In this document: positions 1-36,354 of the stretch, in pieces | Layout of the letters: every line of letters starts with the position of its first letter | Position numbering within the stretch: position 1 is the first letter of the stretch | Assembly (NCBI GenBank): GCA_025062375.1 | Contig: JANXAG010000018.1 | Location: 1 to 36,354, forward strand | Reading direction: 5' to 3' | DNA from: Anaerolineae bacterium | GTDB lineage: Bacteria > Chloroflexota > Anaerolineae > SpSt-600 | DNA length: 36,354 bases | Made by a program: the position numbers and the translations under genes | The notes under the pieces: model-generated | What the model saw: the letters and a program-made list of their open reading frames with translations, nothing else | Told to the model about the DNA's origin: nothing | The model's database searches: none

Positions 1-731
1 TCATGGCTCAGGAAAAATTAATACTGGCAGGACGCGATTATACTATCCCTCCACTTGAAAGCCCTATCTTTGACGGGATTGAAGTGAAGGTTGTGAGGGT
101 AAAAGAAGAAATTCTGATGCAAGAGGAGCCAATCCCCTACGAAACCCACTGGAAACCTGATGAGTCTATGGAGCTGGACACGAGGATGGTGGTTCAGGAA
201 GGGAAAAATGGGATATTCCGCAAGCGCTACCGTGTAATTTACGAAAATGGCGAAGAGAAAGAGCGAAAGCTTGAGGATCAATGGGTAGCCGTGCCCCCTG
301 TAAGCAGAATTATCGCTTACGGGACGAAGATTGTGATCCGGGAACTGGAAACCCCGGAAGGGACGATAAAATACTGGCGGCGCATAAGGATGCTGGCAAC
401 ATCTTACACTGCAGCTACAGCGGGAAAAACAAGAGATCACCCCCTTTATGGAATAACCCGCATGGGTTTGAGGGCCAGGAAAGGCATTGTAGCGGTGGAT
501 CCGAAGGTTGTGAACCTTGGAACCTGGGTATACGTGCCGGGCTACGGGGTAGGCTTTGCTGCCGATACGGGTGGGAAAATAAAGGGGCGCCGTATTGACT
601 TGTGCTATGATGAAGATAATTTGGTGCTCTGGTACAAATGGGTTGATGTTTACCTCCTGGCCCCTCCTCCCCCGCCTGAGAAAATCAACTGGGTAATCCC
701 AGATTGGCCTAAGGAGCGCAGAAGGCGTTAG
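1..731 (+). CDS. G5 domain and 3D domain cell-wall protein, 5' truncated
   Basis: This is the C-terminal part of a secreted cell-wall protein of the YabE/Rpf-like type. The frame is open to the window edge. The first ATG (position 3) falls inside what looks like the linker after a DUF348-type repeat, so the true start lies upstream. Counting from that ATG, a G5 domain spans about residues 27-108. A 3D domain spans about 128-218, with its three aspartates visible as D166 (AVDPK), D188 (AADTGG) and D199 (RRIDL). The 3D fold resembles the MltA lytic transglycosylase core, so a role in peptidoglycan binding or turnover outside the cell is likely but inferred. No signal peptide can be assessed. 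The tail is proline-rich then basic (residues ~222-242). It ends 2 bp before rsmA and is probably cotranscribed with it. Confidence 0.85.
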   Translation, partial: MAQEKLILAGRDYTIPPLESPIFDGIEVKVVRVKEEILMQEEPIPYETHWKPDESMELDTRMVVQEGKNGIFRKRYRVIYENGEEKERKLEDQWVAVPPVSRIIAYGTKIVIRELETPEGTIKYWRRIRMLATSYTAATAGKTRDHPLYGITRMGLRARKGIVAVDPKVVNLGTWVYVPGYGVGFAADTGGKIKGRRIDLCYDEDNLVLWYKWVDVYLLAPPPPPEKINWVIPDWPKERRRR

Positions 732-733
732 AA

Positions 734-1582
734 GTGGAAGCTCAGGACCCCAGGAAAATTCTAAAGGAAAAGGGGATTAGGCCCCGTAAAAGCCTGGGCC
801 AGCATTTCATGATAAGCCCGACAGGCATGAGAAAAATCATGGAGGCCCTTGCCCCCTGCCCTCAGGATGTGATCGTGGAGGTGGGGGCGGGCACAGGGTT
901 TCTCACCGTACCCCTTGCCCAGAGGGTGGCTAAGGTAATAGCAGTAGAAATTGACAGGCGCCTTGTGGAAGTCCTGAGAGAGGTTTGTGCGGTTTTGCCT
1001 AACGTGACAATAGTGGAGGGCGATGTTCTGGAATTTCCCCCGGGTGCCCTCTTAGAGCAGGGAAGGTGTGCCGGAGTGCCCTATAAGCTCGCGGGCAATT
1101 TACCTTATTACATAGCATCAGCCATATTACGCCATTTCTTGGAAAATACCCCAAGGCCTTCGGTAATTGTTGTAACGGTTCAGAAAGAGGTTGCCCAGAA
1201 AATCCTGGCCCATCCCGGAGAAATGAGCCTTCTTTCCGTCAGTGTGAGGCTTTATTCCAGACCCGAGCTCATAACATACCTCCCTCCGGGCGCTTTCTTC
1301 CCTCCACCAGAGGTGGATTCAGCTGTGGTGAGACTGGAAGTTTTGCCGGAGCCCCTCGTACCGGCAGGAGAAGAAGAGGGTTTTTTCCGAATAGTAAAGG
1401 CTGGCTTTGGAGGGAAGCGCAAAACTCTTCGCAACGCTTTCAAAAGAGGGCTCGGCTTACCGGCCGAGGTAGTGGAAAGACTTCTCACCGAAGCAGGTAT
1501 AAACCCTGAAAGGCGTGCCGAAACTCTAACCATTGAAGAATGGATTAAAATTTGGGAAACATCGCGCCGGTTGCATTTATGA
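734..1582 (+). CDS. rsmA: 16S rRNA (adenine1518/1519-N6)-dimethyltransferase
   Basis: RsmA (KsgA) dimethylates two adjacent adenosines in the 3' hairpin of 16S rRNA using S-adenosylmethionine during 30S maturation. The N-terminal LGQHF motif (residues 21-25), the SAM-binding GAGTG loop (51-55), an acidic VEID strand end (~71-74) and the catalytic GNLPYY motif (121-126) are all present. The 282-aa length is normal for the family. The start is GTG at 734, preceded at a suitable distance by GAAGG; no ATG precedes the conserved region. The stop overlaps the next gene's ATG (ATGA at 1579-1582), so the two are translationally coupled. Identification is secure. Confidence 0.96.
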   Translation: MEAQDPRKILKEKGIRPRKSLGQHFMISPTGMRKIMEALAPCPQDVIVEVGAGTGFLTVPLAQRVAKVIAVEIDRRLVEVLREVCAVLPNVTIVEGDVLEFPPGALLEQGRCAGVPYKLAGNLPYYIASAILRHFLENTPRPSVIVVTVQKEVAQKILAHPGEMSLLSVSVRLYSRPELITYLPPGAFFPPPEVDSAVVRLEVLPEPLVPAGEEEGFFRIVKAGFGGKRKTLRNAFKRGLGLPAEVVERLLTEAGINPERRAETLTIEEWIKIWETSRRLHL

Positions 1583-3522
1583 AAAGAGAGCACATCCTTG
1601 TCTTTAAGAAACCGGATATTCTTGTGGCTTCTCTTCTGGGGTTAAGCTCGTTCATCATCTACCTGCTGACCCTGTCTCCTGATATAGTAGGTGGAGACCC
1701 GGGAGAAGCCCAGTTTGTCCCTTACATCTTAGGGCTAATGCATGCTCCAGGTTACCCCCTTTACACCCTAATGGGTTGGGTTTGGGGGCACGCAGTTCCC
1801 CTGGGCAACGTAGCTTTGAGGATGAACCTTCTCTCAGCAGTATGGGCAGCCTCAACGGTGGCTTTGATTTACCTGATGACTCGTCGCCTGGGGAGCAACA
1901 GGGCAGGAGCAATGCTGGCTTCGTTCTCCTTAGCTCTCAATCCTCTTTTCTGGGAATGGGCTACAATGGCCGGAATCCGCAGCCTTACTGCCTTTTCCTT
2001 TGCCCTGGTCCTGTATCTGGCCCTTTCCCTTCGCGAGACCTCTGCAGAAGGCAAAGGCTCCATAAAAGCCTTCTGGCTCTTTTGTTTAGTTCTTGGATTA
2101 AGCCTGGCACACCACCGAACTATCGTATTACTTTTCCCGGCCCTCGCCTTTCTCCTCTGGGATAAGCTAATCCAGCTAGTGAGGAGTCCTCGCATTTTAC
2201 TGATAGCCCTGATAATGCTGATAATCCCTCTTTTGCTCTACTTGTACTTGCCTATCCGAAGCCTTATGGCCCCACCCTTTGACAGGGATAAACCAAACAC
2301 TTTAGACCGCTTTTTGGACTTTGTAATTTTCTGGGGTGCGGTAGCTTCGTCAAGATTTATAACCGTTTCCATCTTTTTGAAACGGCTTTATGTGTTTGCG
2401 AGTTATACAATCCAGCAATTTCATTGGTTGGGCTTTGCTTTGGGTTTTGCGGGGCTGATTTATTTGGCGAAGATCAAATCCAGAGAGATGGTGTTTTTGC
2501 TCTTAAGCTACCTCGCTCTTGTGGGCTTCACCCTTGTGTGCATACCAATGCTGGGGGAAAAGTTGCTGTTTTTCCTCCTTTTGCCGGCTCACTTAATTTT
2601 CGCCCTCTGGATAGGGCTGGGGGTGGATTTTCTGATGAAATTAGCCTTGGGGTTAAGAACCTCGGGAAACTGGCCAAAGGCTATTTCTACAGGGCTTTTC
2701 ATAGGTTCTACTATGGGGCTGGGGATGCTCGGTCTTAATAATTACCATGTATTGGAAGAAACAAGAAGAGCCCCTTTAGATTTTTATCGGCAGAGTCTGA
2801 GGGGGTGGAATGCTCGCCGCTTCGCTGAACTCACCTTCAACCTTGTGGCTCCTCACAGCCTTATCATCGCCGATTGGGAACAGGCAACTCCTCTCTGGTA
2901 TTTGCAACTGATTGAAGGGAAACGCCCCGATGTCCAAGTCATAAGCTTGGATGAGGAATGGAAATTTGATGCTGTAGTGGAGAAAGCAAGGCAGGAAGGA
3001 AGGCCTGTGTACGCTGCGCGGGCTTTTCCAGCTTTATATGGACGAAGATTTCTGGATAATGTAGGGCCTGTGATCCACCTCCGGGAAGAACCTTCCACCC
3101 ATATCCCTTCCGAGGCCATACCGCTGGATTTAAATTTTGATGGGAAGCTCGGTTTGAAAGGTTATAAACTCTGGAAAATTTCTCTGAAGCGAGGCGACGT
3201 GCTTCCCATAACCCTTTACTGGCAAGCTCTTACCCCTATGGAACAAGCCTACTCCTTTTCCGTACGCCTCGTTGGCCCCAATGGGAAAGAAGTCATCCAG
3301 CAGGACAGGCCTGCAGCAGTATTAGGGTGCTATCCAACGTTCCTCTGGTCGCCAGGAGAAGTGATAGGAGATTACTATGAATTGCCATTGAAGCCAAACT
3401 GGCCACCAGGTCAATATAAGCTTAAAGTCATCGTATACCACTCACCAGCCCCTGGAGTCTGGTACAACCTTAAAGTGGGCGAAAGTGAAACGGCTGAGAT
3501 TGCATCTTTTGAGGTAAAATGA
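1579..3522 (+). CDS. DUF2723 family multi-pass membrane protein (GT-C glycosyltransferase-like)
   Basis: A 647-aa integral membrane protein. The first half carries many hydrophobic segments and the hallmarks of DUF2723 proteins: an early TLSPDIVGGDPGE segment after the first membrane helix and HAPGYPLYTLMG following it. These resemble the acidic first loop of GT-C (PMT-like) glycosyltransferases that use lipid-linked sugar donors. The C-terminal ~250 residues are soluble and end in a beta-rich segment, probably facing outwards. The donor and acceptor cannot be read from sequence. I chose ATG 1579 over an upstream TTG (1552), because the ATG overlaps the rsmA stop as ATGA and gives a normal N-terminus leading into a membrane helix. 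galK follows after 22 bp. Confidence 0.82.
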   Translation: MKREHILVFKKPDILVASLLGLSSFIIYLLTLSPDIVGGDPGEAQFVPYILGLMHAPGYPLYTLMGWVWGHAVPLGNVALRMNLLSAVWAASTVALIYLMTRRLGSNRAGAMLASFSLALNPLFWEWATMAGIRSLTAFSFALVLYLALSLRETSAEGKGSIKAFWLFCLVLGLSLAHHRTIVLLFPALAFLLWDKLIQLVRSPRILLIALIMLIIPLLLYLYLPIRSLMAPPFDRDKPNTLDRFLDFVIFWGAVASSRFITVSIFLKRLYVFASYTIQQFHWLGFALGFAGLIYLAKIKSREMVFLLLSYLALVGFTLVCIPMLGEKLLFFLLLPAHLIFALWIGLGVDFLMKLALGLRTSGNWPKAISTGLFIGSTMGLGMLGLNNYHVLEETRRAPLDFYRQSLRGWNARRFAELTFNLVAPHSLIIADWEQATPLWYLQLIEGKRPDVQVISLDEEWKFDAVVEKARQEGRPVYAARAFPALYGRRFLDNVGPVIHLREEPSTHIPSEAIPLDLNFDGKLGLKGYKLWKISLKRGDVLPITLYWQALTPMEQAYSFSVRLVGPNGKEVIQQDRPAAVLGCYPTFLWSPGEVIGDYYELPLKPNWPPGQYKLKVIVYHSPAPGVWYNLKVGESETAEIASFEVK

Positions 3523-3544
3523 TTTTGCGGGAAGGAGTTAAACT

Positions 3545-4729
3545 ATGGAGGTTAAGAAAATCCAGCCTTTGACATTGAAAGAAATAACTCTCGAGTTCAC
3601 AAAGCGCTGGGGAGAAGAACCTGAGATCATCGCTCAAGCCCCTGGCAGGGTAAACCTTATAGGAGAGCATACTGATTATAACGGGGGCTTTGTCCTGCCA
3701 GTGGCGATCAATCGCTATATATGGGTAGCAGCTTCCCGCAACCCTTTGAAAGAGGTGACTTTCTATGCCCTCAACTTCCAGGATGAGACTTCTTTTTCTC
3801 CCGACAACATAACTTTTGAGCCTTTTAAACCCTGGAGCAACTATGTTCGGGGGGTGGCATGGGCCCTCGGGAAGGAAGGGTTTGAAATTCCTGGGGTGAA
3901 AGCGGTGATAGGAGGCGATATACCTATAGGGGCTGGGATGAGCTCCTCAGCTGCGGTGGAAGTAGCTGTAGCCCTGGCTTTCACCGTCCTGGCTGGTGTA
4001 AATCCCGACAGGAAAAAACTTGCCCTTCTCTGTCAGCAAGCTGAAAACGAATTCGTGGGAATGCGCTGCGGGATAATGGACCAATGGACTTCTCTGCTGG
4101 CTGAAGAAAAACATGCCCTCTTCCTGGATTGCCTGACCCTGGATTATGCTCACATCCCCTTCCCGGAAAATGTCTCAGTGGTCGTGGCCGATAGTCTGAT
4201 CAGGAGAGAGTTAGCCAGCTCCGAATACAACCTCAGAAGAAAGCAATGTGAAGAAGCTGTAACACTCCTCCAGAACCGATGGCCCCATATTCGCTTCCTC
4301 AGGGATGTGAAGCCTGAGGAGATGCCCGGATGGGAAGATATCCTCCCTGAACCGCTAAGAAGCCGGGCTAAACACGTAGTGGAGGAAAATGCCAGGGTTA
4401 TAAAAGCGATAGAGGCCCTAAGGAGAAATGATCTGGCAAGCTTTGGGCAGTTGATGTATCTTTCCCATAAAAGCTTAAGAGAACTTTACCAGGTGAGCTC
4501 TCCCGAACTGGACTTCCTTGTGGAAACAGCCGCGGCCTGTGAAGGGGTATATGGTTCAAGGCTTACTGGAGCTGGCTTCGGAGGGTGCACTGTAACTTTG
4601 GTGGACAAAAATTCAACCCAAATCCTGATGGAAAAGCTAAGGGAAGCTTACCGGGGCCGCTTCGGCTTTACCCCTGAAGTTCATGAGCTTAGCCCCAGCG
4701 GGGGTGCCCAGTACTTTATTGCCCGATGA
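3545..4729 (+). CDS. galK: Galactokinase
   Basis: GalK phosphorylates alpha-D-galactose to galactose 1-phosphate with ATP, the first committed step of the Leloir pathway, in the cytoplasm. The GHMP-kinase landmarks are all visible. The galactokinase signature GRVNLIGEHTDYNGGFV lies at residues 34-50. The phosphate-binding loop IPIGAGMSSSAAVEV lies at ~126-140, the catalytic Asp in GIMDQ (D179), and the C-terminal motif TGAGFGGC near the end. The 394-aa length is typical. The ATG at 3545 is preceded by GGAAGGAG. No canonical galT or galE is adjacent; a GalT-like protein is encoded 11 kb away beside glgA. The 3' end overlaps the convergent FecR-domain gene by 14 bp. Confidence 0.95.
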   Translation: MEVKKIQPLTLKEITLEFTKRWGEEPEIIAQAPGRVNLIGEHTDYNGGFVLPVAINRYIWVAASRNPLKEVTFYALNFQDETSFSPDNITFEPFKPWSNYVRGVAWALGKEGFEIPGVKAVIGGDIPIGAGMSSSAAVEVAVALAFTVLAGVNPDRKKLALLCQQAENEFVGMRCGIMDQWTSLLAEEKHALFLDCLTLDYAHIPFPENVSVVVADSLIRRELASSEYNLRRKQCEEAVTLLQNRWPHIRFLRDVKPEEMPGWEDILPEPLRSRAKHVVEENARVIKAIEALRRNDLASFGQLMYLSHKSLRELYQVSSPELDFLVETAAACEGVYGSRLTGAGFGGCTVTLVDKNSTQILMEKLREAYRGRFGFTPEVHELSPSGGAQYFIAR

Positions 4730-5918
4730 GTCCTACTTCTGCAACATAACTCTCGTAATTCCACCCCGAAGCGTAAATCTGGATGGAGGTAATGTAAGCG
4801 GGGCGAGTGTCCTTAAGGATCTCAAAGAGGTTGCCTGTCTCGTAAGGGAACCACACGTCAGCCGGTATCTTTTCCCCATTATAAATGGGCCACTTGAGGG
4901 ACGGATCTGGCTCAACTATGTAAAATCCGTGCACCCAGAAACGGTCAAAGCCGTAAATGTCCCTGTAATTGATCCGCACCATCAGGGGAAACTCTGAGCT
5001 GAGATATCCACCTCCTGCCAGGCTCTGATAGACAATTTTGACATCAAAGCGCAGGTTGAGATATTCATAATCTCGCACATCTTTCTCTATTAACTGGAGG
5101 ACGCCTGTCTCGGTGTGAATTCCGTCATCCCCATGGCGGTAGAGGCGAAGGACTTTGCGGCCACGTTCTTCTACGATTTTGACTTCCCCATCCTGAGTAT
5201 TGGGGTCGTGTTTGTAGAGGATTATTTGCCAGTAAGGAAGCAAAGGTTCCTTGAAGTCGCCGTTTTTAATAAGATTATGGGCCGCAGGCAGAGGAGGTGC
5301 AGGCGGTTTGTTTTCTTCGATTATTGTGCGCTGCCCTTCGAACAGGGTTACCAGATCCTCTTCAGATCCCACCAGGGCTTTTCCATCTCTTACGGTTATC
5401 TCAGTGCTCCTGTCGCCCACTTCTATTGAGTAGCTGCCTTCCCTGAGGGAAGCAGAAGTATGGGGCGTTAAAATCTGGAAAGAGAGAGGCCTTTCCTGAT
5501 GGGCAACCACCACTAAACGCACTCTGCCTCTATCAACCTTTAAGGAGATAAGGTGTGGTTTAGAGCTCCAGCGGAAACGGGGAGAGCGCATTCTGGTCAC
5601 TTCCACCTTAGCTTTACCATAGATTACAGCGATGCTTCCATCAAAAAAGGTGATAACGGCCCTGGAAGACTCATCGGGGGCTTCCACCAGAGACCCTTCT
5701 CTAATTATCCGGCTCTCAGCTACCCCCAAGGGCTCCGCATAGGGAGATTCCCTGACAAAGATCACGCTCCCTATCACAGTGACCGAAGCACTGTGGGATA
5801 CCGTAGCATTAATTATGTACCAACGGATGGAAAGAGGAATCCCCACTGCCAGGAGGCAGAAAATGGCGAAAGAGGTTATGAGGACAAGCCAGGCAATGCG
5901 TTCTATATTCTGTTTCAT
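4716..5918 (-). CDS. FecR-domain membrane-anchored protein
   Basis: A 400-aa protein with one N-terminal transmembrane segment (about residues 9-32) and a long extracytoplasmic part. Residues ~75-195 resemble a FecR-type beta domain (EGSLVEAPDESSRAVITFFDG, then EGQRTIIEE). A proline-rich linker (PPAPPLPAAH) leads to a C-terminal beta-rich module beginning LIKNGDF, reminiscent of carbohydrate-binding or discoidin-like domains. FecR domains often sense or bind cell-surface ligands. No FecI sigma factor is encoded nearby, so a signalling role is not supported and an envelope-binding role is more likely. Its ATG overlaps the acylphosphatase stop (ATGA), making it last in the radA operon. It converges with galK, with a 14-bp 3' overlap. 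Confidence 0.72.
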   Translation of the reverse strand: MKQNIERIAWLVLITSFAIFCLLAVGIPLSIRWYIINATVSHSASVTVIGSVIFVRESPYAEPLGVAESRIIREGSLVEAPDESSRAVITFFDGSIAVIYGKAKVEVTRMRSPRFRWSSKPHLISLKVDRGRVRLVVVAHQERPLSFQILTPHTSASLREGSYSIEVGDRSTEITVRDGKALVGSEEDLVTLFEGQRTIIEENKPPAPPLPAAHNLIKNGDFKEPLLPYWQIILYKHDPNTQDGEVKIVEERGRKVLRLYRHGDDGIHTETGVLQLIEKDVRDYEYLNLRFDVKIVYQSLAGGGYLSSEFPLMVRINYRDIYGFDRFWVHGFYIVEPDPSLKWPIYNGEKIPADVWFPYETGNLFEILKDTRPAYITSIQIYASGWNYESYVAEVGLIGQ

Positions 5919-6196
5919 CAGAAACGCACCTTAAAGCTATCGTAAAGGCCCTGGAAAGGCAACCACTCCGCTTCCACCTTTGTGACCACTGCACTGGGCG
6001 GGCCGCGATGCAAAAATTCCAGCAGCTTGCTCAGGGCCTCCTTCTCCCCTTCAGCATCCACTTCCACTGTGCCATCGGGATTGTTGCGCACCCACCCTTT
6101 TATACCCAGTTCCTGGGCCCTAAGGCGAGTGTAATATCGGAAGTTTACCCCCTGTACTATACCATGAACCTTGGCCTTAAGGCGAGCCATCTCCAT
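5918..6196 (-). CDS. acyP: Acylphosphatase
   Basis: A small (92-aa) cytoplasmic enzyme that hydrolyses carboxyl-phosphate bonds such as acetyl phosphate or 1,3-bisphosphoglycerate. The phosphate-binding loop VQGVNFR (catalytic Arg20) and the GWVRNNPDG segment (catalytic Asn38) are intact. The start is ATG 6196, because a strong GAGGAGG lies about six bases upstream of it. A longer open frame reaching 6229 has no such signal and would run into rsmD. Its stop overlaps the FecR-domain start. Fourth gene of the radA operon. Confidence 0.93.
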   Translation of the reverse strand: MEMARLKAKVHGIVQGVNFRYYTRLRAQELGIKGWVRNNPDGTVEVDAEGEKEALSKLLEFLHRGPPSAVVTKVEAEWLPFQGLYDSFKVRF

Positions 6197-6210
6197 AGCA
6201 GACCTCCTCC

Positions 6211-6753
6211 TCAAAGGCTGTAAAAGCATAGAAGAGTGCTTCCGTAACGGCGTTTGTCTTTAAGCTTAAGGTTTTCAAGAGGTAACTCCTCGTACTCTTT
6301 GGGGAAAATTTGCGCTATTACAAGCCCATCGGGATGAAGGTGCCGGGTTCTATCCAGAAGGAGCAAAGTCTTGGCCCACAGGCCTAAATATTGTGGCGGG
6401 GCTAAGTAAATTATGTCATAGGATCTGGAAGTTTCCCGCTCCAGAAATTTAAAGACATCTCCTTGCACAATTTCTGCTCGGGCTTCAAAACCTGTCCGAC
6501 GCAAATTTTCCTGTAAAACCCGGATAACAAAGGGGTCTTTTTCCACGAAGGTAGCCTTAGCTGCACCTCTGCTCAGAGCCTCTATGCCTACACTTCCGGT
6601 GCCGGCGAAAAGATCCAAAAAAGAGGCCCCTTTGACTTTACCACCCAGGATGTCAAAGAGAGCAGCTTTTACCCTATCGGTTATGGGGCGAGTTTTTCTC
6701 CCCGGGACCGAAAGCAGCCTTATTCCACCTGCTTCTCCAGCAATCACCCTCAT
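6211..6753 (-). CDS. rsmD: 16S rRNA (guanine966-N2)-methyltransferase RsmD
   Basis: RsmD methylates N2 of G966 in 16S rRNA during 30S assembly with SAM as donor. The sequence begins MRVIAGEAGG and contains the family segment TRPITDRVKAALFDIL (~residues 21-36), the SAM loop DLFAGTGSVGIEALSRGA (~47-64) and VEKD (~70-73). Length (180 aa) is normal. Motif IV, usually DPPY or NPPY in N2-guanine methyltransferases, reads APPQY here (see findings). Its ATG overlaps the upstream stop (ATGA at 6750-6753). Confidence 0.9.
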   Translation of the reverse strand: MRVIAGEAGGIRLLSVPGRKTRPITDRVKAALFDILGGKVKGASFLDLFAGTGSVGIEALSRGAAKATFVEKDPFVIRVLQENLRRTGFEARAEIVQGDVFKFLERETSRSYDIIYLAPPQYLGLWAKTLLLLDRTRHLHPDGLVIAQIFPKEYEELPLENLKLKDKRRYGSTLLCFYSL

Positions 6754-7235
6754 AATTTACCCTTTATTTTCTCCCTAAAAAACCAGAGCAAAGCTATAAT
6801 TCCTACAACCTCTCCCACCAGAAGCTCCGGGTGTTCCATCATGACTTCAAAATAAGCCTTTCCGAAAGCCTCGGGAGAGCCTACATCCCGCCAGCGGTGA
6901 AAGCTCCAGCCCCTGAAGGGGAAGAAAAAGGTTTGAGGAAATTCCCAGATTCTGTCCAGTATTAAGTGGCCGGAAAAAGCCAAGGCATAGGGAAGATTGC
7001 GCCAATTTTTTAGAGCTATACCCACCCAGACGGCAAGGTGGAGAAGCAAGGTGTGAGAGAAAAGGAGGGCTGATTTGGACTCCGGGAAAACGAAGATCGC
7101 CAGAGGCTTATCGATTAAGTCGGGCAGTATAGCCGCCAGAGCCACTTTCTTATAATCAAGCCCTTTGAAAAAACCTTTTTTTCGGAGGAAACCGAACGTC
7201 GCAAGGCTCAATCCAATATGAGCCAGGGGAAGCAT
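6750..7235 (-). CDS. YdjM-like membrane protein (putative metal-dependent hydrolase)
   Basis: A 161-aa integral membrane protein resembling the YdjM/DUF457 group, often annotated as LexA-regulated or metal-dependent hydrolases although no activity is established. Visible features are the N-terminal LPLAHIGLS, an ILPDLIDKP motif (~residues 37-45), a FSHTLLLH histidine motif (~60-67) and SGHLILD (~89-95). These conserved His/Asp residues sit at membrane boundaries. I chose ATG 7235, which has GTGAGG upstream and lies just after the radA stop. A longer frame would start at TTG 7253 inside radA. It is coupled to rsmD by an ATGA overlap. Confidence 0.72.
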   Translation of the reverse strand: MLPLAHIGLSLATFGFLRKKGFFKGLDYKKVALAAILPDLIDKPLAIFVFPESKSALLFSHTLLLHLAVWVGIALKNWRNLPYALAFSGHLILDRIWEFPQTFFFPFRGWSFHRWRDVGSPEAFGKAYFEVMMEHPELLVGEVVGIIALLWFFREKIKGKL

Positions 7236-7242
7236 AAAGACC

Positions 7243-8610
7243 TCACCGCACAAGGGCTACATCAAGGGCTTCTTCCAGAGAGCGGGCCGGCACAATCTCC
7301 ATACCATCAAAATTTTTCTGGCCGGCCTTCAAAGAGCTGGAAGGGACCAGACACTTTTTGAAGCCAAGCCTGGCGGCTTCAGCCAGGCGCTGGGGCATCT
7401 GCCTTACCCCTCTCAGTTCCCCCACAAGCCCTATCTCCCCTACAATTGCTAAATCCGCTGCCACAGGGACATTCCGAAAACCTGAAGCTATCGCCACAGC
7501 CACTGCCAGATCCACTGCAGGCTCCTTTATCTTTATCCCCCCTACCACATTCACGAATACATCCTGGTCAGAAAGATGCAATCCTACCCTCTTGGTCAAT
7601 ACAGCAATTAACAGCAGGAGCCTGTTAAGATCGATGCCATTAGCAGTTCGGCGGGGGATAGCGAAGCTTGTGGGAGAGGTAAGGGCCTGGATTTCCACCA
7701 AAAGGGGCCTTGAACCCTCCATAGTCACGGCGATGGCTGAACCGGAGGCACTGGGAACCCTTTCGGCTAAGAATATCTCCGAAGGGTTAGGCACCTCCTG
7801 CAAACCCTGCTCTTCCATCTCAAAAACCCCTACTTCTGAAGTGGCTCCGAAACGGTTCTTCACGCTGCGCAGTATTCTATAAGCATGGAAGGGGTCGCCT
7901 TCAAGGTATAAAACAGTATCAACAGCGTGTTCCAGGACCTTCGGCCCTGCTATATCCCCGGCTTTGGTCACGTGTCCTACCAGGAAAATGGGAATTCCTG
8001 TAGCTTTGGCCAGTTTGAGAAAGGCGTAAGCACACTCCCTGACCTGCACCACGCTTCCTGGGGTTGATTCCAGAACCTCGGAATAAATGGCCTGGATGGA
8101 ATCAACCACCACCGTGAAAGGCTCCATCCGCTCAATGTGATTTAAAATTTGTTCCAAAGAAGTTTCAGCCAGAACGTAGAGATTTTCCTCCTGAACCCCA
8201 AGGCGAGCTGCTCTCATTTTGATCTGGCGAACGGATTCCTCTCCGGAAACATAGAGAACCGGCCGAGCACTTTCGCGAGCCAGCAGGGAAGCAATTTGCA
8301 AAAGTAAAGTGGATTTGCCTATGCCTGGTTCCCCTGCTATCAAGATAACAGAACCAGGAACTATGCCACCCCCCAGCACCCGGTTCAGCTCTACCATAGG
8401 GATTTCGATCCTGGCCACATCTTCGGAAGGAACGGCGGTTATGGGAAGGGGCTCAGATGTAGGGGTAACAAGAGTGCGGGGGTATACCTTGCGGACTTCT
8501 ACAGATTTTTCAACCAGGGTATTCCACTCCCCGCACTTAGGACATCTACCCATCCACTTGGGAAAAGATGCCTCACACTTTTGACACACATAAAGGACTT
8601 TTTCCTTCAT
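7243..8610 (-). CDS. radA: DNA repair protein RadA
   Basis: RadA is a RecA-like DnaB-type helicase that drives branch migration in recombinational repair. The 455-aa protein has the N-terminal zinc finger with Cys9, Cys12, Cys23 and Cys26. It has Walker A GEPGIGKST (residues 93-101), a hydrophobic FTVVVDSIQ Walker B, the RadA-specific KNRFG motif (~residue 250) and a C-terminal Lon-protease-like domain (IKEPAVDLAVAVAIAS). The start is ATG 8610, because translation from there begins with the zinc finger, CAGGAGAA precedes it, and a promoter lies 20-50 bases upstream. Longer in-frame sequence to 8763 is upstream non-coding DNA. First gene of a five-gene leftward operon. Confidence 0.95.
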   Translation of the reverse strand: MKEKVLYVCQKCEASFPKWMGRCPKCGEWNTLVEKSVEVRKVYPRTLVTPTSEPLPITAVPSEDVARIEIPMVELNRVLGGGIVPGSVILIAGEPGIGKSTLLLQIASLLARESARPVLYVSGEESVRQIKMRAARLGVQEENLYVLAETSLEQILNHIERMEPFTVVVDSIQAIYSEVLESTPGSVVQVRECAYAFLKLAKATGIPIFLVGHVTKAGDIAGPKVLEHAVDTVLYLEGDPFHAYRILRSVKNRFGATSEVGVFEMEEQGLQEVPNPSEIFLAERVPSASGSAIAVTMEGSRPLLVEIQALTSPTSFAIPRRTANGIDLNRLLLLIAVLTKRVGLHLSDQDVFVNVVGGIKIKEPAVDLAVAVAIASGFRNVPVAADLAIVGEIGLVGELRGVRQMPQRLAEAARLGFKKCLVPSSSLKAGQKNFDGMEIVPARSLEEALDVALVR

Positions 8611-8629
8611 CGTAAGTTCTCCTGGGTTA

Positions 8630-8658
8630 ATTATAAACCATTTCCAAAGCCAGGGCAA
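8630..8658 (-). promoter_or_regulatory. Sigma-70-type promoter for the radA operon
   Basis: Read leftward: -35 TTGCCC (8653-8658), 17-bp spacer, -10 TATAAT (8630-8635). The predicted transcription start, about 7 bases past the -10, leaves a leader of a dozen or so bases containing the radA ribosome binding site. No LexA/SOS-type operator was recognised. Confidence 0.7.
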
Positions 8659-8671
8659 AAGGTAGCTAACA

Positions 8672-8903
8672 GGGTGGCCTGGCTCTTGCAGCGCCAAATA
8701 GGGACCGCTCTTTCCCTCTATACACCGGTGTAAGCGGTATGCTGCCGATTCTTCCAGGCCCACTCTGAGCCAGTTTACACATACGGCCCGAAGGCTTCAA
8801 GACGTAGGAGCTTCTTCCGGTTGACCGACCCCACCAGGACAAGCATCCGGAGCCCTGAGCTGCCCCGGGGAAACAAGCGAGCAAAGGAAGTCCCGGGGTC
8901 GGT
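8672..8903. other. Non-coding region with nested inverted repeats between divergent genes
   Basis: Most of the 389-bp gap between radA and the DUF1385 gene has no credible gene. It contains two nested inverted-repeat sets. Set 1 pairs 8674-8682 with 8754-8763 (one bulge), 8688-8692 with 8741-8745, and 8704-8709 with 8733-8738, around a perfect 12-bp palindrome at 8721-8732. Set 2 pairs 8824-8832 with 8895-8903 (nine perfect pairs) and 8837-8840 with 8890-8893. Both sets lie outside the leaders predicted from the flanking promoters. They could be an independent small RNA, a protein-binding region or an eroded element. I could not match them to tRNA, SRP RNA, RNase P RNA or a known riboswitch. 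Confidence 0.4.
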
Positions 8904-8940
8904 GGAAACGTTTGGCGACAGGAAAAGGTAGCCATTCATA

Positions 8941-8968
8941 TTGCGTTTATTTAGCCAGTGATTATAAA
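8941..8968 (+). promoter_or_regulatory. Probable promoter for the DUF1385 gene
   Basis: TTGCGT (8941-8946), 16-bp spacer, TATAAA (8963-8968) in an AT-rich patch, about 30 bases before the start codon at 9000. An overlapping TAAAAT at 8965-8970 (18-bp spacer) is an alternative -10. Confidence 0.5.
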
Positions 8969-8999
8969 ATAACTTGAAAACTTTTGAGGTGAGCTTCCC

Positions 9000-9917
9000 A
9001 TGAACTACGGAGGCCAGGCAGTAATCGAAGGTGTAATGATGAGAGGGGAAAAGGTTCTAACCATCGCTGTGCGCTCCCCGAGCGGCCAAATTGTAATCCA
9101 CTCCGAACCCCTTGACCCGAAAATATACCGGAGTCTCTGGGCCAGGATTCCTTTTGTACGAGGATTGATAATGCTTTGGGATGCTTTCGCTCTGGGGTTA
9201 AGAGCGCTTTTCTTTTCAGCTAACGTTGCCCTGCAGGAGGAAAAAACGGAGATAAAAGGGGTGTGGGCCTGGTTTATCGTTTCGTTTTCCCTCGCTGTTG
9301 CTCTGGCTTTATTCTTTCTCCTTCCCGCGCTAATAGCTGGTTTGCTGGAAAAGTTTATACCTTCTACGCTTTTCATAAACCTTCTGGAAGGGGTTATAAG
9401 GCTCGGCTTGTTTTTGGGCTATATAGCCATGGTGAGCCTTTGGCCTGATGTTAGAAGGGTGTTCGCTTATCACGGAGCTGAACACAAAGCTGTAAATGCT
9501 TATGAAATGGGAGCTCCCCTGGATCCCGAGTCGATACGTCGGTTTGGGACTTATCACCCTAGGTGTGGGACAGGGTTTGTTCTCTGGGTTGTAATAGTTT
9601 CCATAATCATTTTTGCTCTGCTCGGAAAACAGCCCCTTATCCTGCGCCTTTTAACCAGGCTTGTTCTCATCCCTGTGATTGTAATGGTTTCCTATGAAAT
9701 TATAAGGTTTGGGCACCGCTACAGCTACAATAGTTTAGTCCGGGCTTTCATGTGGCCTGCCTTAGCCCTTCAGAGCCTCACCACCCGTCAACCTGACGAC
9801 GGGATGATAGAAGTGGCTCTGGCGGCCTTGAAGAATTTACTGGAAATGGAGAAAGGAGAAAAACCCCTTGACAACGGAACTGATAATTTCGCTGCTCAAA
9901 AAACAGCCGCTCTTTAA
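9000..9917 (+). CDS. DUF1385 family membrane protein
   Basis: A 305-aa multi-pass membrane protein of the DUF1385 family, whose function is not established. Diagnostic segments are the N-terminal GGQAVIEGVMMRG (residues ~4-16), the HGAEHKAVNAYE motif (~158-169) and HPRCGTGF (~184-191). The conserved His, Glu and Cys suggest metal binding. About five hydrophobic segments are visible. The ATG at 9000 has GAGGTGAG upstream. In several bacteria DUF1385 genes sit near ribosome-related genes, but here it leads a signalling-type cluster. The next gene starts within its last 50 bases. Confidence 0.85.
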   Translation: MNYGGQAVIEGVMMRGEKVLTIAVRSPSGQIVIHSEPLDPKIYRSLWARIPFVRGLIMLWDAFALGLRALFFSANVALQEEKTEIKGVWAWFIVSFSLAVALALFFLLPALIAGLLEKFIPSTLFINLLEGVIRLGLFLGYIAMVSLWPDVRRVFAYHGAEHKAVNAYEMGAPLDPESIRRFGTYHPRCGTGFVLWVVIVSIIIFALLGKQPLILRLLTRLVLIPVIVMVSYEIIRFGHRYSYNSLVRAFMWPALALQSLTTRQPDDGMIEVALAALKNLLEMEKGEKPLDNGTDNFAAQKTAAL

Positions 9918-11460
9918 AGATTTAAGCGATGCGGAACTGAGGGAGCTTGCGGCCATCGCCAAAAGCGAGCGGTTCCCTGAGAAAGCCCGCATAGTGGAGC
10001 AGGGAGAACTGAAGCCTGTTTACTATATTATCCTTTCCGGGGAAGCCATAGCCCGCTCTGTAGATGAGTTCGGCAAGGAAAGACCTGTCCGGTTTTTCAA
10101 AGAAGGCGACTCTTTCGGAGAGACTTCCCTGCTGGTAGGGGAACCGCGGGATGCCACTGTCGTGGCCAGGACTGATTTAGAAGTTTTATACATTGAGAAA
10201 AGCGAGTTTGACGCTCTCTTAAGCCGCAAACCGGAGATTCGCCAGAAGCTTCGCCCTCGTCCTGAAGTGAAGAGGCTCTGGGAGGCGCCCCGTTACGAAT
10301 GGATGGTAAAAGGGGAAGTGATAGTCTGGCTCGGACACCGCCACTGGTTAGTGCTTTTTCCCTGGCTTATTATTTCCCTTTTGTTATTTATCTTATCGGG
10401 GCTTCTGGCCCTCTGGATTAGAGGGATTGTGCTCATGTTTATTCTGGTCTTTTTATTAATAGCATGGGCCGGATGGAGCTCTATTGTGCTCTGGAACTGG
10501 CGATTTGACCGTTATATAATCACCAACAGGCGTGTAGCTTTGATTGAAACGATCCCTTATCATATAGCGGCGCGCCACGAGGCTCCTCTGGAACGGATCC
10601 AGGGCGTTGATATTGAGAGAGGATTCCCCAAAACTATATTCGGGGTAGGCGACATCATTATTTCCACTGCTGCCAGGACTCAGCCCATTGTTTTCCAAAA
10701 CATAAGCAGGCCAGAAGAGGTGGAAAGAATCATCAACGAGCAGAAGGCAAGAGCCTTAAGGTGGGAAAGAGCGGAAGAAAGAGAAAGGATAAGGAGGATA
10801 ATGTTCGGGGAAGAAATTCCCAAGTCGCCCCCTTCCGAGCAACCCAAGTCTTTTCCGCTTGCCGCTTTGCTTTACCCCCTCAGAGGGGAAAAGCGCGAGG
10901 CAAATCAAGTGACCTGGTATACCCATTGGTGGGTGCTGGTCAAAAAGATCTGGCTTCCGGGTCTTACATTCCTGCTTCTGTTAATTTCAGCCTCATGGTT
11001 AAGATTGGAAGGCTTTTTAATCTGTATGTTCCTTTTTCTCCTGACCCTGAACTTTCTCTGGTTTTTGACCAGGGGATGGGACTGGGCCAACGAAAGGTAT
11101 ATCGTAACGCCTGAGCAGATCGTGATGTTGAGGATCACGCCCGTGTTGCCTGTAATCCCGCCGGTGTGGATCTTTTCCAGAATCACTCGCAAGATGGCTC
11201 CCATGAGTTCTGTTCAGGACGTGACCACTAGGATGGGCATTTGGGGTCGCATAATTGGAATGGGTGATGTCCTTGTTACTACCGCAGCTCCAGCGGGAGT
11301 GCTGGAGTTCAAGAACGTCCGCAATCCTTCCAGGGTTCAAGGTGTGATCTTTGAATTCCTTCAGCAATATTACGAAGCGCAAAAGAGAGAAAGGCTCGAG
11401 GAGACCAGAAGGCTTCTGGAAGATTGGTTCCAGGTTCACAGGGAGATTGAGCATTCATGA
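9868..11460 (+). CDS. Cyclic-nucleotide-binding domain protein with two membrane/bPH2 modules
   Basis: A 530-aa fusion. Residues ~1-130 form a cyclic-nucleotide-binding domain with a phosphate-binding cassette FGETSLLVGEPRDATVVA, including the expected Glu and Arg. Two tandem copies of a module follow, each with two membrane helices then a bacterial PH (bPH2, PF03703-like) domain. Module 1 is ~155-290, with RYIITNRRVALIE and FGVGDIIISTAA. Module 2 is ~365-505, with RYIVTPEQIVMLR and IGMGDVLVTTAA. The parallel residues show internal duplication. The start is TTG 9868, supported by AAAGGAG nine bases upstream; no ATG lies nearby. It likely couples nucleotide binding to a membrane scaffold; partner and ligand are unknown. 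Its stop overlaps the histidine kinase ATG. Confidence 0.83.
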   Translation: MTTELIISLLKKQPLFKDLSDAELRELAAIAKSERFPEKARIVEQGELKPVYYIILSGEAIARSVDEFGKERPVRFFKEGDSFGETSLLVGEPRDATVVARTDLEVLYIEKSEFDALLSRKPEIRQKLRPRPEVKRLWEAPRYEWMVKGEVIVWLGHRHWLVLFPWLIISLLLFILSGLLALWIRGIVLMFILVFLLIAWAGWSSIVLWNWRFDRYIITNRRVALIETIPYHIAARHEAPLERIQGVDIERGFPKTIFGVGDIIISTAARTQPIVFQNISRPEEVERIINEQKARALRWERAEERERIRRIMFGEEIPKSPPSEQPKSFPLAALLYPLRGEKREANQVTWYTHWWVLVKKIWLPGLTFLLLLISASWLRLEGFLICMFLFLLTLNFLWFLTRGWDWANERYIVTPEQIVMLRITPVLPVIPPVWIFSRITRKMAPMSSVQDVTTRMGIWGRIIGMGDVLVTTAAPAGVLEFKNVRNPSRVQGVIFEFLQQYYEAQKRERLEETRRLLEDWFQVHREIEHS

Positions 11461-13016
11461 TAATAAGTTACATAGATTACAGGCTCAGGCAAAGGGAATA
11501 TCTTCTTGAAATAGCCAAGGCTATGACCTCCCGGCTGGACCTCAAATCTTTACTGCGCTTGATTTTGAGAGCTTCAGCGGAGCTTTTAGCTGGGGAAATT
11601 GGACTTATCGTGCTCAAGGAGGACGAGACTTTCCGTATAATGGCAAGCTATGGTATGGACCCGGAGCTACTTCCCTACTTTGAGCCCTTTCTGGCCGAAA
11701 TTTATTTCCTGGGGGATCAAGGTCTTTCCCTTCCTCACCTGGAAATGCGCCTCAGGGTCGTTTCCCTGGCCACCGGCATCCCTCTCCGCCAGGTAATAGC
11801 TTTGCCTCTTGTAACTGAAGATGAGCTTCTGGGTGTAATTTATGTATTTCGAACCACAGGCTTGGCCTTCTCCGAGGACGAACGTCAGATCTTAGCGGGC
11901 TTTGCCGATCAAGCAGCTATAGCCGTGAGGAATGCTCGCCTCTACCGGGAAGTTCTAACTGAAAAGCAACGCCTGAAAGCGATAATAGAACACAGTGCTG
12001 ATGGCATAATGATTCTGGATGATAAAGGGAAGATAGAGGTCTTCAACCGAGCCATGAGCCGGATTACTGGCATAAGGCCTGAAAGAGCTCTGGGGAAATA
12101 TTGCTGGGACGTTCTGCGTTTGAAAGATTCCAGAGGCAGGGATTTATGCCAGAAAGAGTGTCCCTTCCTTAAAGCCGAGAGCTCTGATTTACCTTTCTAC
12201 CTTGAAGGTGAAATATATCGCGAGGACGGGAAGCGTGTTGCCGTAGGCATCACTTACGCTCGCCTCACCGATAAAGAAGGGAAGGTGACGAATGTAATTG
12301 CAAGCGTGCGGGATATAACCAATATTAAAGAAGCGGAGGAGCTCAAATCCACCCTGATCTCGGCTATATCCCATGAGCTTAAAACCCCTGTGGCCATAAT
12401 CAAAGGTTATGCCAATACTTTGCGGCGGGAGGATGCTCATTGGGATGAGAAAATTATCAAGGAAAGCCTAGCTGCCATAGAAGAAGAAAGTGATCGCCTG
12501 AGCCGGATGATTGACAACATTCTGGAAGCTTCTCGCATTCAGGCTGGGGCCTTAAAGTTGGAGATGGGAGATGTCTGGATCCCCAGGATAGCGGACAAAG
12601 TAGTGGAGTATTATCGGCGCCAGAGCCCCAAACATAATTTCGAGGTGGCTTTTCCGCCGGATTTTCCTGTCATCTTGGCCGATGAGGAAAGGATCAGGGA
12701 AGTGCTGGAGAATTTGGTGAACAATGCGGTAAAATATTCCCCTGAAGGTGGGACGATCTGGGTAGGAGGGTGGGTGGACCAGGATAAGGTTTATGTTTAC
12801 GTCGTGGATCAGGGGATAGGGATACCGGAAGAAGAGCAAGAGAAGATTTTTGAACGGTTTTACCGGGCTGATTCCCCTCTCAAGAAGAAGACCAAGGGGG
12901 TTGGCCTTGGACTTTATATAACCAAAGCGATTGTAGAGGCTCATGGAGGTAAAATCTGGGTTGAAAGCGAGCCGGGTAAGGGGTCCAAGTTCATATTCTG
13001 GCTTCCGAAGCGTTAG
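11457..13016 (+). CDS. Soluble GAF-PAS sensor histidine kinase
   Basis: A 519-aa two-component sensor kinase with no obvious membrane segment. A GAF domain spans ~15-162 and a PAS domain ~170-290. The dimerisation/phosphoacceptor helix carries the H-box SAISHELKTP (His306). The ATPase domain has N-box NLVNNAVKY, G1 DQGIGIPE, F-box FERFYR and G2 GVGLGLYI, all intact. The PAS domain has three cysteines (C216, C231, C235) in the usual variable loop; whether they bind a cofactor is unknown. Its ATG overlaps the stop of the cNMP/bPH2 gene (ATGA), so the two are coupled. No response regulator is encoded nearby, so it is an orphan kinase in this window. Confidence 0.93.
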   Translation: MIISYIDYRLRQREYLLEIAKAMTSRLDLKSLLRLILRASAELLAGEIGLIVLKEDETFRIMASYGMDPELLPYFEPFLAEIYFLGDQGLSLPHLEMRLRVVSLATGIPLRQVIALPLVTEDELLGVIYVFRTTGLAFSEDERQILAGFADQAAIAVRNARLYREVLTEKQRLKAIIEHSADGIMILDDKGKIEVFNRAMSRITGIRPERALGKYCWDVLRLKDSRGRDLCQKECPFLKAESSDLPFYLEGEIYREDGKRVAVGITYARLTDKEGKVTNVIASVRDITNIKEAEELKSTLISAISHELKTPVAIIKGYANTLRREDAHWDEKIIKESLAAIEEESDRLSRMIDNILEASRIQAGALKLEMGDVWIPRIADKVVEYYRRQSPKHNFEVAFPPDFPVILADEERIREVLENLVNNAVKYSPEGGTIWVGGWVDQDKVYVYVVDQGIGIPEEEQEKIFERFYRADSPLKKKTKGVGLGLYITKAIVEAHGGKIWVESEPGKGSKFIFWLPKR

Positions 13017-13713
13017 TTTAGCGATCCTTCTGATTCTGCTTTTTCTGTTTATGGCATTAGAGCTGAGGAGGTTTTCTTTCTGGTTCTCGGAGGAGAAAGC
13101 GAGAGCTATCCTTCTGACCTCCAGGGGTTGGGGGCCTTTTGTTCTAATTTTACTTCAAGCTCTCCAAGTCTTTCTGGCCCCGATACCTGGCCAGTTTCTC
13201 GGAGTTGCAGGGGGGTATATTTTCGGTCCGTGGTTTGGGACCGTTTACAGTATGATAGGAACTATTTTAGGTTCAATCTTAGCAATAACCCTTGCCAGAA
13301 AATTCGGGCGCCCGCTGGTAGAACGCTTTGTGGCGAAAGAAACTCTTGCCCGGGTAGACGAGCTAACGGTTAAGGCTGGGATCTGGTTTTTCTTCATTGC
13401 TTTTCTTTTGCCTTTCTTCCCTGATGATGCCCTTTGTTTTTTGGCAGGCCTTTCCTCAATACCGATTCCATGGCTTTTGGCGGCAATAATAATTGGGAGG
13501 CTGCCTGGAGTTGCGGCATCGGCTTTCTTGGGGGCGGGGATTTCTCGCCTTCCTCCGGAGTTCATAGCAGTGGCTCTTATTTTGGGTTTATTGCTCATCC
13601 TCGCCTACTTGTTACTTCCACGTAAAAGCCAGCTGCGTTACTACGAGCGAGGCAATCTCCTGTCAGTGTTGGAGAGAATTCTCCGTCGCTTTACCCCTCG
13701 CGATAGCACTTAA
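12943..13713 (+). CDS. VTT-domain (TVP38/TMEM64, SNARE-associated) membrane protein
   Basis: A 256-aa polytopic membrane protein of the VTT/DedA superfamily, some members of which act as lipid scramblases or envelope-homeostasis factors. Typical features are PIPGQFLGVAGGYIFGPWFG (~residues 80-100), a glycine-rich GTILGSILAITLAR helix, and LPFFPDDALCFLAGLSSIP (~155-173) leading to GRLPG. The start is uncertain. ATG 12943 lies 74 bp inside the kinase gene and gives a polar N-terminus before the first helix; TTG 12961 is possible. ATG 13051 would cut the first membrane helix. It belongs to the preceding operon by overlap. Confidence 0.82.
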   Translation: MEVKSGLKASRVRGPSSYSGFRSVSLAILLILLFLFMALELRRFSFWFSEEKARAILLTSRGWGPFVLILLQALQVFLAPIPGQFLGVAGGYIFGPWFGTVYSMIGTILGSILAITLARKFGRPLVERFVAKETLARVDELTVKAGIWFFFIAFLLPFFPDDALCFLAGLSSIPIPWLLAAIIIGRLPGVAASAFLGAGISRLPPEFIAVALILGLLLILAYLLLPRKSQLRYYERGNLLSVLERILRRFTPRDST

Positions 13714-13821
13714 CCTTTGTTACAAGCACAACAATCCCCTGCCAGCACAGCATTTAGAGAATGGAAAAGGCAAAAGCTCTCCCCCCGGCGAAGCTTTCAA
13801 GTGTCCCCTAAATTCTCCCAA

Positions 13822-13910
13822 CTAAGGGGGCGAACAGCCACCCTTTGCATCCCGCCCACGAGTGGGACCCTTGAGCGTGGCAAGCCCAAAGCCCATGAGG
13901 GTGGGGAAAA
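13822..13910. repeat. ~90-bp direct repeat, copy 1
   Basis: First of two similar units in the 432-bp gap between the VTT gene and glgA. It shares with copy 2 the core TTGCATCCCGCCCACGAGTG and the later stretch CGTGGCAAGCCCAAAGCCCA. Each unit contains the short palindrome CCCAC-GA-GTGGG and a second hairpin close to CCCAC-GAGG-GTGGG (imperfect in this copy). No reading frame through it looks protein-like. Confidence 0.85.
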
Positions 13911-13911
13911 T

Positions 13912-13966
13912 CGGGGGGTGGAGGGGGGTAAAGCCCCCACCCCGGGGGTTGGGGGGTGTCCCCCAA
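13912..13966. repeat. G/C-rich hairpin spacer between the direct repeats
   Basis: A stretch made almost wholly of G-runs and C-runs: two runs of six G, then a C-run block, then G5-TT-G6, ending in C5. It can fold into strong hairpins on either strand, and the G-runs could form a quadruplex. It looks like the central part of a repeat-type element rather than a normal terminator, since no T-run follows it on the plus strand. Confidence 0.6.
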
Positions 13967-13974
13967 AAAAACCT

Positions 13975-14065
13975 CTAAAAGGGAGCGATCAGCCGACCCT
14001 TGCATCCCGCCCACGAGTGGGACCCTAAACCGTGGCAAGCCCAAAGCCCACGAGGGTGGGAAAAA
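13975..14065. repeat. ~90-bp direct repeat, copy 2
   Basis: Second copy in the same orientation as copy 1, with a perfect CCCAC-GAGG-GTGGG hairpin near its end (about 14047-14060). It differs by scattered substitutions and single-base indels, so the duplication is not recent. It ends about 10 bp before the glgA promoter. Confidence 0.85.
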
Positions 14066-14073
14066 GAGGAAAT

Positions 14074-14102
14074 TTGGCATTCTATCCATTTATGGTTAAA
14101 AT
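14074..14102 (+). promoter_or_regulatory. Sigma-70-type promoter for glgA
   Basis: TTGGCA (14074-14079), 17-bp spacer, TAAAAT (14097-14102), followed by a leader of about 35-40 bases holding GAGGGAGGT before the ATG at 14146. It lies directly downstream of repeat copy 2. Confidence 0.65.
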
Positions 14103-14145
14103 ATCTCGCCAATGTGGCTCAATCAAGTCAGAGGGAGGTAAATGC

Positions 14146-15651
14146 ATGGAGCATAAACTTAAGATCCTTTACTTGGCTGCAGAAGTAGTTCCCTTTGCCA
14201 AAACTGGAGGGCTGGCGGACGTAGCGGGCTCATTGCCCAAAGCTATAAAAGCCCTTGGGCATGACATTCGAGTGGCAATGCCTCGCTACGGACGCGTAAG
14301 CATTGAAAAATTCGGTTTGCAGTTAGTCCTGGAAAACCTGCAGATTCCCATGGACGAGGAAAAAGAGCTTGTGAAAATATTCCAAGGCACTCTCGGCAAG
14401 GATGTGCCCGTTTATTTCATAGACAATGACCGTTACTTCAACCGGGAAAGCATTTACATGTATCCCGACGATGCAGAACGATTCATCCTTTTCAGCAGAG
14501 CAGCCTTAGAAATGCTCAAGCCCCTGAACTTCAAGCCCGATATCATCCACTGCAATGACTGGCATACGGCCCTCATCCCCAACTGGCTTAGAACCATTTA
14601 CCGGGATGACCCCTTTTACTCCGAAATCGCCACCGTCTATACCATCCACAACCTAGCCTATCAGGGGATATTCGGGTACAGAGTTTTGGAAATAGCAGGG
14701 TTAGATGAGTACGGATTTCTTTATCACCCCGACATGGCCGATCTGAACAATGTGGTGGATTTCATGGCCAGGGGAATTTACTTTGCCGATGTAATAAGCA
14801 CCGTTAGCCCTCGCTATGCTCAGGAAATCCTAACCCCTGAATACGGCGAAAGGCTGGATCCGCTCCTCAGGGATAGAAGAGATCGGTTATTTGGCATCCT
14901 CAACGGCATTGATTATGAAACCTTTAATCCCGCCACTGATCCTTACATAGCCGTAAATTACGACGCCAGCTCTCTGGATAAGAGGGTTCAGAACAAGTTA
15001 GCCCTTCAGGAAGAAGCCAGCTTACCCAAGAACCCCGACATTCCCCTCATCGGGATGATCTCACGCCTTACAGATCAGAAGGGGCTTGATATACTGGTGG
15101 AGATTCTCGACCACCTTTTTGATAACTTTGAAGTGCAATTCGTGCTCTTGGGGACCGGGGAGCAACACTACCATGATGTGCTCAGGGGAATAGCAAAGCG
15201 CTATCCCCGGAATATGGGGCTATTTTTAACCTTCAATGCTCCTCTAGCTCAGAGGATTTACGCTGGAGCCGATATGTTTCTCATGCCTTCCCGCTTTGAG
15301 CCCTGTGGCCTTGGACAAATGATAGCTATGCGTTACGGAAGCGTCCCGATAGTAAGAGCTACTGGAGGCCTTGCCGATACAGTTAAAGATTACAATCCAT
15401 TAACAGGCGAAGGGACCGGTTTTGTCTTTGAGCGATATGACCGATGGGCACTGTTTGGGGCCATCGTTAGAGCTCTGGAGCGTTACAAAAACCCCCAAGA
15501 GTGGCGCCGTATCCAGCTTCAGGGGATGAGAGTTGATTTCTCATGGGAGGCCTCGGCCAGAAAATACGAGGACCTCTATTACAAAGCGCTGGCTTCCAAA
15601 AAAGAGCTCAAACGTCTGGAGGACTATGGTGTCGGGAGAAAGCATCCTTAA
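14146..15651 (+). CDS. glgA: Glycogen synthase (GT5)
   Basis: GlgA extends alpha-1,4-glucan chains from ADP-glucose (or UDP-glucose in some lineages). The N-terminus carries the donor-binding KTGGLADVAGSLPKA motif, followed by the HCNDWHTALIP segment. The C-terminal Rossmann domain has the GMISRLTDQKGLD strand and the conserved SRFEPCGLGQMIAMRYG...RATGGLADTV block. The 501-aa length is normal for GT5. I chose ATG 14146, which has a strong GAGGGAGG and the promoter just upstream; a longer frame from 14032 starts inside the repeat. No glgB, glgC or glgP lies in the window. The next gene starts 26 bp before its stop. Confidence 0.94.
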   Translation: MEHKLKILYLAAEVVPFAKTGGLADVAGSLPKAIKALGHDIRVAMPRYGRVSIEKFGLQLVLENLQIPMDEEKELVKIFQGTLGKDVPVYFIDNDRYFNRESIYMYPDDAERFILFSRAALEMLKPLNFKPDIIHCNDWHTALIPNWLRTIYRDDPFYSEIATVYTIHNLAYQGIFGYRVLEIAGLDEYGFLYHPDMADLNNVVDFMARGIYFADVISTVSPRYAQEILTPEYGERLDPLLRDRRDRLFGILNGIDYETFNPATDPYIAVNYDASSLDKRVQNKLALQEEASLPKNPDIPLIGMISRLTDQKGLDILVEILDHLFDNFEVQFVLLGTGEQHYHDVLRGIAKRYPRNMGLFLTFNAPLAQRIYAGADMFLMPSRFEPCGLGQMIAMRYGSVPIVRATGGLADTVKDYNPLTGEGTGFVFERYDRWALFGAIVRALERYKNPQEWRRIQLQGMRVDFSWEASARKYEDLYYKALASKKELKRLEDYGVGRKHP

Positions 15652-16717
15652 AATTGAGGATTACTTGCACCAAATCGGTGAAGAGGAGCGTTCCCTTTTT
15701 GAGCGCATCTTTAGAGTGTTTATCAGCGAAGGGGGTCTTGAACCACCACCCTCCATGGTTCCCTGGATTGAAGCTCGTTTTAGTTCGGTGGATAGAGTCC
15801 TTCGGCAGAAAATCATAAAAATAGTTAACCTTATCACTCTGGAAGGGGCCCTCTTCAACAGCCTGAGATCTGAGCGGCCAATGGAGACCCGTTCTTCTGA
15901 AGAGGTGGATAACCTCATCAGAGCTCAGGAAGGGGACCCTTTCTGCCGGCCTCTCGAGCTTACCCCTTCCGATGTTTTCGGGCGCATAAGAGGCCGACAC
16001 TCCATTACCGCTTCCAATGTCGCTAAGTACGACGGCTTCCATGGCCTTGTTATTTTTGACCAGCATAATCCTTTGATTTTCAGCCCAGAAGAAGTAAAGG
16101 ATTACATTGATACAGCCCTTGAGTGGGCTCAGAAGGCCCACCAGGCCGACCCCGAAGCCCGTTATTTCTTTCTAATGTGGAACTGCCTTTGGAAAAGCGG
16201 CGCTTCCATAATCCATGGGCACCTTCAGATGACTTTGACCAGGGGAATGCATTACCCCAAGGTTGAAGCCCTTCGCCGGGCTGCTTTGAGCTACAGAGAA
16301 AGGTTCGGCTCCAATTATTTTGATGACCTCTACCGGATACATGAAGCGCTGGGGCTCGGATGGGAAGATGATGGGGTTCGCTACCTTGTTTACCTGACAC
16401 CGATAAAAGAAAAGGAGACGCTTCTGCTGGCTTCGGAATTATCTAACCGCCTTAAGGGAGCAGTGTATAAAGTTCTGAGAGCTTTCATTGACCGGATGGG
16501 AGTTAAGAGCTTTAACGTTGCATTTTACTTGCCCCCTCTGGCTTCAACTCAGGAGGACTGGGAAGGATTCCCTTGCCTGGTCAGGATTGTGGATAGGGGC
16601 GACCCTTCAAACCGCACTTCAGATTTCGGGGCTATGGAGCTCTATGCCGCAAGTGTGATTTCTGATGATCCCTTCTTGGTGGCGAAATATCTGAAGGAAA
16701 CTCTTACCAAAGTTTAA
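15626..16717 (+). CDS. GalT/HIT-superfamily nucleotidyltransferase-like protein
   Basis: A 363-aa protein resembling galactose-1-phosphate uridylyltransferases and ADP-glucose phosphorylases. The nucleotidyl-transfer motif reads GASIIHGHLQM, matching the HxHxQ core in which the central His is the nucleophile; classical GalT has HPHGQ. Upstream, RHSITASNVAKYDGFHGLVIF matches the first half of the GalT fold. The paired CxxC zinc site of many GalT enzymes is not visible. The start is ATG 15626, preceded by CTGGAGG; it overlaps glgA by 26 bp, so it is translationally coupled. This placement suggests a role in ADP/UDP-glucose metabolism feeding or draining glycogen synthesis. It could alternatively partner galK. 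Confidence 0.7.
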   Translation: MVSGESILKIEDYLHQIGEEERSLFERIFRVFISEGGLEPPPSMVPWIEARFSSVDRVLRQKIIKIVNLITLEGALFNSLRSERPMETRSSEEVDNLIRAQEGDPFCRPLELTPSDVFGRIRGRHSITASNVAKYDGFHGLVIFDQHNPLIFSPEEVKDYIDTALEWAQKAHQADPEARYFFLMWNCLWKSGASIIHGHLQMTLTRGMHYPKVEALRRAALSYRERFGSNYFDDLYRIHEALGLGWEDDGVRYLVYLTPIKEKETLLLASELSNRLKGAVYKVLRAFIDRMGVKSFNVAFYLPPLASTQEDWEGFPCLVRIVDRGDPSNRTSDFGAMELYAASVISDDPFLVAKYLKETLTKV

Positions 16718-16794
16718 CCATCCAGAAAGGAGGCTACCAGGGTATCGTAAAAGGAGATGACTCGCCTCTAAAATCGTTCTTAAGCCTTTTACTT

Positions 16795-17286
16795 CTACCC
16801 GACCGCTGTGAGCTTCCACCAGCGTTTTAAGATGAAGAGGCCCAGACCGGTGCTAGGAATCCCACTTTTCTGGGCTTCTTCGGTGCGGTAAAACGCCTGA
16901 AACAGTTTGGCAATTTCTTCTTGAGACAATGCCTTACCCCGGTCGTTGATTTCCACAACGGCCCAATCGCCCTGCCGGTAGATATTGATCGGGATATTCT
17001 GGTCAGAAGGAGCGTATTTGAGGGCATTTTCCATCAAATTGTAAAAGATCTGGTGTAAACGCCGCTCATCGGCTTTTAACTCCAGCTTCCTGAGTCCCTT
17101 CAGTTCAATACGATTTATTGAGTCCGGTGGTGCCATGGAAATCACATTGCGGATAACTCTGACCAGGTCGCACGGAACAAAGGATAAACGGAGCGGCCCC
17201 TTTTCCGCTTGTTCTCGGTCCAGGAGCCCAGAGAGCAAATAATTCATACGCCCGATGAGCCATAAGATCTGCAACCTGTCGATCAA
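16795..17286 (-). pseudogene. Decayed histidine kinase fragment (HATPase domain)
   Basis: A remnant of a sensor kinase: the second dimerisation helix (RMNYLLSGLLDREQAEKG), an N-box NLMENALKYA, a degenerate G1 box (NDRGKALS), an F-box and a G2 box GLGLFILK. The frame is then lost at an A-run (16825-16828, plus-strand T's). The expected continuation VEAHSGRVEVKG appears in another frame just downstream, then dissolves into unrelated sequence. There is no H-box. The 5' end abuts the coiled-coil fragment in a different frame. It is most likely a pseudogene; homopolymer sequencing error could explain single shifts but not the missing ends. Confidence 0.7.
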
Positions 17287-17630
17287 TTCGCTTCCTTAAC
17301 TCTTTCCGGAGGACACGCAACTGGGCAGCTTGCTCTTCGCCTTGTTTGGTTATCTTTACTGTGGTCGTTCCATTGCTTTTCTAGACGGTCACTAATAGTT
17401 CGCTGAGTCGCTCGCAATTGTGCTGTTTGCTCGCTGGCCAGCCTTTCCACCCCTTCGATCAGTTCTCTGCGCACTGAAGCCAGTTGATTGGCAAACGAAT
17501 CAGCCAGAGAGCTGGTTTTCTGATTGACCATTTCAGTAAGTTCGCGGTAATTGGTTTCAATGCGCGCTTCCAGTCCCTCCAAACGCCGCTCGGTAGAGCG
17601 TATCTGGGTGCCAAAAAGGATTTCCCGCAC
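17283..17630 (-). pseudogene. Coiled-coil protein fragment
   Basis: A charged, heptad-rich protein fragment beginning RREILFGTQIRSTE-like (actual first residues MREILFGTQ) and rich in Leu/Glu/Arg, predicted long coiled coil. I recognise the REILFG-type opening from uncharacterised coiled-coil proteins of Chloroflexota/cyanobacteria but assign no function. The frame extends upstream of the GTG at 17630 (ELERV) without a start codon or ribosome binding site, just after the PD40/M15 gene stop. The coil continues in another frame after a shift near an A-run (17377-17380), reading TKQGEEQAAQLRVLRKELRKRID. It is probably a broken gene whose 3' end was replaced by the kinase fragment. Confidence 0.55.
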
Positions 17631-17667
17631 CCGTTCCAGTTCGTTGAGGGTTGTTTCCTCGTTTTTA

Positions 17668-19269
17668 TTACGGCGAGATTTTGAGCCAGTAAGCTCTGTC
17701 CGGCGGTACTTCTATGCCTTTGGCCTTCATAAGGTGCATAGGTACCCCTTCCTCGGCCGCTCTGTCCCAGGAAAAAAGCTTCTGCAATTCCCCGGGAGGG
17801 TGGATTTGTTCCATGGCTTTATACCAGATAAGGCCATCTCTTCTCTGGTAGTGCCAGAATTCCAGAGCTTTGTAATCCCAGCGCCAGTCAAAATCTTCCC
17901 CCTGATGGGCTGGGATACGTTCCCACCCAGCTTCCCGAGCTATCCGGGTGAAGTCCAGGTAGTAGCCGTTAGGGATAAATCCGGGGTTTCCTTCTTTTCC
18001 AGGGCTGTAGCTTAATTCCCATGGGCGCTGGCGCAGAGGCTCCCCGCAAGAGCCGTCCTGCCTTGCACACCAGAGGTAAACCCTCCACCAGGTTTCCCCT
18101 CCCATTTCCTCCCGAGCTATCAGAAGACGATCGGTGTCAAAGTGGAGGTCAAAGGCTCTCCCTGCTTTATGCCAGCTGGTGTAATCGGCATATTCGCTCT
18201 GGAAATCTAAGGGACGGAAGGCTTCGCTCAAACGCCCGAGGAAATCGTAGCCTACTTCGCGGTGAATTCGCTCCCTCAAGTAGGCGAAAGAGTCCGCCAC
18301 TGCGCCGCTGAGCCTGGGGTCATGGACCTTAACCCCTTTAAGTTCTTTGAGGGCACCTTTATAAGCAGGGGGAGGAGAAGCTTTTAAGCTCAGGGCTGGA
18401 ATTTCTTTTCCGGAGAGTTTGAAGGCTCCGGAGACGCTCAAGCCCCCCCTGATGAAAGCCGGCCCCAGGAGGGTTTCAGGGAGGGATAGGAAGCCCGGAT
18501 TTTTACCTAACATGAGCCTTTCACCATCGTAACGGTAAGCAATGAAAGCGAGGCGACCATCAGGCAACCACACGGGTGAGTCTTCCGCTGAAAGCCAGGT
18601 AATGCGATAGGCTTTCCTACTTTCAATTTCCATAACCCAGATAGCTTTGCGTCCATTTTCTTCTCTAATAAAAGCCAATTTACTGCCGTCGGGCGACCAG
18701 GAAGGAGAATATTCATCAGTGGTTTCGGTGGTGAGCTGGATTAACTTTTCAGTATCAAGCTCCAGCAGGAAAAGGTCTTTATCGCCAAAACGCCAGGAGG
18801 TAAAAGCTAAGAAACGGCCATCAGGTGACCAAGCAGGCTCAGCCTCGCCGGCAGGGCTATCGGGGGTGAGATTGCGAGGGTTTGAGCCATCAGCTTCCAT
18901 AAGCCAGATGTCCAGATCTCCCTCTCTGAAAGATTCAAAAGCTATAAACCTGCCATCAGGTGACCAGGCTGGCTTCCCATCGTAATGGGGGTTTGAAGTA
19001 AGGCGAACCACATTGCTCTTTTCATCCATGAGGTATATATCCCAGTTTCCATCGCGGCGGGAAGAGAAGGCTAGCTTCCTGCCATCGGGCGAGAAAGCAG
19101 GGTCCCAATCCTCTGCCGGATGGGAGGTGAGGCGGAAGACTTTGCCCGTCTCAAGCTCAAGCGCGTAAAGGTCCCAGTTGCCATCCTTGAAGGCTGCGAA
19201 GGCTACCACAAGGTTCTGGGGTTGTATTAGCAGGGAAAGCGTTATGGTTAGAATTAAAACTTTGGACAT
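17668..19269 (-). CDS. PD40 (TolB-like) beta-propeller protein with C-terminal M15 peptidase domain
   Basis: A 533-aa exported protein. Residues 1-25 look like a signal peptide or anchor. About five to six PD40 repeats follow (~25-245), each with a W/FSPDGxxLAF-type core, forming a TolB-like propeller. Residues ~320-490 match the VanX/VanY (M15) zinc peptidase pattern. SxHxxGxAxD is satisfied by S365, H367, G370, A372 and D374, and the ExWH motif by E470 and H473. A D-Ala-D-Ala or L,D/D,D-peptidase role on peptidoglycan is therefore likely, with the propeller as binding scaffold. The ATG at 19269 has GGAGCAGG upstream. It is transcribed divergently from the ZIP gene, whose -35 overlaps this start codon. 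Confidence 0.82.
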   Translation of the reverse strand: MSKVLILTITLSLLIQPQNLVVAFAAFKDGNWDLYALELETGKVFRLTSHPAEDWDPAFSPDGRKLAFSSRRDGNWDIYLMDEKSNVVRLTSNPHYDGKPAWSPDGRFIAFESFREGDLDIWLMEADGSNPRNLTPDSPAGEAEPAWSPDGRFLAFTSWRFGDKDLFLLELDTEKLIQLTTETTDEYSPSWSPDGSKLAFIREENGRKAIWVMEIESRKAYRITWLSAEDSPVWLPDGRLAFIAYRYDGERLMLGKNPGFLSLPETLLGPAFIRGGLSVSGAFKLSGKEIPALSLKASPPPAYKGALKELKGVKVHDPRLSGAVADSFAYLRERIHREVGYDFLGRLSEAFRPLDFQSEYADYTSWHKAGRAFDLHFDTDRLLIAREEMGGETWWRVYLWCARQDGSCGEPLRQRPWELSYSPGKEGNPGFIPNGYYLDFTRIAREAGWERIPAHQGEDFDWRWDYKALEFWHYQRRDGLIWYKAMEQIHPPGELQKLFSWDRAAEEGVPMHLMKAKGIEVPPDRAYWLKISP

Positions 19270-19290
19270 TTAGCCTGCTCCGGTTATAAT
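19262..19290 (+). promoter_or_regulatory. Sigma-70-type promoter for the ZIP transporter gene
   Basis: TTGGAC (19262-19267), 17-bp spacer, TATAAT (19285-19290). The -35 hexamer overlaps the first codons of the divergent PD40/M15 gene. A GGAGG at 19301-19305 serves the ATG at 19313, so the mRNA leader would be very short. Confidence 0.72.
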
Positions 19291-19312
19291 TTTCCCCTCC
19301 GGAGGATGAACC

Positions 19313-20077
19313 ATGATGGAAGCGATGTATGAGTGGCAATTGATCCTTTATGGCACACTGGCTACCACCGTCACAGGATTAGCCTCCGGCGTGGGGGCTA
19401 TGCCCGTGCTTGTTTTCCGAAATGTTTCGGACAAGCTCTTAGATACTCTGTTAGGGTTTGCAGCTGGTGTCATGCTGGCCGCTACAGTCTTCAGCCTTCT
19501 TGTTCCAGCTATAAACCTCGGAGGGGTTTGGATTACTTCTCTAGGCATTGTTCTGGGTGCCCTTTTCCTGGCTTATGCCGATAGGGTCGTCCCTCACTTT
19601 CACTTCATAGAAGGGGCAGAGGGTCCACCTTCGGCTCTAAGGCGTATATGGCTTCTTATTCTGGCCGTAACCCTGCACAACTTCCCTGAGGGGCTGGCCG
19701 TCGGTGTTGGCTTTGGAAGCGGTGAGTTTTCCACTGCTTTGACTCTGGCTATAGCCATAGGCCTTCAGAACATGCCCGAAGGTTTGGCCATCGCTCTTCC
19801 CCTCGTCCGGGAAGGCTATTCCCCCTATCGTTCTCTGGTTTACGCTGCCTTTTCAGGTCTGGCAGAACCCCTGGCAGGTTTTCTGGGGGCTGCCGCCGTA
19901 GCTTTAGCTAAACCCCTCGTTCCGGTAACTATGGGCTTTGCTGCCGGGGCCATGCTCTATGTCATAAGCGAAGAGATCATACCGGAAACTCACCGTAAAG
20001 GTTACGCCCGTATCGGAACCACTGGACTTCTGGCTGGTTTCATCATCATGATGGTCCTCGATAACCTTTTCCATTAA
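19313..20077 (+). CDS. ZIP family metal transporter
   Basis: A 254-aa inner-membrane transporter of the ZIP (ZupT-like) family, importing or moving divalent cations such as Zn, Fe or Mn. Eight hydrophobic segments are visible. The transport-site motifs are LHNFPEGLAVGVG in helix 4 and LQNMPEGLAIALP in helix 5, each with the metal-binding N/H-x-PEG core, plus a late EEIIPE motif in helix 7. A short His-containing loop (PHFHFIEG) lies between helices 3 and 4. ATG 19313 is preferred over ATG 19316 because it sits seven bases after GGAGG. The 3' end overlaps the convergent phosphatidyltransferase gene by 32 bp. No metal-responsive operator was recognised. Confidence 0.93.
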   Translation: MMEAMYEWQLILYGTLATTVTGLASGVGAMPVLVFRNVSDKLLDTLLGFAAGVMLAATVFSLLVPAINLGGVWITSLGIVLGALFLAYADRVVPHFHFIEGAEGPPSALRRIWLLILAVTLHNFPEGLAVGVGFGSGEFSTALTLAIAIGLQNMPEGLAIALPLVREGYSPYRSLVYAAFSGLAEPLAGFLGAAAVALAKPLVPVTMGFAAGAMLYVISEEIIPETHRKGYARIGTTGLLAGFIIMMVLDNLFH

Positions 20078-20645
20078 GGGCCTTTCGGACCAGGAATATT
20101 CTCTGGAAAGCTGTAAGGTTTGAAAACAAGGCCAGAAGTCCCAGAGCCCACAGGGGTTTCCCGATCAGAAGTCCCAGGGCCAGCACGGCGAGCCTTTCAA
20201 AGCGGGTGAAGAGGCCCTCCCGGCATTCAACACCGAGCCCCTCAGCTCTGGCTCTGGTGTAACTTACCATGAAAGAGCCCACTAGGGTCAGATAGCAGAG
20301 GAGGCTTCCTGTAAAATTTTGACTTTTAAGGTAATAAATCGCAAATCCAAGGTAAATTACGGCCTCGCTCAGGCGATCCAGCGTTGAATCCAGAAACGCC
20401 CCAAACCGGCTCACTCGGCCCATGACCCTAGCCACAGAGCCATCTATTACGTCGAAGAGGCCCGCCAGGATCAGAAGGACTCCGGCTGTCAGCCATTTTC
20501 CCAGAGCAAGGGCCAGGGCTACCGGGAATGTCAGAAGGAACCCGATAATGGTCAGGACATTGGGGGTGATTCCTGTAGCTCCTATAGCCCTCGCTACTTC
20601 TTCCACAAATTTACGGGTTTTCTCCCTGAGCAATTCTCCTAACAT
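20046..20645 (-). CDS. CDP-alcohol phosphatidyltransferase (PgsA / PI-phosphate synthase-like)
   Basis: A 199-aa membrane enzyme that transfers a phosphatidyl group from CDP-diacylglycerol to an alcohol acceptor. The family signature DGxxARx8GxxxDxxxD is complete in FDVIDGSVARVMGRVSRFGAFLDSTLD-type sequence (residues ~64-90; shown in part: DGSVAR, FGAFLDSTLD). The EGLFTRFER segment resembles actinobacterial PI-phosphate synthases. Its neighbours, a PimA-like transferase and an acyltransferase, favour inositol phosphate as acceptor over glycerol phosphate, but this is inference. It is last in a three-gene leftward operon and overlaps the preceding gene by 7 bp. Confidence 0.85.
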   Translation of the reverse strand: MLGELLREKTRKFVEEVARAIGATGITPNVLTIIGFLLTFPVALALALGKWLTAGVLLILAGLFDVIDGSVARVMGRVSRFGAFLDSTLDRLSEAVIYLGFAIYYLKSQNFTGSLLCYLTLVGSFMVSYTRARAEGLGVECREGLFTRFERLAVLALGLLIGKPLWALGLLALFSNLTAFQRIFLVRKALNGKGYRGPS

Positions 20646-21781
20646 TTAGCTTTCTCCCTTCCCTGTTCTGCTAATTCCTGGAAGTATTCAAGCACTTCCG
20701 AGGCTATCCGGCGCCAGGAGTATCGGGCTGCTTTTTTCTTGCCCAGTTCGCCCATAGTGGCCCTGAGCTGGGGATTCCTGAGGAGGTGGACTATAGCCCT
20801 GGCCAAGGCCTGGGAATCGCCCGGGGGAACCAGCAAGCCCTCCACTCCGCTTTTTACCACCTCGGAGTAACCCGGGATGGCCGAGGCCACTACAGGTTTC
20901 CCTGCGGCCATGGCTTCTACCAGTACCATGCCAAAGCTTTCGTAGCCCAATGAAGGTGCACAAAAAACGTCACAGGTATGGTAGTATCTTGGGAGTTCTT
21001 CTTCCGGCACATAGCCAATAAAACGGACTCCGTGAATCCGGTTCTTACGGATGAACTCCACAAAGGGCCTCTTATCTTCATTGCTGAAAGCCCCCACCAC
21101 CAGCAATCTGGCATCGGGTACTTCCATCTGAACGAGCTTGAAAGCCTCCAGCAAGACATTGAAGCCCTTGCGCTTTTCAAGCCTCCCCACGAAAAGGACG
21201 TTAAGGCGGCCATCGCAGAACCGCTCGATAGGCTTCGCTCTGGTTTCAAACAGTTCAAGATCAACTCCATTGGGAATTATGCGGTAATCCCCCGGAATAT
21301 AACGGCTTATGTAGTCCCTGGCGGCCCTGGAAACCGCAATTCTTCCGTCCAGCTTGTTGGCCAGGCGGCGCAGGATAATGTCGGAATATTCGAGGACGGG
21401 GTGAGGGTCGGGCCTGTAAGCATGAAAGGTCCCTACGTTGATAGCCCTGGAGTGCCTGAGGATGGCGATGGGCAATACAGGGGTCAGTGGTTCGTGGATG
21501 TGTACCACATCAAAGTTTTCCTCCTCCAGGATTTTTTTGGCTTTCCTGTAGATCAGAGGGGAAAGGGAAACTCTTGCCACTGAGCCTGCTGAGGGTATCC
21601 CCACCACCAGGCCAGTGGCTTTTATGAGGTGCTCCGGAAGGGGGGCGTCTTCCCGGGAGCAAGGGGCAATTATCTTGACTTGGTGGCCCATCTCCCGGAA
21701 GTATTTGTCTAAGTAGTAGATGTGTTTAACCACCCCTCCCGGGACGGAAAAATCATAAGGAGAGACCAGAGCTATCTTCAT
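20639..21781 (-). CDS. GT4 glycosyltransferase, PimA-like
   Basis: A 380-aa GT-B retaining glycosyltransferase. The N-terminus SPYDFSVPGGVVKHI closely matches the acceptor-side opening of PimA, the phosphatidylinositol alpha-mannosyltransferase. GTFHAYRPDP follows, as in that group. The donor side has FVGRLEKRKG and the EX7E-type motif in SFGMVLVEAMAAGKPVVAS. It likely adds a hexose (mannose from GDP-mannose in PimA) to an inositol or similar lipid on the cytoplasmic face. ATG 21781 lies 29 bp inside the upstream acyltransferase gene, so translation is coupled. Specificity for PI is inferred from neighbours and similarity by eye. Confidence 0.83.
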   Translation of the reverse strand: MKIALVSPYDFSVPGGVVKHIYYLDKYFREMGHQVKIIAPCSREDAPLPEHLIKATGLVVGIPSAGSVARVSLSPLIYRKAKKILEEENFDVVHIHEPLTPVLPIAILRHSRAINVGTFHAYRPDPHPVLEYSDIILRRLANKLDGRIAVSRAARDYISRYIPGDYRIIPNGVDLELFETRAKPIERFCDGRLNVLFVGRLEKRKGFNVLLEAFKLVQMEVPDARLLVVGAFSNEDKRPFVEFIRKNRIHGVRFIGYVPEEELPRYYHTCDVFCAPSLGYESFGMVLVEAMAAGKPVVASAIPGYSEVVKSGVEGLLVPPGDSQALARAIVHLLRNPQLRATMGELGKKKAARYSWRRIASEVLEYFQELAEQGREKAKC

Positions 21782-22634
21782 CGCTCTCCTTCCACAGAGG
21801 AACAGAAAGGAGCCACTGTTCTGGATAAGCCCTTATGTATTTTTCCATTGTGGCGATTATTTTCCTGTGCGCCTCAGCGATGGCTTCCTCTTTGGGCCCT
21901 TCTCTATTGACGTAAAGGGGGGGTTCCACCCACACCTTAAAGGAATTATCGGGTCTCCTTATGCAGAAAGCCATAACTATTGGGGCTCCGGTGCGGTAGG
22001 CCAGGCGGGGAGCACCATCCGGCAGACGAGCAGGTTTGCCGAAGAAATTGACCTTAACTCCACTTTCGGAAGCATCCCTGTCCAGGGCCAGAGCTATGGT
22101 TTCTCCCCGATGCAAAGCCCTCACCAGCTCCATTAGCGGGCCCTTGACGGGTATAAAGCGGAGGCCATGGGACGACCTGAGCCCCGTCATGAACTGGAAA
22201 AAGGCGGGAGGAGATATAACTTCGGCCGGGACGGTAACACGGAAGCCCTTGAAGGCCAGCCACTGAGCCACAACATCGGGGCAGCCCATATGTATTGAAG
22301 CCAGGATAACGCCTTTGCCTCTGGCTAAGGCTTCCAGGAGGTAGTTGAAGCCCTCTATTTCTAACCTTTTCCCCAGGCTATCGGCTGAAAGGCGCGGAGT
22401 AAGGAAAAGGTCCACATGGTTAAGGGCAAGGTGCCGGAAGATCTTGCGGACAATTTCTCTATCCCTTTGCCCCGTAACATGCCCGATATTGTCCAGCAGG
22501 TTGCTTTTGACCTTGAAACTGAGTAAATAGAGGATATCTCCTATCACGAGCGCCGCTCTGTAGCTCACCCACGGCGGCAAAAGGTTACAGAGCCATTTTG
22601 CCAGGCGAAACAGCAGGTATACAATATACCCCAT
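21753..22634 (-). CDS. LpxL/HtrB-type lipid acyltransferase (PatA-like)
   Basis: A 293-aa membrane-associated acyltransferase. The catalytic HX4D motif is present as HMGCPD, and the C-terminal YPEQW motif typical of LpxL/HtrB and PatA is present. The N-terminus is a single hydrophobic anchor segment. In Gram-negatives the family acylates lipid A; in mycobacteria PatA acylates phosphatidylinositol mannosides. With a PimA-like transferase and a PI-type synthase downstream, the PatA-like role is the better guess. It begins an operon with a strong promoter (22668-22696). Confidence 0.85.
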   Translation of the reverse strand: MGYIVYLLFRLAKWLCNLLPPWVSYRAALVIGDILYLLSFKVKSNLLDNIGHVTGQRDREIVRKIFRHLALNHVDLFLTPRLSADSLGKRLEIEGFNYLLEALARGKGVILASIHMGCPDVVAQWLAFKGFRVTVPAEVISPPAFFQFMTGLRSSHGLRFIPVKGPLMELVRALHRGETIALALDRDASESGVKVNFFGKPARLPDGAPRLAYRTGAPIVMAFCIRRPDNSFKVWVEPPLYVNREGPKEEAIAEAHRKIIATMEKYIRAYPEQWLLSVPLWKESDEDSSGLSL

Positions 22635-22667
22635 GCTCTTTTCCTTATCTCCCTCAGGGTATTTAAA

Positions 22668-22696
22668 ATGTTAACGGAAAACCGAATATGTGTCAA
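22668..22696 (-). promoter_or_regulatory. Sigma-70-type promoter for the acyltransferase-GT4-PgsA operon
   Basis: Read leftward: consensus -35 TTGACA (22691-22696), 17-bp spacer, -10 TAACAT (22668-22673). Translation starts about 35 bases downstream at 22634. This is the closest match to the -35 consensus in the window. Confidence 0.78.
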
Positions 22697-22840
22697 AAAC
22701 AGCAGGCTTTTAAGCCAGGAGATCGCTACCGGATGGCGGTGACAATTTATGTTATGTTAAGCTCAAGTGTTCGGGGTGTAACGGCAATAGGGAAAGCTTT
22801 CCGCCCCAGGTGGAGGTTCCTGAAGGTTGGGGTGCAGGGT

Positions 22841-22869
22841 TTGGCCTTTCCCTGTCGGAATGATATAAT
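22841..22869 (+). promoter_or_regulatory. Sigma-70-type promoter for asparaginase-guaA
   Basis: TTGGCC (22841-22846), 17-bp spacer, perfect TATAAT (22864-22869), about 33 bases before the GTG start at 22903. The remaining 22697-22840 between the two divergent promoters shows no recognised operator or RNA gene. Confidence 0.72.
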
Positions 22870-22902
22870 CCCCTCAGAACTTAAGATGCGAGGGTAGAAG
22901 CC

Positions 22903-23865
22903 GTGGCGCTCGCTCTTGTCACTACTGGCGGAACCATTGCCATGAAGGAGCAGGTTAAAGGCGAGGGAGCCCTACCAGCTCTCACCTCTCAGGATTTTTT
23001 AGCCTGGCTTCCGGAAGGCTTCCCGCCGGTGGTCGTGGAGGAGCACTGCAACCTGCCCAGTTCCCATTTCACCCTCCAGGTTCTGGGAAGCTTGAGGGAA
23101 AGGGTTTACAATTTAGCCCAGAGGGAGGACATAGCAGGCATCGTTATAACCCACGGGACTGACACTATAGAAGAAACAGCCTATCTTCTGGACATTACCA
23201 TCCCCACTGAAAAGCCCATAGTCCTTACGGGAGCCATGAGGACAGCCGGTGAGGCCGGGTACGAAGGTATGGCTAATCTTCTAGCTGCCTTGAGGACTGC
23301 TTCTTCCCCTCAGGCTAAGGGCCGCGGCGCTATGGTGGTCATGAACGATGAAATCCATGCCGCTCGCTACGTAACCAAGAACCACACTCTCAGCCCTGCA
23401 GCGTTTGTTTCCCCCGGCTGGGGACCTATGGGAAGGATCGATGGGGATAGGGTAATCTTTGCATGGAACATCCCCCGTAAGATAATCCCCTTTAAGAAAC
23501 TGGAGGAAAAAGTTTACCTCATAAAGTTAGGGGTGGGGATGGGCGATGAATTCCTGCTTTTCGCTCTGGAGAGAGGGGCAAAAGGTGTGGTAATTGAAGG
23601 AATGGGAGCGGGAAGAGTCCCCCCATGGTGGATGCCTTCTATAAGGAAAGCCATTGAAGAAGGCGTAGCCGTGGTCATTGCCTCCAGATGCCAGGCAGGA
23701 GGAATTTACGACCCTTACGGCTATCCTGGGGCTTATAGGGATCTATCCTCAGCAGGTGTTCTCTTCGCCCATCATTTAAATGGGCAAAAAGCCCGGGTGC
23801 GCCTCATGGCGCTTTTGGGCTCTGGTGTGCACGGCGAGGAGCTGAGGGAGCTTTGGTATGAGTAA
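22903..23865 (+). CDS. L-asparaginase
   Basis: A 320-aa asparaginase that hydrolyses L-asparagine to aspartate and ammonia. Both threonine active-site regions are visible: TTGGTIAM near the N-terminus and ITHGTDTIEETAYLL at ~residues 84-98. The supporting segments VLTGAMR, NLLAALRTA and VVMNDEIHAARYVTK are also present. There is no signal peptide, so it is cytoplasmic. The start is GTG 22903, with AGGGTAGAAG upstream and the conserved core starting a few residues in. Its end overlaps guaA by 8 bp. Released ammonia could supply the glutamine-dependent or ammonia-dependent GMP synthase, but that link is inference. Confidence 0.92.
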   Translation: MALALVTTGGTIAMKEQVKGEGALPALTSQDFLAWLPEGFPPVVVEEHCNLPSSHFTLQVLGSLRERVYNLAQREDIAGIVITHGTDTIEETAYLLDITIPTEKPIVLTGAMRTAGEAGYEGMANLLAALRTASSPQAKGRGAMVVMNDEIHAARYVTKNHTLSPAAFVSPGWGPMGRIDGDRVIFAWNIPRKIIPFKKLEEKVYLIKLGVGMGDEFLLFALERGAKGVVIEGMGAGRVPPWWMPSIRKAIEEGVAVVIASRCQAGGIYDPYGYPGAYRDLSSAGVLFAHHLNGQKARVRLMALLGSGVHGEELRELWYE

Positions 23866-25402
23866 AAGCTCAGTGGTGATTCTGGACTATGGCTCCCAGT
23901 ATGCTATGCTCATAGCCCGGCGAGTACGGGAGTGCAGGGTCTACAGTGAGCTCGTCCCCTGGGATGCAAGCGAGGAAGAAGTTCTCAGACTTTCCCCTGC
24001 CGCCTTTATCCTTTCGGGAGGACCGGCCAGTGTCTACGAAGAGGGTGCGCCATTTCTCCCGCCATACCTGCTGAAAGCCGGCGTTCCGGTTCTGGGGATT
24101 TGTTACGGTATGCAGCTTCTGGCTAAAGCCCTCGGAGGTAAAGTAGCTCCCGCTCCCAGGAAAGAGTTCGGCCCTGCTTTTCTAGAAGTTTTAGATCCGG
24201 ACCCGCTTTTTGCAGGGCTGCCCCCCAGATTTCAGGTGTGGATGAGCCACGGGGACAGGGTTGAGGAGCTTCCTCCAGACTTTAAAGTGCTGGCTAAAAC
24301 CGAGAATTCGCCCTTAGCTGCCATTGCCCACAGAGAATTGCCCGTATTTGGCCTCCAGTTCCACCCTGAAGTGGTTCACACCCCCCTGGGAAAGGAGATC
24401 ATTGCCAATTTTCTCTTCCGGGTCTGCCGCCTGGAACCATCCTGGACCCCGGGGTTCTTTATTGAAGAAAGCATAAAACGCATCCGCGAGCAGATCGGAG
24501 GTGAGGAAGCAGTAGCGGCTATATCGGGAGGTGTTGATTCCACTGTAGCTGCCACTCTGGTAGCGAAAGCCATCGGCAAAAAACTCCATTGCATCTTCGT
24601 AGACCATGGACTTTTGAGGGAGGGTGAAAGAGATAGGGTGCTTTCAGCCCTAGAGAGAACGATGGAGGCAGACATAAGGGTGGTGGAAGCCGAGGAGAGA
24701 TTTCTGCAAAAACTCAGGGGAATCACGGATCCAGAGGAAAAGAGGCGCATTGTGGGGGAAGAATTCATACGGGTTTTCACCGAAGAAGCACGTCTAATTG
24801 GCCCCATCCGTTTTCTGGTCCAGGGCACTATTTATCCGGATGTTATAGAATCAAGGGCTTCTCCCACAGGCAAAGCAGCTGCACGCATCAAAACCCACCA
24901 CAACGTTGGGGGGCTCCCGCAGGATATGCCCTTTGAGCTGGTGGAACCTTTGCGTTTTCTTTTCAAAGATGAAGTTCGGGAGGTCGGGCTTGCTCTGGGA
25001 TTGTCCAGGGAAGTGGTTTACCGGCAACCTTTTCCCGGACCGGGATTGGCTGTGCGCATTTTAGGAGAAGTGACCCCGGAGCGCCTCAGAATCCTGCGGG
25101 CTGCGGATGCTATCCTCTGCGAAGAGGTGGAAAAAGCCGGCATGGCCGAAGAGCTCTGGCAATACTTTGCGGTGCTTACCCCTCTGCGCTCCGTAGGAGT
25201 AAGAGGTGATGCCAGAGCTTACGATTACGTTATAGCCATAAGGGCCGTTGTTTCCACCGATGGTATGACAGCTGATTGGGCTCGCTTGCCCTTTGAACTT
25301 TTAACCCGGATTTCAAGCCGCATCGTTAACGAAGTGCCTGGCGTAGGCAGGGTCGTTTACGATATAACTTCTAAACCTCCGGCCACTATAGAGTGGGAAT
25401 AA
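23858..25402 (+). CDS. guaA: GMP synthase (glutamine-hydrolysing)
   Basis: GuaA converts XMP to GMP using ATP and glutamine. The N-terminal class I amidotransferase domain has the nucleophile in GICYGMQLL and the His-Glu pair in LQFHPEVVHT. The PP-loop ATP pyrophosphatase domain begins with SGGVDSTVAATL. The C-terminal dimerisation domain includes GPGLAVRILGEVTPE, VGVRGDARAYDYV and the terminal KPPATIEWE. The 514-aa length is standard. ATG 23858 is nested in the asparaginase 3' end. The gene is complete, with every expected motif. Confidence 0.97.
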   Translation: MSKSSVVILDYGSQYAMLIARRVRECRVYSELVPWDASEEEVLRLSPAAFILSGGPASVYEEGAPFLPPYLLKAGVPVLGICYGMQLLAKALGGKVAPAPRKEFGPAFLEVLDPDPLFAGLPPRFQVWMSHGDRVEELPPDFKVLAKTENSPLAAIAHRELPVFGLQFHPEVVHTPLGKEIIANFLFRVCRLEPSWTPGFFIEESIKRIREQIGGEEAVAAISGGVDSTVAATLVAKAIGKKLHCIFVDHGLLREGERDRVLSALERTMEADIRVVEAEERFLQKLRGITDPEEKRRIVGEEFIRVFTEEARLIGPIRFLVQGTIYPDVIESRASPTGKAAARIKTHHNVGGLPQDMPFELVEPLRFLFKDEVREVGLALGLSREVVYRQPFPGPGLAVRILGEVTPERLRILRAADAILCEEVEKAGMAEELWQYFAVLTPLRSVGVRGDARAYDYVIAIRAVVSTDGMTADWARLPFELLTRISSRIVNEVPGVGRVVYDITSKPPATIEWE

Positions 25403-25518
25403 AAATCCCCCGCACATCAGTTCGGACTCCCACCCGATCAGTGGAGGCATTGAGAAGGGCTATGATTCAAGAGCCTGTCCGGAGCGCAATATCCCTTTAG
25501 CTTTTTGGGCTATCCAAT

Positions 25519-25548
25519 TTGCTCCATTAAGGTTATAGGGGTTATAAT
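25519..25548 (+). promoter_or_regulatory. Probable promoter for the nitroreductase-Crp-rubrerythrin operon
   Basis: TTGCTC (25519-25524), 18-bp spacer, perfect TATAAT (25543-25548), followed by GGAGG (25567-25571) and the GTG start at 25580. No Crp- or Fnr-type palindrome could be seen around it. Confidence 0.55.
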
Positions 25549-25579
25549 TAGGGGGATAAGCTTCACGGAGGGTTTCATT

Positions 25580-26146
25580 GTGGACACTTATGAGGCTATT
25601 GTTTCAAGGCGCAGCATAGCTAAATTCAAGCCTGACCCAATCCCACACGAGGTTCTGGAGAAAATTCTCTCGGCTGCCCTGTGGGCCCCTTCTAAGATGG
25701 ATTTACAGAACTGGTATTTCGTAGTGCTGGGAGGGAGACAAAAAGAGAAATTTCTCCATCTGTTGCGCACTGAGTTCGCTCGCCTGGTAGTCACAGCCGA
25801 GGTTTCATCGCTGCACAGAATCTGGACTACAGAGTCTTTTCTACAGGCCGCAGCACAGGCTCCCGTTCTTGTAGTAGTATTTTCCGAGAAGCCTGTGGGT
25901 GAGGATCTGGATTATGCCCTTTCAGTGGCAGCGGCGGTGCAAAATTTATTGCTGGCGGCCTGGAACGAAGGCGTGGGAACCCACTGGTTCACCTATGGCC
26001 TTTATGCCGTAAAGGATGCCGTTTATTCTCATTTAGGCATAAAAGGCAAAGACCTCATAAGCTTTATCGTTATGGGTTACCCTGAGGAGGTACCCGAACC
26101 AACCATCCGCCAGAAAGGGAAGATTGAATGGCGAATGGAGCCCTGA
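25580..26146 (+). CDS. Nitroreductase family FMN protein
   Basis: A 188-aa flavoenzyme of the nitroreductase superfamily, which reduces nitroaromatics, quinones or flavins with NAD(P)H. The FMN-phosphate motif SRRSIAKFKPDPIP (~residues 9-22) and the APSKMDLQNWYFVV segment (~37-50) are typical. So are the later AAAVQNLLLAAWNEGVGTHW and MGYPEEVP. The start is GTG 25580, with GGAGG eight bases upstream; the longer frame from a TTG at 25505 would include the promoter. Substrate unknown. It heads an operon with the Crp/Fnr regulator six bases on. Confidence 0.88.
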   Translation: MDTYEAIVSRRSIAKFKPDPIPHEVLEKILSAALWAPSKMDLQNWYFVVLGGRQKEKFLHLLRTEFARLVVTAEVSSLHRIWTTESFLQAAAQAPVLVVVFSEKPVGEDLDYALSVAAAVQNLLLAAWNEGVGTHWFTYGLYAVKDAVYSHLGIKGKDLISFIVMGYPEEVPEPTIRQKGKIEWRMEP

Positions 26147-26152
26147 GAAGTT

Positions 26153-26857
26153 ATGGCCATAATTCCGGATAAAATCCGCATGTTCCCGATCTTTTCGGGC
26201 CTTGAGGAGAGGACTCTTCAGAGGTTAGCTTCGTTGATAATTGAAAGCTCCGCTCACGCTGGAAAGATCATATTCCTGCAGGGGGAAGAAGCCCGTTATG
26301 TCTACATAGTGGGGCGAGGTATCATCAGAACGCGGCGCGTTTCTCCTGAAGGAAAGGAAATAACGATTGATTACGTTGGGCCCGGCAGAATAATTGATCC
26401 ATTCTCAGCCGCTGATGGAAACCCATACACTATCACGGCCGACGCCCTGACGAACGCAGCTTTATACGCAATAGGCACGGAGGAGTTCCGGCGGATGGTG
26501 GAAGAAGACCGGAAATTGTGCGTCAATTTGCTCAAAGAGCTATCAGGCAGAGCTCGCCGTTTGACCGAGATGGTTGAAGAGATGGCATTGCATACGGTGC
26601 GGACCCGGCTGGCTCGCTTTCTCCTGCAGCAATCCAGGCACAGCGACCAGTACAGGCCCTGGACTCAGACCGAGATCGCTTCTCAGATTGGCACCGTGAG
26701 AGAGATTGTGGGGAGGATTCTACGGGATTTCGCCTCCCAGGGGCTGATAACTCGCCTGGGGGGACGTATTGTTATAGTTGACCGGGATAGACTTATGGAA
26801 ATAGCTCAGCTGGAAGGCTTGGAAAAGGAGGGTTGGAATGGAAATAGAAGCACTTAA
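26153..26857 (+). CDS. Crp/Fnr family transcriptional regulator
   Basis: A 234-aa regulator with an N-terminal cyclic-nucleotide-type effector domain (FLQGEEARYVYIVGRG; ~residues 40-56), a long dimerisation helix and a C-terminal winged helix. The recognition region is WTQTEIASQIGTVREIVGRIL (~169-189). The phosphate-binding cassette is poor: the region around IDPFSAADGNPYTITADAL lacks the Arg and Ser of true cAMP binders. It also lacks the N-terminal Cys cluster of Fnr, so the signal is unknown. Its place amid nitroreductase, rubrerythrin and Fe-S genes suggests redox or oxygen-linked control. The next gene starts 20 bp before its stop. Confidence 0.9.
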   Translation: MAIIPDKIRMFPIFSGLEERTLQRLASLIIESSAHAGKIIFLQGEEARYVYIVGRGIIRTRRVSPEGKEITIDYVGPGRIIDPFSAADGNPYTITADALTNAALYAIGTEEFRRMVEEDRKLCVNLLKELSGRARRLTEMVEEMALHTVRTRLARFLLQQSRHSDQYRPWTQTEIASQIGTVREIVGRILRDFASQGLITRLGGRIVIVDRDRLMEIAQLEGLEKEGWNGNRST

Positions 26858-27347
26858 AGCCATAGAAACGGCCATCAAAATAGAGGAAAAGGGCATAAAG
26901 TTTTATTCCGAAGCGGCGGAGAAGGTGGAAGATCAGGCAGCCCGGAAGATGCTGCGCAACCTGGCTCGGGATGAACAAAACCACCTTTATTTATTTCAAT
27001 CAATCCGTCAATCTCTGCTGGAAGAAGGCAGGTGGCCTACTCTTGAGCCCTTTCCGCTCGGGGAAGTAGCCCAATACATATTTCCCTCCCCTGAAGAAAG
27101 GGAAAAAGTTGAGGTCCCTCGCCACCACCAGGAAATTCTCCGCAGAGGGATGGAGATAGAGAAGGCCTCCATCAAGTTCTATTCAGAGCAGCTAGATAAG
27201 AGCCCCTCGGAAGAAGCACGCAAGGTGTATCAGTTCCTGGTGGAGCAGGAAAAGGGGCACCTGGCTCTCCTCCAGGCGGAGTACGATTACCTGACCCGCA
27301 CCGGCTTCTGGTTTGACTACCAGGAGTTTACCCTGGAAGCGGGATAG
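26838..27347 (+). CDS. Rubrerythrin-like ferritin-fold diiron protein
   Basis: A 169-aa protein with two-fold ferritin-like pattern: EKGIKFYSEAAEKV...DEQNHLYLF in the first half and EKASIKFYSEQ...EQEKGHLALL in the second. Each has the Glu and ExxH-type ligands of a diiron site. It has no C-terminal rubredoxin domain; the rubredoxin in this region is fused to the FTR gene further on. Such proteins reduce peroxide in anaerobes or handle iron. The ATG has AAGGAGGG just upstream and overlaps the Crp/Fnr gene. A hairpin terminator follows its stop directly. Confidence 0.85.
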   Translation: MEIEALKAIETAIKIEEKGIKFYSEAAEKVEDQAARKMLRNLARDEQNHLYLFQSIRQSLLEEGRWPTLEPFPLGEVAQYIFPSPEEREKVEVPRHHQEILRRGMEIEKASIKFYSEQLDKSPSEEARKVYQFLVEQEKGHLALLQAEYDYLTRTGFWFDYQEFTLEAG

Positions 27348-27369
27348 GGACTTTTGTCCCAGACTTTTT
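27347..27369 (+). terminator. Rho-independent terminator or attenuator after the rubrerythrin-like gene
   Basis: Stem GGGAC (27347-27351), loop TTTT, stem GTCCC (27356-27360), then AGAC and TTTTT (27365-27369). The stem is only five base pairs, so read-through into the ferredoxin operon is likely. Confidence 0.55.
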
Positions 27370-27379
27370 GGCTTTCGCC

Positions 27380-27388
27380 TGGTATAAT
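27380..27388 (+). promoter_or_regulatory. Extended -10 promoter for the ferredoxin operon
   Basis: TGGTATAAT, an extended -10 with perfect TATAAT at 27383-27388 and no good -35 at the usual spacing. It lies about 34 bases before the ferredoxin ATG. A promoter without a -35 commonly depends on an activator, and the upstream Crp/Fnr is an obvious candidate; that link is inference. Confidence 0.55.
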
Positions 27389-27421
27389 TTCTCACGAAAA
27401 TGCAAAGGTTGGGAAGGGGAG

Positions 27422-27649
27422 ATGAAACTGAAAGTAGATCAGAATCTGTGCATAAAGTGTGGTATGTGTGCTGCGGCTTGCCCTTGCGGGGCTCTTATCC
27501 TCAGCGAGGAAGGGCTTCAGTTTAATTGCCCCTCCGATTGCTCCCTCTATTTGCTTGGGGGGCCCGAGTTCTTCTTCCCCTGCGAGGAAGCATGCCCCAC
27601 AGGAGCCTTAAGTCTTGCTTTTGAGATCGCCAGCTTAAAAGGAGGTTAA
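27422..27649 (+). CDS. Small cysteine-rich ferredoxin
   Basis: A 75-aa Fe-S protein with nine cysteines. The first cluster is canonical: C10-x2-C13-x2-C16-x3-C20-P. The second set is unusual: C36, C40, C54 and C58-P, ending CPTGAL like a normal [4Fe-4S] motif but with a 13-residue insertion. Cys22 is extra. It likely carries one or two [4Fe-4S] clusters and passes electrons to redox partners such as the FTR-like protein downstream. The start is ATG 27422, just after GGGAAGGGGAG; the longer frame would include the promoter. DUF59 follows after one base. Confidence 0.87.
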   Translation: MKLKVDQNLCIKCGMCAAACPCGALILSEEGLQFNCPSDCSLYLLGGPEFFFPCEEACPTGALSLAFEIASLKGG

Positions 27650-27650
27650 T

Positions 27651-27938
27651 ATGGACAGGGTAACTGAAAAACAGGTAAGGGACGCTCTGCGCCAGGTGAT
27701 TGATCCCGAAATCGGGATGGATGTGGTAACTCTGGGGATGATAAGACAGGTCAACATCGGGGAAGGGGGAGAGGTGGAGGTAAAGATGGTGCTAACGGCT
27801 CCTTTCTGCCCTCTGGCTTCCTATCTTGTGGAACAGGTCCGGATGGCTGCAGCCTCAGTCCCCGGAGTTAAGGAGGTCAAAGTCACCCTTCTGGACGAGC
27901 GGTGGGATCCCAGCTGGATAGAGAGATCGGAGCTTTAA
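27651..27938 (+). CDS. DUF59/MIP18 family Fe-S assembly protein (SufT-like)
   Basis: A 95-aa protein of the MIP18/PaaD/SufT group, which acts in maturation of iron-sulfur proteins. The family pattern VIDPEIGMDVVTLGMI (residues ~16-31) and TAPFCPLASYL (~49-59), with the conserved reactive Cys, are present. Length is that of the stand-alone domain. AAGGAGG precedes its start, and it is followed directly by the desulfurase homologue, a pairing that supports a role in cluster building. Regulated with the ferredoxin operon. Confidence 0.92.
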   Translation: MDRVTEKQVRDALRQVIDPEIGMDVVTLGMIRQVNIGEGGEVEVKMVLTAPFCPLASYLVEQVRMAAASVPGVKEVKVTLLDERWDPSWIERSEL

Positions 27939-27951
27939 GGAGGTTTAAGAA

Positions 27952-29130
27952 GTGGAACGTCGTTATGTATATCTTGATAATGCTGCGGCTACCCGCCTTG
28001 ACGAGCGGGTTCTAGAAGCGATGTTGCCCTATTTCTTTGAAATCTACGCCGTGGCCACCTCTGAATTCGGATATTCGCCCGGGATAGAGGCCCGGGAAGC
28101 CCTGGATAAAGCCAGGGCTACAATCGCTGAAAAGCTCGGGGCTTCTCCTGAGGAGTTTATCTTCACATCTGGCGATACCGAATCATCCAACATAGCTCTC
28201 AAAGGGGTAGCTATGGCCCTGAGCCGTAAGAAAGGCCGGCATATAATCGTCTCCAAAATTGAGGATTTCCCCGTGCTCAACACAGCCAAAGCCCTGGAGA
28301 AACAAGGCTTCAAGGTAACCTACCTTGACGTGGACGAATATGGTTTTGTGGACCTAAATCAGCTGTGGGAGTCCATAACGCCCGAGACCATCCTGGTATC
28401 CATTCAGCATGCTAACCAGGAGATTGGGACTATCCAGGACATAAAGGCCATAGGGCAGATATGCCGTGATAAAGGTTGCCTCTTCCATACTGATGCCACT
28501 CACACTTTTACCCGTGTTCCACTGGATGTAAGGGAAATCCCTGTGGACCTGATAACGGTTTCCGCTCACACTATCCACGGCCCCAAGGGCATAGGAGGCC
28601 TCTACATCCGTAAGGGAACTCCTATAGCCAAGTGGATGGATGGAGGATATCAGGAGTTTAACCTGAGGGCGGGGCTGGAAAACATCCCCGGAGCTGTGGG
28701 TTTCGCCAAGGCTGTGGAACTGGTAACCCCGGAGGAGAATCAGAGGCTCCAGCAGATGCGAGATCGCCTGATAGATAGAATTCTTCAAGAGATACCCTAC
28801 ACAACCCTCAATGGCCACCGGTGGAAGAGGCTCCCCCAGAATGCTAACATAACTTTCCACTTTGTGGAAGGAGAATCCATAACCCTGCACCTGGACATGA
28901 GGGGTTTTGCCGTGAGCACGGGCTCGGCTTGTTTCAGCCGTTCTCTTGAGGCAAGTCACGTTATCTTGGGAATCGGCGGAGACCACGAGAGAGCCCATGG
29001 GTCCGTGCGCTTCACTTTTGGCCGATTTAACTCTATGGAAGATGTTGATGCTGTGGTGGAAGCCATCGCTGAGGTTGTGGAAAAACTGAGAGCCATAAGC
29101 CCACTGGGGAAGGAGGTAAGCCATGGCTAA
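27952..29130 (+). CDS. Cysteine desulfurase (NifS/IscS) homologue lacking the PLP lysine
   Basis: A 392-aa class V aminotransferase-fold protein, clearly IscS/NifS-like along its length. It opens YLDNAAATR and keeps the sulfur-carrying Cys loop STGSACFSRSLE (Cys327), the cofactor-contacting Asp181 (HTDATH) and the SVRFTFGRF Arg region. However, the lysine that forms the PLP Schiff base in SxHKxxGPKG is Thr207 here (SAHTIHGPKG; codon ACT at 28570-28572). The PLP-stacking His is Asp105 (IEDFPV), NNE is NQE (155-157) and DATQ is DATH. GTG 27952 has AAGGAGG eight bases upstream. It may be a PLP-independent persulfide carrier or scaffold rather than an ordinary desulfurase; Archaeoglobus IscS is a known lysine-less relative. 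Confidence 0.9.
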   Translation: MERRYVYLDNAAATRLDERVLEAMLPYFFEIYAVATSEFGYSPGIEAREALDKARATIAEKLGASPEEFIFTSGDTESSNIALKGVAMALSRKKGRHIIVSKIEDFPVLNTAKALEKQGFKVTYLDVDEYGFVDLNQLWESITPETILVSIQHANQEIGTIQDIKAIGQICRDKGCLFHTDATHTFTRVPLDVREIPVDLITVSAHTIHGPKGIGGLYIRKGTPIAKWMDGGYQEFNLRAGLENIPGAVGFAKAVELVTPEENQRLQQMRDRLIDRILQEIPYTTLNGHRWKRLPQNANITFHFVEGESITLHLDMRGFAVSTGSACFSRSLEASHVILGIGGDHERAHGSVRFTFGRFNSMEDVDAVVEAIAEVVEKLRAISPLGKEVSHG

Positions 29131-29563
29131 TCCATACGTCCTTGAAGCTCTCAAAAAAGCCCTCGCTGTTGAACTGAGCGCGATAGAGATTTACTCCGCC
29201 CATGCTAAAGCTATTCAGGAAGAGTATATAGCCGAAGGTGTGAGGGCGATTCTAGAGGTGGAGAAGCGCCACGCTCAGGAACTTACCGAGCGCATCAGGG
29301 CACTGGGAGATACCCCCATCGAGCCCGGAGGGAAAGAAACCATCCTGGGACGAGCTATTGGAGCCGCTTCCGCCCACGCTACTACCAGAGAGATGCTGGA
29401 GCTGGAACTGAGGGAAGAGCAGCTGGCCATTAAGGACTACGCTACCTTCATAGCCGAAATCACAGGCGACGAGGAAACGGTTGCTCTTATGGAAAGGCAC
29501 CTTAAGGATGAGATCGATCACGCCAAATGGCTTAAAAGGCAAATCGCTTCTCTTGGCGGATAA
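29123..29563 (+). CDS. Ferritin-like diiron protein
   Basis: A 146-aa four-helix ferritin-fold protein, distinct from the rubrerythrin-like gene 2 kb upstream. Diiron-ligand motifs are ELSAIEIYSAH (helix 1), EVEKRHAQEL (helix 2, ExxRH), ELREEQLAIKDY (helix 3) and HLKDEIDHAKWL (helix 4, ExxDH). Bacterioferritin- and Dps-like relatives store or oxidise iron. It overlaps the desulfurase homologue by 8 bp, which places iron handling directly alongside Fe-S assembly. No haem-ligand Met can be assigned. Confidence 0.87.
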   Translation: MANPYVLEALKKALAVELSAIEIYSAHAKAIQEEYIAEGVRAILEVEKRHAQELTERIRALGDTPIEPGGKETILGRAIGAASAHATTREMLELELREEQLAIKDYATFIAEITGDEETVALMERHLKDEIDHAKWLKRQIASLGG

Positions 29564-29566
29564 AAC

Positions 29567-29818
29567 ATGCGGAAGATTAAATTCTATGCTCTCAGCACCT
29601 GCGGGTGGTGCCGCCGGACGAAAAAGCTCTTGGATGAAAACGGGGCAGACTACGAGCTGATCTACGTGGACCTGCTTCAGGGGGAGGAGCAGAAAAAGGC
29701 TCTGGAAGAAGTGAGCAGATGGAATCCCCGCCTCTCCTTTCCCACACTGGTTCTGGACAATGAGGAAGCGATAATAGGTTACGATGAAGCCCGCATAAAG
29801 GAGGCTCTCGGATTGTGA
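29567..29818 (+). CDS. Glutaredoxin-like protein (CGWC)
   Basis: An 83-aa thioredoxin-fold protein with active site C12-G-W-C15, the cis-proline in FPTLVL (~residues 58-63) and a GYDEARIKEAL C-terminal helix. CGWC is nearer thioredoxin-style than the CPYC of classical glutaredoxins. The next gene encodes an FTR catalytic subunit, which reduces disulfides in thioredoxin-fold partners, so this protein is its probable substrate. The stop overlaps the next start (GTGA). Confidence 0.92.
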   Translation: MRKIKFYALSTCGWCRRTKKLLDENGADYELIYVDLLQGEEQKKALEEVSRWNPRLSFPTLVLDNEEAIIGYDEARIKEALGL

Positions 29819-30303
29819 GCGAGAGGTCACAAGAAGCGCTGGAGCTCTACGAACGCCTGCGGCGGGAGGCAGAATCCTCCGGTTATTACCTCAATCCTGA
29901 CCTGGAACTGGTGCTGGACCTGATGGAAGGTCTCGTTACCAATCTGAAGCGCTACGGCTACATGGCCTGCCCCTGCCGCTTAGCTTCTGGAGTGCGGGAG
30001 AAGGACCTGGATATAATATGCCCCTGCGATTACCGCGATGCGGACCTGGAGGAATACGGGGCTTGCTATTGCGGTCTGTATGTATCCGAAGAAGTAGCGC
30101 AGGGCAGGAAAAAAGCCAGCCCCGTTCCTGAAAGGAGGGGCACAGTCCTTCTAAAGGCTGAGGAGGAAAAACCCGTCTTCAGCGGTAAAGGAATGCCTGT
30201 GTGGCGCTGCAAAGTCTGCGGGTATCTCTGCGCTAGGCCTTCTCCACCCCTCAAGTGCCCTATCTGCAAGGCCGATAAGGACCGCTTTGAACGCTTTGCC
30301 TAA
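29815..30303 (+). CDS. Ferredoxin:thioredoxin reductase catalytic subunit fused to rubredoxin
   Basis: A 162-aa two-domain protein. The N-terminal part is the FTR catalytic (beta) subunit, which uses a [4Fe-4S] cluster to reduce a disulfide: CPC at C52/C54, CPC at C69/C71 and CYC at C84/C86. In plant-type FTR the last motif is CHC, so the cluster-proximal His is Tyr here. The C-terminal part is a rubredoxin, WRCKVCGYLC (C132, C135) and KCPICKADKDRFERF (C148, C151). No FTR alpha subunit is present, as in archaeal-type systems. GTG 29815 overlaps the glutaredoxin stop. Electrons probably flow from ferredoxin or rubredoxin to the CGWC partner; this is inference. The 3' end overlaps tyrS by four bases. 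Confidence 0.92.
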   Translation: MSERSQEALELYERLRREAESSGYYLNPDLELVLDLMEGLVTNLKRYGYMACPCRLASGVREKDLDIICPCDYRDADLEEYGACYCGLYVSEEVAQGRKKASPVPERRGTVLLKAEEEKPVFSGKGMPVWRCKVCGYLCARPSPPLKCPICKADKDRFERFA

Positions 30304-31571
30304 ACCACTTTCACAAGATGGTAATCCTTGCGGCCTTTCCTGAGCACCAGGAATTTCCCCTCAATGGCCCGGTCCAGAGCAACCCTTAGCTCAATATCGG
30401 TTACCCGCACGTTGTTGAGGTAAATTCCTCCGCCCTGAATGAGCCGGCGGCCATCGCTTCGGGAGGAGGCGACGCCGCATTTTACAAGAAGCTCTGTTAT
30501 AAGCATGCCTTCCCCGCTCAGCTCTTCCTTCCTCACCTCCGTCGAAGGGACATCACCGAAAATTTCCTCTACTTCTTCGGCCGTAATGTCCTGGATTTCT
30601 TCTCCGAAAAGGATTCGGGAGGCTTTTTCGGCCCGGGAGAGGGCGGTTTCGCCATGGACCATGCGGGTCACCTCTCGGGCGAGGGTTCGTTGGGCTTCTC
30701 TCTCTTCGGGGACTATGGCCACTTTGTGCGCCAGTTCTTCAATCCTATCAGGGGGGAGCAGGGTGAAAAACTTGAGGTAGCGCACGACGTCCCGGTCATC
30801 GGTGTTGAACCAGAACTGGTAGAACCTGTAGGGGGAAGTTAAGGCGGGGTCAAGCCACACAGTTCCAGCCTCGGTTTTGCCGAACTTGACCCCTGAGGCA
30901 GTGGTCACAAGGGGCAATACAAGGCCATAGGCTTTGCCTCCTCTTAGTCTACGGATCAGTTCAATGCCAGCGGTAATGTTGCCCCACTGGTCGCTTCCGC
31001 CCATCTGGAGTATGCAGTTGTAGCGGTCGTAGAGGACCAAGAAATCGTAGGCCTGAAGGAGCATGTAGCTGAACTCGGTGTAGGAAATGCCCTCCTCCTG
31101 CTCAAGCCGCCGCCGGACGGATTCCTTCGTAAGCATGTAGTTAACCGTGAAATGCTTGCCGATATCGCGCAGGAAATCTATGAGGTTAAGGGGCACAAGC
31201 CAGTCAGCATTATCTACCATTATGGCTGGGTTGGATTTGGAATCAAAGTCCAAGAAACGCTTAAACTGCTCCCGGAAACGCAATTTATTGGCCTCAATTT
31301 CTTCTTTGCGCAGCAGAGGGCGCTCCTTATCTTTCCCGCTGGGGTCGCCTATGAGGGCTGTGCCCCCACCTATGACCACGATGGGGGTATGCCCGTAGCG
31401 CTGCAAGTGCACCAAAGCCATTGTCACGAACAGGTTCCCCACCTGAAGGCTTGGGGCGGTGGGGTCAAACCCTATGTAACCGGCAACTTTTTGCGTGGCG
31501 AAGACCTCCTCAAGCCCGGGGGTTGAATCGTAAATCATCTCCCGCCATCTTAGCTCTTCAAAGACGTTCAT
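30300..31571 (-). CDS. tyrS: Tyrosyl-tRNA synthetase
   Basis: TyrRS charges tRNA-Tyr. The 423-aa class I enzyme has the expected GFDPTAPSL opening and tyrosine-pocket residues YMLLQAYDFLVLY and GGSDQWGNI. The KMSKS-equivalent is KFGKT (229-233), and an S4 RNA-binding domain is at the C-terminus (~355-420). The HIGH-equivalent reads QVGN (43-46). ATG 31571 has AGGAGGG upstream. The gene is monocistronic, and no T-box leader was recognised in the 90 bases upstream. Confidence 0.95.
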   Translation of the reverse strand: MNVFEELRWREMIYDSTPGLEEVFATQKVAGYIGFDPTAPSLQVGNLFVTMALVHLQRYGHTPIVVIGGGTALIGDPSGKDKERPLLRKEEIEANKLRFREQFKRFLDFDSKSNPAIMVDNADWLVPLNLIDFLRDIGKHFTVNYMLTKESVRRRLEQEEGISYTEFSYMLLQAYDFLVLYDRYNCILQMGGSDQWGNITAGIELIRRLRGGKAYGLVLPLVTTASGVKFGKTEAGTVWLDPALTSPYRFYQFWFNTDDRDVVRYLKFFTLLPPDRIEELAHKVAIVPEEREAQRTLAREVTRMVHGETALSRAEKASRILFGEEIQDITAEEVEEIFGDVPSTEVRKEELSGEGMLITELLVKCGVASSRSDGRRLIQGGGIYLNNVRVTDIELRVALDRAIEGKFLVLRKGRKDYHLVKVV

Positions 31572-31661
31572 AAGCCCTCCTGGTTTCGTGCTTAGTTTAA
31601 GCGGTCACCGCCTTCTTTTGCTGGCATCTGTGAAATATTATCTGCGATGGCTAAAAAGAGG

Positions 31662-33639
31662 TCAAATCTCCTGGTGCAATTTTGCTTCCACCCACCGTTG
31701 CATCAGCGGAACCTGAAAGCGATATGTTCCACTGCAGGTTCCAGCACCTCTTTATGGACCAGCCGCTGGGCCACCAGCTGCAAGTTTTCCGGCACTTCCT
31801 CACCCCGCACCACGGCTGATAGCACTTTCTGTTGCTCCGGCGTCAAGCTGAACCAGAACTCCCGGAAGAACTCGTGGCCCCGCTCAAAGATTTCCGGAAT
31901 CACTGCTTCCACGTCCTCCGGCGGTTGAGGTGTTCCACCAGTTCGTAACCGGTCAACTGGACCAGGTAAGGCTGACCCCGAGTGAGGCGGACGATGGCTT
32001 CCACCGCCTCGTCCTCGTAGATGTCCGGGAAATCCTGAACGGGCCTGCGGATCAGCGCTCGGGCGTCCTCCTCCCGGAGATAACTAACTAGCACCGCACG
32101 AGTGTTGATCAGGTAGTCGCTCCAGTAGGGGGCCAGTTCGTCCAGCATGTGGGAGCCGGAGAACAGAAGGGCCCACCGGGGCCGGTGCTGCATCACGTGC
32201 CGCAGAAAGTTCAGGGGCATCCGGCTCCCCGTCTCCCGGACTACCTCCTCCAGTCGCGCAGATTAGGGTAAGCAGAGCACAAGAGTCCGGGTCGCCGGTG
32301 ATTCTTTCCACCCGGTCCATCCATTTCTGTAGGGCGATAAAGGGGTTTTCGGCCAGGGTGCGGGGTCTAGATACGGCAGGTGGAAGTTGCGGGCGCGCCG
32401 GGCGGATTCCACTATCTGAACGGCCAGATACTCGGCCAGGCCTTTCAGGGTAGTGGCCGTCAACCCCTGAACATCCACAAAGAGGGGAAGGATCTCCGGC
32501 CCCACCCGCAGAGGGAGATATTTCAGGGCCGACGTTTTCCCCGTCCTCCGCCCGCCGTAGAGGAGGATGACCGGCTTCACATCGGAGAGGGCCAGGGTTC
32601 CGATCTCGCGGAAAATGTCCCCCCGCCCCCGGAACCGCTCCCCCGCCGTCTCCGGGTCCAGCGGCGGGCCGGCGATGTAGACCTGGGGGATTTCCGGGGA
32701 GGAGCGGGCCCGCTCCTCCAGCGTCCACAGCGCGGGCTCCAGAATCCGCAGCCAGCGGTCTACGATTTCCCCGTAGGCGGTGGCGAAGCGGGGGGATTCG
32801 GTCGCGAGGCTCTCCCGCAACTCCGCCCGCCAGTAAAGGGATTCTTCTTCCTGCGCGGCCCGCTGCTGGTTGGTGGAAGTAATCAAGTAATCTATCATCT
32901 GCTGGGCGGCGGCCTGGTTCTCCCGGTAGGCGCGGGCGATGAATTCGCCCATAAAGGGCAGTGGGAGAATGATAAGTTCATTAAAGCGAGGGGGGAGGTA
33001 GCGGAGCCAGCGGGAGTAGCGGCCCGGCCGGGCCATGAGCGCCAAACCGAACATCCAGAGCAGTTTCGGCAGCCAGAAATAGACCCGAAGCACTCCCAGA
33101 GTCCACGCCACGCCGACCGCCACGCCAAACGCTATAAACAACCAGTCTGCCACCAGGGGAAGCCAGGCCTGCAGCAGCCCGAGAGCGACATCGGGCAAAA
33201 GGGGAAGCAAGCGATTCAGCAGAGTGGGCGAAAACTGCAAAAGACCGCCCAACACAAAAACCAAAATGGAAGTAACCACCAGGAAGCGGAAAATCCACTT
33301 CTCCGGAGCGCTTACTATGGGACTCCGTGTAAACCACAAGCCCGCCCACCAGCCCAGAAGAAAGCGGAAACTCCAGGACCAGGCAAAGGGCCCGGCGGCG
33401 AAGAGAGGGGCGAGGATGGGAACGGTTGCGCTGAGCCACCACACTTGCCCCGCATAGTGGCGCAGGCGAGGGTTGCTGGAAAAGCGGGCGCGGTAACGGA
33501 AAGGGTTCTCGTCTATACCCAGGTCAGGGTCAATCTCCCACAGCCAGTCACTGAAGGTGTAGGGCCTGAAGTAGGCCCAGTAGAGGAGCCGGGCGCACTC
33601 GGCGATATAGGTCCGGAGGCTTTCCCATCGGCCTGCCAT
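31662..33639 (-). pseudogene. Decayed membrane-anchored nSTAND/AAA-type ATPase (gene B)
   Basis: The original gene encoded an N-terminal membrane part with three to four hydrophobic segments (~residues 55-205), then an ATPase: a PPLDPETAGERFRGR entry and Walker A GGRRTGKTSAL. The Walker B region is damaged. The frame shifts at a C-run (32362-32365), reading AENPFIALQKWMDRVE out of frame, and returns near 32295. It then meets an in-frame TAA (32263-32265) where LVLCL-DE should be. The reading resumes with ARLEEVVRETGSRMPLNFLRHVMQ. Further shifts occur near 31925 and 31712, after which FQVPLMQRWVEAKLHQEI closes the frame at 31662. The stop plus several indels argue for a pseudogene. ATG 33639 has GGAGGG upstream and follows gene A by five bases. 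Confidence 0.72.
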
Positions 33640-33643
33640 CGGG

Positions 33644-34677
33644 TCACCCTCCCAGGAGACGGCGCAGCAGGTCCAGCAGTTGCTCCCCCTTCAGGATACC
33701 CAGCAGAACCAGAATCACGATGGCAATAATCGATACCCCTTAGGAACCAGTCGGTCAGGTCTTTGACCGTCCCTTTTGCCCCCTGCGCCAGGCGTCCCAG
33801 GAAACGGGGAAAGTCCCAGAGGGGCCAGCGGAGAATATTCCACAAAGTGGGAGGAGGGCGGCTTTCCTCCGGCGCCGCAAACTGGGTCTCCTTTTGGGCC
33901 TCAAATTCCCGCTGGGCCCAGTCGGTGTCCTTGCCCTGGAGGAGGCAAGGGTGGCGCCTGCTCCAGCGGAGGGCCAGGCGCTGGTCCTCCGGCGAAAGCG
34001 CTTCCGGCGCGCCCGGAACGGTGCTCGCCGGGAGGCGAACCGGGTCAGCGGTTTCCTCTTCCGTGAACTCCTTCAACCATAAGGCGTGGGCATCGTTGAA
34101 GAAGCGGAAAACGAGGCGGCGCTCCTTGCTGTATTCCCCGATGGGCCGCCGGGACGCGATGACCAGCATCAGGAGACTTTCACTGGTCAACGAGCGCAGG
34201 TGGTCGTAGAAACTGTCGTTGAACTCCTGAGGGGCCTCCAGAAACTCCTCAAACTCGTCCAGAAGGAGGATGAGCCTCAGGCCCCTGCTCCGCAACTGGC
34301 GAAAGGCTCCCTGAAAGCGTCCGGGGTCACGGGCTGGCTCAGCGCCCGGACCAGTTCGGGGTCCCGCTGCACAGCGGGCTGCTCCAGAAAGGCACTGGCC
34401 ACGGCGCGGTGAAAATCGGCCACTGTCCGTGGAGCCACCGTTTGCAGGGAGAGGTAGACGACCACATATCGATTAGGGCGAGAGATCCGCTGGTGGGCTG
34501 AACCCCTTCCATTCGCGAGAGGATCATCCCGATTTCATCTTTCCGGCCAACAAAGAGGCAGGGGTCTGTAATCATTGGCCCGGCCACAAAGGGGCAGGGA
34601 AGGAGGCCCTCCCAGGCACTGGAAGGGTTTGTCCGATATCTTGAATCGTCCGCTTTGGCATGGGATATGTCCTTCAT
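33644..34677 (-). pseudogene. Decayed nSTAND/AAA-type ATPase (gene A)
   Basis: It begins MKDISHAKAD, with a DPCLFVGRKDEIGMIL entry typical of these ATPases, then loses frame near 34495. VVVYLSLQTVAPRTV appears in another frame with no Walker A between, so a stretch containing the P-loop seems deleted. A further shift near 34300 leads to RSRGLRLILLLDEFEEFLE (Walker B) and a helical region. A third shift near 33738 separates the body from a C-terminal membrane helix (AIVILVLLGILKGEQ) that ends at 33644. It is adjacent to gene B on the same strand, so the pair was once an operon. The region looks visibly GC-richer than its neighbours. Confidence 0.68.
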
Positions 34678-34724
34678 TTTTGGCCACTTACAAAGCCAGG
34701 CCTATATCCCCCCATCTTCGCGGT

Positions 34725-34760
34725 AATAAAAAAACCATATAATAGGGGCAGAAAATGCCC
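34725..34760 (-). terminator. Possible terminator downstream of rtcB
   Basis: Read leftward from rtcB: GGGCA (34756-34760), loop TTTTC, TGCCC (34746-34750), then AT-rich sequence with a run of seven T at about 34726-34732. The gap between stem and T-run is longer than ideal. A second hairpin, AGCGGA-AACC-TCCGCT (34787-34802), lies right after the stop with no T-run. Confidence 0.4.
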
Positions 34761-34802
34761 GCATACAAAAGCAACGGCTATCTTTGAGCGGAGGTTTCCG
34801 CT

Positions 34803-36254
34803 TTAACCTTTGATGACTCCCAGCGGACGGAGCTTGGCTACTTTACGGGAAATTCCTGCGGAGTGAACTACGTGGACCACTCTGTCTACATCCTTGTAGG
34901 CATCGGGGGCTTCTTCGGCCAAGCCGGCGTCGCTTCCGCCCATGACGATAATGCCTTCGGCTCTGAGCCTTTCCACCAGCTCGCGGCCCCGGATTTGCTT
35001 CTTGGCCTGGGCTCTGCTCATAACTCGCCCGGCGCCGTGGGCGGTAGTCCCGAAAGTCTCCTCCATAGCCCTTTGAGTCCCCACCAGCACGTAAGAAGCT
35101 GTTCCCATATCGCCGGGGATAAGGACCGGCTGGCCGACTTTGCGGTAGGCCTCGGGGACGGCGGGGTGGCCAGGGCCGAAGGCTCTTGTGGCTCCTTTTC
35201 TGTGAACCAGGACTTTTACAGTTTTACCGCCCACCACATGTTCTTCCAGTTTGACGATGTTATGGGCGACATCGTAGACCTGACGGAGGGTCCGGTCCTT
35301 AACTTTGCCGGCCAGAACCTGGTCAAAGACTTTGCGAACTCTGTGGGCCAGGATCTGGCGGTTGGCCCAGGCGTAGTTAGCGGCAGCCACCATGGCGCCG
35401 AAGTAAGCCTGCCCCTCTGGAGTATCAAAGGGAGCGCTTACGAGCTCCCTATCGGGGAGCTTTATCCCGTACTTTCGCACAGCTTCCTGAAAGCTTTCCA
35501 CGTAATCGGAGCAAACCTGATGGCCCAGGCCTCGGGAGCCAGAGTGGATCCATACAGCCAGCTGGCCTTCAAACAGGCCGAAAGCTTTGGCTACCTCTTC
35601 ATCGTATATTTCTTCCACCACTGCTACTTCAATGAAATGGTTCCCGGAGCCGAGGGTACCGAGCTGATCTCTTCCCCTGTCTTTGGCTTTTCGGCTCACT
35701 TTGGAAGGGTCGGCTCCGGCCATTGAGCCGCCTTCTTCGGTATGTTCCAGGTCTTCTTTGGAGCCGTAGCCCTGTTTTACGGCCCAGGCAGCGCCCTCTT
35801 TAAGGACTTTATCCATTTCAGCGTCGCTGAGCCTTACGTCTCCGCCTCTACCTACTCCGCTTGGGATGTTGTGGAAAAGGGCTCTGACCAGGGTTTCCAT
35901 ATGGGGTTTTATTTCTTCGGCCCTTATGTTGGAAGCCAGGAGGCGCACACCGCAGTTTATATCATATCCGGTAGCACCGGGTGAGATTATACCGGAAGGT
36001 CTTTCAGTGGCTATAACCCCTCCTATCGGGGGACCATATCCTTCATGAATATCTGGCATAGCCAGGGTGTAACCCACAACACCCGGGAGAGTGGTGGTGT
36101 TTATGAGTTGCTCAATAGATTTATCCCTGAAGGCCGCTTCAAGGAGCTCATCATCGGCGTAAACCCTGGCCGGAACGCGCATATCCGACCTAAAGTTTTT
36201 TGGGATTTCCCAGACGAACTCTCTTATTTTGCGGAAGTCTTTCTTACTGACCAT
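34803..36254 (-). CDS. rtcB: RNA-splicing ligase RtcB
   Basis: RtcB joins RNA 2',3'-cyclic-phosphate or 3'-phosphate ends to 5'-OH ends using GTP and Mn2+, in tRNA repair or splicing. All active-site residues are visible in the 483-aa protein: metal ligands D98 and C101 (GYDINCG), H206 (SGNHFIEV), H237 (IHSGSRG) and H331 (AHNIVKLE), and the guanylated His406 (HGAGRVMSR). ATG 36254 follows AGGAGGG, with a promoter just upstream. No archease gene or rtcA lies next to it. It stands alone between its promoter and the hairpins. Confidence 0.96.
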
Positions 36255-36294
36255 ACTTTTTATCCCTCCTTTTCCACCGAGCTTTCGTAGCTAA

Positions 36295-36323
36295 ATTATA
36301 ACCCAACATTGTCGTTAAAGCAA
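36295..36323 (-). promoter_or_regulatory. Sigma-70-type promoter for rtcB
   Basis: Read leftward: -35 TTGCTT (36318-36323), 17-bp spacer, perfect -10 TATAAT (36295-36300). Translation begins about 40 bases downstream. There is no sign of the sigma-54/RtcR arrangement that controls rtcBA in E. coli. Confidence 0.7.
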
Positions 36324-36354
36324 TAGATAGGCCGCAATCGCACCATAGTGGGAT

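Follow-up and report, generated by a model that had tools for sequence, protein, structure and literature searches.

The IscS of Archaeoglobus fulgidus, a cysteine desulfurase homologue from which the PLP lysine is missing, has reportedly been shown to be without desulfurase activity. It is the best PDB match by sequence (4eb5, 4eb7, and 4hvk) to NifS-T, the protein described here. The initial annotation of NifS-T had drawn the parallel with this lysine-less relative correctly; the stacking His is, however, kept in A. fulgidus. Numbered on E. coli IscS, the A. fulgidus protein has Asp at the lysine, Asn at H205, Ala at Q183, and Leu at R354, and it retains H104 and N155. The A. fulgidus genome in our set (G580, 100% identity to its IscS sequence) carries two lysine-less IscS genes (L209 and L210) beside genes for DsrE and IscU, one copy being also beside TusA. 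Within the same type, Glu replaces the lysine in one protein, L217, and several members (L216, L217, L223, L224, L231, L234, and L235) have Asn for the PLP-N1 Asp (HVNATAAA), which may be a further sign of PLP loss. IscS1 of M. acetivorans (MA0808) is likewise reported to be lysine-less, with the motif STGSACFS, and is encoded beside IscU1 (MA0807, 24.2 kDa) and four genes annotated without a function; it formed inclusion bodies in E. coli and is uncharacterised (PMC7585200). In E. coli, R27 of TusA is needed for binding to IscS, and the IscS–TusA crystal places the two cysteine sulfurs about 4 Å apart, so that sulfur exchange between them is geometrically possible (PMC2854127).

The window, that is, the whole 36,354-nucleotide stretch of Anaerolineae DNA that was analysed, encodes NifS-T at 27952–29130 on the forward strand as a 392-residue open reading frame with a GTG start and no internal stop; the sequence AAGGAGG lies 5' of the GTG at 27937–27943. 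The protein matches Pfam Aminotran_5 (E 2e-69), and its scores fall under the NCBIfam equivalog cut-offs (458.5 versus 530.75 for NifS and 379.3 versus 643.2 for IscS). Its reading as IscS/NifS-like from end to end is borne out by homology to the cysteine desulfurases over the full length with the same fold, the AlphaFold2 model superposing on NFS1, IscS, and A. fulgidus IscS with TM values of about 0.9. The predicted model (pLDDT 85.8, falling below 50 at residues 326–334, which makes the Cys loop low-confidence) is thus good evidence for the fold but says nothing about a cofactor.

In the alignment to E. coli IscS (L170), Thr207 (codon ACT, 28570–28572) stands where that enzyme has its PLP lysine, K206. 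Three further replacements line the pocket: Asp105 (28264–28266) for the PLP-stacking H104, Gln156 (28417–28419) for N155 (NNE to NQE), and His184 (28501–28503) for Q183 (DATQ to DATH), conserved in 88, 89, and 90, respectively, of 91 non-identical family sequences. All of these had been correctly named from the sequence at the outset; the mapping adds a fifth, T243 to L242. Retained are S203, H205, D180, R354, and C328 (S204, H206, D181, R353, and C327 in NifS-T). The last of these, Cys327 (28930–28932), lies in the mobile loop STGSACFSRS and is our proposed persulfide carrier; the loop is indeed kept, with Cys in 91/91 sequences and G324–S329 also invariant.

A search of related genomes and GTDB contigs gave 99 family members with identities of 62–100%. 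Going by record titles, these bacteria and archaea represent about 13 phyla: Chloroflexota, several archaeal phyla (methanogens, Thermoplasmatota, and Heimdallarchaeota), Bacillota, Thermodesulfobacteriota, Myxococcota, Actinomycetota, Atribacterota, Spirochaetota, Nitrospirota, and others. Many are metagenome-assembled genomes (MAGs), for which misbinning is possible, and there are isolates among them: Methanolobus, Methanococcoides, Methanohalophilus, and Peptoclostridium litorale. Within Chloroflexota, the gene is patchy (12/399 genomes). The lysine position holds Thr in 87 members, Leu in 8, Val in 2, Ala in 1, and Met in 1, and Lys in 0/99. Because the loss is common to all 99, we reject sequencing error, a pseudogene, and decay as explanations; the coherent clade spanning many phyla, the linked pocket changes, and the invariant Cys loop agree with the functional divergence first proposed. 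The clade is thus real and conserved, and it is broader than first noted.

A tree of the lysine-less members with their gene neighbours had been suggested as a check. In our trees, NifS-T and its relatives form one clade (the T clade, SH-aLRT 100), separate from the A. fulgidus-type group with Asp or Glu; the linkage to TusA and DsrE described below emerged from the neighbours. The A. fulgidus-type group is its sister in two trees, with SH-aLRT of 88 and 81, both below the starred level of support, so the lysine may have been lost once or twice. We regard the NifS-T family as a new clade within a known kind, the lysine-less IscS homologues.

The conservation pattern also bears on whether the pocket has a new function. 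A catalytic role for Thr207 is unlikely because Leu, Val, Ala, and Met are tolerated there. A broader proposal is that D105, H184, H206, D181, and R353, conserved in 88–91 of the 91 sequences, form a new active site in which a ligand (PLP, PMP, a metal, or something else) is held with no Schiff base and a different reaction is carried out. D181 and R353 correspond to the residues for PLP N1 and for the substrate carboxylate; that both are invariant (91/91 each) is unexpected if the protein binds no PLP-like or amino-acid ligand, and this counts against the relay proposed below. Against such a site, however, the lysine position drifts among five residues, H206 or D105 is missing in L013, L014, L015, and L178, and the phosphate-site Thr243 position is variable (L in 57, V in 14, and I in 6 of the 91 sequences); we consider it improbable.

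In the window, NifS-T belongs to a tight run of forward-strand genes: a ferredoxin-like protein of 75 residues (27422–27649; a similar gene lies upstream of NifS-T in several Anaerolineae), a stand-alone DUF59 protein (FeS_assembly_P, E 4.7e-22; 27651–27938, ending 13 bases upstream of NifS-T), NifS-T itself, a ferritin/rubrerythrin-like protein (29123–29563, an 8-base overlap with NifS-T), a YruB-type glutaredoxin-like protein (29567–29818), and a fusion of the ferredoxin:thioredoxin reductase catalytic chain to rubredoxin (29815–30303), which overlaps the glutaredoxin gene. The last two recur near NifS-T at L045, L062, and L077, which suggests that they supply reductant. Upstream in the same gene run is a rubrerythrin-like protein (26838–27347, +), a putative member of the system. 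A CRP/FNR-family regulator (26153–26857, +) with a putative regulatory link also lies upstream, as does a similar gene at L009 and L033. Elsewhere in the window, the reverse strand at 31703–33639 reads like a frameshift-broken ATPase-type protein (a frame at 32263–33639 followed by short frames at 31900–32220 and 31703–31912); a Pfam search with the pieces gave no match.

From this operon, the initial annotation had correctly described DUF59 and ferritin-like genes as flanking NifS-T and had proposed a PLP-independent sulfur carrier, persulfide acceptor, or Fe–S scaffold. The direction of that proposal is favoured by our results; the two neighbours taken as the clue to it are not the informative ones. 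The window's form of the ferritin-like gene is found at no other NifS-T locus, a different ferritin-like gene occupying the same place at L012 and L033, and we have discarded it as the key partner. Stand-alone DUF59 was likewise set aside, as DUF59 signals elsewhere mostly come from a domain that is fused to the IscU partner in the relatives. At L012, the gene directly upstream of NifS-T (411–1475, +) encodes a serine acetyltransferase-like protein (hexapeptide repeats) with a C-terminal DUF59 domain.

The informative partners are instead TusA, DsrE, and IscU-DUF59, and they are seen in the relatives. Clustering of the open reading frames around 92 loci and the window revealed a conserved set of TusA, a DsrE-like protein, NifS-T, and IscU with a C-terminal DUF59-like fusion domain, in the order TusA-DsrE-NifS-IscU at most loci and NifS-(x)-IscU-TusA-DsrE in Anaerolineae. 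With neighbours counted as linked when they share the strand and lie no more than 1.5 kb away, the T clade is linked to TusA at 87/98 loci, to DsrE at 83/98, and to IscU at 91/98; the corresponding figures for the A. fulgidus-type D clade, where flanks are short, are 27/31, 17/31, and 31/31. Neither TusA nor DsrE lies beside any of the 42 lysine-bearing NifS/IscS homologues by the same measure (0/42 each), and IscU is beside 23 of them. The Fisher p value for TusA in this first set is 1e-27, which, because the rows are related, measures the separation and not the number of independent events. A test sample of 39 further archaeal loci, chosen blind to the residue, behaved in the same way: 12 were lysine-less (11 Asp and 1 Glu), all 12 with both TusA and DsrE beside them, and of the 27 lysine-bearing loci none had either. 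Over both sets, TusA accompanies 126/141 lysine-less genes and DsrE 112/141, compared with 0/69 lysine-bearing ones; since the loci are related, these counts stand for one or a few evolutionary events and not 141. The exclusive linkage of lysine loss to TusA and DsrE is a new and strong genomic rule in our sample, and we found no paper that ties the two together in the literature searched, most subscription papers being outside its scope.

The partner proteins retain the residues with which sulfur could be handled. The CPxP cysteine of TusA is present in 80/80 sequences, as is the arginine matching E. coli R27, and the equivalent of R31 is present in 69/80. DsrE has one invariant cysteine (72/72), its sole conserved one; the Allochromatium DsrE is persulfurated by sulfide alone (PMC3397948). 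IscU keeps C36, D38, C63, H106, and C107 in 85/85.

Because the lysine is missing and the gene is nearly always beside those for TusA, DsrE, and IscU, NifS-T probably passes on sulfur received from other proteins. We suggest, with a probability of roughly 0.6, that it is a PLP-independent relay or scaffold subunit through which persulfide sulfur moves from TusA/DsrE to Cys327 and then to IscU. The PLP step would have been given up and the persulfide step retained. TusA and DsrE would gather sulfane sulfur, from a canonical desulfurase where one is present or as sulfide-derived sulfur or polysulfide, and load it onto Cys327; the mobile loop would then deliver the sulfur for Fe–S cluster building on IscU or IscU-DUF59. 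Like its counterpart in the A. fulgidus IscS–IscU complex, Cys327 may also bind the cluster itself. While the loss of the lysine, the invariant cysteines, and the linkage are observed, we infer which way sulfur flows, that PLP is absent, and that the protein serves Fe–S assembly.

The A. fulgidus structures 4eb5 and 4eb7 have also given rise to another proposal, which for NifS-T would mean a purely structural scaffold that holds IscU, with Cys327 as a cluster ligand, free sulfide entering, and TusA and DsrE serving some other use of sulfur. The named hosts of NifS-T are anaerobes, many of them from sediments, which fits. We think this unlikely, however, as it leaves unexplained the exclusive TusA–DsrE linkage of two lysine-less groups.

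The established flow in E. coli, from IscS to TusA to TusBCD (PMC2854127, PMC3397948), is the reverse of the one we propose for NifS-T and counts against the relay. If the same direction applied here, a canonical desulfurase would load NifS-T, which would pass sulfur to TusA and DsrE, to be used in tRNA thiolation or elsewhere, and IscU would be a further recipient. The check for a canonical desulfurase called for by the initial annotation did find one in the source genome (L002, on G000:C36), lysine-bearing with the motif SGHKFYAPKG, along with another desulfurase-family protein (L003), and NifS-T coexists with a canonical enzyme in most of the 26 genomes tested. NifS-T is thus no stand-in for an absent desulfurase in its source genome. 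Yet in five of the 26 (G072, G074, G080, G084, and G085, all MAGs and possibly incomplete), NifS-T is the sole cysteine-desulfurase-like protein at E <= 1e-15, IscU linkage is as frequent as TusA linkage, and no lysine-bearing IscS in our sample is linked to TusA, although such an enzyme is what normally supplies TusA; we give the reversed flow little credence. In the isolate Methanococcoides vulcani (G063), the only other homologues are two distant type II proteins, both lysine-bearing.

The source genome itself is an imperfect example of the relay, and its broken-up cluster, its canonical desulfurase, and the lack of an operon-type DsrE count against our proposal. TusA, DsrE, and IscU do not lie beside NifS-T within the window; IscU-DUF59 (L114) and an operon-type TusA (L116) are each on another contig, and the search for DsrE in this genome found only a DsrE2-type protein. 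Most of the parts of the relay therefore exist there, on separate contigs, and since a relative of the same genus (L008) has the whole cluster together, the arrangement in the window looks like dispersal. The genome also holds a second TusA–DsrE2 pair (L115, 1492–2253, reverse strand) beside a membrane protein like the nitrate-reductase gamma chain; this pair is a possible upstream source of sulfur.

More tentatively, and at odds that we put somewhat short of even, the family may represent a widespread and hitherto unrecognised PLP- and cysteine-independent Fe–S assembly system of anaerobes. Inorganic sulfane sulfur would be taken up by TusA and DsrE and passed by a catalytically dead desulfurase to IscU, with or without its DUF59 domain. 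If so, the site of cluster assembly would do without PLP chemistry on cysteine, which would matter for methanogens and for metabolism where sulfide is abundant, and the label 'cysteine desulfurase' would be wrong for the whole clade. That genes without the lysine are so strictly associated with TusA and DsrE, in both Bacteria and Archaea, offers a specific, testable answer to how A. fulgidus IscS is supplied with sulfur.

In comparison with the described systems, NifS-T shares with A. fulgidus IscS the missing lysine, the Cys loop, and, at most loci of its clade, an adjoining IscU. It lacks the marks of that type (Asp or Glu at the lysine, Asn at H205, and loss of R354), and the A. fulgidus protein, about 46% identical to NifS-T by structural alignment, belongs to a separate clade and has an IscU with no DUF59 fusion. 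IscS1 and IscU1 of M. acetivorans very probably belong to the same family as NifS-T, judging from their published description, and the 24.2 kDa of IscU1 fits the size of an IscU-DUF59 fusion. The minimal iron–sulfur (MIS) pair MisS–MisU is a minimal archaeal IscS–IscU system (PMC12442378), whose MisS is described as a cysteine desulfurase. In the IscS–TusA–TusBCD relay of E. coli, the same protein families exchange persulfide, and the TusA proteins found here keep the IscS-binding arginines; the E. coli IscS is, however, an active PLP enzyme and the donor, unlike the role that we propose for NifS-T.
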